DNA of 64,000 nucleotides from Pseudooceanicola sediminis (GTDB taxonomy: Bacteria > Pseudomonadota > Alphaproteobacteria > Rhodobacterales > Rhodobacteraceae): NCBI RefSeq assembly GCF_003575965.1, contig NZ_QWJJ01000001.1:124001-188000 (forward strand), in the 5' to 3' direction. Under the pieces are notes generated by a model, which worked only from the letters and a program-made list of their open reading frames with translations, had not been told where the DNA came from and did not search any database. Positions 1-64,000 of the stretch are shown here, piece by piece. Numbering within the stretch: the first letter of the stretch is position 1; each line of letters begins with the position of its first letter. The position numbers and the translations under genes are program-made.

Positions 1-257
1 AGAAACACCAGTGCCAGCGTCACGCCGAGGTGCAGGCCCCGGTGGGTGGTGGCCTGCGGGATGCCAAAGCCCGCCGTGTAATAGTGATAGCACGACAGCA
101 GGAACAGAAGGATTGACGCGCCAATCGCCAGCGGCCGGGTCAGAACCCGGAAACGCAGCTCCGGGTCGAATTTTTCTTCCAGCGCCTGCAACTCATCGGC
201 GCTCAGGCTCTTTACGTCTTCGCCTTGCTGCGGCGCGGGGGATCGGTCTTGTGTCAT
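1..257 (-). CDS. TAXI-family TRAP transporter fused permease (4TM/12TM), N-terminal part
   Basis: Only the first 85 codons are in the window; the gene continues beyond base 1. The N-terminus is hydrophilic (MTQDRSPAPQQGEDVKSLSA), followed by LEEKFDPELRFR and the first membrane segment (LAIGASILLFLLSCYHYYTAGF). This arrangement is typical of the large fused membrane subunit that combines the small and large TRAP membrane components and works with a TAXI-type periplasmic binding protein. That binding protein gene lies just upstream (394-1401) on the same strand, which supports the call. The substrate cannot be told from sequence. Confidence 0.8.
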   Translation of the reverse strand, partial: MTQDRSPAPQQGEDVKSLSADELQALEEKFDPELRFRVLTRPLAIGASILLFLLSCYHYYTAGFGIPQATTHRGLHLGVTLALVF

Positions 258-332
258 TGCTGTCTCCGGGATGACAATGTTCGGGGCAGGTGCAGGGCGG
301 ACAACAACCGACGGAGATGTCCGTGTCCCCCA

Positions 333-367
333 ATAAAAATTCGGGGCCGCGCCACAGCGCAGCCCCG
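333..367 (-). terminator. Intercistronic terminator/attenuator between TAXI binding protein and permease
   Basis: Read on the minus strand, CGGGGC-T-GCGC, loop TGTG, GCGC-G-GCCCCG is followed by AATTTTTATT. It sits 27 bases after the binding-protein stop codon and before the permease start. Partial termination here would give more binding protein than permease, a common arrangement in transporters; that role is inferred. Confidence 0.65.
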
Positions 368-393
368 TTCAGTTCATGTGTGATGCGTCGCGA

Positions 394-1401
394 TCACTCG
401 GACAGCAGGCCGGCTTCCTTGTAGAAGCGTTCGGCGCCCGGATGCAGGGGGATACCAACGCCGTCCAGCGCGGTATCGGCCGTGATCAGTTTGCCCTTGG
501 CGTGGCCGGCATCCAGTTGCTTGCGGGTGTTTTCGTTCCACAACGCCTTGGTGATGCCATAGATCAGCTCTTCGGGCTGATCGGCCGAGGTGACCCATTG
601 GGCGCCGACGGACAGCGTCTCGGTATCATCGCTGACGCCTTCGTAGGTACCGCCGGGAATGGTGTTCTTGGAGAAGAAGCCATAGTTTTCGCAGATCGAC
701 GGTGCCTCTTCGCAGGTGATCGGAACGATGGTCACATCGTACTGGCTTGCCAGCTCGGCGATCGCACCGGCGGGAAAGCCGCCGACGAAAAAGAACGCAT
801 CCATCGCGCCATCGCGCATCCGGTCCGCCGCCTGATCGGGCTTGAGGAATTCGGCCGTCACGTCGTCTTCGCCGAGGCCGTAACCATCAAGGATGATCCG
901 TGCATCGACCAGCGTGCCCGACCCCGGTTCGTCCATCGAGACGCGCTTGCCCTTCAGGTCTGCAACCGAGGTGATGCCGGCATCGGCGCGGGCCACCAGG
1001 TGAATCGACTCAGGATAGAGGTTGGCAATCGCGCGCAGCTTTTCGACCGGCTCCTTGCCTTCCCAGATCCCGGTGCCGGTATAGGCCCAGGTTGCAACGT
1101 CGGATTGCGAAAAGCCCGACTCCAGCGTGCCACCGGCAATCGCGTTGATGTTTGCCACAGACCCGTTCGCCGACAGCGCCGAGGCAACCAGGCCGGGAAC
1201 GCCGCAAGAGCCGCCCTCGTCACAGGCCCGCGATCCCGGCGGGCTGGAAATCGCATTCGCGAGGAGGCCACCGATCGGGTAGTAGGTGCCAGCGGTGCCG
1301 CCCGTACCGATGCGGAAAAAGGACATGTCCTGCGCACTGGCAGACCCTGTCGTCAGCGCGGCAGCAAGGGCGATTCCCGCCCAGAATGTCGTGTGTTTCA
1401 T
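394..1401 (-). CDS. TAXI-family TRAP transporter solute-binding protein
   Basis: 335-residue periplasmic protein. It has a Sec signal peptide (MKHTTFWAGIALAAALTTGSASA) and then FFRIGTGGTAGTYYPIGGLLANAIS, the hallmark N-terminal stretch of the TAXI (TRAP-associated extracytoplasmic immunogenic) family. The DLKGKRVSMDEPGSGTLVDARIIL segment is also typical. The open frame extends far upstream, but the chosen ATG is the one directly before the signal peptide and is preceded by a GGAG ribosome-binding site. It is co-directional with the fused TRAP permease at 1-257. Known family ligands include glutamate and dicarboxylates, but the ligand here is unknown. Confidence 0.88.
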   Translation of the reverse strand: MKHTTFWAGIALAAALTTGSASAQDMSFFRIGTGGTAGTYYPIGGLLANAISSPPGSRACDEGGSCGVPGLVASALSANGSVANINAIAGGTLESGFSQSDVATWAYTGTGIWEGKEPVEKLRAIANLYPESIHLVARADAGITSVADLKGKRVSMDEPGSGTLVDARIILDGYGLGEDDVTAEFLKPDQAADRMRDGAMDAFFFVGGFPAGAIAELASQYDVTIVPITCEEAPSICENYGFFSKNTIPGGTYEGVSDDTETLSVGAQWVTSADQPEELIYGITKALWNENTRKQLDAGHAKGKLITADTALDGVGIPLHPGAERFYKEAGLLSE

Positions 1402-1901
1402 CGAATGATCTCCATCTTCGGTAACGTGCCTACAATACAGGCATTCTAATGGGGGATCAGTTCGTCTCACAAGGGGGGTAATCGCAACTTTCCACGCCCT
1501 CAACTGCGCCGGGCCACTACACTTGCTGCGTGCCGCCACCCGACAATGTGCGCGGGCGCATCGCTCCGAACGACCGCGAGGTGACAGTGAACCCGGGATA
1601 GGCGGCGATTGCCCACCCACATCAAATGACCGACCAGCCCACGCGGCGCTTTGCGCCAGCTTTATCCGGTCGAGAGTCTCGTTTTGTCCCCGACCGTGCC
1701 ACCGATTTTGGCGACCCTTCTTGGTGATCATTGCAGATCTCGTAATACCCTTGAGATCATGCGCACATGCGTTGCGAGAGATGTCAGGCCGACCCAAGGC
1801 CCCTGCCCCATTTGCGCAGGTCGTCCTCGGGTGTGCATTGCCATCTGCCCGCGATCTCGTGAGCGCGGTTGGCCGGACGGACCTTGCAGTCGATCCGGCG
1901 A
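1402..1901. other. Intergenic region, no convincing gene
   Basis: This 500-base gap lies between two minus-strand genes. Open frames on both strands are present but give arginine- and proline-rich, low-complexity proteins with no recognisable domain. The only structure I note is an imperfect inverted repeat, GCCTACAATACAGGC (1428-1442), about 27 bases upstream of the TAXI binding-protein start; it could be an operator, but that is weak. Confidence 0.5.
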
Positions 1902-3242
1902 TCAGCGCAATCCTTTCAGGAAAGAAAAGAAACGGCTGTCGTTCGCGCGGCTCCAGTTGATCCTCAGACCCGGCAGACTGTCATCCTCACCGGCTCTGAA
2001 CAGCGTGCCCGGCGCGAGAAAGATACCATGGCCCGCTGCGACATGCGCGACCTCCAGATCCTTTGTGCCCTCCGGTAGACGGACCCAGCCGTACAGCCCC
2101 CCTGCGGGTGGCGCAAACAACTCATATCCCAGGGTGTCCAGCTTGGTGATGGCTGTCGTGCGCTCCCTCTCCAGTCGTCGCGCCAGACCGTTGCGCACCT
2201 TTTCATAGCGACGTGTGCGGATGATCTGGGCGATCAGGCGCTCGGTATAACTGGAACTGTTCACGACGAGGATCATCTTCAATTCGGCCAGGCTGTCTGC
2301 AATTCCGGCATTGGCAATGATAAACCCCGAGCGCAGCGAAGGTGACAGGATCTTGCTGTAGGTGCCGATCTGGATGACTCGGCTGAACTGATCAAGTTGC
2401 GCCAGACGGATGCCCTGCACCCCCGGCAGATCAATGAACGGGTCGTCGTCGATGATCAGCATATCCTGCTGCGCCGCAACCTTGAGGATCGCGTGCGCAG
2501 TGGGCAGATCGATAGAACACCCTGTCGGGTTCTGCGCCAGCGACTGGGTAAAGAAGATGCGCGCGTTGTGCTGAACCGCCAGATTGGCCAGCGCCTCGGG
2601 ATCGGGCCCGCGCGGTGTCCTTGGCACCCCGACGAAATTGACACCGGCCAGTGTCAGCTTGGCAAACAACGGGTAGTATCCCGGATCGTCCACCAACACG
2701 GTATCGCCGGGCCGGGTGAAACGCCGCAACACCAGATCCAGCGCATGGTTGGCCCCAAAGGTCGTGACGACCTGCGCGGGAGAAACCTCTATTCCGCCCG
2801 CAATCTGACCCGCCGCGATACATTCGCGCAGCGCCATCAACCCGTGCGGTGCCCCATAGCCGACCTCTTCACTGGTCAATGTCACCGCAGGTGCACTGGT
2901 CAGCAACCACGATCCCGGCGGGCGTCCATCGCCCACCAGCACGGTATATGGCCGGTCCAACTGGGCATGAAGCAGGCTGATATTGTCGCTTGCCTCCCTC
3001 AGGTTGACCGGCTCGGCACTTGCCGCCACGCGCCGCGACACATAGAAACCCGCCCCTTGTCGCGATGTCGCCAGACCATGTGCGACCAGCCTGTCATAAG
3101 CGGTCACCACGATGTTCTTGGAGGCGTCGAAATGCGCCGCGGCGCTGCGAATGGACATCAGCTTGACGCCCTCTGCCAGGTCACCCGCTTCGATCCGCTG
3201 GCGCAGGGCATGAAAAATCCGGTCTGTCTTTGTCTGTACCAT
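1902..3242 (-). CDS. MocR-type (GntR HTH + aminotransferase) transcriptional regulator
   Basis: 446 residues. Residues about 1-70 form a GntR winged helix (IFHALRQRIEAGDLAEGVKLMSIRSAA, then SKNIVVTAYDRLVAHGLATSRQGAGFYV). The rest is a fold-type I PLP aminotransferase domain, with ATSRQGAG, QNPTGCSI, DDDPFIDL and the TYSKILSPSLRSGF segment that carries the PLP lysine. Members usually sense a PLP adduct or amine and control a neighbouring operon. The gene is divergent from the HMG-CoA reductase-TRAP operon with about 115 bases between them, so that operon is the likely target. The start was chosen at the GntR domain; the frame stays open much further upstream only because it runs antisense to the next gene. 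Confidence 0.9.
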   Translation of the reverse strand: MVQTKTDRIFHALRQRIEAGDLAEGVKLMSIRSAAAHFDASKNIVVTAYDRLVAHGLATSRQGAGFYVSRRVAASAEPVNLREASDNISLLHAQLDRPYTVLVGDGRPPGSWLLTSAPAVTLTSEEVGYGAPHGLMALRECIAAGQIAGGIEVSPAQVVTTFGANHALDLVLRRFTRPGDTVLVDDPGYYPLFAKLTLAGVNFVGVPRTPRGPDPEALANLAVQHNARIFFTQSLAQNPTGCSIDLPTAHAILKVAAQQDMLIIDDDPFIDLPGVQGIRLAQLDQFSRVIQIGTYSKILSPSLRSGFIIANAGIADSLAELKMILVVNSSSYTERLIAQIIRTRRYEKVRNGLARRLERERTTAITKLDTLGYELFAPPAGGLYGWVRLPEGTKDLEVAHVAAGHGIFLAPGTLFRAGEDDSLPGLRINWSRANDSRFFSFLKGLR

Positions 3243-3301
3243 AAGCAGGTGTACCCTAATTTTGGCAGGTACAGTACAGAGACATTTTCCTGAACTGTAC
3301 C
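3235..3301. promoter_or_regulatory. Repeated TGTACC/GGTACA boxes, putative MocR operator
   Basis: The intergenic space between the MocR gene and the HMG-CoA reductase gene holds TGTACC at 3235-3240 (just inside the MocR start), 3250-3255 and 3296-3301, and the inverted GGTACA at 3268-3273, overlapped by AGTACA at 3273-3278. MocR proteins typically bind several direct or inverted copies of a short box in the divergent promoter. The boxes are seen directly; their role is inferred. Confidence 0.5.
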
Positions 3302-3356
3302 AATACAAATCCGTTTTGCTCCTCGATAACTCCGCCAATACGTAGGAGGAGCGTTC

Positions 3357-4658
3357 ATGAGCAGGCCAATCATAGAGACCCCCGACACCAATTCCCGGAT
3401 CGAGGGGATGCGCGACATGGATCCGGCCACACGGCGCCGTACGGTCACCAGCTGCGCCGGTCTGGATCAATCCGATGATGGCCTGTTGTCGGGACAGGGT
3501 GCCCTGCCGATCGAAATGGCGAACGGCATGATCGAAAACGTGATCGGCACATTCGAATTGCCCCTCGGGGTCGCGACCAACTTCACCGTCAATGGGCGTG
3601 ATTATCTGGTCCCGATGGCGGTGGAGGAGCCTTCGGTCGTCGCAGCGGCCTCCTACATGGCGCGGATCGCGCGGGCCGGCGGTGGTTTCACCGCCAGCAG
3701 CACGCTGCCCATCATGCGCGCCCAGATCCAGGTTGTCAGCCTCGGCGATCCCTTCGGTGCCCGTGCACGCCTTCTGTCGCAACGCCAGGCCCTGATCGAA
3801 ATGGCAAATTCCCGCGATACCGTGCTGGTGGACCTGGGGGGCGGCTGCAAGGATATCGAGATCGAGGTCTTCGCGACCTCGCCCATCGGTCCGATGGTCG
3901 TCTTGCACCTGATGGTCGATGTGCGCGATGCAATGGGCGCGAATACCGTCAACTCCATGGCTGAAATGCTGGCGCCCAAGGTCGAGGAGATCAGCGGCGG
4001 CAAGGTGCGCCTGCGCATCCTGTCCAACCTTGCAGATCGCCGCCTTGTCACCGCCAGCGTGCGCATACCTGCCGACGCCCTGACCACCAAGACTCTGGCC
4101 GGTGCCGACGTCGCACAGGGCATGGTCGAGGCCTGCGCGCTTGCGCTGGTCGATCCCTACCGGGCGGCCACCCACAACAAGGGTATCATGAACGGCATTG
4201 ACCCGGTCGTCGTCGCCACCGGCAATGACTGGCGCGCAATCGAGGCGGGGGCACATGCCTATGCCGCGCGTTCGGGGCGCTATACCTCGCTGACGACATG
4301 GGAAATTGCGGCTGACGGCGCGCTGGTCGGTACGCTGGAAATGCCGATGGCCCTTGGAATTGTCGGCGGGGCCACACGCACGCATCCGGCCGCCCAGGCG
4401 GCGCTCCGCCTGATGCAGATGACCTCGGCTCAGCAGCTGGGCGAAGTGACGGCAGCCGTGGGACTGGCCCAGAACATGGCCGCCCTGCGCGCCCTTTCGA
4501 CCGAAGGGATTCAGCGCGGACACATGGCCTTGCACGCCAGAAACATCGCAATTACCGCTGGCGCAGCCGGCGCAGAGATCGACCGGGTCGCCAAGGCCCT
4601 GGTCGCTGCGGGCGACGTCAGTGTCGCACACGCGAAAAAGGTGCTGGAGGGCGCCTGA
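3357..4658 (+). CDS. mvaA: Hydroxymethylglutaryl-CoA reductase, degradative (class II)
   Basis: 433 residues. Class II HMG-CoA reductases of mevalonate-degrading bacteria oxidise mevalonate to HMG-CoA with NAD+. Motifs seen: [14 protein letters not shown] with the catalytic Glu60; [11 protein letters not shown]; the catalytic Lys275 in THNKGIMNG; Asp291 in GNDWRA; and the C-terminal GHMALHARN histidines (His389/His393). All catalytic positions are intact. The ATG is preceded by AGGAGG. It is the first gene of an operon that ends with HMG-CoA lyase and includes a TRAP transporter, so a catabolic role is far more likely than a biosynthetic one. Alphaproteobacteria normally make isoprenoids by the MEP route. 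Confidence 0.93.
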
Positions 4659-4682
4659 ACTTCACATAAGGGAGGATACAAT

Positions 4683-5717
4683 ATGACTATGTCCAAACGG
4701 CGCGCGTTCCTGCGCCTTGGGGCGGCGGCCCTAGCTGCGCCCGCGCTTCTGACGGCCGGAAAGGCCAGCGCTGCCGGCGCCACGAAATGGCGCATGCAGG
4801 CCCTCTGGGGCGGTGGCACCACGCCGATGAAATACGAGGAGATGTTTTGCGCGCGCGTCGCCGAGCTTACCGGCGGGTCGCTGGAAATCACCCCCTTCGC
4901 GGGTGGCCAGATCGTGCCCTCGGCGCAGGCCTTCGACGCTGTGCGCGGCGGCGCGTTCCAGATGATGAAGACCTTCGATGGCTATACCGCCGGCAAGATC
5001 CCCGCGCATGGCTTTTCGTCCACCGTGCCCTTCGGTTTCCCCGATCCCGACCAATACGAGGCATGGTTCTACGAACGTGGCGGGCTGGAGATGGCACGCG
5101 AAAGCTATGCCCCCGCGGGTCTGACCTACGTCGCGCCCACGGTCTATGGCCAGGAACCGATGCATTCGACCGTACCGATCCGCAAGATTGCAGACCTGAA
5201 CGGGCTGAAGGGGCGTTTCGTGGGCCTTGCGGCGGCTGTCATGGGTGATTTCGGCGTTGCCGTCTCTCCCCTGCCGACCTCCGAGGTCTATTCCGCCCTC
5301 GACAAGGGGCTGATCGAGGTTGCCGACCGGGGCGATATCAAGGCCAACTACGAAGAAGGTCTGCAAGAGGTCGCGAAATACCTGATCCTGCCCGGCGTCC
5401 ATCAGCCCACAACGGCAACCTCCTATGTCGCCAATACGCGGGCCTATGACGCGCTGGATGATCAGCAAAAGGCCGCCCTCGCCGTCGCTGCACGCGAGAT
5501 TTCCGGCAGCCTGCGCCAGAACATCATCGTATCGGACGGTGAATACCTCAAGAAATACCAGGACGCGGGCGTCGAGATCATCGATCTTGATACGGCGGAT
5601 ATTGCCGAGGCCCGCAATCAGGCCGTGGAATCTTGGAAGAAGGCTGCAACAGACGATCTGTCGACCCGCATGATGGAGTCCCAGATCGCCCTGATGCAAG
5701 AATTGCGCCTTCTCTGA
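4683..5717 (+). CDS. DctP-family TRAP solute-binding protein, candidate mevalonate binder
   Basis: 344 residues with a twin-arginine-like signal (SKRRAFLRLGAAALAAPALL, then ASAAG). The mature part shows the DctP fold signature: GGQIVPSAQAFDAVRGGAFQM, YVAPTVYGQEPMHSTVPIRKIADLNGLKGR, and TSEVYSALDKGLIEVADRG. A good GGAGG site lies 6 bases before the start. The gene is 24 bases after the HMG-CoA reductase gene and is followed by DctQ and DctM subunits. The substrate is inferred to be mevalonate (or a close precursor) from the two flanking HMG-CoA enzymes; the sequence itself does not prove this. Confidence 0.88.
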   Translation: MTMSKRRAFLRLGAAALAAPALLTAGKASAAGATKWRMQALWGGGTTPMKYEEMFCARVAELTGGSLEITPFAGGQIVPSAQAFDAVRGGAFQMMKTFDGYTAGKIPAHGFSSTVPFGFPDPDQYEAWFYERGGLEMARESYAPAGLTYVAPTVYGQEPMHSTVPIRKIADLNGLKGRFVGLAAAVMGDFGVAVSPLPTSEVYSALDKGLIEVADRGDIKANYEEGLQEVAKYLILPGVHQPTTATSYVANTRAYDALDDQQKAALAVAAREISGSLRQNIIVSDGEYLKKYQDAGVEIIDLDTADIAEARNQAVESWKKAATDDLSTRMMESQIALMQELRLL

Positions 5718-5773
5718 ATCCCCAAAAGACGCCGCACCTTGCGGGGCGCGGCGTCCTACCTGCGGAGCGTTCC

Positions 5774-6268
5774 ATGATCTTCCTGTGCCGGCGCATCACA
5801 GCGCTCAACCGTTTGCTGTTCACCGCAGCGAAATGGCTGGTCTATGCCATCGTCCTGATGATGCTGTGGGAGGTGCTGTCACGCTACCTCCTCAACAGCC
5901 CGACGTCCTGGGCGCCCGAGCTGGCCACCCTGACCTTTGGCCCCTATTTCCTGCTCGGCGGCCCCTACCTGCTGCACCTCGGCGGGCATGTCGCCGTTGA
6001 CGTCATTTCGGAAAAGGCGACGGGCGGATTCGCCGTCGCGCTGAAATTTGTCGGCCTGGCCCTTGCCGCCGTCACCGGCGCGATCCTGCTGTGGTTCAGC
6101 CTGCCTCTTGTCTGGCAATCCTTCAGCTATGGGGAAACCAGCTATTCCGCGTTCAACCCGGTGATCTGGCCCGCAAAGGCGTTTCTGCCGCTTGCCGCAT
6201 TGCTGCTGCTGCTCCAGGCGCTGGCCGATGTCGGACTGACCGTCTCTTCCCGAAAGGAAGGTGCATGA
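5774..6268 (+). CDS. TRAP transporter small permease (DctQ)
   Basis: 164-residue membrane protein with four predicted helices (around 15-35, 47-67, 83-107 and 129-150). It has the DctQ-type sequence LMMLWEVLSRYLLNSPTSWAPELATLTFGPYFLLGG followed by HLGGHVAVDVISEKA, which is the usual RYxxNxxxxWxxE...GHV pattern. The start was chosen at the ATG before the first hydrophobic segment, 56 bases after the binding-protein stop. Its stop overlaps the next start by 4 bases (ATGA), so it is translationally coupled to DctM. Confidence 0.9.
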   Translation: MIFLCRRITALNRLLFTAAKWLVYAIVLMMLWEVLSRYLLNSPTSWAPELATLTFGPYFLLGGPYLLHLGGHVAVDVISEKATGGFAVALKFVGLALAAVTGAILLWFSLPLVWQSFSYGETSYSAFNPVIWPAKAFLPLAALLLLLQALADVGLTVSSRKEGA

Positions 6269-7590
6269 TGGAAAGCACCCTGACCCTTGCCTTCATGTTC
6301 CTTTCCCTCATCGTCTTCATGCTCAGTGGGGCAGGCCTGGCCTTCGTGCTGGGCGCCATCGCCTTCATCTCGACCATCCTGCTCTGGGGGCCGGCCGCGC
6401 TCATCGTTGCGGTGCTGAACACGTTCGAGACGATGACATCGGAATCCCTGATGGCTATTCCGCTCTATGTGCTGATGGCTTCGATCTTGCAGAAATCCGC
6501 GATCATCGATGCGCTTTACGACGCCATGGAGACATGGTTCTCCGGCGTCAACGGCGGGCTGGCGGTCGGCACGATTGCCATCTGCACCCTGCTTGCCGCG
6601 ATGACGGGCGTTGTTGGCGCTGCCGTGGCCGCGATGGGTATCCTCGCCCTGCCCGCCATGCTGTCGCGTGGCTACTATCCGCCCCTGGCCCTCGGGGCGA
6701 TCTGCGCTGGCGGCACGCTCGGCATCCTCATCCCGCCGTCCGTCGTCACGATCGTCTACGCCATCACTGCGCAGATCTCGATCGGCAAGATGTTTGCCGC
6801 CGGTATCGTACCGGGCATCATCCTGGCCTCGGCCTATATTCTCTATATCCTGGTGCGGACCTGGCTGAATCCCGACCTGGCCCCGAAACCGGACCAAACT
6901 GTGCGGATCCCCCTGCGCGTCAAGCTGGCCAAGCTCAAGAGCCTGATCTTGCCTGCCTTCGTCGTGATCGGCGTTCTCGGCTCGATCTACGCTGGCATCG
7001 CCACCCCGACCGAGGCTGCGGCCGTCGGTGTGCTCGGTGCCGCGATCTCGGCCATCGTCACCCGGCGCCTGTCGCCCGCGATGCTCTCCGAGGCCGCAAC
7101 AGACACCCTGCGCGTCACCGCGATGATCCTTTGGATCACCATCGGCGCACGGGCCTTCATCTCGGTCTTCGTGGCCACGGGGGGCGCGGATTCCCTGCTC
7201 GGCTTTGTCGAAAATCTTGAGGCATCCCGGTGGCTGATCCTCGGGGTCATGGTGCTGGTGCTGGTGTTCCTCGGTCTGTTCCTGGATGAGATCGGGATCA
7301 TCCTGCTTTGCGTCCCGGTGTTCCTGCCAATCATCATCGCGCTGGATTTCGACCCGCTTTGGTTCGGCGTCCTGTTCATGATCACGGCGCAGATGGCCTA
7401 TATCACGCCGCCTTTCGGCTATACCTTGTTCTACCTGAAGGGGGTGCTTCCCGAAGGGATCGGGATCGGCCAGGTCTATCGTGGCGTCGTGCCCTTCTTC
7501 CTGATCCAGGTCCTGGTGCTGATCCTGTTCGCGATCTTTCCGGGTCTTGTCACCTGGCTGCCCGAAGCCCTGAACACCAATGCACGGTAA
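6265..7590 (+). CDS. TRAP transporter large permease (DctM)
   Basis: About 441 residues and about twelve hydrophobic segments, the normal size for the channel-forming DctM subunit of the ion transporter superfamily. Characteristic parts are MAIPLYVLMASILQKSAIIDALYDAMETW, GVVGAAVAAMGILALPAMLSRGYYPPLALGAICAGGTLGILIPPS, and FGVLFMITAQMAYITPPFGYTLFYLKGV. The start overlaps the DctQ stop; two adjacent ATG codons (6265, 6268) are both possible. It belongs to the presumed mevalonate uptake operon. Confidence 0.93.
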   Translation: MMESTLTLAFMFLSLIVFMLSGAGLAFVLGAIAFISTILLWGPAALIVAVLNTFETMTSESLMAIPLYVLMASILQKSAIIDALYDAMETWFSGVNGGLAVGTIAICTLLAAMTGVVGAAVAAMGILALPAMLSRGYYPPLALGAICAGGTLGILIPPSVVTIVYAITAQISIGKMFAAGIVPGIILASAYILYILVRTWLNPDLAPKPDQTVRIPLRVKLAKLKSLILPAFVVIGVLGSIYAGIATPTEAAAVGVLGAAISAIVTRRLSPAMLSEAATDTLRVTAMILWITIGARAFISVFVATGGADSLLGFVENLEASRWLILGVMVLVLVFLGLFLDEIGIILLCVPVFLPIIIALDFDPLWFGVLFMITAQMAYITPPFGYTLFYLKGVLPEGIGIGQVYRGVVPFFLIQVLVLILFAIFPGLVTWLPEALNTNAR

Positions 7591-7594
7591 TCCC

Positions 7595-8449
7595 ATGTCC
7601 GACACCATCACGGTTTTCGAGGTCGGCCCCCGCGACGGTTTGCAAAGCCTTGGGGTGCAGGTTGCAACTGCGACGAAAATCGCCCTGATCGACGCGCTCG
7701 CCCGGGCCGGCTTGCGCAAGATCGAGGCGACCAGCTTTGTCAGCCCGCGCTGGGTGCCCCAGATGGCGGATGCAGGCGACGTGATGGCCGGGATCAATCG
7801 CCAGCAGGGTGTCACCTATGCCGCCCTGACCCCGAATGAACGCGGCCTTGACCTCGCACTGGCCGCAGGCTGTGATGAAATCGCGATCTTCGCCTCCGCC
7901 TCCGAAGGGTTCAGTCACGCCAACCTGAACTGTTCGATCGAGGAAAGCTTTGCCCGTTTCGCCCCGGTGATGCAGCGCAGTGCCGAAGCAGGTCTGCCGG
8001 TGCGCGGCTATCTCTCCGCGGTGATCGCCTGCCCCTACGATGGGCCGACGCCGCCCGCGCAGGTGCACCGCTGGGCGGAAAGACTGCTTGAGATCGGCTG
8101 TTACGAGGTTTCCCTGGGCGACACCATCGGCGCCGGCACGCCGGATACGCTCGGCAACGTACTGAAACCGCTCCTGCACGACATTCCGGCAGATCGATTG
8201 GCGGGACACTTTCATGACACCAATGGATTGGCCGGTGATTTGGTCGTGCGCGCGCTCGACCTCGGTCTGCGCACCTTCGACGCCTCCGTCGGCGGTCTGG
8301 GTGGTTGCCCATACGCGCCCGGCGCACCCGGCAACATAGATACCCGCAAGGTGCTGGAATGCGCGGCCGCGCTGGGGTTCTCTCATGGTGTGGATCTTGC
8401 TCTGCTGGGCGACGCCGAACAAATAGCGATGTCCATCGCGGCACGGTGA
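7595..8449 (+). CDS. mvaB: Hydroxymethylglutaryl-CoA lyase
   Basis: 284 residues. Cleaves HMG-CoA to acetoacetate and acetyl-CoA. The N-terminal FEVGPRDGLQ (catalytic Arg13/Asp14), the ATSFVSPRWVPQMADA motif, GHFHDTNGLA (metal-binding His pair) and GGLGGCPYAPGAPGN (the glycine loop with the active-site cysteine) are all present. The size is normal. I start at ATG 7595 (MSDTIT); an upstream in-frame ATG at 7580 would overlap the DctM stop. Placed last in the operon, it completes the route from mevalonate through HMG-CoA to acetyl-CoA and acetoacetate. Confidence 0.92.
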   Translation: MSDTITVFEVGPRDGLQSLGVQVATATKIALIDALARAGLRKIEATSFVSPRWVPQMADAGDVMAGINRQQGVTYAALTPNERGLDLALAAGCDEIAIFASASEGFSHANLNCSIEESFARFAPVMQRSAEAGLPVRGYLSAVIACPYDGPTPPAQVHRWAERLLEIGCYEVSLGDTIGAGTPDTLGNVLKPLLHDIPADRLAGHFHDTNGLAGDLVVRALDLGLRTFDASVGGLGGCPYAPGAPGNIDTRKVLECAAALGFSHGVDLALLGDAEQIAMSIAAR

Positions 8450-8644
8450 TGACACGTCGCGCATCGCGTGACGGCGTGTCGCCGCTTGGACAGACCAAGG
8501 ACGACACCCGCGGCTTTTGCCAGTGGCAGACGCGATGCCCTGCATCAAGCAACAGGTTCACTGACATGGCCGATGCACGCGCTGCCCGATACCCCCGGGC
8601 CGCCGCAGGATTTCAAATGTGCCAGACCTTACGGCTTGCACCCT

Positions 8645-9175
8645 CTACCGCAGGAACGAGGATAGCATCAGGATGATCGCCACGAACAAACCCGACATCG
8701 TCGGATAGAATGTGAGCGCAAATCCAAAGGCCCGATGCCGCGCGGGTCGTCCGATGCCCATGGCAAATCCGATCCGACCGACCACGAAGGCAAGCGAAAA
8801 GAGCGGCAGAACCCCGATCCAGTCGGCTGACAGCCCGAATGCCAGGGCGGGATAGACCATCGCGGCAAGCAGCGCCTGCTCGACCGTGTTGCTCAAATAG
8901 GCATGGGCCCGGGCCAGCCTGATATCGTCGGGTGGGTTCTGCCCATCGATTGCAGTGTCGTGCAGAAAGCGATGCCGTGCGACAAAGCCGACACCTGCCG
9001 CCAGCGCACTCCCCGGGCCGAGCAACGCACCGCCGAGAATCCACAGACGCCCGCCGACGCCTGCATCCTGCGCCGGAATGCCCCATGCGACGACCCAGAG
9101 AGCAACCACGCTGACGCAGGCATACGCCATTCCGGTTGCAACGCCGCGTTGTTCATCACTCAGCCCCATCTGCAT
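8645..9175 (-). CDS. MAPEG-family integral membrane protein
   Basis: About 176 residues with several hydrophobic helices. The segment ARAHAYLSNTVEQALLAAMVYPALAFG matches the MAPEG signature (R..A...N..EQ...A). MAPEG proteins include glutathione transferases and peroxidases, but many bacterial members have no known substrate. An earlier TTG (9238) would add 21 polar residues; the ATG pair at 9175/9169 lies closer to the first hydrophobic segment. No functional link to the neighbours is apparent. Confidence 0.72.
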   Translation of the reverse strand: MQMGLSDEQRGVATGMAYACVSVVALWVVAWGIPAQDAGVGGRLWILGGALLGPGSALAAGVGFVARHRFLHDTAIDGQNPPDDIRLARAHAYLSNTVEQALLAAMVYPALAFGLSADWIGVLPLFSLAFVVGRIGFAMGIGRPARHRAFGFALTFYPTMSGLFVAIILMLSSFLR

Positions 9176-9373
9176 CTCGTCGGTCCGTGTCGGTTGAACG
9201 TGTCGCTCCAGCCTGCTCTTCAATGTGTGCGGTTGCAACAGCGCCAGACATGTGCCCCGAATCCTGGCATTGCCGCCGAAATCTCGCCACGGTTCAGCGT
9301 CGAAATTCGGCCTGACGTTCGCCCTGTTGCAGGGCCATCTTTCAGGCGACCCAGTTCAATCCGATGGGGCGTG

Positions 9374-10312
9374 TCATTGGCCAGCCGCGCCGTCACCTCG
9401 TTCTGCTCTGCGCCCTGCCGCAACACGATCCAAGACGCGTCCGTCAATCGCCAACAGGCCGATGCTGATCAGAAGCATTCCGAAATAGTGGCGCCGCGCC
9501 AGATCCTCCCCCAGTACGAACGTGCCCAGCAAGATCGCGCTGACCGGCACCAGAAGCGTGACCAGACCAACATTTACCGCCCCGGCAGACGCAAGAATGC
9601 GGAAAAAGATGACATAGGCCAGGGCCGTTGAAACGATGGCCAGCGCAAGGATCGCCACAATCACTGGCGTACCAGGCATTGGCAGCTTCCAGGGCTGGTC
9701 AATGATCGATACGATCGGCGCCATCATCAGGGTGGTCGCGCTCAGCTGCCCGAATGCAACTTGCGTGGCCGTCAGCTGCATCGCCTTGAACCTGCGCCCG
9801 TAGACGCTGGCGAAACCATATGACAGCGCCGCCCCGAGACACGCCAGTATTCCCAGCGATGCGATGCTGGCTCCGCCAAGCAGATCGCCGCCAAGCAAGA
9901 CGATCACACCCAGGAAACCGAACAGGATTCCGACCGCCTTGTTCGCCGCCATACGTTCATCCATCAGCAGGAAATGCGCCACGATGATGGAAAAGATCGG
10001 TGTCGATGCGTTCAGGATCGAGGCCAGACCACTTGGGATCATCGTCTGCGCCCAGAACAACAGGCTGAATGGCATCAGGTTGTTCAGTAACCCCATGACA
10101 AAGAACGGCAGCAGGACACCCCTGGCAAAGGGCCACCGTTCTGCGCGCAGCCACAGGATCAGGGCGAGGGTCAGCGCGGCCAATCCGGCCCGCAGGCCGA
10201 CGATGGTCAGCGGCGGAAGCTGCTGAATGGCCACGCCCACGAAAAAGAACGAACCTCCCCACAACAGGGACAACAGAAAAAGGAACGACCAGTCCCGTGG
10301 TGTCATGCGCAT
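9374..10312 (-). CDS. EamA/DMT-superfamily transporter
   Basis: 312 residues and ten hydrophobic segments in two repeats of five, the normal architecture for drug/metabolite exporters of the EamA type. Typical pieces are SLLWGGSFFFVGVAI near the start, MPFSLLFWAQTMIPSGLASILNASTPIFSIIVAHFLLMDE at the end of repeat one, and AGAVNVGLVTLLVPVSAILLGTFVLGED in repeat two. The substrate is unknown. It is divergent from an Ada-type regulator with 128 bases between them. Confidence 0.9.
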   Translation of the reverse strand: MRMTPRDWSFLFLLSLLWGGSFFFVGVAIQQLPPLTIVGLRAGLAALTLALILWLRAERWPFARGVLLPFFVMGLLNNLMPFSLLFWAQTMIPSGLASILNASTPIFSIIVAHFLLMDERMAANKAVGILFGFLGVIVLLGGDLLGGASIASLGILACLGAALSYGFASVYGRRFKAMQLTATQVAFGQLSATTLMMAPIVSIIDQPWKLPMPGTPVIVAILALAIVSTALAYVIFFRILASAGAVNVGLVTLLVPVSAILLGTFVLGEDLARRHYFGMLLISIGLLAIDGRVLDRVAAGRRAERGDGAAGQ

Positions 10313-10440
10313 CCGATATATCCAAATTGCGGTTGTATGCCCCGACAGCTACAGCCTCGCCCGCCCGGGCACTCGCCCTTTTCGGACCTCATCATCTGTC
10401 CATGCTCGCAAAAATGCGATTTCGTCCCTAATCTTCCGAC

Positions 10441-11001
10441 ATGCTTGATTTCGACACATGCAACGAAGCACGACTGAGGCGCGATCCGGCGTTTGACGGA
10501 AAGTTCTTCACGGCCGTTCGCACCACGATGATCTACTGTCGCCCCGTTTGCCCGGTAAAGCACCCGCTGACCAGGAACGTCAGCTATTTTGCCACTGCGG
10601 CGGCCGCAGAACAGGCCGGATATCGCCCCTGCCTGCGGTGCCGCCCGGAAACGGCGCCGTTCTGCGCGGCATGGAAAGGAACGCAGACCACGGTAGAGCG
10701 CGCCCTGAAGCTGATCGAAGATGGCGCGCTGGACACCGGCTCTGTCGGCGCGCTGGCGGATCGTCTGGGGGTCGGCGCACGGCACCTGTCGCGCCTCTTC
10801 GCGGAACATGTCGGCGCCTCGCCCCTTCAGACCGCGCAAACGCTGCGCATCGGGCGGGCAAAACGCCTTCTGGACGAAACGACGCTGCCGATCACCGACA
10901 TTGCGTTCAGATCGGGTTTCGGCAGCGTCAGACGCTTCAACACGGTGTTTCAGACCCTCTATGGCCGCCCGCCCTCCTCGATCCGCAGGCCGAAACGATG
11001 A
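10441..11001 (+). CDS. Ada-type regulator: methylphosphotriester-sensing domain + AraC HTH, no methyltransferase domain
   Basis: 186 residues. Residues 1-70 form the Ada zinc domain with four cysteines (Cys33, Cys37, Cys64, Cys67) in IYCRPVCPVK and YRPCLRCRP; the first would accept a methyl group from DNA phosphotriesters. Residues about 85-180 are an AraC-type double HTH (LADRLGVGARHLSRLFAEHVGASPLQ, ITDIAFRSGFGSVRRFNTVF). The C-terminal O6-methylguanine methyltransferase domain of E. coli Ada is absent, so it resembles the AdaA type. It probably controls alkylation repair genes outside the window, since none are adjacent. Confidence 0.88.
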   Translation: MLDFDTCNEARLRRDPAFDGKFFTAVRTTMIYCRPVCPVKHPLTRNVSYFATAAAAEQAGYRPCLRCRPETAPFCAAWKGTQTTVERALKLIEDGALDTGSVGALADRLGVGARHLSRLFAEHVGASPLQTAQTLRIGRAKRLLDETTLPITDIAFRSGFGSVRRFNTVFQTLYGRPPSSIRRPKR

Positions 11002-11064
11002 AAAGGCGCGGTGAATGCGATGGGCGGCAAGGTGACAATCGCCGCGCAGATGCATGAGTGAAAA

Positions 11065-11961
11065 TCATGCTCTTTGGGCTTTCAAACGGTCGATCAGAAG
11101 CCGCAGCGCCGAGCTGAGGTTGCGCCGTCCCATGTAGCACAGGTGGTAGCCGTCAAAGGGCGGGCAGAACGGCGACAGCACCCGTCGCATACGGCCGCTC
11201 TCCAGGTCGGCGCGAACTTCGGGCAGCGGCAGATAGCCGATCCCGTGCCCGGCCCGCACCGCCTCCAGCACCAGGCCCGGATCATTCAGGATGAACGGAC
11301 CTGACAGCTTCTTGACCACGTCATCCGCGTCGATCTCGAACTCCCAGTCATAGGTGGGGCCATCGGAACGGTGGCGCATCATGATGCAATCATGGGCATC
11401 CAGATCGTCCGGGTGCTCGGGCGTGCCACGCCGCGCAAGATAGGCGGGGCTGGCTACGGCGGCCATTTCCAGCTGCGGTCCGACCGGCACGGCGATCATG
11501 TCCGGACTGAGATGTTCCCCCAGGCGGATGGCACAGTCGAACCGATCCTCGGCAAGGTCCGAAAGCCGCCCTTCGCTGCTGATCTCGATCCGCACGTCGG
11601 GATAATCACGCACCAGTTGCGATGCCACCGGCCACAGGATGTCGCGCGTGGCGGGCGCACTGGACGTCACCCGCACCAGGCCCGAGGGCCGTTCGCCCAA
11701 CGTGCGGATTTCCTCGATACGATTGCCAAGCTGCTGAAAGCTGGGGCGCAGCGCCGCCAACAGCTGTTCGCCCGCATCGGTGGCCGTGACCTTGCGGGCG
11801 CTTCGGTTGAGCAGGCGGACACCGATCTTGTCCTCCAGCCGCCGGATCGTGTGGCTGACGGCGGACTGCGACACACCCAACCTGTGGCCCGCACGCGTGA
11901 AATTACCTTCTTCGGTAACGGCAAGTAGGGTCGAGAGATCGCCCAGCAATTCGCGGTCCAT
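11065..11961 (-). CDS. LysR-family transcriptional regulator
   Basis: 298 residues. The N-terminal winged helix reads LLAVTEEGNFTRAGHRLGVSQSAVSHTIRRLEDKIGVRLLNRSARKVTATDAGE, a textbook LysR HTH. The rest is the effector-binding domain (SGLVRVTSSAPATRDILWPV, RFDCAIRLGEHLSPDMIAVPVGP). The start was set at MDRELL rather than at an upstream in-frame codon because the HTH begins there. It is divergent from the alpha/beta hydrolase gene (12138) with about 175 bases between, so it likely regulates the hydrolase-decarboxylase-cupin cluster. Confidence 0.9.
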   Translation of the reverse strand: MDRELLGDLSTLLAVTEEGNFTRAGHRLGVSQSAVSHTIRRLEDKIGVRLLNRSARKVTATDAGEQLLAALRPSFQQLGNRIEEIRTLGERPSGLVRVTSSAPATRDILWPVASQLVRDYPDVRIEISSEGRLSDLAEDRFDCAIRLGEHLSPDMIAVPVGPQLEMAAVASPAYLARRGTPEHPDDLDAHDCIMMRHRSDGPTYDWEFEIDADDVVKKLSGPFILNDPGLVLEAVRAGHGIGYLPLPEVRADLESGRMRRVLSPFCPPFDGYHLCYMGRRNLSSALRLLIDRLKAQRA

Positions 11962-12137
11962 GGTGTCGCCTCCTTCGATCCCGGTTTTCTGGGGCAATCC
12001 GCCACGCAAGGCAAAGGAAAAAACGTCGACAAGCATGAATCGGATTCATGGCAAGCATAAGATGGGGCCGCCTTTTCCGGTGCCGGGTGCCGCTCCAGAT
12101 TGCAAGGCAGAACAGACACCCGAAAGGAGGGACTGAC

Positions 12138-13223
12138 ATGTCCACCGCGAACACCCCGACCGATCCCGAAAATCCTGCCCGTCGCAACCTGCTGATTGCA
12201 TCCGGCACGGGCGCCGCCGCGCTTGCCATCGCGTCCCTGAGTGCTGAGGCCACGCTCGCCCAAGCGACTGCCAACTGGGACAAGACCTTTCCCGAGAGCG
12301 ACCGCGTCGACCATCGAAAGGTCAGCTTTACCAACCGCTACGGCATTGCCCTTGTCGGTGACTTTTACCTGCCGAAAGATCGCGGTGACGCGCCGCTGCC
12401 GGCACTGGCCGTCGCGGGCCCCTTCGGCGCGGTAAAGGAACAGGCGGCGGGACTCTATGCCCAGGAAATGGCCGAACGCGGCTTTGCCACCCTGGCCTTC
12501 GACCCCTCCTATATCGGGGAAAGCGGCGGTATGCCCCGCTATGTTGCCTCGCCTGATATCAATACCGAAGATTTCATGGCCGCGGTCGACTTCCTCGGGC
12601 TGAATGCCGCGGTCGACCGCACGCGTATCGGCTTGATCGGCATCTGCGGCTTTGGCGGCATGGCACTGAATGCAACGGCCCCGGACAAGCGGGTCAAGGC
12701 CGTCGCCGTGACCTCCATGTACGACATGAGCCGCGTCAACGCGCAGGGCTACTATGATGCGATGACCGACGAACAGCGCGCCGAAACCCTGGCGGCGATG
12801 AGCCTTCAGAGGTGGGAGGATGCCGCCTCGGATGACGCCCCCAAACTGGCGGGCGGGCTGCCCGACACGCTGGACGGCATCGATGACCCGGTGATCACCA
12901 TGTACCACGGCTATTACAAGACGGACCGTGGCTATCACTCGCGTTCGCTGAACTCGAACGGTGGCTGGAACGTGACGTCGCCCATGTCCTTCATGAACAT
13001 GCCGCTGCTGACCTACATAGACGAGATTTCGCCCCGCCCGGCCCTTCTCATCGCCGGTTCCGATGCGCATTCCCGCTATCTGAGCGAAGACGCCTATGCC
13101 GCAGCGGCCGAACCGAAGGAACTGATGATCATCGACGGCGCGGATCACTGCGATCTTTATGATCAAAAGGACATCATCCCCTTCGACCGCCTGCAATCCT
13201 TCTTTGAGGGCCACCTCGCCTAA
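12138..13223 (+). CDS. Tat-exported alpha/beta hydrolase (dienelactone hydrolase-like)
   Basis: 361 residues. The N-terminus has a twin-arginine-like signal (ARRNLLIASGTGAAALAIASL, then ATLAQA). A perfect AAAGGAGG site lies 7 bases upstream of the ATG. The core has an alpha/beta hydrolase fold: LPALAVAGPFGAVKEQ, GESGG, IGLIGICGFGGMALNAT (nucleophile elbow, here GICGFGG with Cys in the nucleophile position, as in dienelactone hydrolases), and a late IDGADHCDLYDQ with the histidine. It is related to YcjY-type proteins. The natural substrate is unknown; it is followed by a carboxymuconolactone decarboxylase-like gene and a cupin. Confidence 0.82.
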   Translation: MSTANTPTDPENPARRNLLIASGTGAAALAIASLSAEATLAQATANWDKTFPESDRVDHRKVSFTNRYGIALVGDFYLPKDRGDAPLPALAVAGPFGAVKEQAAGLYAQEMAERGFATLAFDPSYIGESGGMPRYVASPDINTEDFMAAVDFLGLNAAVDRTRIGLIGICGFGGMALNATAPDKRVKAVAVTSMYDMSRVNAQGYYDAMTDEQRAETLAAMSLQRWEDAASDDAPKLAGGLPDTLDGIDDPVITMYHGYYKTDRGYHSRSLNSNGGWNVTSPMSFMNMPLLTYIDEISPRPALLIAGSDAHSRYLSEDAYAAAAEPKELMIIDGADHCDLYDQKDIIPFDRLQSFFEGHLA

Positions 13224-13273
13224 GCCTCCTCGCCTAGGCTGCTTGGCCACTCCAGGACACAGGGGACGACTCG

Positions 13274-13656
13274 ATGAAAACCAAATTCGTTGCATCCGCC
13301 CTTGCCCTCGCGACCTCCGCCGACTCGGCGCAGGGGGGGGCGCGCGGACACTTCCCGACGCCGTGGCGACAGTGGCGCCGGCTCTCGGGGCCTATGCCGT
13401 CAATGACCTCTGCGGCACCGTCCGGACCGACGCCGCACTGTCGCTGCGCGACCGCGCGCCGGTGACATTCGCAGCACTTGTCACGCGTCACGAAGCAGAC
13501 TCCGTCGGCCGTCATGCCGCGCTTGCACTCGACGCGGGCGTGACCCCGGCGGAACTGTCGGAAACCATCCCCCATCTTGCCTTCGATGCCTGTTGGCCCA
13601 GGGTGTTCTCGGCGATGCCCGTCGCGCGTCAGGTCTTCGAAAGCCGTGCAAATTGA
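13274..13656 (+). pseudogene. Carboxymuconolactone decarboxylase-like protein, frameshifted at a G8 run
   Basis: The ATG at 13274 opens a signal-peptide-like start (MKTKFVASALALATSADSAQ). That frame then runs into a run of eight G (13333-13340) and degenerates. A different frame entered after the G-run continues with ARTLPDAVATVAPALGAYAVNDLCGTVRTDAALSLRDRAPVTFAALVTRHEA and TPAELSETIPHLAFDACWPRVFSAMPVARQVF, which looks like a carboxymuconolactone decarboxylase/AhpD-like domain (alpha-helical, possibly a redox protein). Joining the two needs a -1 shift at the G-run. This may be a true pseudogene, slipped-strand phase variation, programmed slippage or a sequencing error. Confidence 0.65.
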
Positions 13657-13708
13657 AATCCCGAGGCGGGGCCGATGTGCCCCGTCGCCATATGAATGGA
13701 AAGACTAG

Positions 13709-14104
13709 ATGAAGATCACCAGAAGCGGCAGCACGCCATCCACCCCCGGTCCCGACGATTACTTCACCGGCACCGTGCGGATCGATCCGATGTTCCAGGC
13801 CGACCTGCCGGGGCGCACCAGCGCCGCCCACGTCACCTTCGAACCCGGGGCCCGCACCGCATGGCATACGCATCCGGCGGGACAGGCCATCATCATCACG
13901 TTCGGTCGCGGTCGTGTTCAACGCGATGGCGGCCCGATCGAGGAGGTCACCGCCGGCGATGTGGTCTTTTTCCCGGCCGGGGAAAAGCACTGGCATGGCG
14001 CCGGACCTGAGACCGCCATGTCGCATATCGCGGTCCAGGAGAGCATCGACGGCACGCCCGTCACCTGGCTGGAGAAGGTTGCAGACGCGGATTATACCGG
14101 CTGA
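13709..14104 (+). CDS. Cupin-domain protein
   Basis: 131 residues, a single small beta-barrel cupin. Motif 1 is seen in [22 protein letters not shown] and motif 2 in [18 protein letters not shown], giving a His-rich metal site. Similar small cupins are commonly found beside carboxymuconolactone decarboxylase-like genes and are annotated as (R)-mandelonitrile lyase-like. The gene is 53 bases after the frameshifted gene and in the same direction, so it probably shares the operon regulated by the LysR gene at 11065-11961. Its enzymatic activity is not known. Confidence 0.85.
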
Positions 14105-14146
14105 TCTCGATTGAGCGCCGCATGTGGCGCGACAACAGCCCAACAC

Positions 14147-14171
14147 CCGGGGACCTGTCACAGGCCCCCGG
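14147..14171. terminator. Hairpin between convergent cupin and DeoR genes
   Basis: CCGGGG-A-CCTG, loop TCA, CAGG-C-CCCCGG forms a strong stem in the 140-base gap between the convergent genes. There is no clear T-run, so termination in either direction is plausible but not certain. Confidence 0.45.
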
Positions 14172-14245
14172 TTCTGCGTCGCATTCACACTGATTTAAGG
14201 GGCCTGTCTTGCGCCGCCCAGGTTTCGATCTGCCGCAGGCCGCGA

Positions 14246-15007
14246 CTAGACCTCGATGAAATCACAGCCGCTTTCCTCGCCGGCGGCCTTCAGACCCTGT
14301 GACAACGGGCCTCCGCAAATTGTTCGTTCCAGGTCATGCACCCGGCCCCAGCGGTGTGGCGCCGTTCGGCCGATCTTGGCGTGATCGATCACCAGTGTGC
14401 GTTCTCTTGCGCAGGCGGAAATCGCCTGGCGCGCGCGGATCTCGTCCAGATTGAAATCCAGCAGGTCTCCGGTCTCGGACACGCCTCCGACGGAAAAGAC
14501 GGCGTGATCAAAGCGCAGCCCGTCGAAAAACTCGCGGCTTTCCGCGCCAATCAGATCGAGATCGCGCAAGCGCACCTTGCCCCCTGCCAACAGGATGGTG
14601 ATGTCCTCGGCCATGCGCAGCGCCAGAACCACGTGGATGTTGTTGGTGGCGACCGTCAGGCCTTCGTGCCCGACCAGGGCGCGCGCCACGGCTTCGACCG
14701 TGGTGCCGGTTCCCAGGGCGACCGTGGCGCCGTTCGGAATCATGCCGGCGACCGCGGCGGCAATCCTGTTCTTTTCCTGCCGGGACACGGCCAGGCGCGG
14801 CTGATAGTCGATGTTCTCTCCCGCGGCGAGGCTGGCCCCGCCGTGACGGCGCTTGACGATATGCGAGTCGTCCAGCGCGCGCAGGTCGGATCTCAGCGTC
14901 TGGACCGTCACCCCCAACATCTCGGACAAGGCCGATGCAGAGAGCTCTCCGTAACTGGACAGCAGGTTGACGATCCGGTCACGACGTCGCGCGGCTTCGC
15001 TGGGCAT
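14246..15007 (-). CDS. DeoR/GlpR-family transcriptional repressor
   Basis: 253 residues. The N-terminal DeoR HTH reads RRDRIVNLLSSYGELSASALSEMLGVTVQTLRSDLRAL, followed by the wing KRRHGGAS. The C-terminal sensor domain shows GATVALGTGTTVEAVARAL, LTVATNNIHVV and FDHAVFSVGGVSETGDLLDFNLDE, the phosphosugar-isomerase-like fold that in this family usually binds phosphorylated sugars or polyols. It is divergent from the six-gene ABC/phosphatase operon with about 190 bases between. It is therefore the likely repressor of that operon, which suggests a phosphorylated inducer. Confidence 0.9.
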   Translation of the reverse strand: MPSEAARRRDRIVNLLSSYGELSASALSEMLGVTVQTLRSDLRALDDSHIVKRRHGGASLAAGENIDYQPRLAVSRQEKNRIAAAVAGMIPNGATVALGTGTTVEAVARALVGHEGLTVATNNIHVVLALRMAEDITILLAGGKVRLRDLDLIGAESREFFDGLRFDHAVFSVGGVSETGDLLDFNLDEIRARQAISACARERTLVIDHAKIGRTAPHRWGRVHDLERTICGGPLSQGLKAAGEESGCDFIEV

Positions 15008-15198
15008 GATTTTCGCTCGAACCTAGTTGCTCCGCCTCAAAACTACATCGGGTCCTCCGCAAACTCAACAAAATCGCCGGAAAATAAAAATATCCCCTTG
15101 TTGTAGAACTGTCATGTGAAGCCGCTACCAAGCCTCCAAGAGAGACGAATCGAGATTCTGATCTTTCGAACGAAAATGCACCTTAGCAGGAGACTCCG

Positions 15199-16170
15199 AT
15201 GTCCCGTTCCCTTCTGGCCGCTACCCTCGCCCTGACGCTTCCGACCCTGGCGGGCGCCGAAACCCTGACGCTCTATACGTCGCAACCCAACGAGGATGCG
15301 CAGCAGACCGTGGATGCGTTCATCGCCGCCAACCCCGGAATCGAGGTCGATTGGGTGCGCGATGGCACGACCAAGCTGATGGCACGTCTGACCGCCGAGA
15401 TCGAGGCCGGTCAACCGCAGGCCGATGTGCTGCTGATCGCAGACACCGTCACCCTCGAAGGTCTGGCGCAGGCGGGTCAGCTGGCCGCCTATGCCTCGCC
15501 CGAGGAAGCGGCCTACGACCCCTCGCTCTACAGCGCGGACGGGTACTATCATTCGACCAAATTGATCACCACGGGCATCGTCTACAACACCGGCGCAGAC
15601 GCCGTGCCGACCTCCTGGGCCGATCTTGCCAAGCCCGAGATGGCGAACCTCGTCGCCATGCCGTCGCCGCTCTATTCCGGCGCCGCCCTGATCCACCTCG
15701 CGACGCTGACCGAAACCGATGGCCTGGGCTGGGAGTATTACAAGGCCCTCGCAGACAACAACACGCGCGCCGAAGGCGGCAACGGCGGCACCTTCAAGGC
15801 CGTCGCATCGGGTGAAAAACCCTATGGTGTGCTGGTCGACTACATGGCGGTGCGCGCCAAGGCCGAAGGCTCGCCCGTCGACTTCGTCTTCCCGACCGAG
15901 GGCGTGTCCTACGTGACCGAACCCGTCGCGATCATGGCAGGCACCAGGCACATGGATGCCGCCGAAAAGTTCGTCGATTTCGTCCTCAGCGAAAAGGGAC
16001 AGGATCTCGTGGTCGACATGGGCTATATCCCCGCGCGCAACGGCGTGGCCAGCCCCGAGGGGTTCCCGGCACGTGACGACATCAAGCTGATGGCCTTCGA
16101 CCCCGCCAAGGCACTGGCAGACACCGACACCAACAAGGCCCGCTTTGCAGAGGTGTTCGGCGTCCAATGA
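15199..16170 (+). CDS. ABC transporter periplasmic binding protein, FbpA/AfuA-like
   Basis: 323 residues with a Sec signal (MSRSLLAATLALTLPTLAGA). The mature part begins ETLTLYTSQPNEDAQQTVDAFIAANPGIEVDWVRDGTTKLMARL, typical of the group that includes Fe3+ binders (FbpA), AfuA hexose-phosphate binders and aminoethylphosphonate binders. The twin-tyrosine iron site of FbpA is not obvious near the C-terminus. Together with the DeoR regulator and three phosphatase-like genes, a phosphorylated organic ligand seems more likely than iron. An AGGAGA site precedes the ATG; the stop overlaps the permease start (ATGA). Confidence 0.85.
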   Translation: MSRSLLAATLALTLPTLAGAETLTLYTSQPNEDAQQTVDAFIAANPGIEVDWVRDGTTKLMARLTAEIEAGQPQADVLLIADTVTLEGLAQAGQLAAYASPEEAAYDPSLYSADGYYHSTKLITTGIVYNTGADAVPTSWADLAKPEMANLVAMPSPLYSGAALIHLATLTETDGLGWEYYKALADNNTRAEGGNGGTFKAVASGEKPYGVLVDYMAVRAKAEGSPVDFVFPTEGVSYVTEPVAIMAGTRHMDAAEKFVDFVLSEKGQDLVVDMGYIPARNGVASPEGFPARDDIKLMAFDPAKALADTDTNKARFAEVFGVQ

Positions 16171-17873
16171 AAACGCCCGCTTTCGCCAAGGGTGGCAGCC
16201 GGTCCCTGGACCGGCTGTTGCCGCTTATCCTGCTGCCGGTGGCGCTGATCGCGCTCGGCCCTGTCGTGCGCCTGTTGCTTGAGGGGATCGGGTTTGGCGA
16301 CGGCCTGACCTCGGCGCATCTGGCGACGGTTCTGTCGCGGCCCTCGACCGGCACCGCCCTGCTGCACTCCCTGATCACCGCCGGCGGCGGGACGGTCCTG
16401 TCGGTCCTGATCGGCGCCAGCTTTGCTTTTCTGGTCGCGCTGACGGATATCCGGGGCAAGGGGGCGCTGGTGTTCTGCCTGATGGTCCCGATGATGATCC
16501 CGCCGCAGATCACGGCGCTGGCCTGGATGCAGATGGCCGGTCCGTCCTCGACCTTGCTGAAGGTGTTGGGGCTTGCGCCGCCCCTTGGCAGCCCGCAACC
16601 CTTGCATTCGCCCGGTGGCATCATCCTGTTGCTGGGCATTCAGCACGCGTCGCTGGTGTTCCTGACCCTGCGGGCCGGCCTGCGCATGATCCCCGCCGAT
16701 CTGGTCGAGGCCGCACGCATGTCCGGCGCCGGGTCGCTGCGCGTCTGGGCGCAAACCGTGCTGCCATTGTCGATGCCTTCGCTGATTGCCGGCGGTGCGA
16801 TGGCCTTTGTCACTGCCCTGGGCAATTTCGGAATTCTCGCCATGCTGGGCATACCGGCAGGCTACGCGACGCTGCCGACGCTGATCTACCAGCGCCTTGT
16901 CGGCATGGGCCCGTCTGTCCTGCCCGAGGTTGCGGTGCTGTCGCTGCTGATCGGGGCCGTTGCAATCCTGGGTATCCTGGTCAGCCGTTATGTTCTGTCG
17001 CGCAAGGGGTTCGGGCTGGTCGGCCTGTCCGGCAACCCCCTGGCATTGTCGCTCGGGCGGGGACGCGGGGCGGTGGAAATCCTGCTCTGGGGCTTCATCT
17101 TCGTGATCCTCGGCCTGCCGTTGTTCGCCCTTCTGGCGACCTCGCTCATCCCGGCCTACGGCGTACCACTGACCTTTGCCTCCGCCACCTTCGATGCGTG
17201 GAAAGAGGTGCTTTTCATTCAGCCCGGCACGCGGCGCGCCTATGGCAACTCGCTGATGCTCGCGACCTCCGCGGCGGCGATCCTGCTGGTGATCAGCCTG
17301 CCGCTGGCCTGGCTGATGGAGCGTCGCGCCAACCGTCTCAGCCGTCTTCTGGATGCGCTGATCGACCTGCCCTATGCCCTGCCGGGCGTTGTCCTGTCGA
17401 TCGCCTGCATCCTGACCTTTCTGAACCTGCCCTTCACCGACATGACGCTGTACGGCACGATCTGGATCATCCTGCTGGCCTACCTGGCGCGATTTTTCGT
17501 GGTGATGCTGCGCCCGATCCAGGCCAGCATCGCGCAGCTGGATCCGGCGATGGAGGAGGCCGCGGCCAGTGTCGGCGCGCGCCTGTCGCGGCGTCTGCGC
17601 GATATCGTTCTGCCGCTCGCGGCCCCGTCTGCGGCCGCCGGGGCGATCCTGGTTTTCCTGACGGCGGTCAATGAACTGACCGTGTCGGCGCTGCTCTGGT
17701 CCTCCGGCACCGAAACGCTGGGCGTCGTCATCTACAACCTCGAAGACAGCGGCGAAACCGTCATGGCCTCGGCCCTGGCGATGTCCATCGTGCTTCTCAT
17801 CGTCATGCTCATGGGGCTGGTTCAGGCCGGGGCAAAGCGTTTTCCAAAAGGTGTCATCCCATGGCAGAGCTGA
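16167..17873 (+). CDS. ABC transporter fused permease (FbpB/ThiP-like)
   Basis: 568 residues and about twelve membrane segments, a head-to-tail fusion of two permease modules. Each half carries an EAA loop for the ATPase: EAARMSGAGSLRVWAQTVLPLSMPSL (about residue 181) and EEAAASVGARLSRRLRDIVLPLAAPSA (about residue 463). Fused permeases of this layout occur in Fe3+, thiamine and AfuB-type sugar-phosphate importers. Its start overlaps the binding-protein stop by 4 bases and its end overlaps the ATPase gene by 13, so the three subunits are tightly coupled. Confidence 0.92.
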   Translation: MKTPAFAKGGSRSLDRLLPLILLPVALIALGPVVRLLLEGIGFGDGLTSAHLATVLSRPSTGTALLHSLITAGGGTVLSVLIGASFAFLVALTDIRGKGALVFCLMVPMMIPPQITALAWMQMAGPSSTLLKVLGLAPPLGSPQPLHSPGGIILLLGIQHASLVFLTLRAGLRMIPADLVEAARMSGAGSLRVWAQTVLPLSMPSLIAGGAMAFVTALGNFGILAMLGIPAGYATLPTLIYQRLVGMGPSVLPEVAVLSLLIGAVAILGILVSRYVLSRKGFGLVGLSGNPLALSLGRGRGAVEILLWGFIFVILGLPLFALLATSLIPAYGVPLTFASATFDAWKEVLFIQPGTRRAYGNSLMLATSAAAILLVISLPLAWLMERRANRLSRLLDALIDLPYALPGVVLSIACILTFLNLPFTDMTLYGTIWIILLAYLARFFVVMLRPIQASIAQLDPAMEEAAASVGARLSRRLRDIVLPLAAPSAAAGAILVFLTAVNELTVSALLWSSGTETLGVVIYNLEDSGETVMASALAMSIVLLIVMLMGLVQAGAKRFPKGVIPWQS

Positions 17874-18937
17874 GCTTTTCCAACCTCTCCAAGCAGTTCG
17901 ACGGTGTTGCCGCGCTGGACAGCATCAATGCGCAGATCACGTCGGGGGAATTCGTCGCGCTGCTGGGGCCGTCGGGCTGTGGCAAGACGACGTTGCTGCG
18001 CCTGACGGCGGGCTTTGAACACCCAAGCGCGGGCGAGATCCAGATCGGCGGTCACACGGTGGCCGGTGCGGGCCAGTTCGTCCCGCCGGAGGATCGCGGC
18101 GTCGGCATCGTCTTTCAATCCTACGCGCTTTGGCCGCACAAGAGCGTTTACGCAAACGTCGCCTACCCGCTTGAGGTGCGCCGCGTGCCACGCGCCGAAC
18201 GTCAGGCGCGCGTGGCCGAGGCGCTGTCCCTGACGGGCCTCAGCGACCTGGCGCAACGGATGCCGTCGCAATTGTCCGGCGGTCAGCGCCAGCGCGTCGC
18301 CCTGGCCCGTTGCCTGGTGTTCGACCCGCGCGCCGTTCTTCTGGACGAACCGCTTGCCAACCTCGACCTCGCTCTGCGCGCCTCGATGCAGGAGGTGTTC
18401 TCGATGTTCCACCGCCGCACGGGCGCCACCATGCTCTACGTCACCCATGATCAGGGCGAGGCGCTTGCCCTGGCCGACCGGGTTGCGGTGATGGCGGCGG
18501 GCAGGATCCGGCAATTCGCCGCGCCCGAGGTGTTGTACCGCGAACCCGTGGATTGCTTTGTCGCGGGGTTTGTCGGGGACGGTGCCGTGGTCTCGGCCCG
18601 CTGCACCGGACAGACCGACGGGGCCCGGCTGGTGCTGAATGTCCTTGGGCAGGAGGTCCTGTCGCGCAGCGCCACGCCCGAGCCGAGCCACGTCAGCATC
18701 CGCCCCGAGTCGATTGCGATCAGCGAAGATGCGCCGTTGCGCGCGCGCGTGACCGGCTGCACCTACCTCGGCGGGCAATTCCGCCTGACGTTGGACACCG
18801 CCGGCGAAACCCTTGTCGCCTTCGCCCGCCAGCGCGCCCGCATCGGCGAAACCGTCGGCATCAGGCTTCAGGATCTCTGGGCGTTCCGCGATCCTGGCGG
18901 CGTGATCACGATGCAGCGGGCGCTGGCCCATGCCTGA
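17861..18937 (+). CDS. ABC transporter ATP-binding protein
   Basis: 358 residues. Walker A is GPSGCGKTTLLRLTAG, the Q-loop is in VFQSYALWPHKSV, the signature LSGGQRQRVALARCLVFDPRAVLLDEP includes Walker B, and the H-loop is YVTHDQGEALALADR. The C-terminal 120 residues form a TOBE-type regulatory domain (ESIAISEDAPLRARVTGCTYLGGQFRLTLDT). This is the CUT1/Fe3+-type ATPase expected to energise the two preceding gene products. It overlaps the next gene by 8 bases. Confidence 0.94.
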   Translation: MAELSFSNLSKQFDGVAALDSINAQITSGEFVALLGPSGCGKTTLLRLTAGFEHPSAGEIQIGGHTVAGAGQFVPPEDRGVGIVFQSYALWPHKSVYANVAYPLEVRRVPRAERQARVAEALSLTGLSDLAQRMPSQLSGGQRQRVALARCLVFDPRAVLLDEPLANLDLALRASMQEVFSMFHRRTGATMLYVTHDQGEALALADRVAVMAAGRIRQFAAPEVLYREPVDCFVAGFVGDGAVVSARCTGQTDGARLVLNVLGQEVLSRSATPEPSHVSIRPESIAISEDAPLRARVTGCTYLGGQFRLTLDTAGETLVAFARQRARIGETVGIRLQDLWAFRDPGGVITMQRALAHA

Positions 18938-20015
18938 CAACAGCCATCGGACCGCCCCCTGGATCGAGGTTCTGTCGGGGCTTGGTGAAAAGGGCCCGGC
19001 CTGCATCCGTCTGTGGACGGGTCAGGCCCTGTGGGTGCTGGACGTGGGCGTCGGGCCAGAAGCCACCTCGCCCTTCAACCCCGCCTGGATCGAGGGCGCG
19101 CAGCGCGTGTTCATCACCCATGATCATATCGACCACATCGGCGGTGCCGCCCATGCGGTCACCGCCGGCTTGCCGATCCATTGCACCGCCCAGACCGCCC
19201 GCGCGCTGCCGCCCGGCAGCAACGTCGTGGCCTTGCCTGAAAATGGCCGCAGCGTCATCGACGGCGTCCGTGTGACCACGGGGCGCAATGGCCATGCGTT
19301 GGGCGGCGTCTGGCTTCATTTCGATCTCGGGGACGGCCTGTTCTTTTCCGGTGACTGGTCCGAGGAAAGCACCTGGTTCGCCTTTGATCCGCCGCCCCGT
19401 GCAAAGACGGCATTGATCGATTCCTCCTACCACCTTGATGACATCGCCCAGTCACAGCGCATCTTGGCGCTCGATCAGATGCTCCTTGCACATCAGGATC
19501 GGCAGATCCTGTTTCCGGTGCCGCCCTCGGGCCGCGCTGGCGAACTGGCGCTGCACCTGATGCGGCACGGCGCGGTCAGCCTCGACGACAGTTGCCGCAG
19601 GGCGGTTGACCGAGCACTGCACAGCGGCAGCCTCAGCAGCGCGGCACAGCTGCTTGCGCCGCTGCTGGATCGCGGCTTTGACCCGGACGCACGCTTTCTG
19701 CTCTGCGACACGCCGAACGCGGATGCCGGCATGGCGGCCCAATTGGTGCGCGACTGGCATGACGATGGCCGGCTGGGACGGCAGGCGATGGTGCTGTTCA
19801 CGGGGCATATGACGGCCCATGCGCGGGTCATCGCAGCCGAAGGCGGGCAATTTCTGCGCTGGAACGTCCATCCCCCGCTGTCGGATCAGATCGCGATGGT
19901 GCGCCGTCTGGATGCACACCGCTACGCGCCGCTGTTTTGCTCCCAACCCGAGGATTACCTGCTCGAACCGCGCTTTCAGGCGGATCTCGTGCTGAACGAA
20001 AGGTGCCTGTTGTGA
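18930..20015 (+). CDS. MBL-fold metallo-hydrolase (beta-CASP-like C-terminus), probable phosphodiesterase
   Basis: 361 residues. The metal site motif THDHIDHIGG carries His64, His66, Asp68 and His69. A later histidine is in GRNGHALGGVW and an aspartate in FFSGDWSEE. The C-terminal half, with MVLFTGHMTAHARVIAAEGGQFLRWNVHPPLSDQ and PLFCSQPED, is reminiscent of the extra motifs of beta-CASP or RNase Z-type members that act on phosphodiesters. No signal peptide, so it should act on an imported compound. It overlaps the ATPase gene by 8 bases. The exact substrate is unknown. Confidence 0.75.
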   Translation: MPDNSHRTAPWIEVLSGLGEKGPACIRLWTGQALWVLDVGVGPEATSPFNPAWIEGAQRVFITHDHIDHIGGAAHAVTAGLPIHCTAQTARALPPGSNVVALPENGRSVIDGVRVTTGRNGHALGGVWLHFDLGDGLFFSGDWSEESTWFAFDPPPRAKTALIDSSYHLDDIAQSQRILALDQMLLAHQDRQILFPVPPSGRAGELALHLMRHGAVSLDDSCRRAVDRALHSGSLSSAAQLLAPLLDRGFDPDARFLLCDTPNADAGMAAQLVRDWHDDGRLGRQAMVLFTGHMTAHARVIAAEGGQFLRWNVHPPLSDQIAMVRRLDAHRYAPLFCSQPEDYLLEPRFQADLVLNERCLL

Positions 20016-20575
20016 CGCTGCGCGCCCGGCCCTTCGTGCTGATCCGCCATGGCCAGACGGATGCCAACCGCGACCATCTTGTCGCGGGCCGCACCGAGGC
20101 ACAGTTGACACAGGTGGGCCGCCGCGCCGCGCAGGCGCTGTCGGGTTGGGAATGGCCCGCCGATACGATGCTATTCGTCAGTCCCCAGCAGCGGGCGCGC
20201 GAAACGGCCCGCCTGGCCTTTCCGCATCACAGCCCGGTTCTGCTCGAGGGGTTGCGCGAACGTGATTGGGGGCTTCTGGAAGGCCGCCCGGTGTCCCAGC
20301 TCCTGCCGCGCGATCAGACGCCCGAGCAGGGAGAGGCCTGGCCAGACATGATCGGTCGGGTTTGCGCCGCGATTGCGGTCGCGCAGGATGCCGCGGCCGG
20401 TCGCCTGCCTGTCTGCGTCGCCCATTCGGGCGTCATCAGGGCCGCGCGCCACCTGACCGGCGGGGCCGCCGACGGTCCCTCGCCCGCAAACACCACCCCC
20501 TACCTGTTTTCCCCCACCCCCGAGGGCTGGCGTGAAACCCTGCTGGAACAGAAAGACACCCGATGGATTGCGTGA
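20012..20575 (+). CDS. Histidine phosphatase superfamily protein
   Basis: 187 residues with a GTG start that overlaps the MBL stop (GTGA). The phosphoenzyme motif is FVLIRHGQTDANRDHLVAGRTEAQLTQVGRRQ-like near the start (Arg12, His13, Gly14), with a second-site arginine in SPQQRARETARLAF. A late histidine is present in VCVAHSGVIRA. This is the phosphoglycerate mutase-like fold that removes a phosphate from small molecules. It is cytoplasmic and would remove a terminal phosphate after MBL cleavage, if the operon acts as a pathway. Confidence 0.85.
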   Translation: MTLRARPFVLIRHGQTDANRDHLVAGRTEAQLTQVGRRAAQALSGWEWPADTMLFVSPQQRARETARLAFPHHSPVLLEGLRERDWGLLEGRPVSQLLPRDQTPEQGEAWPDMIGRVCAAIAVAQDAAAGRLPVCVAHSGVIRAARHLTGGAADGPSPANTTPYLFSPTPEGWRETLLEQKDTRWIA

Positions 20576-21009
20576 TTTTCGATATCGATGGCACCTTGGC
20601 CGAATTTGACGCTGATCGTCTGGGCCATCTGGTGCATGGCGCGGTCAAGCACTGGCAAATCTTTCACGAAGAGATGGCCTCCGCCGCGCTGATCGCCCCC
20701 GTCGCACGGCTGTTGCACACGCTCAGGGCGCAGGGCAATGCGGTCGTGTTGTGTTCAGGGCGCCCCGATGGGTGGCGGTCCCATACCGCGAAATGGCTCG
20801 AACAAATGGAAATTCCCTATGACGCGCTCTATCTGCGCCGCCGCGACGAAGATGGCGCCAGCGATCCGGAGGTAAAGCGCAGCGCGCTCGACCGGATACG
20901 CGCCGACGGGTATCAGCCCTGGCTTGTCGTCGATGACAGAAGCGCCGTCGTCGCCTTCTGGCGCGAGGCCGGACTGACCTGCCTGCAATGCGCCGCGGGG
21001 GATTTCTGA
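20563..21009 (+). CDS. HAD-superfamily phosphatase (PNKP 3'-phosphatase-like)
   Basis: 148 residues, one compact HAD domain. Motif I is VIFDIDGTLAEF (nucleophile Asp7, acid Asp9), motif II lies in AVVLCSGRPDGWRSHT, and the motif IV acidic pair is in WLVVDDRSAVVAFWREAGL. The pattern SGRP...W...Y...LY.R...D resembles the phosphatase domain of polynucleotide kinase/phosphatase-like HAD proteins. It overlaps the histidine phosphatase gene by 13 bases and is the last gene of the operon. The substrate is unknown. Confidence 0.85.
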   Translation: MDCVIFDIDGTLAEFDADRLGHLVHGAVKHWQIFHEEMASAALIAPVARLLHTLRAQGNAVVLCSGRPDGWRSHTAKWLEQMEIPYDALYLRRRDEDGASDPEVKRSALDRIRADGYQPWLVVDDRSAVVAFWREAGLTCLQCAAGDF

Positions 21010-21109
21010 CCCCGGCACGTGCCGCCCCTTGGCCCCGCCCCTCACGCCGCAAAGACGCTCTGCCTCCTGAAGGGAACGGAGGCCGGGATGCTACGGCGGG
21101 CAAGGTGCC

Positions 21110-21715
21110 TCAGCCGCGCGGGCCTTGGGTGTGCTGACCCTGGGAGCCTGACCTGGCGTCCTCAGGGGGCACCACCTGCACACGACGCGCCTCATCCGAC
21201 CAGCGCACATTCCAGACGCCAAGGATACCCGCCTTGTTCTTTATGATCTCCCATCGCATCAGGGTCGAAACTTCGCTCTCGGGATCGAACAGCGGGCGCA
21301 CCCGCCAGCGCGTCTCAGCCGCGTTGGACCCCATCCCCTCGGGGATCAGGCACAGCCCCGTCGTGCCACCTGCCCTTGCCGCCAGTTGCAGCCGCCGCCC
21401 TTCGCGCAGATCCAGCGGGCGGGTGATGTCGATCAGAACGCAGGACAGCGCGCCATCGCGCAGCGCTTCCTCGGCCACGGCAAGACTGTCGACCTCGGTC
21501 TTTGTCTGCGCCATCAGCATACGGGACGGCTCAAATACCGACGTGATACCGACAGGATACAGTGCCTCTTTCTGACGCTGCTCCGGGCGGATCCACAACG
21601 CTCCGCCCTGCCCCGATGCCGCGACCATCGCCGCAAACGCGGCGGACCCCAGCCCGCAGCATTCGTGAACCCGCCCGACGCGCAAAGGAAAAACACTGGC
21701 GAAATCTGGCTGCAT
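21110..21715 (-). CDS. ImuA-like RecA-fold protein, orphan
   Basis: 201 residues. The sequence [31 protein letters not shown] near the start looks like a RecA/ImuA-type core with a degenerate P-loop (no GKT). [35 protein letters not shown] and [38 protein letters not shown] are typical of ImuA/SulA-like proteins. ImuA normally accompanies ImuB and DnaE2 in a damage-inducible mutagenesis cassette, but neither gene is adjacent here. Residues after about 180 are polar and probably disordered. I place moderate confidence on the family and little on the role. Confidence 0.55.
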
Positions 21716-22032
21716 GGCGATGATCGTATCTCGACTGTTGTACCGGCAGGACCGGGCCGCGACGACCCTGGCTCGCCATCAATATCGTGTTCCCCGCACG
21801 GCGTCACATGCCCGCAAGGACAGCTCGGTTATCGAGGTCCCGTCCGATCATTTCAAGGTCAACGCGTATGACAAGACCTTGTTCTCGCAGCGGGGTCCGA
21901 TCTGGGGCGCACACAGAATTATCGCCCTGCGCCAACCAGAAACGCGTCGCCCAAAGGCAAGGTTGCACCATCAAACAGGGATCGACCGGCAAAGGCAGCC
22001 CGCGGTCAAGGTGTTGAATTTTCAGGGGAAAA
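21716..22032. other. Intergenic region, nothing recognised
   Basis: This 317-base gap separates the ImuA-like gene from the tRNA. I looked for a LexA-type GTTC-N7-GTTC or GAAC-N7-GAAC box upstream of the ImuA-like gene and did not find one. No plausible gene is seen. Confidence 0.5.
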
Positions 22033-22109
22033 TGGTGCACCCAATAGGATTCGAACCTATGGCCTCTGCCTTCGGAGGGCAGCGCTCTATCCAGCTGAGC
22101 TATGGGTGC
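22033..22109 (-). tRNA. tRNA-Arg (anticodon CCG)
   Basis: 77 bases read on the minus strand with all four arms: acceptor GCACCCA pairs with TGGGTGC, D-arm GCTC/GAGC, anticodon stem CTGCC/GGCAG with loop CTCCGAA (anticodon CCG), and T-arm ATAGG-TTCGAAT-CCTAT. The discriminator A and CCA end are encoded. It decodes CGG. Confidence 0.96.
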
Positions 22110-22185
22110 CTGCGGGCGTCTATAACGGCTCGCTGAAATCTCTGCAATGGCCTGCGCACCGCGATTGCGCAGTTTTCCACCCGCA

Positions 22186-22245
22186 CCGGACTTGGATCAA
22201 CCGGACTTGGATCAACCGGGCTTGGAATACCCGGGCTTGGCCACA
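22186..22245. repeat. 15-bp tandem repeat, four copies
   Basis: Four consecutive units of 15 bases: CCGGACTTGGATCAA twice (22186-22200, 22201-22215), then CCGGGCTTGGAATAC and CCGGGCTTGGCCACA (22216-22230, 22231-22245). The block lies between the tRNA and the 3' end of the methyltransferase gene. No function is apparent. Confidence 0.9.
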
Positions 22246-22278
22246 TCAGGCGCAGGCGATCACGTCACGCATTTCGCG

Positions 22279-23289
22279 TCAGGCTTTGACGGCCTGCGCC
22301 AGCATGGTCATCTCGGGGATCATCGTGCGGATCGCCACATCACGAAAGCCGCCGTCGGACAATGTCTGTGTCAGCCATCCCGCATCAAGGGACCGCGCCT
22401 CGGGGGTAAAGGCGGTATGCTGCAATTGCCACAGCGCCGCGAGAGAGGGACCGGTGCGGTCCGCCTCGACAATGAAATCATGGATCAGGATCATACCGCC
22501 GGGGTTCAGAACCGACAGCGCCTTTTCGATCAGCCCGTCATGGGTTTCGCCCGGAACGCCGGAAAACAGGTAGGACATCAGCACCACGTCCTGCCCCTTG
22601 GGCCATTCGGCCTCAAGCGCGTTGCCGTCCTGATATGTGATGCGGTCGCTCAGCCCGGCCTCCTCGACATACCGCCGGCCCAGCTTGGCGACATTGGGAA
22701 ACTCCAGCACGGTGGCCGTCAGATCGTCAAACGCCTTGCACAGCGTGATATCAAAGGCTGCCGTGCCACCCCCGACATCCAGCAGCGCCTTGCCCCCCGA
22801 CAGATCCAGAGTTCGGGCCAGTTGCCGTGCCGGGCCCAGCGATCCGGCGTGCTGGCTTTCGGAATACAGCCGTGCCTCTTCGGGGTCGGAAAACCAATCG
22901 GCATAGCTCTGGGTCGTGCCTTCTTCCATCGTGCCCATCAGGGCGCCTTCGATCTGGTCCAGCAGCGGGTACATCTGCTTGCCGACCTGAAGGCGGATGT
23001 AGTCGCCAAAATCGTACTTGGCCCCCTTGACCAGAAAGGCCTCGGCGGCGGGAGAGTTGGAAAAGACGGCATCTTCGACACTGACCAGACCCAGCCCCGC
23101 CAGCGCGGTCAGCAGGGTCATCGCCCGATCTTCGTGGATGCCTTCGGCCTCGGCCAGCGCGGCGGCCGTCATCGGCGCCTGTGCCAGATGCGAAAACACC
23201 TTCAGTTCCAGCGCTGCGAACAACGCCTTGGACCCCATGAACCCGAATGCAATTTGCGAAATTTCGTCGGCTTCGGTCAAAAGGGTCAT
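22279..23289 (-). CDS. SAM-dependent methyltransferase, acetylserotonin O-methyltransferase family
   Basis: 336 residues. Residues about 1-100 are a winged-helix dimerisation domain (ISQIAFGFMGSKALFAALELKVFSHLAQAPMTAAALAEAEG). Residues about 160-320 are the class I SAM-binding fold, with motif I GGKALLDVGGGTAAFDITL, then ATVLEFPNVAKLGR, QDVVLMSYLFSGVPGETHDGLIEKALSVLNPGGMILIHDF. The family includes small-molecule O-methyltransferases and, in marine alphaproteobacteria, the DMSP-synthesis S-methyltransferase DsyB; I cannot tell which from sequence alone. It lies 240 bases downstream of sufS on the same strand but may have its own promoter. Confidence 0.85.
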   Translation of the reverse strand: MTLLTEADEISQIAFGFMGSKALFAALELKVFSHLAQAPMTAAALAEAEGIHEDRAMTLLTALAGLGLVSVEDAVFSNSPAAEAFLVKGAKYDFGDYIRLQVGKQMYPLLDQIEGALMGTMEEGTTQSYADWFSDPEEARLYSESQHAGSLGPARQLARTLDLSGGKALLDVGGGTAAFDITLCKAFDDLTATVLEFPNVAKLGRRYVEEAGLSDRITYQDGNALEAEWPKGQDVVLMSYLFSGVPGETHDGLIEKALSVLNPGGMILIHDFIVEADRTGPSLAALWQLQHTAFTPEARSLDAGWLTQTLSDGGFRDVAIRTMIPEMTMLAQAVKA

Positions 23290-23469
23290 GGAACGCTCCT
23301 GCGGATGTGGAAAACTGACCCAAGCCTAGGCCCGTTCCCGCCACATGGGAACCCACCGGGTCAAAAACGACAGGTCCAATGTCGCTATTGCCCAATCCAA
23401 CGCCGCAGAACGCCGTTTCACGCCGTGACTGTCGGTGCCTTTTGCGCACTCCGCCCTTTGGCGCATGCC

Positions 23470-23496
23470 GGCTGGCCCCCTATCGGGGGCTCAGCC
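23470..23496 (-). terminator. Hairpin downstream of sufS
   Basis: GGCTG-GCCCCC, loop TATC, GGGGGC-T-CAGCC is an 11-pair stem with one bulged T, just after the sufS stop on the minus strand. No T-run follows, so it may be a processing or pausing hairpin rather than a strict terminator. Confidence 0.45.
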
Positions 23497-23529
23497 TTCA
23501 CATGGTGGGCGGGACATGCCGGGCCGGGA

Positions 23530-24750
23530 TCACGCGAAAAGGTCGTGCGCCAGTTCCAGCGCCTCGATCAGCACATCCACCTCGGCTTCGGTGTTGTACA
23601 TGGCCAGGCTGGCACGGCAGCTCGCGGCGATCCCCAGCGTTTCCATCAACGGACCCGCGCAATGATGCCCGGCGCGCACCGCCACGCCCTTCTTGTCGAG
23701 GATGGTCGAAATGTCATGCGCATGGGCCGCGCCGTCCAACGTAAAGCTGAAGATGCCGCCCTTGCCCGGTGCATTGCCCTGGACGTTCAGCCAGTTCAGG
23801 CCATGCAGCTTTTCCGTCGTATAGGCCGTCAGCGCCATCTCGTGTGCGTGAATGGCCTCCATGCCGATGCCGGTCATGTAATCGAGCGCCACGCCAAGTC
23901 CGATCATCTGAACGATGCCGGGCGTACCCGCCTCGAACTTCATCGGCGGGTCGTTGTAGATCACCGCGTCGCGGCTGACCTCGCGGATCATGTCGCCGCC
24001 GCCCAGGAACGGGCGCATCTGCGCCAACCGGCTGGCACGGCAATAGATCGCACCGGACCCCGACGGGCCATACAGCTTGTGACCGGTGATGGCGTAGAAA
24101 TCACAGCCGATGTCCTGAACATCGACAGGCATGTGCACCGCCGCCTGCGATCCATCGATCAGCGTGGCAATACCGCGCGCCTGCGCGGCGGCGCAGATCG
24201 CCTTGACGTCGACGACGGTGCCCAGAACATTGGACATCTGCGTGATCGCCACCAGTTTCGTGCGTGGCCCCATGGCCGCGATCACGGCCTCCGGGTCCAG
24301 CGATCCGTCGGCGTCGACATCGACCCATTTCAGGACAACGCCCATACGCTCGCGCAGGAAATGCCAGGGCACGATATTGGCATGATGCTCCATCACCGAC
24401 AGGACGATCTCGTCACCGGCCTGCAACCGGGGCATCGCCCAGGAATAGGCCACCATGTTGATGCCTTCGGTGGTGCCCGAATTCATCACGATCTCGTCTT
24501 CGCTGGCCGCGTTCAGGAACCGTGCGATGGTACCGCGCACCGCCTCGTACTTGTCCGTGGCCAGGTTCGACAGGAAATGCAGGCCCCGGTGCACATTGGC
24601 ATATTCGTGCGAATAGGCCTGCGTGATCGCGTCGATCACCACCTGCGGCTTTTGCGCCGAGGCGCCGTTGTCCAGATAGACCAGCGGCTTGTCGTTCACG
24701 GTGCGCGACAGGATCGGGAAATCGGCACGGATTGCATTGACGTCGAACAT
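23530..24750 (-). CDS. sufS: Cysteine desulfurase SufS
   Basis: 406 residues, the normal size for group II cysteine desulfurases. It takes sulfur from cysteine for Fe-S assembly by SufBCD. The PLP lysine is Lys225 in YAITGHKLYGPSG, the persulfide cysteine is Cys364 in VRAGHHCAGPLM, and the N-terminal PLVYLDNGASAQKPQ and VHRGLHFLSNLATDKYE are typical. The start at MFDVNAI was chosen because the upstream frame encodes no conserved sequence. It is the last gene of the suf operon, directly after the two YIP1-like genes. Confidence 0.95.
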   Translation of the reverse strand: MFDVNAIRADFPILSRTVNDKPLVYLDNGASAQKPQVVIDAITQAYSHEYANVHRGLHFLSNLATDKYEAVRGTIARFLNAASEDEIVMNSGTTEGINMVAYSWAMPRLQAGDEIVLSVMEHHANIVPWHFLRERMGVVLKWVDVDADGSLDPEAVIAAMGPRTKLVAITQMSNVLGTVVDVKAICAAAQARGIATLIDGSQAAVHMPVDVQDIGCDFYAITGHKLYGPSGSGAIYCRASRLAQMRPFLGGGDMIREVSRDAVIYNDPPMKFEAGTPGIVQMIGLGVALDYMTGIGMEAIHAHEMALTAYTTEKLHGLNWLNVQGNAPGKGGIFSFTLDGAAHAHDISTILDKKGVAVRAGHHCAGPLMETLGIAASCRASLAMYNTEAEVDVLIEALELAHDLFA

Positions 24751-24751
24751 A

Positions 24752-25315
24752 TCAGACCTCCACGGGCGCAACGCCCATAGCAGACAGCAGCACCGAAAGA
24801 ACCAGCACGGCAGAAACAAAAGTGACACCGACGACCCCGACCGCCTTCAGGCGGGTTTCAAAGCCATGGGCGGCCGCGACAAAGCTGATCATCATGTAGA
24901 TGCCCCAGATCCCTGCTGCCATCCCGATCAGCCAGGCCAGCGCGGGCACCAGCATCCCGACAACGCTCAGCACGACCTGCGCGGCCAGCCGCAGGATCTG
25001 CAACCACAGCGTCACCCGCAACAGCGTCGTCGTCGTGCCGGTCCCGCCGAACATCCGCCCGACCACGGCAAGGATCGCGGCGCTGCCCCAGACAACCGCG
25101 CCGACCAGAGCCGCCAGCACGATCGGCGAGGCGAACCCACCGGGAAAGAAATCCACCGGCAACAGCAGGCCATACAACAGCCCGTTCAGCACCGCGACCA
25201 GCGCCAGCGTCAGCGGCACCACCGCCGGATTCAGCGACGTCGCCACCAGCAGCGGCGCTGCGGCCTGCGGGTTGAGGATGCTTTGACGCGCAAGGTCAAA
25301 CCAGGATGAAGTCAT
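24752..25315 (-). CDS. YIP1-like multi-pass membrane protein
   Basis: 187 residues with five likely membrane segments (around residues 20-50, 66-88, 110-130, 134-152 and 165-183). The start overlaps the end of the preceding membrane gene by 4 bases, and it ends 2 bases before the sufS start. The pattern looks like the Yip1/YIPF family, whose bacterial function is unknown. Its position inside the suf operon is seen in related genomes as I recall, but I do not know a role in cluster assembly. Confidence 0.7.
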   Translation of the reverse strand: MTSSWFDLARQSILNPQAAAPLLVATSLNPAVVPLTLALVAVLNGLLYGLLLPVDFFPGGFASPIVLAALVGAVVWGSAAILAVVGRMFGGTGTTTTLLRVTLWLQILRLAAQVVLSVVGMLVPALAWLIGMAAGIWGIYMMISFVAAAHGFETRLKAVGVVGVTFVSAVLVLSVLLSAMGVAPVEV

Positions 25316-25815
25316 GCGTGGCGGCTCCCCGATTGCGGGCTGAAGTGCGCTTCGATCAGCCCGGCCATCCAGAACACCAGGACGGCGAGGCACCATAATA
25401 TTCCGACTGCGCTGCTGGCCGGTCCGGAGCCGATGAAACCACCGACCAGGCCGTCCAGCAGCATCAGCGGCATTGCCGCGGCAAAGGCCCAGAACAGCGC
25501 GATCCGGCTGGCATAGGCACTGCCCCGCCCGCCGAAAAGCCGCGCCACCAGATGCGTCAGCGCCGCCAGCACGTACATGATCAGCGGCAGGATGAAGACC
25601 AGACCCAGCAACGACCCACCCAGCAACATTTGCAGGTCTTCGCCGCTGGCATCGGCCTGGCGCACCAGCCGGGGCCATTGCGCGACAAACGCCATTGTCC
25701 CCGCGCCCATGGCCAGCACCAGCGCGCGATCCTCGCGCACGCCCGCCGCCAGCAAGTGGCGGATGACGCGGCGGGGATGCAGATAGGTTGCCCCGATATT
25801 CCCGAGCAGCGACAT
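25312..25815 (-). CDS. YIP1-like multi-pass membrane protein
   Basis: 167 residues. A short polar N-terminus (YLHPRRVIRHLLAAGVREDRAL) is followed by four or five hydrophobic stretches, including LLGGSLLGLVFILPLIMYVLAALTHLVARLFGGRGS and AVGILWCLAVLVFWMAGLIEAHF. It overlaps sufD by one base (TGATG) and the next membrane gene by four. The RLFGGRGS segment is shared in form with RMFGGTGT in the neighbour, so the two genes may be distant paralogues. The function is unknown. Confidence 0.7.
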   Translation of the reverse strand: MSLLGNIGATYLHPRRVIRHLLAAGVREDRALVLAMGAGTMAFVAQWPRLVRQADASGEDLQMLLGGSLLGLVFILPLIMYVLAALTHLVARLFGGRGSAYASRIALFWAFAAAMPLMLLDGLVGGFIGSGPASSAVGILWCLAVLVFWMAGLIEAHFSPQSGSRHA

Positions 25816-27116
25816 CAGTCGATGCGACGGTCCAGCCAGGCGCGCAACCGCTCCAGCAGGACGTCACGCAACGCTTCGTCCTCGATCTCCTCCAGCGCCT
25901 GCGCCAGAAAGGCAAGCGTCAGCAGGTTTGTCGCCTCGGCCTCGCCCACACCCCGGGCGCGCAGGTAAAACAGCGCATCCTCGTCGATCGCGCCGCTGGT
26001 CGAGCCGTGCGAACAGGCCACATCATCGGCATAGATTTCCAACTCGGGCTTGGCCAGGAATTCGCTGTCACCATCCAGCAAAAGCGATTGGCTCAGCTGA
26101 TACCCATCGGTCTTCTGCGCGCCCGGCTTGACCAGGATCTTGCCCTGGAAAATGCCCTTCGCGCCATTGCGCAAAACCTTCTTGAATACCTGACGGCTTT
26201 CGCAGTTCAGCGCATCGTGGGTGACAAACACCGTATCGTCGTGCAGGAAATCCCCGTCGCCCATGCAGGCGCCGGCCACATGCGCCACGGCGTCGTCCCC
26301 GACCATCTCGATGATGCATTCGTTGCGGGTCAGCACGCCGTTGGCGGTCAGGGTAAAGCTCTTGAACAGGGCCTCGGCCTTGATGCGGGCAAAGATATGC
26401 GTAACGGCGCGGCGTTCATGATCACGCCCCTGGGCGCGGACGTGGTGAAACTTCGCACCCTCTCCGACCTCGACCTCCATCACCTTGTTGAACCGGGCGG
26501 CAGCGGGGCCGTTTTCCAGCAAGGTCAACTCGGCTCCGTCGTCCAGCTTGATCACGTGGTGCATCATCACGTCGGATGCAGTGTCGCGATGGTGATAGAC
26601 GATCGACACGGCCTTGTCGGTCTTGCCGCTGACGCGGATCAGCAGGCCATCGGTTGCCGCCCAGGTGTTCAGCGCCGCCAGCGGGCGCGGCACCGGGTCC
26701 TGCCCGGCCGTCTCCAGCTTGCCATACAGCGCCTTGGCCCAGTGAATGTCGGATCCCGCCTGCGACAGCCGTTCGATGGTCACGCCCGCCGGGGCCAGTT
26801 CATCACTTTCCTCGGGGTCGAAAACGCCATCGACAAAGACGATCTTGACGCGGTTCATATCGCCAAAGACTTCGGGTTCGCCACTGTGGAACACGGCGGC
26901 GGCCGGCGCCTCGGGCTGAACCAGCGTCTGCGGCCGCGTGAACTTCCAGTACTCATCGCGCGCACCGGGCAGCCCCATCGCGCGCAATCGGGCCAGCGCG
27001 TCGCTGCGCGGCTCGGCGCTCCAGCCGCGTACATCGGGCGTGCCGATGGCCGCGATGCGGGCCTCGGTCGCGTCGATCTTGGCCTGCGTCAGTTTCGGTT
27101 TGCTCGGTGCGATCAT
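25815..27116 (-). CDS. sufD: Fe-S cluster assembly protein SufD
   Basis: 433 residues. Part of the SufBC2D scaffold, with a right-handed beta-helix core. The C-terminal YADDVACSHGSTSGAIDEDALFYLRARGVGEAEATNLLTLAFL is the conserved SufB/SufD signature, including the CSHGS motif with the conserved His. VTHDALNCESRQVFKKVLRNGAKGIFQGKILVKPGAQKTDGYQLSQSLLL is also diagnostic. The start overlaps the sufC stop by 4 bases (ATGA). The size is normal for alphaproteobacterial SufD. Confidence 0.95.
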   Translation of the reverse strand: MIAPSKPKLTQAKIDATEARIAAIGTPDVRGWSAEPRSDALARLRAMGLPGARDEYWKFTRPQTLVQPEAPAAAVFHSGEPEVFGDMNRVKIVFVDGVFDPEESDELAPAGVTIERLSQAGSDIHWAKALYGKLETAGQDPVPRPLAALNTWAATDGLLIRVSGKTDKAVSIVYHHRDTASDVMMHHVIKLDDGAELTLLENGPAAARFNKVMEVEVGEGAKFHHVRAQGRDHERRAVTHIFARIKAEALFKSFTLTANGVLTRNECIIEMVGDDAVAHVAGACMGDGDFLHDDTVFVTHDALNCESRQVFKKVLRNGAKGIFQGKILVKPGAQKTDGYQLSQSLLLDGDSEFLAKPELEIYADDVACSHGSTSGAIDEDALFYLRARGVGEAEATNLLTLAFLAQALEEIEDEALRDVLLERLRAWLDRRID

Positions 27117-27871
27117 ACCTGCGCCTCCGCCAGCAGATCCGCATAGCCGTTCTCTTCGACTTCCAGTGCCAGCTCGGGCCCGCCGGTCTTGATGATGCGG
27201 CCATTCGACATGATGTGCACGACGTCCGGTTTGATGTGATCCAGCAGACGCTGATAGTGGGTGATCACCAGGAACGACCGCTTGCCGTCGCGCAGCGCAT
27301 TCACGCCCTCCGACACCAGTTTCATCGCGTCGACATCCAGGCCCGAATCCGTTTCGTCCAGGATGCACATCTTAGGCTCCAGCATGGCCATCTGAAGGAT
27401 CTCGTTGCGCTTCTTCTCGCCCCCGGAAAAGCCGACGTTGACGGGGCGTTTCAGCATCTCTGCATCAATCTTCAGGCTCTTGGCCTTTTCCCGCACGGCC
27501 TTCAGGAATTCCGCCGCACTCAGCTCGTCTTCGCCGCGCGCCTTGCGCTGCGAATTCACCGCGGTACGCAGGAACGTCATGTTGCCGACGCCGGGGATCT
27601 CGACCGGGTACTGGAACGCCAGGAACAGACCCGCCGCGGCGCGCGCCTCGGGGTCCATGTCCAGCAGATCGTGATCCAGCAACCGGGCCGAACCGTCGGT
27701 CACCTCGTAACCGCCCTTGCCCGACAGGACATAGGACAGGGTCGATTTGCCCGACCCGTTCGGGCCCATGATCGCATGTACCGTACCAGGCTCGATCGTC
27801 AGGTCGACGCCCTTCAGGATCTGCTTGTCTTCTTCTTCAAGTTTGACGTGCAGGTTCTTGATTTCCAGCAT
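27113..27871 (-). CDS. sufC: Fe-S cluster assembly ATPase SufC
   Basis: 252 residues. An ABC-type ATPase that drives conformational change of SufB/SufD. Walker A is AIMGPNGSGKSTLSYVLSG, the Q-loop is LFLAFQYPVEIPGVG, the signature is VGFSGGEKKRNEILQMAMLEPKMCILDETDSGLDVDA (with Walker B) and the H-loop is LVITHYQRLL. I start at MLEIKNLHV because a GAAAGGA site lies 8-9 bases before it; an upstream in-frame ATG would be 6 codons earlier. Confidence 0.96.
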   Translation of the reverse strand: MLEIKNLHVKLEEEDKQILKGVDLTIEPGTVHAIMGPNGSGKSTLSYVLSGKGGYEVTDGSARLLDHDLLDMDPEARAAAGLFLAFQYPVEIPGVGNMTFLRTAVNSQRKARGEDELSAAEFLKAVREKAKSLKIDAEMLKRPVNVGFSGGEKKRNEILQMAMLEPKMCILDETDSGLDVDAMKLVSEGVNALRDGKRSFLVITHYQRLLDHIKPDVVHIMSNGRIIKTGGPELALEVEENGYADLLAEAQV

Positions 27872-27897
27872 GTTTTGTCCTTTCTTCACGCGACGCC

Positions 27898-28503
27898 TCA
27901 GGCGCGCGTCATCATTCTGAATACGTCCAGCAGCCGGTCCGCCGGGACCGCCATCGGCGCAATGTCGAATACGGCCAGACGGCCGATATGTGTCGGTTGG
28001 CCCACAAATGCCTCGATCTCGTGGTAATGCGGGCGGTTAACATAATCGTCGAACAGCAGGGTCACGGGCCGGGTGATGCGAAACGCCGTTGCCAGCACGC
28101 AGCCGGTGCGAAACCGCCCGTCCACCAGCACCACGTCAGGGTGCGGCATGTCGGGCCGGTCCCAGACCGCCAGCGGATAGGCCGCGAACCTGCGCCACTG
28201 GCTGTCATCCAGCGGATAGCCCCAGTTCTCCATCGGGCCGATATCGGCATGCACCACCTCGACGGACGATGCCGGCGGGTTGGCGACAAACCAGTCGCGC
28301 ATCATCTGCGCCCATTGCCCGTCGCTTTCAACGCTGGTGATCTGCTTGCCCGGCATTTCAGCCGCCATGACGGTCGACCCGCCAGATCCGTACTCGAGGA
28401 TCACGTCGGCCTCGCCATAGGCCAGCCGCACGGCATCTGCGACCTTCGCGGGAAAGGTCAGCTGCGGCCGCTCGGGCAGGCTGTCTTGCAGGGCCGGGGT
28501 CAT
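27898..28503 (-). CDS. Unknown protein with a possible SAM-methyltransferase-like fold
   Basis: 201 residues, cytoplasmic, no signal. VILEYGSGGSTVMAAEMPGKQITSVESDGQW resembles motif I of class I methyltransferases (ExGSGGST, then an acidic ES), and HPDVVLVDGRFRTGCVLATAFRITRPVTLLFDDY resembles motifs IV-VI. A catalytic role is not certain. It is 1 base after the YbjQ-like gene stop and 26 bases before sufC, in the same direction, so it is part of the suf transcript. Its role in iron-sulfur metabolism is unknown. Confidence 0.6.
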   Translation of the reverse strand: MTPALQDSLPERPQLTFPAKVADAVRLAYGEADVILEYGSGGSTVMAAEMPGKQITSVESDGQWAQMMRDWFVANPPASSVEVVHADIGPMENWGYPLDDSQWRRFAAYPLAVWDRPDMPHPDVVLVDGRFRTGCVLATAFRITRPVTLLFDDYVNRPHYHEIEAFVGQPTHIGRLAVFDIAPMAVPADRLLDVFRMMTRA

Positions 28504-28504
28504 C

Positions 28505-28819
28505 TTACGCGACCACCACCGCCGTACCGGAGACACTGACCATCAGCATGGAATCTCCCACCACTTCATAGTCCAGGTCGATCCCCACCACGGCATTGGC
28601 CCCCAGTGCGGCGGCGCGCTGTTCCAGCTCGTGCATGGCGGTGTCGCGGGCGTCCTGAAGCTTGCTTTCGTAAGCTCCCGAACGGCCCCCGATGATGTCG
28701 GTGATACCGGCAAAGAAATCGCGCACGACATTGGCCCCCATGATCGCCTCGCCCACCACGATTCCGCGGTAGTCGGCGATCTTGCGGCCCTCGATGCTGT
28801 TCGTCGTCGTCAGGATCAT
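28505..28819 (-). CDS. YbjQ/UPF0145 family heavy-metal-binding-like protein
   Basis: 104 residues. [51 protein letters not shown] is the classic YbjQ/UPF0145 start, and [33 protein letters not shown] the conserved C-terminus. The family forms pentamers and is of unknown function. I start at MILTTT because AGGAACAC lies at the right distance; an upstream in-frame ATG would add six residues. It sits between sufB and the unknown gene in the suf operon. Confidence 0.85.
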
Positions 28820-28883
28820 GTCGTGTTCCTCAGCCAAGCGTGGGGTGCGCCCACAGTCGGGCGCACCGGGGGATCGGGCCTGA

Positions 28884-30428
28884 TCAGCCCACCGACCCTT
28901 CCAGAGAGATCGCGACCAGCTGCTGTGCCTCCATCGCGAATTCCATCGGCAGCGCCTGCAACACGTCGCGACAGAACCCGTTGACCACCAGCGCCACGGC
29001 AGCCTCCTCGTCCATGCCGCGTTGACGGCAATAGAACAGCTGTTCGTCGTCCACCTTCGATGTCGTCGCCTCGTGCTCGACCCGCGACGAATTGTTCTTC
29101 ACTTCGATGTAGGGCACCGTATGGGCCCCGCATTGATCCCCGATTAGCAGGCTGTCGCACTGGGTATAGTTCCGGCTTTCCCGGGCCTTCGGGTGCATCG
29201 AGACGAGACCGCGATAGGTGTTCTGCGCGCGGCCGGCACTGATCCCCTTCGACACGATCCGGCTTTTCGTGTTCTTGCCAAGATGGATCATCTTGGTGCC
29301 GGTATCGGCCTGCTGCATGTTGTTGGCGATGGCGATCGAATAGAACTCGCCCTGGCTGTCGTTGCCGCGCAGGATGCAGGACGGGTACTTCCAGGTCACG
29401 GCAGACCCGGTTTCGACCTGCGTCCACATCACCTTGGCCCGGTCGCCCCGGCAATCGGCCCGCTTGGTGACAAAGTTGTAGATGCCGCCCTTGCCGTTCT
29501 CATCGCCCGGATACCAGTTCTGCACCGTGGAATATTTCACCTCGGCGTCTTCCTCGATGATGATCTCGACGACGGCCGCGTGCAGCTGCGCGATGTCACG
29601 CTGCGGCGCGGTACAGCCCTCAAGATAGCTGACATAGCTGCCCTTGTCGGCGATGATCAGCGTGCGTTCGAACTGGCCGGTGTTTTCGGCGTTGATGCGG
29701 AAATAGGTGCTCAGCTCCATCGGGCAGCGCACACCGGGCGGCACGTAGACGAACGAGCCATCGGAAAACACGGCCGAATTCAGCGTCGCGTAAAAGTTGT
29801 CCGACACCGGCACGACCGAGCCGAGGTATTTCTTCACCAGCTCGGGGTGATCGCGGATTGCCTCCGAGATGGAGCAGAAGATCACGCCCGCCGCCTTCAG
29901 TTCCTTCTGGAACGTCGTGCCGACCGAGACGGAATCGAACACCGCATCCACCGCGACGCGGCGTTCGGGCTTGTCCTCGTCCAGCTCGTCCGCGCCCTCG
30001 ACCCCGGCCAGGATCAGTTGCTCTTTCAGCGGAATGCCCAGCTTCTTGTAGGTTTCCAGCAGCTTGGGGTCGACATCGTCCAGCGATTTCGGCTTTTCTT
30101 CCATGCTTTTGGGGCGGGCATAGTAATACTGGTTCTGGAAATCGATCTCTGGATACTCGACCATGGCCCAGGTCGGTTCTTCCTTTTCCAGCCAGCGGCG
30201 ATAGGCCTGCAAACGCCAGTCCAGCATCCACTCCGGCTCGCCGTTCTTGTCCGAGATCAAACGAACGATATCCTCGCTCAGCCCCAGCGGGGCATAGTCC
30301 ATCTCGATATCCGTGTTCCAGCCATACTTGTAGGCTCCGCCAACCTTGCGGACCGCATCTACGGTCTCTTGATCGACGCCTTCCTTGACATCAGCATTGG
30401 TGACGTCGGGCGTGTCCATCTTGGTCAT
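28884..30428 (-). CDS. sufB: Fe-S cluster assembly protein SufB
   Basis: 514 residues. The scaffold subunit on which clusters are built. Conserved stretches include [81 protein letters not shown], and the C-terminal [40 protein letters not shown]. The VEHEATTSK segment and the ROUGHLY C-terminal cysteine region are intact. The operon order iscR, desulfurase, sufB, sufC, sufD, sufS is characteristic of Rhodobacterales. Confidence 0.96.
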
Positions 30429-30450
30429 GGCATCTCGTCCTGTTCGCTGC

Positions 30451-31512
30451 TCACGCCGCCTTGGCGCGATGTTTCGTCCGTTGCGCCAGCCAGACCCTGG
30501 CAAAGCGCTCAATTTCATCGTCCGTCGTCCACGGACCCAAGGATACCCGCAGCGCACCGCTGGCAGCCTCGTCGTCGAATCCCATGGCGCGCAACACCTT
30601 GCTGGCGCGCACCTTGCCGCTGGAACAGGCCGATCCCGCGCTGACCGCGATCCCCGCCAAATCCATCTGCATCACCTGCGTTTCGCCCTTCCATCCGGGC
30701 GAGATCAGGTTGCTCGTGTTGGGCAGGCGCTTTGGCCCTGTTCCGGCCTGCGCGTCAAGCCCTGCAATTGCCAGATCCGGCACCGCATCGCGCAGCATCG
30801 CCTCCATCCGGTCGCGCCGCGCGGCGACCTCGTCCCACAGACCGGCATCCAGATCCCGCGCAGCCGCTTCTGCCGCCGCCCCGAACCCGGCGATGCCGAT
30901 CACGTTTTCCGTGCCCGCACGGCGGCCCATTTCCTGACCACCGCCGCGGATCTGCGCGGCAAGGTCGGTGCCCCGTTTCATCACCAGCGCGCCGATCCCC
31001 TTGGGACCGCCCAGCTTGTGCGCCGAGACCAACCCCATCTGGCACCCGAGCCAGTTGAACGCAATGGGCAGCTTGCCAAATGCCTGCGTCAGGTCGCTGA
31101 CGGCCAGCCCCTCCGGCAGGGTCTGAACCACGCCGGTCTCACTGTTGGCCAGTTGCAGGGCCGCGCCCGCAGGCTCCGCCACGCTGACCCGGCCCAGGCC
31201 ATCGACCGGCAGTTTCTCGCCCGCCCAGGCCAGCAGCGCGTCGTGTTCCACCTGCGCCATCGCCAGGTTGCGCCCGGCCAGCGCCAGCGCGGCTCCCTCG
31301 GTCGACCCCGAAACAAAGACGATATCGGCGCCCTCGGCCCCGAGCGCCGCCGCAACCTGCGCCCGCGCCCGCTCGATCAGCGATTTCGCCCCGCGCCCCT
31401 CGGCATGAACCGAAGACGGGTTGCCCGACACATCCATCGCCGCGATCATCGCGTCGCGCGCCTCGGGGCGCAGCGGCGTTGTCGCGTTGTGATCCAGATA
31501 GAGCCGAGCCAT
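30451..31512 (-). CDS. IscS/NifS-like (group I) cysteine desulfurase
   Basis: 353 residues. PLP-binding Lys166 lies in [14 protein letters not shown], the catalytic Cys296 in [21 protein letters not shown], and the N-terminus [18 protein letters not shown] is typical. The PLP-facing Asp is Asp140 in [13 protein letters not shown]. The loop around Cys296 is the longer form of group I enzymes, in contrast to SufS at the other end of the same operon. Two desulfurases of different groups in one operon is the usual arrangement in Rhodobacterales. It starts at the ATG nearest MARLYL; 178 bases separate it from iscR. Confidence 0.93.
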
Positions 31513-31689
31513 CGTGGCAAACCCCCTTCGCCACATCGGTGACGACCTATTCATGTTGTACCGACAAAGGCGACCAGACCCGGCAGCCCCCGGCGTCAGG
31601 GGGCATCTTCGCCCCCCTCGGCCCGGCTTTTCCTGCCCGACGACACATCCGTCGGGTCATGTGTTGTTCCCGCGCCGAACAGGCGCTGT

Positions 31690-32151
31690 TCAGGCCTCGT
31701 CGACGATTTCGAACAGGTTCGGCACCGCCGGACAGGGCGCCAGTTCGTTGCGCACCACATCGCCCAGCGTCGTCTGGTGCAGGAACACGTAGACATGCGC
31801 GCTCAGCCCCTCCCACAGACGGTTCGTCATCGACTGGGCCCGGCTGCCCGACGTCGCACCCGACGCCCCGGCGCCCTTGTGCATCGCGCTGACCGTCTCA
31901 TCGACCGCCGCCAGAATGTCGACCACCCGGATCTCCATCGGGGCCTTGGCCAGGCGATACCCGCCGCCGGGCCCGCGCACGCTGACCACCAGACCCGACC
32001 GGCGCAGCTTGACGAAAAGCTGTTCCAGATAGGGCAACGACACCGACTGGCGCCGCGAGATATCCCCGAGCGCGACAAGCGAATCCGCCGGTTGCAGGGC
32101 AATATCGGCCAGCGCGACCATGGCATAACGCCCCTTGGTACTCAGTTTCAC
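31690..32151 (-). CDS. iscR: Rrf2-family Fe-S regulator IscR (single-cysteine type)
   Basis: 153 residues with a GTG start and a good AAGGAG site. The Rrf2 HTH is clear: MKLSTKGRYAMVALADIAL, GDISRRQSVSLPYLEQLFVKLRRSGLVVSVRGPGGGYRLAK. The E. coli ligands Cys92, Cys98 and Cys104 are absent; residues 91-107 are glycine/alanine/serine-rich and the only cysteine in the protein is Cys140. The same loss is known in Rhodobacter IscR, which binds a cluster in a different way. It is the first gene of the suf operon and probably autoregulates it in response to iron or Fe-S status. Confidence 0.92.
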   Translation of the reverse strand: MKLSTKGRYAMVALADIALQPADSLVALGDISRRQSVSLPYLEQLFVKLRRSGLVVSVRGPGGGYRLAKAPMEIRVVDILAAVDETVSAMHKGAGASGATSGSRAQSMTNRLWEGLSAHVYVFLHQTTLGDVVRNELAPCPAVPNLFEIVDEA

Positions 32152-32244
32152 GCGGAACTCCTTGCCCGACGGGTTGATTTCATTGACCTTAGCGCCCGCG
32201 CAGACTATCTGGCTGGATAGCCCGCGCCGGACCCGTTCGGCCGG

Positions 32245-32261
32245 TTTAGAATATTTCTAAG
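32245..32261. promoter_or_regulatory. Palindrome resembling an Irr/ICE iron-control box
   Basis: TTTAGAA-TAT-TTCTAAG contains a perfect inverted repeat (TTAGAA and TTCTAA, 32246-32260) in the divergent promoter region between iscR and an alpha/beta hydrolase. From memory, Irr-type boxes of alphaproteobacteria have the form TTTAGAA-N3-TTCTAAA. Its position 95 bases upstream of the iscR start fits iron control of the suf operon; that role is inferred. Confidence 0.55.
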
Positions 32262-32315
32262 GTGCCCGATAAAATTCGTCAAGAATATAGCACCACACAC
32301 GAGGATTACTCCATA

Positions 32316-32972
32316 ATGCCCGAGGTCATCTTTCCCGGACCCGAAGGTCGCCTTGAAGGGCGTTACCACCCCCAAAAAGACCGTGACGCGCCCATTGCCA
32401 TCGTCCTGCACCCGCATCCGCAGTTCGGCGGCACGATGAACAACAAGATCGTCTACAACCTGCACTACGCCTTCTACAACATGGGCTTCACCGTCCTGCG
32501 GTTCAACTTCCGTGGCGTCGGTCGCTCGCAAGGCGAATACGATCAGGGTATCGGTGAATTGTCCGACGCGGCCTCGGCCCTGGATTACCTGCAATCCATG
32601 AACAGCAATTCCAAGCATTGCTGGGTTGCGGGCTTTTCCTTCGGTGCGTGGATCGGCATGCAATTGCTGATGCGCCGGCCCGAAATCACCGGTTTCATTT
32701 CGGTCAGCCCGCCCGCCAACATGTACGACTTTTCGTTCCTGGCGCCCTGCCCGGCCTCCGGCCTGATCATCAACGGCGGTGCCGATCGTGTTGCGCCGCC
32801 TGCCGATACCGCCAACCTGGTGTCCAAGCTGCAGGAGCAGAAGGGCATCACCGTCACGCACGACCAGGTGGATGGCGCGGGCCACTTCTTCTCCGACGGC
32901 GATCAGCTGGACAACATGATCGGCACCGTCAGCGATTACGTCAAACGCCGCCTGACCGAAACCAGCCGCTGA
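32316..32972 (+). CDS. Alpha/beta hydrolase (serine hydrolase-like, dienelactone hydrolase superfamily)
   Basis: 218 residues. IAIVLHPHPQFGGTMNNKIVYNLHYAFYNMGFTVLRFNFRGVGRSQGEYDQG is the start of a well-conserved bacterial family, KHCWVAGFSFGAWIGMQLL is the nucleophile elbow (GFSFG, Ser), and a late DGAGHFF carries the histidine. No signal peptide. It is divergent from iscR. The start was chosen at MPEVIF; an upstream in-frame ATG adds 18 unconserved residues. The substrate is unknown. Confidence 0.87.
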   Translation: MPEVIFPGPEGRLEGRYHPQKDRDAPIAIVLHPHPQFGGTMNNKIVYNLHYAFYNMGFTVLRFNFRGVGRSQGEYDQGIGELSDAASALDYLQSMNSNSKHCWVAGFSFGAWIGMQLLMRRPEITGFISVSPPANMYDFSFLAPCPASGLIINGGADRVAPPADTANLVSKLQEQKGITVTHDQVDGAGHFFSDGDQLDNMIGTVSDYVKRRLTETSR

Positions 32973-33198
32973 AAATCCGCCCCGCGGCCCCCTTCACTGG
33001 GGTCGGGGGCACCCGGCTGCCCGTTTCCCACGTCCGTCCGCCCGCTCTGCACGGCCATCCCCTCTGCACGGCCATCCCCTCTGGACGGACTTCCGCTCAG
33101 ACCCTGCGCCCCCCGCATCATCGCCGCGCGCCGCTGACTTGCGCTTTTGCCGCCACGGGCATACCCCTGCGCCAATTGCCGCAGATCGGACACGCCCC

Positions 33199-34338
33199 AT
33201 GGATACCAGACGCCTCGACGCCCAGCTCGCCTTTCTGACCGAGGCCGACCGGCTCAAGAGCGTGACGCGCGCCTCTACCCTGACCGACCAGTCGCGCGCC
33301 GAAAATACCGCCGAACATTCCTGGCAGGCCGCGCTCGCCGCGCTGATCTTTCTGCCCGGCCTTGCCCCCGACCGACTGGACCGCATCCTTGCGATGCTGC
33401 TGCTGCATGACCTGGTCGAGATCGACGCAGGCGACCAACCCATCGACCTGCCCCACGATGCCGATGCACTGGCGCGCGCCGAACAGGCCGCCGCCGCCCG
33501 CCTGTTCGCCCTGCTGCCCGGCGATCAGGGGGCAGAGTTTCATACGCTCTGGTCCGAGTTCGAGGCGAACCGGACCGCAGATGCCCGCCTTGCCAAGTCC
33601 ATCGATTACGCCGTCCCGGTGATCCAGGTCTGGGCCGCCAGCCCGCGCCGCGCCGATCACGAAAAGGTGGCCCGCGACAATTGCGCCACGGGCCGGGCCC
33701 GCCTGATCGAACAGACCCTGCCCGACCTCTTCAGCCACCTCGCCTCGGAACTGGCGGGGGCCGATCCTGTGGTCGCCGCCCGCGCCGCCTTCGTGGCCGA
33801 GGCCGACCGGCTCAAGACCATCACCCGCGCCACCACGCTCTGCGATGGCTCGCGGTTCGAAAATTCCGCCGAACATTCCTGGCACCTCGCGCTCTATGCG
33901 CTGACCCTGGCCGAACACGCACCGGCAGGCGTCGCGCCGTTTCGGGTGATCCGCATGTTGCTGCTGCACGACCTTGTCGAAATCGACGCGGGCGATGCCC
34001 CGATTTATGCCCAGACCGCGGCGTCCCAGGCCGCCATGGCCGACCTGGAAGAAGCCGCCGCCGCCCGCCTGTTCGGGTTGCTGCCCGCCGATCAGGGGGC
34101 CGACCTGAACGCCCTTTGGCATGAATTCGAGGAGGCCGAGACGCCCGACGCCCGTTTTGCCAAGGCACTGGACCGGTTTCAGCCGCCCATGCAGAACATC
34201 GCCTCCGACGGTGTGTCCTGGCGCAGCAACAACGTCACCTACCAGATGGTCGATGCCCGTGTCGGCGCAGCCGTGCGTCGCTCGCTTCCCGATCTCTGGG
34301 CGCATGTCGCCCCCCGGATCGCGGCCCTGCTGGACTGA
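33199..34338 (+). CDS. Tandem HD-domain phosphohydrolase (YfbR/HDDC2-like duplication)
   Basis: 379 residues made of two homologous HD modules. Module 1 has ENTAEHSWQAAL with His40, LLLHDLVEIDAGD with His70/Asp71, and Asp136 in KSIDYAVP. Module 2 has ENSAEHSWHLAL with His226, LLLHDLVEIDAGD with His257/Asp258, and Asp325 in KALDRFQP. Each module looks like a 5'-deoxynucleotidase-type HD protein, and all four metal-site residues are kept in both halves. A single-module protein is the usual form, so this is a duplicated and fused gene with two potentially active sites. Substrate unknown. Confidence 0.85.
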   Translation: MDTRRLDAQLAFLTEADRLKSVTRASTLTDQSRAENTAEHSWQAALAALIFLPGLAPDRLDRILAMLLLHDLVEIDAGDQPIDLPHDADALARAEQAAAARLFALLPGDQGAEFHTLWSEFEANRTADARLAKSIDYAVPVIQVWAASPRRADHEKVARDNCATGRARLIEQTLPDLFSHLASELAGADPVVAARAAFVAEADRLKTITRATTLCDGSRFENSAEHSWHLALYALTLAEHAPAGVAPFRVIRMLLLHDLVEIDAGDAPIYAQTAASQAAMADLEEAAAARLFGLLPADQGADLNALWHEFEEAETPDARFAKALDRFQPPMQNIASDGVSWRSNNVTYQMVDARVGAAVRRSLPDLWAHVAPRIAALLD

Positions 34339-34975
34339 TCCTCCCCGCCGCGCCGACCTGATCGCCCGCCATCCACCGCCCTGCCGCACCCTGCCGCGCA
34401 GGCGCTCCCTTGTCGGTGCGGGCCCTCGGCGTCGGACCCCAAGGCGCAGGCGTCCCCGTGGTCGGTTCCTCGCATTGGTGTAGGACCTTGCCGCATGGGC
34501 GCCCCCTCATCCGTCCCTCGCATTGGTGTCGGCCCTGCCGCACCGTCGTCGTCCGTGCCTGTCCTTGGTATCAATGCCTGTCGTCGGTGCCGGGCCCTAC
34601 CGCGCTGACGTCTTTTCCGTCGGTGCCTCACGTTGATGCCAGACTCTACTGCAATGGCACCCCTCATCCGTGCCTCGCATTGGTGTCGGCCCCTACCGCA
34701 CCGTCGTCGTCCGTGCCTGTCCTTGGTATCAATGCCTGTCTTCGGTGTCGGGCTCTACCGCGCTGACGTCCTTTTCGTCGGTGCCTCACGTTGACGCCAG
34801 ACTCTGCTGCAATGGCACCCCCTCATCCGTGCCTCGCGTTGGTATCGGCCCCTGCCACGCTGGCACCCCCCCACGGCACCATCGTATCCCGCTCTCCTCG
34901 GCTCCCTGCTGCCGAACCCTCTGGCCTAAGGTCGTACGATCCGCCATCCTGCGCCCGAACGACAAGGACCGGCGC
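34339..34975. other. Noncoding region with long tandem repeats
   Basis: The 637 bases between the HD gene and the TPR gene hold the 158-bp repeat listed separately and little else. Frames that stay open here give cysteine-, histidine- and proline-rich repetitive peptides on one strand and MRGTDEG repeats on the other, which reflects the repeats rather than coding pressure. Confidence 0.6.
34480..34860. repeat. Imperfect tandem repeat, unit about 158 bp, about 2.3 copies
   Basis: The sequence CCTCATCCGT(C/G)CCTCGC starts at 34505, 34662 and 34821, giving periods of 157 and 159 bases. The following 140 bases are almost identical between copies one and two, including CACCGTCGTCGTCCGTGCCT, CTTGGTATCAATGCCTGTC, GCTGACGTC and GTTGATGCCAGACTC. 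Copy three breaks off after about 40 bases. Each unit also has internal CGTCGGTGCC-type subrepeats. Confidence 0.88.
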
Positions 34976-36646
34976 ATGGACCCGTATTTCGACCTCGGCA
35001 GCTACAGCTTTCCCATCACCACGACGTCGCCGGAGGCGCAGATGTGGTTCGATCGCGGGCTGATCTGGACCTATGGCTATCACCACGAAGAGGCGCTGAC
35101 CTGCTTTCAGCGCGCGCTCGACAGCGACCCGACCTGCGCCATGGCGCAGTGGGGCATCGCCTACGCCAGCGGACCGAATTACAACTACCCTTGGGCGCTT
35201 CAGGACGATCAGACCCGCAGCATCGCCTTGACCCGGGCTCGTACTGCAATGCAGGCCGCGCTTGCCCTGGTCGGGGATGTCACCCCGACCGAAGCGGCAT
35301 TGATCAACGCCCTGCCCGCGCGCTATCCGCAAGACTGCCCTGCCCCGGATATGCAAAACTGGGACCACGACTTTGCAAATGCCATGCGCGCCGTCCACGC
35401 GCGCTGTCCCACCTCGCCCGAGGTTGCGACGGTCTTTGCCGAAAGCCTGCTGAATCTCACCCCGTGGCAGATGTGGGATCTCGCCACCGGCGCGCCCACC
35501 AGCCCGGCCACCACCGAATGCCGCGCCGTACTGGAAACCGCCCTGAACCAGCCGGGCGCCCTTCAGCACCCCGGCCTGCTGCACCTCTACATTCACCTGA
35601 TGGAGATGTCCCCGACACCCGAAGCCGCGCTGCCTGCCGCCGATGCCCTGCGCCACCTGGTGCCGGATGCCGGGCACCTGGTGCACATGCCGACCCACAT
35701 CGACGTGCTCTGCGGCGATTATGCCAGCGTGGTGGCCGGCAACCAGCGCGCGGTCATCGCCGACATGAAATGGTACAGGCGTCACGGCGGCATGGATTTC
35801 TATACCGGCTATCGTCAGCACAACCTGCATTTCGTGCTCTACGGCGCGCTGTTCCTTGGCCAGTTCGAACCGGCGATGCAGGCGGTGCGCGACCTGCGCG
35901 CCACCACCCCCGATGACATGCTGCGCATCGAAAGCCCGCCGATGGCCGATTTCTTCGAATCCTTCCTCGGCTTCGAACCCCATGTCCTGATCCGCTTCGG
36001 TCGCTGGCAGCAGCTCATCGACATGCCGTTGCCCGACGACCCCGAGCTGTTTCCCTGCCTGACGGCCTTCACGCTCTACGGCAAGGCGCTCGCCCTTGCG
36101 GCCCTTGGTGAGGTCGAGCGCGCGCTTGTCGCGGAACAGGCGTTCCTGTCGGCGGCCGCGCGCGTTCCGCCGTCGCGGTTGCTGCACAACAACCGCGTCG
36201 TCGACCTGATCGAAGTTGCTCGCGCCATGCTGCGCGGCGAAATCCTCTATCGCCAGGGGGCGTACGATGCCGCCTTCGCGGCCCTGCGTCACTCCATCGC
36301 TCTCGACGACGCGCTGCCCTATGACGAGCCTTGGGGCTGGATGCAGCCACCGCGCCACGCCCTTGGCGCGCTGCTATTCGAACAGGGCCACCTGGCCGAG
36401 GCGGAGCAGACCTATCGCACCGACCTCGGGCTGGCCGGCACGCTATCCCGCGCCTCGATCCATCCCGATAACGTCTGGTCCCTCAAGGGTCTGCACGATT
36501 GCCTCGTCGCGCGCGGCGACACGAATGAGGAACCCCATGTTCGCCAGCGCCTCGACCTTGCCCTGGCGCGGGCCGACACTGCCGTCGCCGCCTCCTGCTT
36601 CTGTGCCCGCGCCGCGATGGACAGCGGCTGCTGCGGCAATAGCTGA
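34976..36646 (+). CDS. Tetratricopeptide-repeat protein with a cysteine-rich C-terminus
   Basis: 556 residues, no signal peptide. TPR-like helical pairs are recognisable at several places, such as WFDRGLIWTYGYHHEEALTCFQRALDSDPTCAMAQWGIAYA near the start, LALAALGEVERALVAEQAFLSAAARVPP and EILYRQGAYDAAFAALRHSIALDD, and FEQGHLAEAEQTYRTDLGL near the end. HMPTHIDVLCGDYASVVAGNQRAVIADMKWY is a conserved central block. The last 25 residues end in ASCFCARAAMDSGCCGNS, four cysteines that could bind metal. The start at the first ATG after the repeats was chosen because the upstream in-frame extension is repeat-derived. Function unknown. Confidence 0.78.
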   Translation: MDPYFDLGSYSFPITTTSPEAQMWFDRGLIWTYGYHHEEALTCFQRALDSDPTCAMAQWGIAYASGPNYNYPWALQDDQTRSIALTRARTAMQAALALVGDVTPTEAALINALPARYPQDCPAPDMQNWDHDFANAMRAVHARCPTSPEVATVFAESLLNLTPWQMWDLATGAPTSPATTECRAVLETALNQPGALQHPGLLHLYIHLMEMSPTPEAALPAADALRHLVPDAGHLVHMPTHIDVLCGDYASVVAGNQRAVIADMKWYRRHGGMDFYTGYRQHNLHFVLYGALFLGQFEPAMQAVRDLRATTPDDMLRIESPPMADFFESFLGFEPHVLIRFGRWQQLIDMPLPDDPELFPCLTAFTLYGKALALAALGEVERALVAEQAFLSAAARVPPSRLLHNNRVVDLIEVARAMLRGEILYRQGAYDAAFAALRHSIALDDALPYDEPWGWMQPPRHALGALLFEQGHLAEAEQTYRTDLGLAGTLSRASIHPDNVWSLKGLHDCLVARGDTNEEPHVRQRLDLALARADTAVAASCFCARAAMDSGCCGNS

Positions 36647-36699
36647 CCATCGTCAGATATCTATTGACGTCGCGCCATTACCTGACCTAAGTCAGCGAT

Positions 36700-37602
36700 A
36701 TGAGCCATGATCCCGTTGCCCGCTTTCGCCGTTTCAGCCGCGCCGTCACGACCGAGGTCGGCGCGCTCGATCATTCCTTCCTGGGGCGTGGCCGTCCGCT
36801 GGGGGCCGCCCGCGTGCTTAACGCGATCGGCCATGGCATGACCGAAGTATCTGAAATCCGTGACTATCTCGGGCTGGACTCGAGCCTGATGAGCCGCCTT
36901 TTGCGCAGCCTCGAATCCGAAGGCCTGGTGCATACCGCGCCTCACCCCGACGACGCCCGCCGCCGCATTGCGCATCTGACCCCCAGAGGAGAGGGTGAGT
37001 TCACCGCCTACGAGGCGCTCTCGAACAGCCGCGCGCAGGCGCTTCTTGCGCGTCACCCGAAACCGCAGGCGTTGCTGGCGGCGATGGATCTGGTTGCCTC
37101 CGCGCTTGGGCGCGACCGCATCGCGCTGGTCGAGGATGACCCCCGTTCCGACGTCGCACGCCACTGCCTTTCGGAATATTACGGCGAACTCGGGCGCCGC
37201 TTTGCGCGCGGCTTCGACGTGTCGCTGTCACGGGATCCAGACGCGGCCGACATGACGCGCCCGCGTGGCACCTTCTTGCTCGCTCTGTCCGATGGCCTGC
37301 CGCTGGGGTGTGTCGGCCTCAAGGGCAGCGCCGGTTCCCGCGCCGAACACGCGCCCCGCATCGCCGAGGTCAAGCGCCTCTGGGTTTCGCCCGCCGCCCG
37401 TGGCCTTGGCCTCGCGCGCGATCTCATGACCCGGTTGGAACAGGACGCGCGCGATCTCGGCTACAGCCACCTGCGGCTGGACACAAACAGCGCCCTGCCC
37501 GAAGCGGTTCAGCTCTACCGCGCCAGCGGCTGGTCCGAGATCGCGCGTTTCAACGACGATCCCTATCCCGACCTCTTCTTCGAGAAACAGATACAGCCCT
37601 GA
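36700..37602 (+). CDS. MarR HTH + GNAT acetyltransferase fusion
   Basis: 300 residues. Residues about 1-130 are a MarR-type winged helix (GHGMTEVSEIRDYLGLDSSLMSRLLRSLESEGLVHTAPHPDDARRRIAHLTPRGEGEF). Residues about 150-300 are a GNAT acetyltransferase (AEVKRLWVSPAARGLGLARDLMTRLEQDARDLGYSHLRLDTNSALPEAVQLYRASGWSEI, with the R/Q-x-x-G-x-G/A acetyl-CoA loop). Proteins of this two-domain type combine a regulator and an acetyltransferase; the substrate is unknown. It is 53 bases after the TPR gene and may be co-transcribed with it. Confidence 0.9.
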   Translation: MSHDPVARFRRFSRAVTTEVGALDHSFLGRGRPLGAARVLNAIGHGMTEVSEIRDYLGLDSSLMSRLLRSLESEGLVHTAPHPDDARRRIAHLTPRGEGEFTAYEALSNSRAQALLARHPKPQALLAAMDLVASALGRDRIALVEDDPRSDVARHCLSEYYGELGRRFARGFDVSLSRDPDAADMTRPRGTFLLALSDGLPLGCVGLKGSAGSRAEHAPRIAEVKRLWVSPAARGLGLARDLMTRLEQDARDLGYSHLRLDTNSALPEAVQLYRASGWSEIARFNDDPYPDLFFEKQIQP

Positions 37603-37830
37603 CACCCCACAGCGGCTGGCGCGACCCACACCGCACTGCCGCCAGCGATCCGGACGCGCTCGGGCACCGATGCACTCGGCTTATCACGCAGCGACACCGC
37701 CTTTCCCACTTCCGCCTTTCCCGGTCGGCCAGCGCAGCGGTTGCCAGACGCAGAGGGCATCGCGTCACGCAGGGGCCGCGTTGTGGCCCCTAGCCGTTTC
37801 CCCTGTCGCTCACCCCTCGCTCCCCCCACG

Positions 37831-37878
37831 GTCCCGTGTCACCTCCGTCCCGTGTCACCTCGGTTCCGTGTCGCCTCC
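37831..37878. repeat. 16-bp tandem repeat, three copies
   Basis: GTCCCGTGTCACCTCC at 37831-37846, GTCCCGTGTCACCTCG at 37847-37862 and GTTCCGTGTCGCCTCC at 37863-37878. A decayed fourth unit may follow. Function unknown. Confidence 0.85.
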
Positions 37879-37991
37879 GTCACGTGGCTCTCCCACGTCC
37901 TCCCGAGCGGCCCGCCGATCGCCCGGAAACCAAGGGCAAAGGGCTTTGGGTTTTCAGGCATGGTGGGCGACTGCGCTGACTGGCAGATAAC

Positions 37992-38067
37992 TTTGCAAAG
38001 AAGATGTCGAGGTTTTGCAAAGTTTCGTTCAGCCCATTTGCAAAGCTGAGAGTGTCGCTTTGCAAAC
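37992..38067. repeat. Four TTTGCAAA boxes with 22-23 bp spacing
   Basis: TTTGCAAAG starts at 37992, 38014 and 38037, and TTTGCAAAC at 38059, so the boxes are 22, 23 and 22 bases apart, about two helical turns. TTTGCAAA is itself a palindrome. The bases between the boxes are not similar to each other, which points to selection on the boxes. The array lies between convergent gene ends and not at an evident promoter. Confidence 0.8.
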
Positions 38068-38076
38068 ACCTTCTGC

Positions 38077-38114
38077 CGGTGCGCCGATGCACAGGTTGTC
38101 AAAGCGGCGCACCG
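38077..38114. terminator. Hairpin downstream of mfd (10-bp stem)
   Basis: CGGTGCGCCG (38077-38086) and CGGCGCACCG (38105-38114) are perfect complements around an 18-base loop, 95 bases past the mfd stop on the minus strand. No T-run follows; it could be a rho-dependent or structural terminator, or part of the same repeat-rich element. Confidence 0.35.
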
Positions 38115-38208
38115 CTCTGATGCACCGCCCGGTTACCGACGCGATACCGTTCCGAATACCGACGCTCGAATTCAGTCAAATCAAGGGCTTGCAGAAACGC
38201 ACACCCCC

Positions 38209-41200
38209 TCAGGCGCGGGCCTTTGCCTTCTTCTCATGTGCGACAACGATCTCTGCCAGGTCGCGGGCAATGGCGAATGCCCCCTTGATACGCTCCCCGT
38301 CGCTCTTCCAGTCCCTTTGCAGCACGATCCGATTGTCTTTCACACGTGCCGCAACGCCCTGGTCGCGGATAAAGGCGACTAGGCCATCCGGGCTGGCAAA
38401 CTTGTCGTTGTGGAACTGGATCGTCGCCCCTTTCGGCCCCGCGTCCAGCTTGGCGATCCCGGCGCGCTTGCACATCGCCTTGATCCGCACAACCAGCAGC
38501 AAGGTGTTGACCTCTTTCGGCAATTTGCCAAATCGATCGATCAGCTCGGCGGCAAATCCTTCCAGCTCGACCTTCTTTGAAAGGTTCGACAAACGACGGT
38601 ACAGCCCCAGGCGCAGGTCGAGGTCGGGCACGTAATCTTCGGGAATCAGCACGGGCACGCCAAGGTTCAGCTGCGGGGCCCACTGGCCATCGTTCTCGGT
38701 CAGCCCTTCAAGCTCGCCCGACTTGATCTTGGCAATCGCCTCCTCCAGCATCGACTGGTAGAGTTCATAGCCCACGTCGCGCATGTTGCCCGACTGCTCC
38801 TCGCCCAGCAGGTTGCCGGCGCCGCGAATATCAAGGTCTTGAGAAGCCAGCGTAAATCCCGCCCCCAGGGTGTCCAGACTGCTGAGAACGCGCAGGCGTT
38901 TCTGGGCTGAATCCGTCAGCTTCATCCGTGGGGTCGTGGTCATGTAGGCATAGGCGCGGGTCTTGGCACGTCCGACGCGGCCACGGATCTGATACAATTG
39001 GGCAAGCCCGAACATGTCTGCGCGGTGCACGATCATCGTGTTGGCACGCGGGATGTCCAGCCCGCTCTCCACGATCGTCGTGGCCAGCAAAACATCGTAT
39101 TTTCCGTCGTAAAAGGCATTCATCCGCCTGTCCAGATCGCCCGCCGCCATCTGCCCGTGGGCGATCACAAAGCTGACCTCGGGCACCTGCGTTTTCAGGA
39201 ACTCCTCGATTTCGGGCAGGTCGCTCAGACGCGGCACCACGAAAAAGCTCTGGCCGCCGCGGTAATGCTCTCTTAACAGCGCCTCTCGTATGGTGACGGC
39301 ATCGAATTCGCTGACGTAGGTGCGAATGGCCAGGCGATCGACCGGCGGCGTGCCGATGATCGAAAGGTCGCGCACCCCAGACAGGCTCAATTGCAGTGTG
39401 CGCGGGATCGGCGTCGCCGTCAGGGTCAACACGTGAACATCCGATCGCAGCTGCTTCAGACGCTCCTTGTGCGCCACGCCAAAGCGTTGCTCTTCGTCAA
39501 TGATCAGCAGACCGAGATTGCGGAAATTGATCCCCTTGGCCAGCAAGGCATGGGTGCCAACGGCAATGTCGACCGTGCCGTCCGCAATCCCTGCCCGGGT
39601 CCGCGCCGCGTCGTTTGAATTAACAAAGCGCGACAACGGACTGACTTGAATGGGAAATCCTCTGAACCGCTCGGCAAATCCCTGATAGTGCTGGCGTGCC
39701 AGAAGGGTCGTGGGCGCGATCACCGCGACCTGCGCCCCCGACATCGCGGCGATAAAGGCGGCACGCAAGGCCACCTCGGTCTTGCCGAACCCTACGTCGC
39801 CACAGATCAGGCGATCCATCGGGTGTCCGGATTCCATATCTGTCAGCACGTCGTGAATGGCGCTCAGCTGATCGTCGGTTTCCTGGTAGGGAAAGCGCGC
39901 CTGGAACGCATCCCATTCCCCGCTGGGCGGGTCCATGATGGGTGCGCGACGCAGGGCACGTTCGGCGGCGACGCGGATCAGCTTGTCCGCCATTTCGCGA
40001 ATGCGCTCTTTCAGGCGCGCCTTTTTCGCCTGCCAGGCCCCGCCGCCCAGCTTGTCCAGGAACCCTTCTTCATGGCCGTACTTCGACAGCAGTTCGATAT
40101 TCTCGACGGGCAGGTAAAGGCGTGCGTTTTCAGCGTATTCCAGCAGAATGCATTCATGCGCCGCGCCGGCTGCCGTGATCACCTCCAACCCATGATACCG
40201 CCCGATACCGTGATCGACGTGCACCACCAGGTCCCCCGCGGTCAGGCTTTGCGTCTCGGTCAGGAAATTCTCGGCCCGCTTGCGCTTGCGCGCGCCCCGG
40301 ATCAGTCGATCGCCCAGCACGTCCTGTTCGGAAATCACCGTCAGCGGGCGGTCGCGCCATTTCCCGACAAAGCCGTGTTCCAGCGGCCAGATGGCCAGAT
40401 GCAGCCCGGTTTTTCCCAGTCGCGAGGCGTCGTTGACAGACACCGCACCGCCCAGCCCCTCATCCTCGATCAGCCCTTCCAGGCGTTCGCGGGCCCCCTC
40501 GGAATAAGAGGCGACAACCACGGGTCCTTCCTGAAGTTTCGCACGAATATGATCTGCCAGGGCACTGAAAAGATTTATATTCTCCAGCTGACGCTCGGGC
40601 GAAAAATTGCGCCCTTGGCGACCGCCCGCATCCAGGACATTCGGTCCCGGCGACTGTGGCAGTGGCGACAGCTGCATCACACGGCGGGTGCCGATGGCCT
40701 TGTCCCAGGCCGTGTCGGAGAGATAGAGCAATTCGGGCGGCACCGGTTTGTAGACGGAATCCATCCGCCCCTTTTGCCCCAGGGCAATGCGCCGCGTTTC
40801 ATATTGATCCGCAATCGTATCCCACCGCGCAAGGCGGGCCGGTGTCACCTGATCGTCCAGCGTGATGGTCGCATCCGGCAGGTAGTCGAACAGCGTTTCC
40901 AGCGTATCATGAAAGAACGGCAGCCAGTGCTCTATCCCCTGCTGCTTGCGCCCGGCGCTGACCGCTTCGTACAGCGGGTCATCGGTGCCCGCCGCGCCGA
41001 ATTCTATGCGATAGTTCTGGCGAAACCGGGTGATCGCGGCCTCATCAAGGATAACTTCGGAAACAGGAGCGAGTTCAATGACATCCAGCTTGTCCGTGGT
41101 GCGCTGCGTGGCCGGATCAAAACGGCGCGCGCCGTCCAGGACGTCGCCGAACATGTCCAGACGCACCGGGCCGCCGCTGCCGGCAGGATAGATGTCGATG

Positions 41201-41682
41201 ATCCCGCCGCGCAGGGCATAGTCGCCGGGTTCGGTGACGGCGTTGCTTTGGGAAAACCCCATCCGAACAAGGAATTCGCGCAGGAACTTCTCGTCGATCC
41301 GATCTCCGACGCGGGCGGTAAAGGCGGCATTGCGCAGCACCTCGCGTGCGGGCACCTTCTGCGTCGCCGCGTTCAGGGTCGTCAGCAGGATGAACCGGCT
41401 GGGCATCCCATGCACCAATCCCGCCAGTGTCGCCATCCGCATCGCCGAGATATCGGCATTTGGCGAGACCCGGTCATACGGCAGGCAATCCCAGCTGGGA
41501 AACGACACCACCGGCATCTCTGGCGCAAAGAAGTTCAACGCATCAACCATGGCGGCCAACCGCTTGTCATCACGGGCAATATGCACCACGGGCGCATCGC
41601 TTTTCCGGGCCTCCGCGATCAGAAGTGCGGCGTCGAACCCTTCCGGCGCCCCACCGAGGGTGATGTGCGTCTTATTGGCCAT
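38209..41682 (-). CDS. mfd: Transcription-repair coupling factor
   Basis: 1157 residues, the normal size. Removes RNA polymerase stalled at DNA lesions and recruits UvrA. The N-terminal UvrB-like part (DALNFFAPEMPVVSFPSWDCLPYDRVSPNADISAMRMATL), the RNA-polymerase interaction region (LTAGDLVVHVDHGIGRYHGLEVI), Walker A in CGDVGFGKTEVALRAAF, the DEEQ box IIDEEQRFGVAHKERLK and the TRG/helicase motifs through VESGLDIPRANTMIVHRADMFGLAQLYQIRGRVGR are all intact. The C-terminal TRCF domain follows. The start at MANKTH is supported by homology of the first residues; the upstream frame overlaps the next gene. Confidence 0.97.
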   Translation of the reverse strand: MANKTHITLGGAPEGFDAALLIAEARKSDAPVVHIARDDKRLAAMVDALNFFAPEMPVVSFPSWDCLPYDRVSPNADISAMRMATLAGLVHGMPSRFILLTTLNAATQKVPAREVLRNAAFTARVGDRIDEKFLREFLVRMGFSQSNAVTEPGDYALRGGIIDIYPAGSGGPVRLDMFGDVLDGARRFDPATQRTTDKLDVIELAPVSEVILDEAAITRFRQNYRIEFGAAGTDDPLYEAVSAGRKQQGIEHWLPFFHDTLETLFDYLPDATITLDDQVTPARLARWDTIADQYETRRIALGQKGRMDSVYKPVPPELLYLSDTAWDKAIGTRRVMQLSPLPQSPGPNVLDAGGRQGRNFSPERQLENINLFSALADHIRAKLQEGPVVVASYSEGARERLEGLIEDEGLGGAVSVNDASRLGKTGLHLAIWPLEHGFVGKWRDRPLTVISEQDVLGDRLIRGARKRKRAENFLTETQSLTAGDLVVHVDHGIGRYHGLEVITAAGAAHECILLEYAENARLYLPVENIELLSKYGHEEGFLDKLGGGAWQAKKARLKERIREMADKLIRVAAERALRRAPIMDPPSGEWDAFQARFPYQETDDQLSAIHDVLTDMESGHPMDRLICGDVGFGKTEVALRAAFIAAMSGAQVAVIAPTTLLARQHYQGFAERFRGFPIQVSPLSRFVNSNDAARTRAGIADGTVDIAVGTHALLAKGINFRNLGLLIIDEEQRFGVAHKERLKQLRSDVHVLTLTATPIPRTLQLSLSGVRDLSIIGTPPVDRLAIRTYVSEFDAVTIREALLREHYRGGQSFFVVPRLSDLPEIEEFLKTQVPEVSFVIAHGQMAAGDLDRRMNAFYDGKYDVLLATTIVESGLDIPRANTMIVHRADMFGLAQLYQIRGRVGRAKTRAYAYMTTTPRMKLTDSAQKRLRVLSSLDTLGAGFTLASQDLDIRGAGNLLGEEQSGNMRDVGYELYQSMLEEAIAKIKSGELEGLTENDGQWAPQLNLGVPVLIPEDYVPDLDLRLGLYRRLSNLSKKVELEGFAAELIDRFGKLPKEVNTLLLVVRIKAMCKRAGIAKLDAGPKGATIQFHNDKFASPDGLVAFIRDQGVAARVKDNRIVLQRDWKSDGERIKGAFAIARDLAEIVVAHEKKAKARA

Positions 41683-41684
41683 TT

Positions 41685-42212
41685 TCAGCGCCCCAATACG
41701 CCGACAGAGGCGTTGATGAACATTCCCCAGGTCGAGGTGACGAGGATCGCCAGCAACCCGATTGCCTGGATCGCGATGCGCAGACGGCGCAAACGCAGGT
41801 AAAGATCTTCTATTCCCGGTCGATCCTGCGCGATCTTGAAGGCCGTGCGGACGCTCAGCAACCACACGACCGACAGCGGGAGCGCCAGAAGAAACACGGC
41901 CTGTGCAAATTCGACACCGTACCGAAAGCCCAACAATCCCAGGGCCGTCAGCGCGAAACTGCCAGCGGCCGCGATGATCAGCCAGGACAGGTCTGAAATT
42001 GCACGGATACGATTGACGTTGATGCGGACGAGGTCCTGCAGATCGGCCTGGGCCTGTGCCCCCTTTGTCTGGGCGCGCAGGATCACGTCGAACGGCACGC
42101 CCAGAACCCAGTGGCTGGCCGATGACCACACGACGGCCAGCGCGATCCAGAACCACAGGTTTGAAAACGACCCGAGGTCGATGAGTTCGAAAATGCTGGC
42201 CGCAGCGCCCAC
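41685..42212 (-). CDS. Conserved multi-pass membrane protein of unknown function
   Basis: 175 residues with a GTG start preceded by AGAGG. It has four hydrophobic segments: NLWFWIALAVVWSSASHWVLG, LSWLIIAAAGSFALTALGLLGF, VEFAQAVFLLALPLSVVWLLSV and IQAIGLLAILVTSTWGMFINA. A soluble linker (VILRAQTKGAQAQADLQDLVRINVNRI) and a basic stretch lie between them. I recall similar Rhodobacterales proteins being labelled component of the SufBCD complex, but nothing in the sequence itself supports that name. It ends 2 bases before mfd and may be co-transcribed with it. Confidence 0.65.
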   Translation of the reverse strand: MGAAASIFELIDLGSFSNLWFWIALAVVWSSASHWVLGVPFDVILRAQTKGAQAQADLQDLVRINVNRIRAISDLSWLIIAAAGSFALTALGLLGFRYGVEFAQAVFLLALPLSVVWLLSVRTAFKIAQDRPGIEDLYLRLRRLRIAIQAIGLLAILVTSTWGMFINASVGVLGR

Positions 42213-42439
42213 TCGCCCTCTGTCCTTTCGTGTGCCGCGATGCTTGGGGCAGGTGTTCTGCCCGCGCGGCCTGTCTTGCCTGTGGGGCGGATATAGCCCG
42301 ACTTTGTGGGGTTGCCTACCCCCGGCCCCACAGGTTTGCCGCACGGCGCGACACCCTGCCTCTTGAGCTTTGGCCCACTTCCATGCGACCTGTCTGGCGC
42401 GGGGTCCGCGCTGACCTCGACACAGCCCGAGGACACGTG

Positions 42440-43441
42440 ATGCAGCCCATTTTTGCCCCCTTTCCCGCCACGCGCCTGCGTCGCACACGCAAATCCGCCG
42501 CGATCCGCGATCTGGTGCAGGAAAATACACTCGGCGTCAGCGATATGATCTGGCCGGTCTTTGTCTGCGAGGGCACCAATCACAGCGAACCCGTCCCCTC
42601 CATGCCCGGCGTATTTCGGCGGAGCGTGGATCGTATCGCCCAGGCGGCAAGCGAAGCGTTCGATCTGGGCATTCCGGCGATCTGCCTGTTTCCCTACACT
42701 CCGGCCGAGCTGCGTTCATCCGATTGTGCTGAGGCATGGAACCCCGAGAACCTGACGAACCGCGCCATTCGCGCAATCAAGGCCGCGGTGCCGGACATGC
42801 TGGTGATGACCGATGTCGCGCTCGATCCGTATTCCGATACCGGTCAGGACGGTTTCGTGGTGGATGGCGAGGTGGTGAACGACCCCACCGTCGCGGCTCT
42901 GGTCAAGCAGACGCTGGCCCAGGCAGAGGCCGGCGCAGACATCATCGGCCCCTCGGACATGATGGACCACCGCATCGGCGCTATGCGCCAAGCGCTTGAA
43001 AAGGCGGACTTTCAGAATGTGATGATCCTCAGCTACGCGGCAAAATACGCGTCGGCCTTCTATGGACCGTTCCGCGATGCCGTGGGCGCGTCTTCCGCGC
43101 TGAAGGGGGACAAGAAAACCTACCAGATGAATCCGGCCAATTCCGACGAAGCCTTGCGGCTGGTCGCGCGGGATCTGTCGGAAGGTGCCGACATGGTGAT
43201 GATCAAGCCCGGTATGCCCTACCTCGACATCTGTCGCCGGGTAAAGGATCAGTTCGGCGTTCCGACCTTCGCCTACCAGGTCAGCGGCGAATACGCGATG
43301 ATCCAGGCTGCGGCCCAGAACGGCTGGATCGATGGCGACAAGGCAATGGTCGAAAGCCTGTTGGCGTTCAAGCGGGCCGGCTGCGACGGGGTTCTCAGCT
43401 ACTTCGCCCCCGCATTTGCGGCGCAGATCAACGGCGCCTAG
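42440..43441 (+). CDS. hemB: Delta-aminolevulinic acid dehydratase (porphobilinogen synthase)
   Basis: 333 residues, cytoplasmic. Condenses two ALA molecules to porphobilinogen for heme and bacteriochlorophyll/cobalamin synthesis. The Schiff-base lysines are Lys202 in SYAAKYASAFYGPF and Lys256 in MVMIKPGMPYLD. The metal loop reads TDVALDPYSDTGQDG, with aspartates (Asp125, Asp129, Asp133) instead of the cysteines of zinc enzymes, so it belongs to the Mg-dependent alphaproteobacterial type. A GAGGA site precedes the ATG by 6 bases. Confidence 0.96.
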   Translation: MQPIFAPFPATRLRRTRKSAAIRDLVQENTLGVSDMIWPVFVCEGTNHSEPVPSMPGVFRRSVDRIAQAASEAFDLGIPAICLFPYTPAELRSSDCAEAWNPENLTNRAIRAIKAAVPDMLVMTDVALDPYSDTGQDGFVVDGEVVNDPTVAALVKQTLAQAEAGADIIGPSDMMDHRIGAMRQALEKADFQNVMILSYAAKYASAFYGPFRDAVGASSALKGDKKTYQMNPANSDEALRLVARDLSEGADMVMIKPGMPYLDICRRVKDQFGVPTFAYQVSGEYAMIQAAAQNGWIDGDKAMVESLLAFKRAGCDGVLSYFAPAFAAQINGA

Positions 43442-43641
43442 GTTCGGCACCCACGGGCGCAGAACACGGGCAAAGGCCACGGCAACAGGCAGTGCCAGAT
43501 CGTGCGTTTCATCATTTGGTGACAGAGGGGGCCGTAACCTTTATAATCTTCCGCAGATGCCGGAACACCGGTGCGCGGCCCTCAAAACAGGCCAAGAGGC
43601 AGGACATTCCCCACCACACGGGGACAGACACAGGCAGTGAC

Positions 43642-44202
43642 ATGAGCAATCTGACAAGACGATCCTTCGCATTTTCGGCCCTCGCGGCCATTCCGGCGCT
43701 TGCGGCATGCAGCGGTGGCGTCGGCAATAGCGGACCCGCCCAGATCGACGCACGGGTCGATGCAACCCTGGCGCAGATGTTTTCGGAATTTCCCGGAACC
43801 CGCGATCTTGCGCAGAAATCCGCTGGCATGTTGGTCATGCCCCTGATCACCGAGGCAGGCTTTGGCATTGGTGGCGGCTACGGGCGCGGCGCGCTGCGGG
43901 TGGGCGGCGGTACGGTCGAGTATTACTCGGCGACGCAGGGCAATCTGGGCCTGCAAATCGGGGCTCAGCAATATGCGCATGTCCTGTTTTTCATGACGCA
44001 GGAGGCACTTGCCAACTTCCGCCGCTCCGACGGCTGGGTCGCCAGCGCCGACGCCGAAGTGGTCTTCAGCGATCAGGGCGAGACACTGCGCGCAGACACC
44101 ACGACGTCGCTGTCCCCGGTCATCGCGGTGATCTTTGCCCAGGCGGGGCTCAAGATCGGCGCGACGGTCGAAGGGTTGAAGTATTCCCGCATCCTGCCCT
44201 GA
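43642..44202 (+). CDS. SYLF-domain (YSC84/Las17-binding-like) lipoprotein
   Basis: 186 residues. The signal has a twin-arginine-like start (TRRSFAFSALAAIPALAACSGG) and a lipobox LAAC with lipidated Cys about residue 23. The rest is the SYLF domain: KSAGMLVMPLITEAGFGIGGGYGRGALRVGGGTVEYYSATQGNLGLQIGAQQYAHVLFFMTQEAL and a C-terminal PVIAVIFAQAGLKIGATVEG. The domain binds lipids in eukaryotes; the bacterial role is not established. It is 200 bases downstream of hemB and probably has its own promoter. Confidence 0.88.
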   Translation: MSNLTRRSFAFSALAAIPALAACSGGVGNSGPAQIDARVDATLAQMFSEFPGTRDLAQKSAGMLVMPLITEAGFGIGGGYGRGALRVGGGTVEYYSATQGNLGLQIGAQQYAHVLFFMTQEALANFRRSDGWVASADAEVVFSDQGETLRADTTTSLSPVIAVIFAQAGLKIGATVEGLKYSRILP

Positions 44203-44212
44203 TGCGTGACGC

Positions 44213-44274
44213 GGGCGCCTGTCTACGGGGCGCCCGGCCCGGGTTTGGGCCAGTGCGGCGGCCATTTCGCCGCC
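44213..44274. terminator. Three consecutive hairpins between convergent genes
   Basis: GGGCGCC/GGCGCCC (44213-44235), GGCCC/GGGCC (44236-44251) and GGCGG/CCGCC (44257-44274) follow one after another in the 93-base gap between the SYLF lipoprotein gene and usg. None has a T-run, but together they probably form a bidirectional terminator region. Confidence 0.4.
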
Positions 44275-44295
44275 AGCGCCCCACCTGATCAGTCG

Positions 44296-44565
44296 TCAGT
44301 GATAGCGAAACTCACCAACGACATTGCGCCACTCACCGCTGGCCAGTTTCTTGCGGTGACTGAACCGGATGGAATGGAGGGGGCCGTCAATCTGGCTCTG
44401 CCAGTACTCGATGAACTTGAACAGCCTGGGGTGATCGGGCGCCAGATCATAGTCCTGCCAGACAAAGCTGTTCAGCACATGGATATGATCGGGCATTCGG
44501 TAAAAGAATTCGGCCGTGGTCAGCCCGTATCCCTTCAGCATCAGTTCGGTTTCGCTTTGCTCCAT
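44296..44565 (-). CDS. usg: Usg family protein
   Basis: 89 residues. MEQSETELMLKGYGLTTAEFFYRMPDHIHVLNSFVWQDYDLAPDHPRLFKFIEYWQSQIDGPLHSIRFSHRKKL matches the small Usg family of alphaproteobacteria, which is often found near trp genes. Its function is unknown. The start at MEQSE is conserved; the open frame upstream is not. It is divergent from gyrA with 190 bases between them. Confidence 0.88.
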   Translation of the reverse strand: MEQSETELMLKGYGLTTAEFFYRMPDHIHVLNSFVWQDYDLAPDHPRLFKFIEYWQSQIDGPLHSIRFSHRKKLASGEWRNVVGEFRYH

Positions 44566-44681
44566 TTCTCTGCCTCTGTGGTTGCCTGATGAAAACCATG
44601 CCACCGAGAAATTACTTTTCAACGAAAACAGTGTGTTATCAGTATGGTGCAAGTGCTGCCAACCCCGGGCCGCAGCAACCA

Positions 44682-44711
44682 TTGCACCCCAGATAAGCCC
44701 GGTGCTATAGT
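44682..44711 (+). promoter_or_regulatory. Putative gyrA promoter
   Basis: TTGCAC (44682-44687) and TATAGT (44706-44711) are separated by 18 bases, a fair sigma-70-type pair about 45 bases upstream of the gyrA start. Seen by eye only. Confidence 0.45.
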
Positions 44712-44755
44712 CGTCCCAACAATATATAGCGAACAACCGCAGACAGGCCTGTCCA

Positions 44756-47491
44756 TTGACCGATACTCCGGAACCTCCTGAAAACGAAACAGAAAACGTA
44801 CCCGCCCCCGCAAGCGGCCCGACGATTTCGATCGCCGATGAAATGCGTTCCTCCTATCTCGACTATGCGATGTCGGTTATTGTCAGCCGCGCGATCCCCG
44901 ATCTGCGCGATGGCCTAAAACCTGTGCACCGCCGGATCATCTTTGCGATGAACGAGGTCGGGAACACCTTCGACAAACCCTACCGCAAATCGTCGCGTCC
45001 GGTTGCGGATACGATGGGTAAATATCACCCGCACGGCGATTCCGCGATCTATGACGCACTGGTGCGGATGGCCCAGGATTTTTCGATGTCGCTGCCGCTG
45101 CTGGATGGCCAGGGCAACTTCGGCTCGATGGACGGGGACAAGGCCGCTGCCTTCCGCTACACCGAAGTGCGCATGGCCAAGACTGCGGGTTACCTGATCG
45201 ACGATATCGACAAGGATACGGTCGATTTTCAGGACAACTACGATGGCAAGGACCGCGAGCCGACAGTTCTGCCTGCGAAATTCCCCAACATGCTTGTCAA
45301 CGGTGCGGGCGGTATCGCCGTCGGTATGGCAACCAACATTCCGCCGCACAACCTTGGCGAGGTGGTCGATGCCACGTTGGCGCTGATCGAGAATCCCGAC
45401 ATGTCGATCGAGGATCTGATCGAATATGTGCCCGGCCCCGACTTTCCGACGGGCGGGATTCTGCTGGGTCGCTCCGGGGCACGCAAGGCCTACCTCGAAG
45501 GGCGCGGCTCCTGCATCATCCGGTCCAAGACCCACATCGAGGAACTGCGCAAGGATCGCTATGCGATCATCATCGACGAGATCCCCTATCAGGTGAACAA
45601 ATCGGTCATGATCGAGAAGATTGCCGAACTGGTGCGTGAAAAGCGCGTCGACGGCATCGCCCACGTACAGGACGAAAGTGATCGTCAGGGCGTGCGCGTG
45701 GTGATCGAGCTGAAGCGCGACGCGACTCCCGAGGTCGTCTTGAACCAATTGTTCCGCTTTACCCCGATGCAGACCTATTTCGGTTGCAACATGTTGGCGC
45801 TGAACGGCGGCAAGCCGGAAACCTTGACGCTCTATGGTTTCCTGTCCGCCTTCGTCGATTTCCGCGAAGACGTCGTTGCCCGCCGTACGGCCTATCTGCT
45901 GCGCAAGGCCCGCGAACGCAGCCATATCCTGTGCGGTCTGGCCGTCGCCGTGTCCAACGTCGATGAAATCGTTGCCACGATCCGGGCTTCGGCCGATGCC
46001 GCCGAAGCACGCGAAAAGCTGATGACACGTGCCTGGCCCGCCGGTGCAATTGCCGAATATATCCAGCTGATCGACGATCCTACGCACAAGATGAACGACG
46101 ATGGCACCTACAACCTGTCGGAAACGCAGGCCCGCGCCATTCTGGAATTGCGCCTGCAACGCCTGACGCAGATCGGCGTCAAGGAAGTGACGGACGAGTT
46201 GCAGGAACTGGCCGCCAAGATCCGGGAATACCTGGAGATTCTGGGCAGCCGTGAACGCATCATGGAAATCATCTCGAATGAGCTTCGCGAGGTGAAAGAC
46301 CTCTTCGCGGTGCCTCGTCGCACCGAAATCGTCGACTGGGGCGGCGATATGGAAGACGAGGACCTGATCGAACGTGAGGATATGGTCGTTACCGTCACGG
46401 CTGGCGGCTATATCCGCCGCACGCCGCTGGCCGATTTCCGTGCGCAACGTCGTGGTGGCAAAGGCGTGTCGGGCGGTTCGATGAAGGAAGACGACGCGGT
46501 CACGACGCTGTTCGTCGCCAATACCCATACCCAGCTGCTGTTCTTCACAACCGAAGGCATGGTCTACAAGCTCAAGACATGGCGCCTGCCCCTTGGCAGC
46601 CGCACGTCAAAGGGCAAGGCCATCGTCAATATCCTGCCGATCCCGACCGGCGTGTCGATTGCCGCCATCATGCCCGTCGACCGCCCCGAGGAAGAATGGC
46701 AGGATCTGCAGATCGTCTTTGCAACCTCTGCCGGTGACGTGCGACGCAACGCGCTCTCGGACTTCACCAACGTCATGCGCAACGGCAAGATCGCGATGGA
46801 TTTGCCCGAAGGTGTCGAATTGGTGAACGCCCGCATCGCATCCGAGGATGACGATGTCATGTTGATTACCGATTCAGGGCGCGCGATCCGCTTTTCGACC
46901 ACCGCCGTGCGGGTCTTCAAGGGCCGCAAATCGACCGGTGTGCGCGGCATTCGCCTTTCGGGCGACGACCGCGTGGTGTCGATGGCGATCATCCGGCATT
47001 TCGAGGCGAGCGCCGAAGAACGTGCCGCCTACCTCAAGATGCGCCGCGCAATGGCCGGTTTGGCAGATGACGCCGAGAGCGAGGATGACGAGGCCGTAGC
47101 CGCCGACCCGAACTTCTCCAACGAACGCTATGCCGAAATGTCGGCAGTCGAGAACCTGATCCTGACAGTCACCGCCAATGGCGCGGGCAAACTGTCGTCC
47201 TCGCATGATTATCCGGTACGGGGACGCGGGGGCATGGGCGTGACGGCGATGGACAAGGCGATGCGCGGTGGTGCCATCGTGGCGTCGTTCCCGGTCGAAA
47301 TGGATGACCAGATCATGCTGGCCACGACACGCGGTCAGTCGATCCGGGTTCCTGTTGACGGTATTTCCTTCCGCTCGCGCAGTGCTGGCGGTGTGAGGGT
47401 GTTCAACACCGGGGCTGACGAACAGGTCGTGTCGGTGGCGCGTATCATTGACCAGGGTGACGAAGAAACTGAGGGCAGTGCAGAGGGCTGA
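44756..47491 (+). CDS. gyrA: DNA gyrase subunit A
   Basis: 911 residues. Makes the double-strand break that gyrase passes DNA through. The catalytic tyrosine is Tyr135 in [11 protein letters not shown]. The quinolone-resistance region reads [20 protein letters not shown] with wild-type Ser96 and Asp100 (E. coli Ser83/Asp87). The GyrA-box [11 protein letters not shown] is present in the C-terminal wrapping domain, along with six beta-pinwheel blades and an acidic tail ([13 protein letters not shown]). An acidic insert ([17 protein letters not shown]) lies at about residue 775. The start is TTG; the next in-frame ATG would remove conserved sequence. Confidence 0.97.
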
Positions 47492-47505
47492 AACAGCACT
47501 GCCCT
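47472..47505 (+). terminator. 10-bp stem-loop across the gyrA stop codon
   Basis: AGGGCAGTGC (47472-47481) and GCACTGCCCT (47496-47505) are perfect complements with a 14-base loop that contains the gyrA stop. There is no T-run. It may be a rho-assisted terminator or an mRNA-stabilising hairpin ahead of the LysR gene. Confidence 0.45.
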
Positions 47506-47527
47506 GCGCCCGGGGGGCTGATTAAAC

Positions 47528-48370
47528 GTGAAGAACTGGGACGACCTGCGCTACCTTGTGGCCGTGCACAAGACCGGCTCGATGAGTGCCGCGGCACGGT
47601 TGCTGGAAACCAATCCGGCGACCGTGTCGCGGCGCCTGGCCCGCCTGTCGGAAACACTTGGATTTGATCTGTTTCTGAAGACCCCCCAAGGGTGGTCCGC
47701 GAACGAGGCTATCGGGGATTTGATCGAATGTATCACCGCATTCGAGAACGAGATCGAAAGCTATCTCAATGCCCGCGACACCAGCGAAGAAACGGCCATT
47801 CGCGGCCGCATCAATATCGGGTGCCCGCCGTCCCTCGCCGCCTATGTGATGTTTCCCGGTCTGAAGGATTTCGTGGCGCAAAATCCGGGCCTCGAGATCA
47901 CCTTCACAAGCCAGTTCTACCAGGATGCTCTGGGTGACAATGACCTGTTCATCTCGGCGATGCGACCACAGCAGGGGCGCCTGGTCGTGCGTTTCGTTGG
48001 AAAATACGCGACTGACGTCTACGCCTATCCTGACAGTCCGCGCGATGGCAGTTGGGTCGGTCTGCATTCCAAGCACGACAGGTATCCCCCGTCGCAGCAG
48101 GCGCGTTCCATCATGGGGGGCGGCGATCCGATTGTGCGGGTCGAGACACTTCACGAGGTCGTGAATACCGTCAAGGCGACACGTCTGCCGGGTCTGATGC
48201 CGAGAATTGCCGCCATGGCCGATCCCGATCTCAGCCTTTACGATCCGAATAGTCACCCTGTTCAGACGCCTTTATACCTTTGTTTTCACGAAACAAGGCG
48301 CAAAGATCCCCTGCTCCAGCTTGTCGCGGAGTGGATCGCTCAGCGTTTCAACTCTTTCGCTGCACTCTAG
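47528..48370 (+). CDS. LysR-family transcriptional regulator
   Basis: 280 residues with a GTG start. The HTH reads DDLRYLVAVHKTGSMSAAARLLETNPATVSRRLARLSETLGFDLFLKTPQGWSANE, a close match to the LysR pattern, although the linker helix is short. The effector domain begins GRINIGCPPSLAAYVMFPGLKDFVAQNPGLEITFTSQF. It sits directly after gyrA in the same direction. The gene it controls is not evident; no divergent partner exists on its upstream side. Confidence 0.85.
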   Translation: MKNWDDLRYLVAVHKTGSMSAAARLLETNPATVSRRLARLSETLGFDLFLKTPQGWSANEAIGDLIECITAFENEIESYLNARDTSEETAIRGRINIGCPPSLAAYVMFPGLKDFVAQNPGLEITFTSQFYQDALGDNDLFISAMRPQQGRLVVRFVGKYATDVYAYPDSPRDGSWVGLHSKHDRYPPSQQARSIMGGGDPIVRVETLHEVVNTVKATRLPGLMPRIAAMADPDLSLYDPNSHPVQTPLYLCFHETRRKDPLLQLVAEWIAQRFNSFAAL

Positions 48371-48374
48371 ATAT

Positions 48375-48388
48375 TTGCAAATTTGCAA
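48375..48388. promoter_or_regulatory. Perfect 14-bp palindrome TTGCAAATTTGCAA
   Basis: The palindrome begins 5 bases after the LysR stop codon. It consists of two overlapping TTGCAAA boxes and therefore shares its core with the four TTTGCAAA boxes near mfd (37992-38067). A regulator-binding role is inferred from symmetry alone. Confidence 0.45.
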
Positions 48389-48715
48389 TATCGGGTTTGC
48401 AGGACTCCCAGCTTGTCGCTGTTTACCAACCTCTTCATAATGATCCCACGGGCATCATTTCTTAGCGGATGCACGGCGTGAAAAACATTTGGACCCGAGC
48501 GTTTAGTCGTTCCGCGTCCCATTTTTGTTTGCCGTATGTCTTCTGAAAATGGCTCCCTGCTCTCGGTTTATTGACTGCCGGAGCATATCGATTTTTTTCG
48601 GTGTCCCTCGGAGGGTTGTTTTAACGCGCTTGTTCAGCGGCGGATTGAGTTCCCCAATTCGCAACGGTCCTCCACACAACGGCTTGACGCTTCTACCCCG
48701 TCAATCCCTTACACT

Positions 48716-48745
48716 GGGTCGGCTTGAACAGCCGACCCTTTTTTT
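48716..48745 (+). terminator. Strong rho-independent terminator with no gene directly upstream
   Basis: GGGTCGGCT, loop TGAAC, AGCCGACCC, then seven T. It is 346 bases after the nearest plus-strand gene and 195 bases before the next. It may end a small RNA, or act as a leader attenuator for the downstream outer-membrane protein gene. TTGACG (48684) and TACACT (48710) lie nearby, but their spacing of 20 is long. Confidence 0.8.
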
Positions 48746-48940
48746 CGTGTCAGCCCATCCGATTTGCATGGCGTCACCGGATGTTTCGTCTCAAGACCTG
48801 CCGGTCGGGACGAGTGTGTCAAAGACACGTCAGGTCAGTCCAAAATATCTGCTGAACTGGAAATCTCACCCGCCTGCCCCAATTACACCTCAGCAAACAG
48901 GTCCGCAGTTGCCGGACGCAGAACGTGATGGAAAAAGAAA

Positions 48941-49666
48941 ATGAACAGCAAACAAAGGCCCGTTCGGCGGACCAATCTGACCCGCTTCGGTCTTGTTGCA
49001 CTGCCGCTCGCGGCCTTGTCGGCCACCCCCGCCCTGGCAGAACGCGCGTTGAACGGCACCTTCGAAATTGAGCTGGCCCGCAATTCGGACACTTTGGTCA
49101 ATACCAAGCGCGTCGAGGGTTCGTTCGCCGGGATGATCTGGCATGATTTTGGTGCGCAATTCGACCTCGGGATCGGCAAACACGAACAATATACCTCGAC
49201 CTCTCCGTCGGCCGGGGCGCATGTGTTCTACAAACCGACCGAGCAATCCGCCATTGGCGCCTACTTGGCCGCCGAAGATCGCCGCCCGGGCAACGCCTAC
49301 TTCTACGGGATCGAAGGGGTCTATCGAACCGATCAGTTCGGCATCGAAGGCTATATCGCGATGCGTGACGACATTGCCGAATCCACCTCAGGCAGCCGCG
49401 TCGGGTTTGACTTCGACTATACCCTCGCAGGATTGCCTCAGCTCAGCCTGATGACCGGCGCGGTCTATGATGACGGCGCGCCTCTTGAACGCGGCTATGG
49501 CTACGTCGGGGCATCGTACGAGGTTGCAGATGGTATCGCACTTGGCGGCACGGTTGGTCGTAATGATGACGGGGCAACGATTGCGGCGATCAATGCAACG
49601 TTCACCTTTGGCAAAGGCAGCACCTTCGGTCGCCGCGACAGCTTTGGTCTGTATCCGGGGTACTGA
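48941..49666 (+). CDS. Putative outer-membrane beta-barrel protein
   Basis: 241 residues. A long basic N-region (MNSKQRPVRRTNLTRFG) precedes a Sec signal (LVALPLAALSATPALA). The mature part alternates aromatic and polar residues with glycine-rich turns (GTFEIELARNSDTL, GSFAGMIWHDFGAQFDLGIG, YFYGIEGVYRTDQFGIEGYIAMRDD, GYGYVGASYEVADGIALGGTVGRNDDGATIAAINATFTFG), as expected for an eight- to ten-strand barrel. It ends with a tyrosine rather than phenylalanine. Specific function unknown. Confidence 0.68.
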   Translation: MNSKQRPVRRTNLTRFGLVALPLAALSATPALAERALNGTFEIELARNSDTLVNTKRVEGSFAGMIWHDFGAQFDLGIGKHEQYTSTSPSAGAHVFYKPTEQSAIGAYLAAEDRRPGNAYFYGIEGVYRTDQFGIEGYIAMRDDIAESTSGSRVGFDFDYTLAGLPQLSLMTGAVYDDGAPLERGYGYVGASYEVADGIALGGTVGRNDDGATIAAINATFTFGKGSTFGRRDSFGLYPGY

Positions 49667-49686
49667 GTCCAAGGCATCCCCGATCG

Positions 49687-49720
49687 AAAAGGGGCCAGCG
49701 CACCTGCGCCGGCCCCTTTT
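49687..49720. terminator. Bidirectional terminator between convergent genes
   Basis: AAAAGGGGCC and GGCCCCTTTT form a 10-bp stem around a GC-rich loop. The A- and T-runs on the two sides suit termination of the outer-membrane protein gene (plus strand) and the carboxypeptidase gene (minus strand). Confidence 0.85.
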
Positions 49721-49723
49721 GCA

Positions 49724-51199
49724 TTACAGCTGGTACAGATCGCTGAATTTCTCTTCGATATAATCCAGCAAGGGCCCTGCGGTCGGCGCCGCGCCACAGG
49801 CCATACCGATCACCTCGCGCGGCGCATATAGGCCACCATGCCGCTGCACGTTGTCGCGCAGCCATTGCGTAGCGGGTGCGGTGTTTCCCGCGGCAAGGTG
49901 GCTGTCCAGGTCCGGAACGTCGGCACGCAGCGCCTGGGCCAGACAGCCTGCATAAACATTGCCCAGCGAATATGTCGCAAAATAGCCGAACAGGCCCACA
50001 GACCAATGCACGTCCTGCAAGCAGCCCAGCGATGCTTTCGGCACGTCATAGCCGAAATCCTGCTTGAACCGCGTATTCCAGGCCTGCTCCAGGTCGGTGA
50101 CAGGCAGGTCCCCGGATATCAACGCGCGCTCCAGATCAAACCGCATCATGATGTGCAGGTTGTATTGAAGCTCATCTGCCTCGGTTCGGATGAAATCCTT
50201 TTGGACCCGGTTCACTGCCGCGTAGAACGCATCGGCACTGTCGACGCCGATATCGCCGAACACCGCCTTCATCTCGTCGTACATCCAGCCCGTAAAGGCG
50301 CGTGAGCGGCCGATCTGGTTTTCATAGATCCGGCTCTGGCTTTCGTGCACGCCCATCGACACGCCAGCGCCAAGCGGCGTCAGCGCGTATCCAGCATCGA
50401 TGTTCTGTTCATAGCAGGCATGACCAACCTCGTGGATGGTCGAATAAAAACAATTGAACGGATCGTCGGGATTTGTCCGGGTGGTGATGCGCACGTCGCT
50501 GCCCGACCCCGAGGAAAACGGATGCACCGCCTTGTCGATCCTGCCCCGGCTCAGGTCATACCCAAAGGTCAGCGCCAGCTTGGCGGTAAAGGCCATCTGG
50601 TCCGCGTCAGAAAACGTGCCGGACACACCAGCAGGAGCAGGCTTGTCCAGCACCTTGCCACGCAGCTCCACCAGACGTGGGCGCATTTCGGCGAACATCG
50701 ATTCAAGCTGGCCTGCGGTCGCGCCGGGCTCGTAATCGTCCATCAGCGCGTCGTAGGTATCGCCACCATCGGCCAGCGCCTGTCCTTCCTGTTGACGCAA
50801 GGCCACGACGCGTTCCAGCACAGGTGCGAAACTGGCAAAGTCGTCCTTGGCGCGGGCCTCTGCCCACTGGCCCTGCGCCACCGAGGTTACCCGCGCCAGC
50901 TCTGACGCCAGATCGGCAGGCACGCGGCTGGCACGTTCATAACTGCGCGTGATATGGCGCAGCTGGGCGGCATCGACCTGCGACGGGCTCTCTTCTCCGG
51001 CCTCGGCCAGCCATGCGCCGATCCGGGGATCCGTGCGCCGCGCATGCAGGATCGATTCGATGGCGGCCATTTCTTCGCCACGCTGGGCCGCGGCACCACG
51101 TGGCATCATGGTTTCCTGATCCCAGCCCAGCCGCCCGGCGATCTGCGCCAGCGCCTCGGTTTCTTTCTGAAAGGCAAACAGGTCGGTCAAGGCAGTCAT
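49724..51199 (-). CDS. Carboxypeptidase M32 (Taq-type metallocarboxypeptidase)
   Basis: 491 residues, the usual length for the family. Removes C-terminal residues from peptides; needs Zn2+ or Co2+. The zinc site HEVGHACYEQ is in FYSTIHEVGHACYEQNIDAGYALTPLGAGVSMGVHESQSRIYENQIGRS, which also holds the second conserved HES.. motif. The N-terminal helical cover (ALAQIAGRLGWDQETMMPRGAAAQRGEEMAAIESILH) is typical. No signal peptide, so cytoplasmic. It lies 3 bases from the ctaA stop and may be co-transcribed with it. Confidence 0.95.
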   Translation of the reverse strand: MTALTDLFAFQKETEALAQIAGRLGWDQETMMPRGAAAQRGEEMAAIESILHARRTDPRIGAWLAEAGEESPSQVDAAQLRHITRSYERASRVPADLASELARVTSVAQGQWAEARAKDDFASFAPVLERVVALRQQEGQALADGGDTYDALMDDYEPGATAGQLESMFAEMRPRLVELRGKVLDKPAPAGVSGTFSDADQMAFTAKLALTFGYDLSRGRIDKAVHPFSSGSGSDVRITTRTNPDDPFNCFYSTIHEVGHACYEQNIDAGYALTPLGAGVSMGVHESQSRIYENQIGRSRAFTGWMYDEMKAVFGDIGVDSADAFYAAVNRVQKDFIRTEADELQYNLHIMMRFDLERALISGDLPVTDLEQAWNTRFKQDFGYDVPKASLGCLQDVHWSVGLFGYFATYSLGNVYAGCLAQALRADVPDLDSHLAAGNTAPATQWLRDNVQRHGGLYAPREVIGMACGAAPTAGPLLDYIEEKFSDLYQL

Positions 51200-51202
51200 G
51201 TC

Positions 51203-52336
51203 TCAGCCCCTTATACTTGTGGATACAGGATAGGCGGCGGCGAAACGTGCCCGGATGATCAGGGCGAACAGCGCCACGGCCATCAATTGGTGCGTGATCG
51301 CAACATGCGACATCGCTGCCGTCATCACAGCGGTGATGCCCAAGACCACCTGCACCAGCATGACCACCCACGCCAGCGTAAAGGCAGATCGCGTGGCCCG
51401 GTTGGCTGACCGGCGACCGCGCAGGAACGCCACGGTCCCGAGGACGAAGAGCAGATAGCCCGACATCCGGTGGATGAATTGCACGAGACCGGGATTTTCC
51501 AGAAAATTGCGCCACATCGGCTCGATATCAAAGGCATAGGGCGGAAAGAACTGTCCGCCCATCGTCGGCCAATCCGTAAAGGACCGACCCGCGTCGATAC
51601 CCGCGACAAGCGCCCCCAACAGGATTTGCAAGAAGGTAAAGTGCATCCAGCCCGTCGCCAGACTGAACTGTTTCTTCTCGCGCACCCGGCGGGCCTGCAT
51701 CAGGTCACGCTCCTCACGTCCCAGCAACAGAACGAACCACGCGATGGTCCCCAGGATGATGAACGCCAGTCCGAGGTGGGTCGCCAGGCGGTAAGACGCG
51801 ACGCTCAGCATCCCCTCACCCAATCCGGAGGCAACCATCCACCAGCCGATTGCGCCCTGCAAACCACCGAGCGCGCCAATCAGCACGCATCGGCCCTTCC
51901 AGCCCGTTGGAATCTTGTCCGCTGCCCACAGGCCCAGGAACCCGACGGCCCAGACCAGCCCGATCAGCCGCCCAAGGTTGCGGTGGCTCCATTCCCACCA
52001 GTAGATCGCCTTGAAATCGGCCAGCTCCATCCAGCTGTTCTGCTCGGTGAATTGCGGGATCTGCTGATACTTGTCGAATTCGGATTGCCAATCTGCGGCA
52101 TTCATCGGCGGCAAAGCCCCCTCGATGGGCTTCCACTCGGTGATCGACAGCCCGCTGTCGCTCAGCCGGGTCCAGCCGCCAACGCCGATCATGGCCACGA
52201 CCAGCACGAACAACACGATGAGCCACCAGCGCACGGCGCTGCGCGATCCACGTCGCGCGCCGTCAATCACGCCGGTGCGAACCTCGGGTTTCTGATCATG
52301 GCTGACCTCTTCGAAAATGCTGCGCTTTTCGCTCAT
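51203..52336 (-). CDS. ctaA: Heme A synthase (COX15/CtaA)
   Basis: 377 residues, integral membrane, eight helices. Converts heme O to heme A for aa3-type cytochrome oxidase. Motifs: GVGGWTRLSDSGLSITEWKPIEGALPP in the first loop, WWEWSHRNLGRLIGLVWAVGF with a conserved His, LATHLGLAFIILGT, and a second half with GALVAGIDAGRSFTDWPTMGGQFFPP and QFIHRMSGYLLFVLGT, then SHVAITHQLMAVALFALIIRA. All heme-ligating histidine positions appear to be present. It belongs to the longer alphaproteobacterial (COX15-type) subfamily. Confidence 0.95.
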   Translation of the reverse strand: MSEKRSIFEEVSHDQKPEVRTGVIDGARRGSRSAVRWWLIVLFVLVVAMIGVGGWTRLSDSGLSITEWKPIEGALPPMNAADWQSEFDKYQQIPQFTEQNSWMELADFKAIYWWEWSHRNLGRLIGLVWAVGFLGLWAADKIPTGWKGRCVLIGALGGLQGAIGWWMVASGLGEGMLSVASYRLATHLGLAFIILGTIAWFVLLLGREERDLMQARRVREKKQFSLATGWMHFTFLQILLGALVAGIDAGRSFTDWPTMGGQFFPPYAFDIEPMWRNFLENPGLVQFIHRMSGYLLFVLGTVAFLRGRRSANRATRSAFTLAWVVMLVQVVLGITAVMTAAMSHVAITHQLMAVALFALIIRARFAAAYPVSTSIRG

Positions 52337-52392
52337 CTGGCGGCTCTCCTTCTGCGTGGGCGACCCTAGAACCGGCGCGCCGCGGCGGCAAG

Positions 52393-53127
52393 TCAGTCAC
52401 CGCGTTCTTTCCATCGGACCATCTGACGCATCACACCATGCAATGTCTGCACGTCCGAGCGCGTCAGGCGCATCCGCGACCACAGGTTGCGCAGGTTCAG
52501 CTTCATGCTGTCGGCCTTGATCTCGGGGAAAAAGAATCCCGCCTGATCAAGCCTGTCCTCGTAATGTTCGGCCAATTTCTCGATCTCGATCTGGCTGGCC
52601 CAGTCGGCGCCCGCCATCTCGACCCGTTCGGCCTCTACCTCGGCCGTCTGGCGGCGCCATTCATAGGCGGTCAACAACACGCATTGCGCCAGGTTCAGCG
52701 ACGCGAACTCGGGGTTCACCGGCACCGAAATAATCGCATTTGCGCGCGCGATATCGTCGTTCTCCAACCCGGCGCGTTCAGGGCCGAACAAGACGGCGAC
52801 CTTTTCCCCGGCCGCGATCTTTTCACGGGCCATTTCCATTGCGCGTTCCGGCGATACCACAGGTTTCGTCAGGTCGCGGTTGCGCGCAGTGGTGGCAAAG
52901 ACGAAATGACAATCCTCAAGCGCCGCGGCCGTGTCATCGAACAGGCCGGCTTCGTCCAGAAGGCGTCCGGCGCCACTGGCCATTGCGACGGCCTTCTGGT
53001 TTGGCCACCCATCACGCGGCGCAACCAGGCGCATTCTTTCAAGGCCGAAATTCCACATGGCGCGCGCGGCCCCGCCGATATTCTCGCCCATCTGCGGGCG
53101 GACAAGGACAAAGGCTGGCTGGGACAT
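52393..53127 (-). CDS. trmJ: tRNA (cytidine/uridine-2'-O-)-methyltransferase TrmJ
   Basis: 244 residues. SPOUT-family RNA methyltransferase, expected to modify position 32 of tRNAs. The start MSQPAFVLVRPQMGENIGGAARAMWNFGLERMRLVAPRDGWPN, the middle VAVLFGPERAGLENDDIARANAIISVPVNPEFASLNLAQCVLLTAYEWRR (trefoil-knot motifs 2 and 3) and the C-terminal LRNLWSRMRLTRSDVQTLHGVMRQM (the TrmJ extension) are all clear. I start at MSQPAF; the frame stays open upstream but is not conserved. Confidence 0.92.
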   Translation of the reverse strand: MSQPAFVLVRPQMGENIGGAARAMWNFGLERMRLVAPRDGWPNQKAVAMASGAGRLLDEAGLFDDTAAALEDCHFVFATTARNRDLTKPVVSPERAMEMAREKIAAGEKVAVLFGPERAGLENDDIARANAIISVPVNPEFASLNLAQCVLLTAYEWRRQTAEVEAERVEMAGADWASQIEIEKLAEHYEDRLDQAGFFFPEIKADSMKLNLRNLWSRMRLTRSDVQTLHGVMRQMVRWKERGD

Positions 53128-53349
53128 GCTGACTCCGGGGTTCGGCGTTGTTTTACAGGCCCCTCTCCTAGCCAAGCCAGGCAGGGGTGTCGAGGGGGGG
53201 CACCGGCGCGACGGTCAAACCACCGCCTGCCGTGACCAGACCAACCACATGCCATTTCCCGATCAATCGTCGGGCAGCGGACCCGCTGCAATCCCTTTGC
53301 GTCCCTTCTGCATCCGGGGTATATCGGCCAAAATTCAAGAGGATCGCCC

Positions 53350-53973
53350 ATGTCCGAGGACGAGCAGCCGCAGATCTATCTGATCTCGCCACCCGATTTT
53401 GATCTTATGGACTTTCCCGACCGTCTGGCCGCCGTGCTCGACGCACGGGAAATTGCCTGCGTGCGTCTGGCCCTCGCCACGCATGACGAAGATCGCCTGT
53501 GTCGCGCAGCGGATGCGTTGCGCGAAGTGACCCATGCCCGCGACGTGGCGCTTGTGATCGACAGGCATATCCTGTTGGCCGAGCGCATGGGGCTCGATGG
53601 TGTCCACCTCGAAGACGGCGCGCGCTCGGTACGCAAGGCGCGCAAGGCGCTCGGCCCGGATGCGATCATCGGCGCCTATTGTGCCGCCTCGCGTCATGAG
53701 GGCATGAATGCCGGAGAAGCGGGTTGCGACTACATCAGCTTCGGCCCGGTTACCGAAACCGCCCTTGTCGACGGCGAGGTCGCGGATACCGAATTGTTCG
53801 AATGGTGGTCGCAGATGATCGAGCTGCCCGTGGTGGCAGAGGGCGGTCTAGATCCAAACATCATCGCGCTGTTGGCCCCGGTCACAGATTTCTTCGGCAT
53901 CGGGGACGAGATCTGGCGCGAAGACGATTCCGTTGCGGCGCTCCACCGTCTGACGGCAGCCTTTACCGGCTGA
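53350..53973 (+). CDS. ThiE-like thiamine phosphate synthase
   Basis: 207 residues. The TIM-barrel pieces QIYLISPP, VALVIDRHILLAERMGLDGVHLEDGARSVRKARKALGPDAIIGAYCAASRHEGMNAGEAGCDYISFGPV and ELPVVAEGGL match ThiE/TenI-type proteins. The GADYVGxGPxxxTxTK motif of active ThiE is replaced by GCDYISFGPVTETALVDGEV, so the phosphate-binding loop is altered and the protein may be a TenI-like or degenerate member. No other thi gene is adjacent, which also weakens a role in thiamine synthesis. Confidence 0.7.
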   Translation: MSEDEQPQIYLISPPDFDLMDFPDRLAAVLDAREIACVRLALATHDEDRLCRAADALREVTHARDVALVIDRHILLAERMGLDGVHLEDGARSVRKARKALGPDAIIGAYCAASRHEGMNAGEAGCDYISFGPVTETALVDGEVADTELFEWWSQMIELPVVAEGGLDPNIIALLAPVTDFFGIGDEIWREDDSVAALHRLTAAFTG

Positions 53974-54799
53974 TCTGAAAATCCCACGGCATTCCCCCGC
54001 GTACTGCATCTTCGCAGGCGCGGGCCAATGCCTTGCGATCTGCGTGATCCGCGACCTTGATCGGTGCGTGGTAGATCACTTCGACCATCCCCTGACGGCG
54101 CGCGCCCAGCACTTTGGCCAGATGACCGGCAAAGCTCATGTCGCCCCACCACCCGTAAAATCGCGGATCGGCACCTTCGGGGGCGCGATAGATCACGCTT
54201 ACGGGCTGCACTTGCATGCGATCGCGCAACGCGGGGTCGAAAAAGGCTCCGAACAGCGTTGATTTGAAGGGCAGAACGCGCCGACCATCGGTCGACGTCC
54301 CCTCGGGAAAGAACAACAGGTTATGCCCCGCCAGCAGCCGGTCGAAAAACAGCCGCTGCTGGACCTTCGCCTCACGGCGGTCCCGGTTGATGAACAAGGT
54401 GCCCGTCGCCCGGGCAAGCGTGCCGATGCCGGGCCAGCTGCGCACCTCGGCCTTTGAGACGAAAAAGACCCGCATCGGCGCCGAAAGCGTGAAAATATCC
54501 AGCCAGCTTGAGTGATTGACGACCACTGCCCCCGGTCCCTGCATCGGACTGCCGGTGCGACGCAGTCTTATACCACTTATCGCAAAGAACGCCTTGCACA
54601 CTCCCTGCTGCAAGTACGGCGTGACTGGTCTGTTCAATCCGCAAAGAGGTCGCTCAAACAACCGCACCAGCAGAAGGACAATCAGCCCGATGAAGCAGAT
54701 CAGGGCAAACGGCACGGCCCGCAGGCAGAAGATCACCCAACCGATCGCATCCAGCTTCGGTTCCTGCGGCTCTTGGTCGGATGTCCAGGTCTCGCTCAC
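53963..54799 (-). CDS. olsA: 1-acyl-glycerol-3-phosphate / lyso-ornithine-lipid acyltransferase (OlsA-like)
   Basis: 278 residues with a GTG start that overlaps the olsB stop (GTGA). Membrane anchor at LRAVPFALICFIGLIVLLLVRLF. The PlsC catalytic motif is VVNHSSWLDIF (HX4D as HSSWLD), the second is FFPEGTSTDGRR and FVSKAEVRSWPGIGTLARATGTLFINRDRR is the typical middle. Together with the upstream gene it should make ornithine lipid by acylating lyso-ornithine lipid. Its last 11 bases overlap the convergent thiE-like gene. Confidence 0.88.
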   Translation of the reverse strand: MSETWTSDQEPQEPKLDAIGWVIFCLRAVPFALICFIGLIVLLLVRLFERPLCGLNRPVTPYLQQGVCKAFFAISGIRLRRTGSPMQGPGAVVVNHSSWLDIFTLSAPMRVFFVSKAEVRSWPGIGTLARATGTLFINRDRREAKVQQRLFFDRLLAGHNLLFFPEGTSTDGRRVLPFKSTLFGAFFDPALRDRMQVQPVSVIYRAPEGADPRFYGWWGDMSFAGHLAKVLGARRQGMVEVIYHAPIKVADHADRKALARACEDAVRGGMPWDFQISR

Positions 54800-55581
54800 T
54801 GTCCGCCGCCTTGCGAACGGGTGTACAGCCGAGATTGCTTCTCGTTCAGCCGCGCCATGTCCAGCACCAGGCAGATATCGACCGTGTTGAACGCATGATC
54901 GACAAAGGCGCCTTCGCCGACGAAACCACCCAGCTTCAGGTATCCCTTGATCAAGGGCGGCACGGCCTTCATCGCCGCCACGCGATCCAGATCCGACTCG
55001 GCGATCTGGTCCATAGCCAGATAGCTCGATGGCTGCGCCCGCACCCGCAGATCGTCCGGCGCCAGATGGCGTGCGTGCAGCAGCGACAACGATGGTGCCA
55101 GTGCCGCAGTATCGGTCCCGTGAAAAGAAGCGACGCCGAACAGCACCTCGATGCCGCGGTCCGCGATATACTCCGACAGGGCATTCCACAGCTGAAACAT
55201 CGCCTCCCCGCCGCGATAGTCGGGATGCAGACAGGACCGGCCAAGCTCCAGCAACTTGCGTCCCGACGCGGTCAGCACGCCAAGATCGTATTCGTCGGCG
55301 CTATAGAACTGGCCCATCTCTCGGGCGCGGTCATCCGTCAGCAACCGATAGACGCCGACCACCTGGTCGCGCAACGCGCCGGGCCGGGCATGGTCCAGCA
55401 ACAGCAGATGATCGAAAAAGGGATCAAAACGGTCGCGCTCCAACTGGGCCGCGTGGTCCACCATCGCGCCCGTCCCGCCCAGTTCCTGCACGAAGACGCG
55501 ATAACGCAGGTGTTGCGCGGCGGCCAGTTCTTCGGCGCTGCGCGCCAGCCGGGTCTCGAACTGCGGGGGGGCGAAGGTCAT
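54796..55581 (-). CDS. olsB: Ornithine-acyl-ACP N-acyltransferase (OlsB)
   Basis: 261 residues. Transfers a 3-hydroxyacyl chain from ACP to ornithine, the first step of ornithine-lipid synthesis. The GNAT-type core is seen in LRYRVFVQELGG and VVGVYRLLTDDRAREMGQFYSADEYDLGVL, then LELGRSCLHPDYRGGEAMFQLWNALSEYIADRGIEVLFGVASFHGTD. The C-terminal LIKGYLKLGGFVGEGAFVDHAFNTVDICLVLDM is the diagnostic OlsB tail. I start at MTFAPP; upstream codons are not conserved. Confidence 0.92.
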   Translation of the reverse strand: MTFAPPQFETRLARSAEELAAAQHLRYRVFVQELGGTGAMVDHAAQLERDRFDPFFDHLLLLDHARPGALRDQVVGVYRLLTDDRAREMGQFYSADEYDLGVLTASGRKLLELGRSCLHPDYRGGEAMFQLWNALSEYIADRGIEVLFGVASFHGTDTAALAPSLSLLHARHLAPDDLRVRAQPSSYLAMDQIAESDLDRVAAMKAVPPLIKGYLKLGGFVGEGAFVDHAFNTVDICLVLDMARLNEKQSRLYTRSQGGGQ

Positions 55582-55775
55582 GCGCGGGCTCGGATCCTTG
55601 GCGGTGCTTGATCGGGGCGATGGCGCATCACACCTGTGGCGCGCCCGGCTATCGCTCCGATCCAACGGGTCGGTGGCGTTTTATGAGACAGCGCCGGTTC
55701 ATGCAAGCCAGCTGGCGCGCCTCTCAGGGCGCAGTCTCGGCATAGCCGGAGGTTTGTTAACCAATCGTAAACCAA

Positions 55776-55967
55776 TTACCGGGCTGACTGGTCGAACACC
55801 GGGATCAGATCCACTTGGGAGCCTTCTATGACAACTTTCCCTGCTTCGGGAAAATTTACCGTGATGCGACCGGCAATATTTGATTGCACCTGTCCGATGC
55901 CCCATTCTGGCAGAATCGGGTGGCGTACCCGCATCCCCGGTTCCAGCAGGTCGTTCAGTTCGCCCAT
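55776..55967 (-). CDS. Small DUF3553-type protein
   Basis: 63 residues. MGELNDLLEPGMRVRHPILPEWGIGQVQSNIAGRITVNFPEAGKVVIEGSQVDLIPV matches the short DUF3553 family, related to the CarD/TRCF-like beta-rich domain (RVxHPxxxxWGxGxV). The function is unknown; similar domains bind RNA polymerase or UvrD. It is divergent from chpT with 39 bases between. Confidence 0.82.
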   Translation of the reverse strand: MGELNDLLEPGMRVRHPILPEWGIGQVQSNIAGRITVNFPEAGKVVIEGSQVDLIPVFDQSAR

Positions 55968-56006
55968 GAATGCCCCTGTCCTTGTTTGTAAAAAGTTGAA
56001 AGGCCG

Positions 56007-56618
56007 ATGACTGTGCATAATAGCCATCTCCTCGCCTCGCTGATAGGGTCCCGGATCTGCCACGATCTGATTTCCCCTGTCGGCGCCATCCAGAACGGTA
56101 TCGAACTGCTCGCCCTCGAAGGCGCCGTGCGGGGGCCCGAAATGGTGCTCATCTCGGATTCGGTCAGCGCCGCCTCGGCCAAGATCAGGTTTCTCCGGGT
56201 CGCCTTCGGCCTTGCCGGACACGGCCAGAAGATCGGCCCGCCGGAGGTCACGTGCATCCTGGATGATCTCAGCCAATCTGGCCGCGTCACCTTCGACTGG
56301 ACACCCCAAGGCAGCTTCGAACGCTCGGACATACAAGAAGTGTTTCTGGCCTTGCTCTGCCTGGAAAGCGCGATGCCGTTCGGCGGCACGATCACGGTGA
56401 CCCGGCCCGACGACGCCGCCGTCGGATGGGAGGTTTCGGGTCCGGCGCAAACGGCGCGGCCAAGTCCGGCGGTTTGGGAAACGCTGAAAACCGGCGAGGG
56501 TGTTGATGCGGTCATGCCGGCGCATGTGCAATTCGCCCTGCTGCCAGCCCTGGTTCAGGAACGCTTTGGCAAGATCGGCCTGGTCGAGGCAGAAGACAGC
56601 CTGACCATCCAGTTCTGA
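56007..56618 (+). CDS. chpT: Histidine phosphotransferase ChpT
   Basis: 203 residues. Relays phosphate from CckA to CtrA and CpdR in the alphaproteobacterial cell-cycle/motility circuit. The phospho-accepting His19 lies in SRICHDLISPVGAIQNGIELL, the helical bundle follows, and the C-terminal half is the degenerate ATPase-like fold (GTITVTRPDDAAVGWEVSGP). In Rhodobacteraceae the CtrA system mainly controls motility and gene transfer agents. cckA and ctrA are not in the window. Confidence 0.93.
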   Translation: MTVHNSHLLASLIGSRICHDLISPVGAIQNGIELLALEGAVRGPEMVLISDSVSAASAKIRFLRVAFGLAGHGQKIGPPEVTCILDDLSQSGRVTFDWTPQGSFERSDIQEVFLALLCLESAMPFGGTITVTRPDDAAVGWEVSGPAQTARPSPAVWETLKTGEGVDAVMPAHVQFALLPALVQERFGKIGLVEAEDSLTIQF

Positions 56619-56672
56619 CCATTCAGTTCCGACCGGCGCGGCACCAGCTGCGGCGCGACTGTGGCCTTGCGT

Positions 56673-56707
56673 GAAAAAGGGGCGCCGGAGTTTCCTCCCC
56701 GCCCCTT
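56673..56707 (-). terminator. Rho-independent terminator of the proBA transcript
   Basis: On the minus strand AAGGGGCG-GGGAG, loop GAAA, CTCC-GGCGCCCCTT followed by TTTTTC. It lies 27 bases past the proA stop and would end the obgE-proB-proA transcript. Confidence 0.85.
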
Positions 56708-56733
56708 CCTGCTCTTGCGCCAAACTGCGGTGA

Positions 56734-57999
56734 TCAGCCGCGCAGGCTGCCGTTCCCCACGACAAGGTACTTGAAGCTGGTCAACTGCTCGGCGCCCACT
56801 GGCCCGCGCGCATGCATCTTGCCGGTGGCAATCCCGATTTCCGCGCCCATGCCGAACTCGCCCCCGTCAGCGAACTGGGTCGAGGCATTTCGCATCAGGA
56901 TCGCACTGTCGAGCCGCTCGAAAAAGCGTGCTGCAACCGCGTCATCTGCCGTGACGATGGCATCGGTATGGTTCGATCCATAGCGCCGGATATGCGCGAT
57001 TGCCTCGTCGACCCCGTCAACCAACTTCGCCGCGCAGATCATGTCCAGGAACTCCTGGCCGAAATCATCGTCTGCCGCTGGCGTAACGCCCTCAATCTCG
57101 CTCAGTGGGCCCGCACCGCGCACCTCCACACCTGCCCGCAACAGCGCCTCGACCACCAGGTCGCCATGTGCCGCGCGGAACGCCTGATCAATCAACAGAC
57201 ATTCCATCGAACCGCAAATCCCGGTCCGCCGCGTCTTTGCGTTCAGCACGATTTCCAATGCCATCACCGGGTCGGCATCGGCTCCGATATAGATATGGCA
57301 GATCCCCTCCAGGTGGGCGAACACCGGGACACGCGCCTCGCGTTGAACCAAGCCGACAAGGCCCTTGCCACCACGCGGCACGATCACGTCGATATAGCCG
57401 GTCATGGTCAGCATTTCGCTGACCGCCCCGCGATCCCGCGTCGGCACCAGTTGGATCGCCGTTTCGGGCAATCCGGCGGATACCAACCCTTCGACCAGAC
57501 ACCTGTGTATCATCGACGAGGAATGAAAGCTCTCCGATCCGCCACGCAGAATCACCGCATTGCCCGATTTAAGGCACAGGGCGCCAGCATCCGCAGTCAC
57601 GTTCGGGCGGCTTTCATAGATCACCCCGATCACCCCCAAAGGCGTACGCACCCGGCTGATATGCAAACCCGTCGGCATGTCCCATTCGGTCAGCACCTCG
57701 CCAACGGGATCGCGTTGTTCGGCAATCGCGCGCAGGCTGTCGATGATGCCCTGAACGCGGTCCTCGTCCAGCTTCAGCCGGTCCATCATGGCCGGGCTCA
57801 GCCCCTTTTCAGCGCCATACGCCATGTCACGCGCATTCGCCTCGAGAATGGCCGACACATTGCGCTGCACCGCTTCTGCGGCCCCGATCAGGGCGGCATG
57901 TTTGCGTTCGGCAGTGGCAAAGGCCAGTTCTGCGGCGGCGGCCTTGGCTGCACGTCCGATCCCGGCCATCAGGCCCTGAACGTCCTCAACATCCTTCAT
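56734..57999 (-). CDS. proA: Gamma-glutamyl phosphate reductase
   Basis: 421 residues, the usual length. Reduces gamma-glutamyl phosphate to glutamate semialdehyde in proline synthesis. Conserved pieces: [74 protein letters not shown] with the catalytic Cys in the GxC loop, [13 protein letters not shown], and the C-terminal [25 protein letters not shown]. It overlaps the proB stop by 4 bases (ATGA), so the two are translationally coupled. Confidence 0.96.
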
Positions 58000-59168
58000 A
58001 TCGTCTCTCCCGTCCCCAAACTCTCACCCTGTGCGGCCGATTGACCGGGCAACGCGCGACTGCTCAGCACCATGTCATCGCGATGCACCAGCGCGGCACG
58101 ACCCGGATAGCCCAGGATTGCCTCTATTTCCTGGCTGCGATGCCCGGCAAGGGCCTGCGCTTCGTCCAGCGTATAGCGCGTCAGGCCTTGCCCCAGGATA
58201 TCGCCGCCGGGCCCGACAATCTCAACCGGATCGCCGCGCCCGAAACGTCCCGTCACCTGCGTCACGCCTGCCGGCAGCAGTGACCGTCCTTGTTCCAACG
58301 CCCGCACCGCGCCGGCATCAACCACGATCTGCCCACGCGTCTTCATCGCGACGATCCAGCCCTTGCGGGCTGTCTGCGGATCCCCGACAGCGGTAAACCA
58401 TGTGACCGGCGCGCCATCCTCAAGTGCTTTCAATGGGTTGGCTCGCGAGCCTAATGTGATCGCCATGGCGCATCCGGCGGATGTCGCAGTCTTGGCCGCC
58501 ATCACCTTGGTCTTCATGCCACCCTTGGACAGACCCGACGCCGCATCGCCCGCCATCGCCTCGATCTCGGGCGTGATATGGTCGATCACATCCAGCCGGC
58601 GCGCGCGCGCGTCCAGGTTCGGGTTCGCCGTGTAGAGCCCATCCACGTCCGACAGCAGCACCAGCCGGTCCGCGCCCACCGTCACCGCGACCTGCGCGGC
58701 CAGACGGTCGTTGTCACCATAGCGGATCTCGTCCGTGGCGATGGTGTCGTTTTCGTTGACGATCGGCACCGCACCAAGGCTCAGCAGCTGGTCCAGCGTT
58801 GCGCGCGAATTCAGATAGCGGCGGCGGTTCTCGCTGTCCTCCAGCGTCACCAGCACCTGCGCCACGATGATGCCATGCGCCCCGAGCGCCTTGTCATAGG
58901 CCGCCGCCAGACCGATCTGACCAACGGCCGCCGCAGCCTGCGCCTGTTCCAGCGGCAACGCGCCAAGACCCAGTCCCAGCACACCACGGCCAAGCGCGAT
59001 CGACCCCGACGACACCAGCACCACCTCGGTTCCCCGTGCGCGCAGCGCCGCCACATCTTCGGCCAACCCGGTCAGCCAGCTGTCGCGCAACCGCCCGGTG
59101 ACGGAATCGACCAACAGGGCCGACCCGATTTTGACAACGACACGTTTTGCACCGTTCAGGGACGCCAC
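57996..59168 (-). CDS. proB: Glutamate 5-kinase
   Basis: 390 residues with a GTG start. Phosphorylates glutamate as the first step of proline synthesis. The amino-acid kinase domain is clear ([102 protein letters not shown]), and the C-terminal 110 residues are a PUA domain ([40 protein letters not shown]). It overlaps obgE by 13 bases. Confidence 0.96.
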
Positions 59169-60199
59169 GCCTCATCCTCCTCGGCCTCGTCACTCTTGCG
59201 CTCGCGCAGACGGTTGGCGTCGATTTTCGACCGCAAGGCGCGCAGAACCTCGGTCAATCCCTCACCCGACGCGCCCGACATGAACATCACCGGACCGCCC
59301 GTGACCTCCTCAAGGAATTCACGCTGCATCTCGCGCAGTTCGTCGTCGAGCGCGTCAATCTTGTTCAAGACGGTGATCCGCGGCTTGTCGGCCAACCCTT
59401 CGCCATAGGCGTTCAGCTCTCCGATGATGGTCTCGTAATCCTCGGCCACCTCATCCGCAGTGCCATCGACAAGGTGCAGCAAGACCGCGCAGCGCTCGAC
59501 ATGGCCCAGGAACATGTCGCCCAGCCCGCGCCCTTCGGAGGCGCCTTCGATCAGGCCGGGGATATCGGCGACGACGAATTCAACCCCGTCAACGCCGACA
59601 ACGCCCAGGTTCGGGTGCAGCGTCGTGAACGGATAATCCGCCACCTTTGGCCGGGCGTTCGATGTCGCGGCCAGAAACGTCGACTTGCCCGCGTTCGGCA
59701 GCCCCAGCAGACCGACATCGGCAATCAGCTTCAGCCGCAGCCAGACCGTCCGTTCGATCGCATCCTGGCCGGGGTTGGCACGACGCGGGGCCTGGTTCAC
59801 GGACGTCTTGAAGTGTGCGTTGCCAAAGCCGCCGTTGCCGCCCTTGGCCAGCATCACGCGCTGACCGACCTCGGTCATGTCCGCGATCACGGTCTCTTCG
59901 TCCTCATCCAGGATTTCGGTGCCGACAGGCACGCGCAGGATGATGTCTTCGCCATCGGCGCCGGTGCGCAGGTTGCCCATGCCACCCTGCCCGTTGCGGG
60001 CAAAAAAGTGTTGCTGGTAGCGGAAATCGATCAGCGTGTTCAGGCCATCGACGGCTTCGGCAATCACGTCACCGCCGCGCCCGCCGTTGCCGCCGTTCGG
60101 TCCACCGTATTCGATGAATTTCTCGCGCCGGAAGGAAATGCTGCCGTTGCCGCCAGCACCCGACCGGATATAGACCTTTGCGAGATCGAGGAATTTCAT
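59156..60199 (-). CDS. obgE: Obg-family GTPase
   Basis: 347 residues. Ribosome-assembly and stress GTPase. The glycine-rich Obg domain ([46 protein letters not shown]) is followed by the G domain: G1 [13 protein letters not shown]2 [14 protein letters not shown]3 [25 protein letters not shown]4 NKID, G5 SGAS. There is no long C-terminal OCT domain; the tail is short and acidic ([14 protein letters not shown]). It is first of the obgE-proB-proA overlapping operon, downstream of the L21-L27 genes as in many bacteria. Confidence 0.96.
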
Positions 60200-60247
60200 G
60201 TTCTCACTCCTGCCGCAAAGGTGCTCTAGCTCAGTGCACCGGACGGC

Positions 60248-60787
60248 TCAATCGAGTTTTCGTATATAGGTCCACGTCGCCACTGTCGCGGCGCGGGCCA
60301 CCGAATAGGTTTCGGCGTCGCCCACGTATTCGAAACCGTTCTTGGTCAAAACGCGGGCGGATGCCGGATTGTCCTGAAAGACGCTGCCAAAGATCGACCG
60401 GTCTGCCAGCGGGTTGGCCTGCACAAGCGCCGTCACCGCCGCCGATGCCACGCTGGCATTCCACCAGGCAGGTGCCACCCAATAGCCGATTTCGGATTGC
60501 GCCGTGTCAATCCGTTTCAGGCTGATGATGCCTTTCAGCTCGGCACCGCCGACACGGCTCGAATCCATCGCCCAGATCACCTCGTGCGGGTTCGGGGCCA
60601 TGGCGCGCGCGATAAAGGCCTGCGTCGTGCCCGGCGGCAGCGGATGCGGGATCGAGGTGGTCATCTTTGCCACGCGTTCATCCGCCGCATACATGCCGAT
60701 CAGTCCCGCGTCGGAAATCCGCAGCGGGCGCAGGTCGAGGCCATCGGCCTCGATCACCGGCTGGGCGATCATCATGTCGTCATTCAT
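60248..60787 (-). CDS. GNAT-family N-acetyltransferase (RimJ/RimL-like)
   Basis: 179 residues. LRPLRISDAGLIGMYAADERVAKMTTSIPHPLPPGTTQAFI is the usual start, GAELKGIISLKRIDTAQSEIGYWVAPAWWNASVASAAVTALVQ the acetyl-CoA region and IFGSVFQDNPASARVLTKNGFEYVGDAETYSV the C-terminal signature. Such proteins acetylate ribosomal proteins or small molecules. A strong AGGAGG site precedes the ATG. It sits between rpmA and obgE on the same strand. Confidence 0.88.
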   Translation of the reverse strand: MNDDMMIAQPVIEADGLDLRPLRISDAGLIGMYAADERVAKMTTSIPHPLPPGTTQAFIARAMAPNPHEVIWAMDSSRVGGAELKGIISLKRIDTAQSEIGYWVAPAWWNASVASAAVTALVQANPLADRSIFGSVFQDNPASARVLTKNGFEYVGDAETYSVARAATVATWTYIRKLD

Positions 60788-60839
60788 GTGGTGTTCCTCC
60801 TGCTGAGGGTCGATAACGGGGGTCTCCCGTATCGCCACC

Positions 60840-60880
60840 GAAAACGGCGAAGGGGACCGGCGCGATTGCCAATCCCCTTC
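60840..60880 (-). terminator. Hairpin downstream of rpmA
   Basis: On the minus strand GAAGGGGA and TCCCCTTC form an 8-bp stem with a 16-base loop, then GCCGTTTTC. The weak T-run suggests partial termination between rpmA and the acetyltransferase gene. Confidence 0.5.
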
Positions 60881-60905
60881 TTGTCATCTTCTGATGAAGG
60901 TCGGC

Positions 60906-61175
60906 TTACTCAGCGGCCTCGGCCACTGGCATGACCGAAATGAAGGTGCGACCCTTCAGTCCCTTGCGGAACTCGACGTTGCCTTCGACGGTTGCAAAGA
61001 TCGTGTGATCCTTGCCGATGCCGACGCCCGCACCCGGATACCATTTGGTACCGCGCTGACGCGCCAGGATGTTGCCGGGGATAACGGCTTCGCCGCCGTA
61101 CTTCTTGATACCGAGGCGGCGACCGGCAGAGTCGCGACCGTTGCGGGATGAGCCGCCAGCTTTCTTGTGTGCCAT
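60906..61175 (-). CDS. rpmA: 50S ribosomal protein L27
   Basis: 89 residues. [69 protein letters not shown] is unmistakable. The N-terminal residues are the ones that reach the peptidyl-transferase centre, and there is no extra pro-sequence of the Firmicutes type. It is 24 bases after rplU and co-transcribed with it. Confidence 0.97.
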
Positions 61176-61199
61176 ATCGGTGGTCTCCTTTTCCTGATC

Positions 61200-61829
61200 T
61201 TACTCGGCGAGGGCTTTGGCCTGATCGACCCAGCCTTCTTTTTCGATTTTGCCTTTCAGCGCCAGCTCTTCATCGATGCGGGCGATGTCGGCGTCGGTCC
61301 AGGCGGCGATCTGGGCAAAGCTGGTGATGCCAGCTTCGTTCAGCTTCGTGGCCATTGCGGGGCCAACGCCGGACAACTTCTTCAGATCGTCCGAGGCCTC
61401 GGCCGCGGCGGCAGGCGCTGCCTTTGCCTTGGCTTTCCCCTTGGCCGGAGCAGCAGCAGGTGCCGCCGAAACCGAACCCGAACCGATGGCGGCCTTGACG
61501 CCGGAATCATCTGCGCCCGAGGCCAGGATGTCCGTGACCTTGATCAGGGTCAGTTTCTGACGGTGACCCTTGGTGCGCTTGGACGAATGCTTACGACGAC
61601 GCTTGACGAAGTGGATGACCTTCTCGCCCTTGATCTGTTCGACGACTTCGGCCTGCACGCCAGCGCCAGCCACGAAGGGCGCGCCAACGGTGACCGTGTC
61701 ACCACCCAGCATCAGGATGTCGTTGAATTGGATCTTTTCACCAGCGTCAGCCGCCAGTTTTTCGACGCGCAGCAGGTCACCGGACTGGACCTTGTATTGC
61801 TTGCCGCCGGTCTTGAGAACCGCAAACAT
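61200..61829 (-). CDS. rplU: 50S ribosomal protein L21 with a C-terminal helix-hairpin-helix extension
   Basis: 209 residues, about twice the usual length. Residues 1-103 are L21 ([25 protein letters not shown], then [32 protein letters not shown]). Then comes an alanine/lysine-rich linker (about 118-145), and from about 147 to the end a helix-hairpin-helix-like domain ([62 protein letters not shown]). The same small domain occurs at the end of other proteins in Rhodobacterales. Its role on the ribosome is unknown. Confidence 0.94.
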
Positions 61830-61925
61830 AGTGCTCTTCCTTTTCTGACGCGTCCTGCGGCCCCCTTGCGGAAGTTCGTGACCATGACGTCAGAGCGGTC
61901 TCTGACAGGTCGCCTTTGAACAGCG

Positions 61926-61943
61926 CGCCCGTCGCTGCGGGCG
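61926..61943 (-). promoter_or_regulatory. Hairpin in the rplU leader
   Basis: CGCCCG (61926-61931) and CGGGCG (61938-61943) form a 6-bp stem in the 160-base leader between the putative promoter and the rplU start. It could be an autoregulatory site for L21, but nothing else supports that. Confidence 0.25.
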
Positions 61944-61987
61944 AAATTGAAATGCCCGGCAAGGCATATGCCCTCCGGGATGGGCGG

Positions 61988-62016
61988 CTTATCCTGTGTC
62001 AGGGCAGACTTGTCAA
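61988..62016 (-). promoter_or_regulatory. Putative rplU-rpmA promoter
   Basis: On the minus strand TTGACA (62016-62011) and GATAAG (61993-61988) are separated by 17 bases. The -35 is perfect and the -10 weak. A leader of about 160 bases would precede the rplU start. Confidence 0.55.
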
Positions 62017-62051
62017 GCCCTGCAGGACCGCACGGCCCCGCCAATGCGCCC

Positions 62052-62966
62052 TCACAATTCCTCACCCGTCATGAGCGAGGAAATCGACAACCCGAGCGCG
62101 CGGTAGATGTCATTGTACAACACGCCGAAGCTGTCGAACAGAACCTGGTTCAGCAGCGTCCCCGCATCGGTTTGCGAAAGATCGACATAGGCCTCCAGGT
62201 CCGAACGCGCCACATCCCCGTAGGCGTGAAACAGGTACCCACGCAGCCAGCGCGCGGACTCCTCTCGCGTTGCCTCTTCCTGCTCCCAGACATCCGACAG
62301 GATCTGCCGGTCGTCGACGTCGTAACCGCCGCCGTCCACCAACCCGAGGTAAAAGTTGTAATTGGCCGTCAGGGCGCCGCTCACGTTCCGCTCGATCAGG
62401 TCGTTCGCCGCGATATATGCCTCGACCAGCTTCGCAAGCTCGGGGTCAGCCCCTGCGATCTCGGGTGCACGCGCCTCCGCCTCGGTCTCGACGGTGTTAT
62501 CCAGAAAGGCCCGCCGCGCCGTCAGTTCGGCGGCAACAAGGCGGGGTCCGGGACCGTCGCGGAAAAACCTGATCAGTTGCGTCATTTCCTGGTCGGAGGC
62601 CAGATCCAGCAGGCCGCTCACAAAGGCCTCGCGCATGATCTCGTCCATCGCGGACACGTCATAGATTCGCTGCACCACCGCATCAAACCCAAGCGCGACA
62701 CGGTTCGGAAAGTATTCCTCGCCCATGTCAGCGCCCAGTTTCAGACCTTCCTCGCGCATCACGCCCAAAAGGTCCGGCATCGCCATCAGGTCATAGAGCG
62801 TCTCTGCCCGCCCCGCCCCGGGGCCGTCGGTCCGCGCCTGCGCGCCGGCCGGCATCACCCACATCAGCGATACCATCATCAGCAGTGTCAGAGGCCGCGC
62901 AAACATCCGGCGCACGGCCCCCCGCCCGCTGACTGTCGCGCCCCTGCCGGCCGCGGCCCATGTCAT
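62052..62966 (-). CDS. DUF2059-like exported protein
   Basis: 304 residues. A signal peptide is likely at RPLTLLMMVSLMWVMPAGAQA; the start may be MTWAAA (coupled to the upstream gene, 3 bases away) or MFARPL. The mature part is helical (ETLYDLMAMPDLLGVMREEGLKLGADMGEEYFP, MDEIMREAFVSGLLDLASDQEMTQLIRFFRDGPGPRLVAAELTARRAF), resembling the DUF2059 pattern in which a helix pair is followed by L..A..FY.SP.G..L.A.E. Function unknown. It is the downstream member of a paralogous pair. Confidence 0.7.
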   Translation of the reverse strand: MTWAAAGRGATVSGRGAVRRMFARPLTLLMMVSLMWVMPAGAQARTDGPGAGRAETLYDLMAMPDLLGVMREEGLKLGADMGEEYFPNRVALGFDAVVQRIYDVSAMDEIMREAFVSGLLDLASDQEMTQLIRFFRDGPGPRLVAAELTARRAFLDNTVETEAEARAPEIAGADPELAKLVEAYIAANDLIERNVSGALTANYNFYLGLVDGGGYDVDDRQILSDVWEQEEATREESARWLRGYLFHAYGDVARSDLEAYVDLSQTDAGTLLNQVLFDSFGVLYNDIYRALGLSISSLMTGEEL

Positions 62967-62969
62967 CGC

Positions 62970-63869
62970 CTACAGATCCTGCGACGGCTGAATACCATGC
63001 AGACGCGACGCGACCTCTTCGAACCGGTTCGCCATGATCTCGTACTGAACGGCATTCATCAGTTCATAGACCCTCTGCATTCCCGGCTGTTCCAGCGCCT
63101 CGGCATAGGTCGTCAGCTCCTGCGTGGTGAAATCGCGATAGGTGTAGGCCGAATTCGCCAGCGCCTGTGCCTTGTTCGCATCGCGCATCGCCTCGGCCTG
63201 TGTCAGCAGCGATTGCCGCAGCGCCTCGTCATCCACCTTGAACTCGATCACCCCGGCATCCCGCGCCGCAGTCAGGAACCGGAACTGGATCTCGACGATC
63301 GAGCGTTCGGAACTGTCCGAGCTGTCGACAGCGCGGTTCAACCGGTCCAGCACCGCGATCCGATCGGTCTCACCCTCGTTCAGGATGCGATCCAGCTCTG
63401 CCGCGGCGTTCTCCGCCCGGTCGGCGCGCTCCGCCAGGTGCGACGTGTTCTCGGTCTCAACCAGACGCTTTCCCAGCTCGGAACCATAGAAATCCTGCGC
63501 GACCTCGAGGTCTTCCTCGGTGATGGTCTTTTCCAGGATGTCCAGGCCCATGTCCTGCATCGTCTTCACATCGAACACGTCCTTCGTCAGGATCGTCCAG
63601 GTCGTTGCGAAATCCGATCCCTCAAGCCCCAGCATCTGCGGCCCGCCCGCCGCCGACAGCTTGATGCTCTCCAGCGCCACATCGAATCCGGTGACTTGCA
63701 AGAACGCTTCCAGGTCTTCGCGGTTGGCCGCACGCCCGGGCACCGCCATGGCCGCCAGCAGCACCAGCGCGCTCAGCGCCATTGTCAGCGCGGTCGCGGC
63801 GCGTCGCAGTCCCGTCATGGGCACCGCGTGCTGCACCCGTGCCTCTGCCGCCGTATACATCGTCATCAT
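62970..63869 (-). CDS. DUF2059-like exported protein, paralogue of the next gene
   Basis: 299 residues with a long N-region and signal peptide (LRRAATALTMALSALVLLAAMAVPGRAANRED). Helical mature part with LEKTITEEDLEVAQDFYGSELGKRLVETENTS, the same pattern as SDQEMTQLIRFFRDGPGPRLVAAELTA in the downstream gene, so the two genes look like an ancient tandem duplication. Several start codons are possible between 63869 and the signal peptide. Nothing recognisable lies between this gene and the right end of the window. Function unknown. Confidence 0.7.
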   Translation of the reverse strand: MMTMYTAAEARVQHAVPMTGLRRAATALTMALSALVLLAAMAVPGRAANREDLEAFLQVTGFDVALESIKLSAAGGPQMLGLEGSDFATTWTILTKDVFDVKTMQDMGLDILEKTITEEDLEVAQDFYGSELGKRLVETENTSHLAERADRAENAAAELDRILNEGETDRIAVLDRLNRAVDSSDSSERSIVEIQFRFLTAARDAGVIEFKVDDEALRQSLLTQAEAMRDANKAQALANSAYTYRDFTTQELTTYAEALEQPGMQRVYELMNAVQYEIMANRFEEVASRLHGIQPSQDL

Positions 63870-64000
63870 TTACTCTCCCCGAATGGGCCACATCAACGCC
63901 AGGGCCGCTTTCCTGCACCCGCCCCACCGGCACCTGAACCACAGGCAGGCCACGGGCGCGTCGGCCTCGATTACAGAGCCTAGGGTAAATACATTCCCCC

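Follow-up and report, generated by a model that had tools for sequence, protein, structure and literature searches.

The window, by which we mean the whole 64,000-nucleotide stretch of Pseudooceanicola sediminis DNA that was analysed, contains a gene cassette for a substrate-binding protein (SBP), a fused permease, an ATPase, a metallo-beta-lactamase (MBL), a histidine phosphatase (HP) and a HAD phosphatase, with a divergent DeoR-family gene (Table 1). Gene starts were set by homology; that of HP is a GTG at 20012. The seven genes and five overlaps of the preliminary description were all re-read and agreed with the sequence: SBP and permease share 4 bp (16167-16170), permease and ATPase 13 bp (17861-17873), ATPase and MBL 8 bp (18930-18937), MBL and HP 4 bp (20012-20015), and HP and HAD 13 bp (20563-20575). 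The hydrolase folds named there are present and could be refined, the MBL to beta-CASP type and the HAD protein to polynucleotide-kinase phosphatase (PNKP) type.

Table 1. Genes and candidate regulatory sites of the cassette, in window coordinates
Feature	Position	Strand	Remarks
DeoR-family repressor, 253 aa	14246..15007	-	divergent; DeoRC 1.9e-39, HTH_DeoR 7.6e-11
Operator-like site TTTTCGCTCGAA	15010..15021		directly before DeoR gene start
Weak Pho-box-like site TTGTTGTAGAACTGTCAT	15098..15115	+	3/14 positions off; 101 nt before SBP start
Palindromic operator-like site TTTCGAACGAAA	15164..15175		before SBP start
SBP, FbpA/AepX-like, 323 aa	15199..16170	+	family: SBP_bac_8/11/6/1
Fused double permease, 568 aa	16167..17873	+	two BPD_transp_1 stretches
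ATPase, 358 aa	17861..18937	+	ABC_tran, TOBE_2
Short MBL, predicted beta-CASP type, 361 aa	18930..20015	+	Lactamase_B_2; hhalign to beta-CASP
HP, branch 1, 187 aa	20012..20575	+	His_Phos_1 1.8e-24; RHG in sequence
HAD phosphatase, PNKP type, 148 aa	20563..21009	+	HAD_PNKP 7.5e-28; DxDGT

The seven-gene arrangement is more than chance, because distant relatives (L076, L090, L174-L176) keep the gene order at MBL identities down to ~35% and SBP identities of ~56-62%, some of them without HP or HAD. The 119 MBL loci were reduced to 104 non-redundant loci at 97% identity (the window's own locus lies outside the 104), and 98 of these carried the whole importer together with a phosphatase. MBL and SBP trees contained the same four clades and had 33 of 60 splits in common; 300 shuffles gave a mean of 0.15 and a maximum of 2. 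Regulator type differed between cassettes (DeoR, LacI or SorC). The cassette is widespread and portable, and its carriers include the laboratory strains Phaeobacter inhibens and Phaeobacter sp. MED193. No description of the gene set was found in titles and opening lines of abstracts, among the literature matches listed. The neighbourhood gave no clue to the substrate in the 45 largest groups formed by non-core frames; by position, the frames that recur there were antisense to or overlapping core genes, or reflected Thalassospira synteny. A Na/Pi-cotransporter gene adjoined, or lay within ~4 kb of, 3 of 8 SurE-type cassettes. An apparent MBL fusion protein in L159 and L160 (~720-aa frames) was rejected, since the MBL forms its C-terminal end and what precedes it reads as an open GC-rich frame.

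The phosphatase is interchangeable within the cassette. The 104 loci carried HP plus HAD (57), HP (20), HAD (3), a dual-specificity phosphatase (DSP; 10), SurE (8) or none (6, one of them at a contig edge). Four unrelated phosphatase folds thus occupy the same place, and every type retains its catalytic motif, which supports the earlier suggestion that hydrolysis follows import. The window HAD protein scored 97.9 bits against PF25109 (HAD_PNKP), above the cut-off of 27.6; the DxDGT motif was present in 60/60 HAD relatives, and relatives include 4xrp, 5uj0 and 1ltq. The preliminary description had placed three hydrolases in series. This was not borne out: besides the 57 full triples, HP or HAD occurs alone, and whole clades carry DSP or SurE in their place. 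HP and HAD therefore look like redundant alternatives for one dephosphorylation.

The MBL is predicted to be a short beta-CASP-type protein. Its match to Lactamase_B_2 was weak (28.4 bits; cut-off 27), and hhalign aligned it with two bacterial beta-CASP proteins over 301 columns (99.2%, E 1.2e-19). The beta-CASP family, which cuts nucleic-acid phosphodiesters, is marked by HxHxDH, a motif A acidic residue before SY, and a PxxxxGR segment. Invariant or nearly invariant columns of the window MBL are HxHxDH 64-69, H122, D142, D164, P196/P198/G201/R202 and H314, and the family showed HxHxDH in 104/104 members, D[ACS]SY in 102/104 and P.P..G[RK] in 98/104. Pfam Beta-Casp (PF10996), searched at E up to 1, matched 1 of 17 members and not the window protein, and motif C was not His in 13 of 17. 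No lactonase family was found among the MBL family matches. Beta-CASP nucleases and PNKP-type phosphatases share domain families with the cassette MBL and HAD protein; the cassette proteins differ in their small size, in standing alone and in their link to a nutrient importer instead of to the processing of RNA or DNA, the role in which, to our knowledge, the beta-CASP group has so far been known.

The preliminary description would be refuted if hydrolases and transporter were not conserved together. Among MBL-bearing loci, which were chosen by their MBL, they were; the reverse search gave a mixed picture, as 33 of the 57 SBP-carrying family genomes had no MBL match at 1e-35, which counts against tight importer-MBL coupling. 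All 33 MBL-less loci were fetched. The SBP tree was built with 29 of them, after removal of L212, L232, L234 and L235, which were short or broken, and has L236 as a distant row; the promoter count used 30. L078 and L079 lay outside the search set in this comparison and were dropped from it. Of the 29 SBPs, 27 grouped in a single clade, and in most of its loci the ATPase gene is convergent. The 33 loci were also compared with the reference phosphatases (HP, HAD, DSP, SurE), and none contained a relative; Pho-box-like sites were present in 16/30. Since these loci have such sites without MBL or phosphatase relatives, the ligand of the SBP may be something other than a diester. A second importer and calcineurin phosphodiesterase beside the SBP were considered as a clue and set aside, as they occurred in just 3 of 40 MBL-less loci, all from Phyllobacterium; a phosphodiesterase relative was also present in 2/123 MBL loci (L015, L191).

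We analysed the promoter regions for regulator and Pho-box sites. The nearest NCBIfam model of the window DeoR protein was GlpR (PRK10906), of which it is not a member (176 bits; cut-off 331). TTTCGNNCGAAA with up to two mismatches occurred no more than 60 nt from the regulator in 57/62 DeoR loci, at a looser setting than that of the controls given below. The genome has 12 exact TTTCGNNCGAAA sites, among which TTTCGAACGAAA alone has an AA/TT centre. An operator-like site 24-35 bases upstream of the SBP gene was present in 56/62 relatives vs 2/289 controls, and this newly described site is likely the DeoR operator. The Pho box consensus is CTGTCAYN4CTGTCAY. Sites with at most 3/14 mismatches on the plus strand between -125 and -60 were found in 28/62 DeoR loci, before the SBP gene in 7/11 type II loci, in 5/6 DeoR-clade HP loci with no regulator found, before the ATPase gene (the first gene) in 5/10 DSP-type loci, and in 3/8 SurE-type loci, against 5/289 controls; the 17 HP loci without a regulator (11 type II and 6 DeoR-clade) were counted apart, and the cells are not independent, as they contain related species. 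When SBPs were thinned to <80% identity, the positional counts were 7/13 (DeoR), 7/11 (mixed HP set) and 7/13 (MBL-less). An earlier scan with a slightly different consensus gave lower counts. TTGTTGTAGAACTGTCAT alone is not significant; L009 has a two-mismatch site at the same position, and Phaeobacter sp. MED193 (L027) has no site with three or fewer mismatches. In the window's genome, the motif also occurs upstream of a PstS-like gene and ugpB, and at up to two mismatches it was found 103 times vs 51 for the reversed control; its two perfect sites (L245, L246) did not, on visual inspection, lie at known phosphate genes. The presence of Pho-box-like sites across cassette types points to phosphorus scavenging. 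It is probable that phosphate shortage turns the cassette on and that a repressor belonging to a sugar-phosphate-sensing family keeps it off.

The ligand was considered from the relatives of the importer. AfuA and P5PA, both monoester binders, are among the closest solved relatives of the SBP, consistent with an AfuABC-like importer of sugar phosphate or another phosphomonoester, in which the MBL would act not as a phosphodiesterase but, for example like a lactonase, on the sugar part and the phosphatase would free phosphate. The nearly constant phosphatase, the sugar-type regulators and the MBL-less clade also fit this reading. However, AfuA His205, Asp206 and Glu229 (residues from the available part of PMC4546632) align by profile with Tyr215, Met216 and Glu234 of the window SBP, so that only Glu is kept, and the 301-column beta-CASP alignment and the lack of a lactonase family among MBL matches also speak against it. 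We consider a monoester importer rather unlikely.

An aminophosphonate-type importer related to AepXVW, with hydrolases acting on phosphonate-derived products and a PhnP-like MBL (PhnP is an MBL phosphodiesterase), appears improbable. The best NCBIfam models, from the TIGR03261/03262/03265 set, were phnS2 for the SBP (147/392.75 bits) and PhnU2 for the permease (149/593.25 bits), and for the ATPase PhnT2 tied with PotA (303/457.7 bits), but all three matches were far below cut-off. AepXVW, a 2-aminoethylphosphonate importer, is the named family to which SBP and permease come closest, below all curated cut-offs. According to the available part of PMC8316502, its typical neighbours are phosphonate-degrading enzymes (phnWX or phnWAY), whereas the cassette partners are MBL and phosphatases, and no phosphonate-degrading enzyme was annotated beside the cassette among annotated plasmid loci. 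In Nitratireductor, a phosphonate permease gene, phnE, lies ~5 kb from the cassette.

Annotation pipelines label the cassette permease an iron permease, and many solved SBP relatives are iron-binding proteins. An adjacent tyrosine pair marks FbpABC iron importers; at the position placed through 1y4t it was absent from 98/103 binding proteins (5 unread). A ferric iron importer of FbpABC type with hydrolases adjoining by happenstance is highly improbable, and was rejected on these SBP residues and the Pho-box-like promoter sites, with the conserved phosphatases also against it. The earlier preference for an organophosphate over iron is upheld by the same residues and by the Pho-box-like sites that each of the four cassette types has in some of its loci.

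The acc operon of Agrobacterium Ti plasmids is, by analogy, a conceptual precedent for the cassette, with an importer and phosphodiesterase of other families. In the available part of PMC4526662, this operon (AccR, AccABCDE, AccF, AccG) carries agrocinopines and combines a DeoR-family repressor, an ABC importer, a phosphodiesterase and a putative phosphatase; the AccR effector is the sugar phosphate freed by the phosphodiesterase, and that part makes no mention of phosphate starvation. AfuABC (hexose phosphate) and P5PAB (pyridoxal phosphate) are FbpA-like and bind phosphate esters rather than iron, as proposed for the cassette, but the AfuA specificity residues are not kept in its SBP, and the source text available mentions no MBL or phosphatase partner for them. 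UgpBAEC (glycerol phosphate) and GpxB (glycerol-1-phosphate) serve organophosphate uptake in the same bacterial group through other importer families (PMC12718374, available part); ugpB of the window's genome has Pho-box-like sites upstream. GpxB was rejected as a match, since that source assigns it to the PhnD/PhnT family.

We favour, with somewhat better than even confidence, a phosphorus-scavenging importer whose substrate, a small organophosphate and probably a diester, would be cleaved by the MBL and then dephosphorylated. Against it weigh the MBL-less genomes, the six MBL loci with no phosphatase, the weakness of the window's own Pho-box-like site, the lack of one in Phaeobacter sp. MED193, the genome-wide count and the perfect sites of the motif, and the many MBLs in which motif C is not His. 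We infer from the promoter sites that under phosphate shortage PhoB would activate the cassette promoter, which the DeoR protein would repress from paired operators. The SBP would capture this substrate, in the most likely case a phosphodiester that contains a sugar or glycerol moiety, and the fused permease and ATPase would carry it inward. The beta-CASP MBL would split the diester in the cytoplasm. The resulting monoester may relieve DeoR repression, as suggested by the DeoR family and the AccR analogy, and HP or HAD, as alternatives, would dephosphorylate it, so that phosphate is set free together with a sugar or nucleoside that the cell can use.

We tentatively consider, as a less probable reading, that the cassette may be dedicated to taking up products of RNA degradation (2′,3′-cyclic nucleotides, 3′-nucleotides or very short oligonucleotides) as a phosphorus source. 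A nutrient importer would then have recruited a beta-CASP nuclease-like enzyme as its diesterase, with interchangeable end-phosphatases completing the reaction. The PNKP-type HAD and SurE 5′/3′-nucleotidase families have other members that act on nucleotides or on the ends of nucleic acids. The PTP-SAK-like dual-specificity and CobC-like histidine phosphatases have a weaker kinship of this kind.

One importer and one MBL have thus been combined with four unrelated phosphatase folds and with regulators of three families, a natural experiment that restricts the chemistry to the entry of a phosphate ester and the removal of its phosphate. If the favoured reading of phosphorus scavenging is true, an importer type that is labelled as iron uptake where it occurs in marine and soil bacteria and on certain clinical plasmids would instead bring in organophosphates under the control of phosphate starvation, and the beta-CASP group could gain a nutritional role.

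Genes at the positions given in the preliminary description were recovered with identical coordinates, and the overlaps it described were confirmed as 4, 13, 8, 4 and 13 bases. Pfam and NCBIfam assigned the seven products to a DeoR repressor, a solute-binding protein (SBP), a fused permease (PERM), an ATPase (ATP), a metallo-beta-lactamase (MBL; weak match), a histidine phosphatase (HP) and a PNKP-type HAD phosphatase (HAD). The closest named NCBIfam family for SBP and permease was the aminoethylphosphonate importer; ATPase tied between that importer family and PotA. All these scores were far under the curated cut-offs. AfuA and the pyridoxal-phosphate protein P5PA were among the closest solved structures for the window SBP.

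Variation in the gene set was analyzed in 104 MBL groups, obtained by merging 119 loci at 97% identity. This sample was picked via MBL; partners were detected through blast against a small number of reference proteins, so divergent ones may be missed. The importer was complete in 100 groups, reduced to permease and binding protein in 3, and cut by a contig edge in 1. Phosphatase content was HP+HAD in 57, HP in 20, HAD in 3, dual-specificity phosphatase (DSP) in 10, SurE in 8 (one also with HP, on the opposite strand) and none in 6; all 98 groups having a phosphatase had the whole importer. The regulator was DeoR in 62, SorC in 8 and LacI in 7, and none was found in 27. Catalytic motifs were kept in nearly all phosphatases: RHG in 77/78 HP, DxDGT in 60/60 HAD, HCxxGxxR in 10/10 DSP and NDDG in 8/8 SurE. 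The DSP proteins scored only near or under the cut-offs of their own Pfam models. Trees built for MBL and for SBP from one set of 63 rows had 33 of 60 splits in common (300 shuffles: mean 0.15, maximum 2), including the four type clades (29, 11, 11 and 8 rows). Because the two trees agree while the partners vary, importer and MBL are co-inherited, and phosphatase and regulator exchanged. By this comparison the phosphatase is interchangeable, which argues that one chemical step, phosphate removal, is what counts in the cassette. A Na/Pi-cotransporter-like gene adjoined, or was located no more than a few kb from, 3 of 8 SurE-type cassettes (L087, L089 and L195); its product might handle the phosphate set free there.

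Palindrome sites in the window and gene orders of the cassette types
Feature	Position in window	Gene order
Palindrome sites	15164-15175 and 15010-15021	
DeoR type		DeoR / SBP-PERM-ATP-MBL-HP-HAD
HP type, no regulator shown		ATP-MBL-HP-SBP-PERM
LacI/DSP type		LacI / ATP-SBP-PERM-MBL-DSP
SorC/SurE type		SorC / SBP-PERM-ATP-MBL-SurE

Judged from sequence, the gene set is a cassette. Among named relatives 66 loci were found; SBP, permease and ATPase adjoined MBL in 60 (L009-L068), and six (L069-L074) were weak, distant matches. An MBL match at E 1e-35 or better occurred in 24/394 genomes of the window's family and 17/398 of its phylum; in its class 31/385 genomes had one at 1e-15 or better, 8 of these at 1e-90 or better. 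The nearest relatives showed a patchy distribution (8/61 genomes at 1e-3), with three close MBLs of 90, 70 and 62% identity, own genome aside. MBL relatives were present in 70 of 72,556 plasmid records (Phaeobacter, Paracoccus, Azospirillum, Aminobacter, Enterobacter and others). The conjugative multi-replicon plasmid p48880_VIM_4 of Enterobacter hormaechei (L076) carried an SBP-permease-ATPase-MBL-HP cassette at 5201-10604, flanked by transposases of the IS5 family (directly upstream) and the IS1 family (~7 kb downstream); its neighbourhood yielded neither a DeoR nor a HAD relative.

A reverse search, starting from SBP, spoke against a tight coupling: SBP was present in 57/394 genomes of the family, including all 24 with MBL, but 33 of the 57 had no MBL. 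The loci of these 33 mostly had SBP-PERM with a convergent ATPase, and no relative of the reference phosphatases was found there. Named examples of SBP without MBL are Falsirhodobacter, Sulfitobacter S190, Phyllobacterium and Duffyella. In the SBP tree, 27 of 29 such rows formed one clade nested within MBL-bearing clades, its exact placement having low support; another such locus, L204, lay inside the DeoR clade. Given these loci, the importer can work without MBL, and a monoester is a possible ligand for it. On Phyllobacterium plasmids (L238, L242 and L243) a second importer, together with a LacI regulator and a calcineurin-like phosphodiesterase, lay back to back with an MBL-less relative of the importer. 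A Bacillota importer relative on an Aerococcus tenax plasmid (L241, 6848-12222; SBP identity 41%) adjoined a HAD phosphatase and a fructose-6-phosphate aldolase.

Profile comparison indicates that the cassette MBL is a beta-CASP-type protein. Its profile matched two alphaproteobacterial beta-CASP proteins, both above the Beta-Casp and RMMBL cut-offs, with 99.2% probability (E 1.2e-19, 301 columns). Single-sequence search gave weak matches to archaeal CPSF proteins (best E 1.4e-8), and the Pfam Beta-Casp model matched 1 of 17 diverse members, the window MBL being unmatched. Conserved columns across the 17 were HxHxDH, H122, D142, D164, P196, P198, G201, R202 (nearly invariant) and H314. Beta-CASP proteins are known as nucleases. 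Near the C-terminus, in the column corresponding to beta-CASP motif C, 4/17 aligned MBLs retained His (GHS; three beside SurE, plus L007) and the remainder Phe.

The operator-like palindrome TTTCGNNCGAAA (≤1 mismatch) lay ≤60 nt from the SBP start in 56/62 DeoR loci, 2/17 regulator-less HP loci and 2/289 control upstream regions; near the SBP start it was found in 0/10 DSP, 0/8 SurE and 0/30 MBL-less loci. A looser copy (≤2 mismatches, a setting without control) was near the regulator's own start in 57/62 DeoR loci.

Pho-box-like sites (≤3 mismatches over 14 positions, + strand, -125 to -60) were found in 28/62 DeoR, 3/8 SurE and 16/30 MBL-less loci, and before ATP in 5/10 DSP loci, vs 5/289 controls; none of the 10 DSP loci had one before the internal SBP. 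The 11 regulator-less HP loci beginning with ATP had a site before SBP in 7; before ATP a ≤3-mismatch site was found in 7, but within -125 to -60 in only 1. The six regulator-less HP loci of the DeoR clade had 5/6 before SBP and 0/6 before the internal ATP. The window cassette's own site was weak (3 mismatches), at the same position as a 2-mismatch site in relative L009, and the cassette of Roseobacter sp. MED193 (L027) was without one. In the window's genome the motif preceded ugpB (554, cut-off 411) and a PstS-like gene (133 bits, cut-off 207) adjoining a PhoR-like kinase gene (310, cut-off 334). Genome-wide, 103 sites with ≤2 mismatches were found vs 51 in the reversed control, and both perfect sites lay elsewhere than these two genes.

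Most likely, a small phosphate ester would be taken up under phosphorus starvation; this compound is probably a diester, which MBL would cleave; dephosphorylation would follow by whichever phosphatase the cassette has. The monoester may be the inducer, by analogy with the acc system, in which, as outlined in PMC4526662, AccR responds to a sugar phosphate, arabinose-2-phosphate, that AccF sets free. The gene set appeared in no title or abstract opening among the literature matches listed. Strain MED193, which we take to be the same as Phaeobacter sp. MED193, also has the cassette, with HP; HAD was looked for there and not found. The glycerol-phosphate importers GpxB and UgpB have been characterised in Phaeobacter sp. 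MED193, as described in PMC12718374, and MED193 is a tractable host for the cassette.
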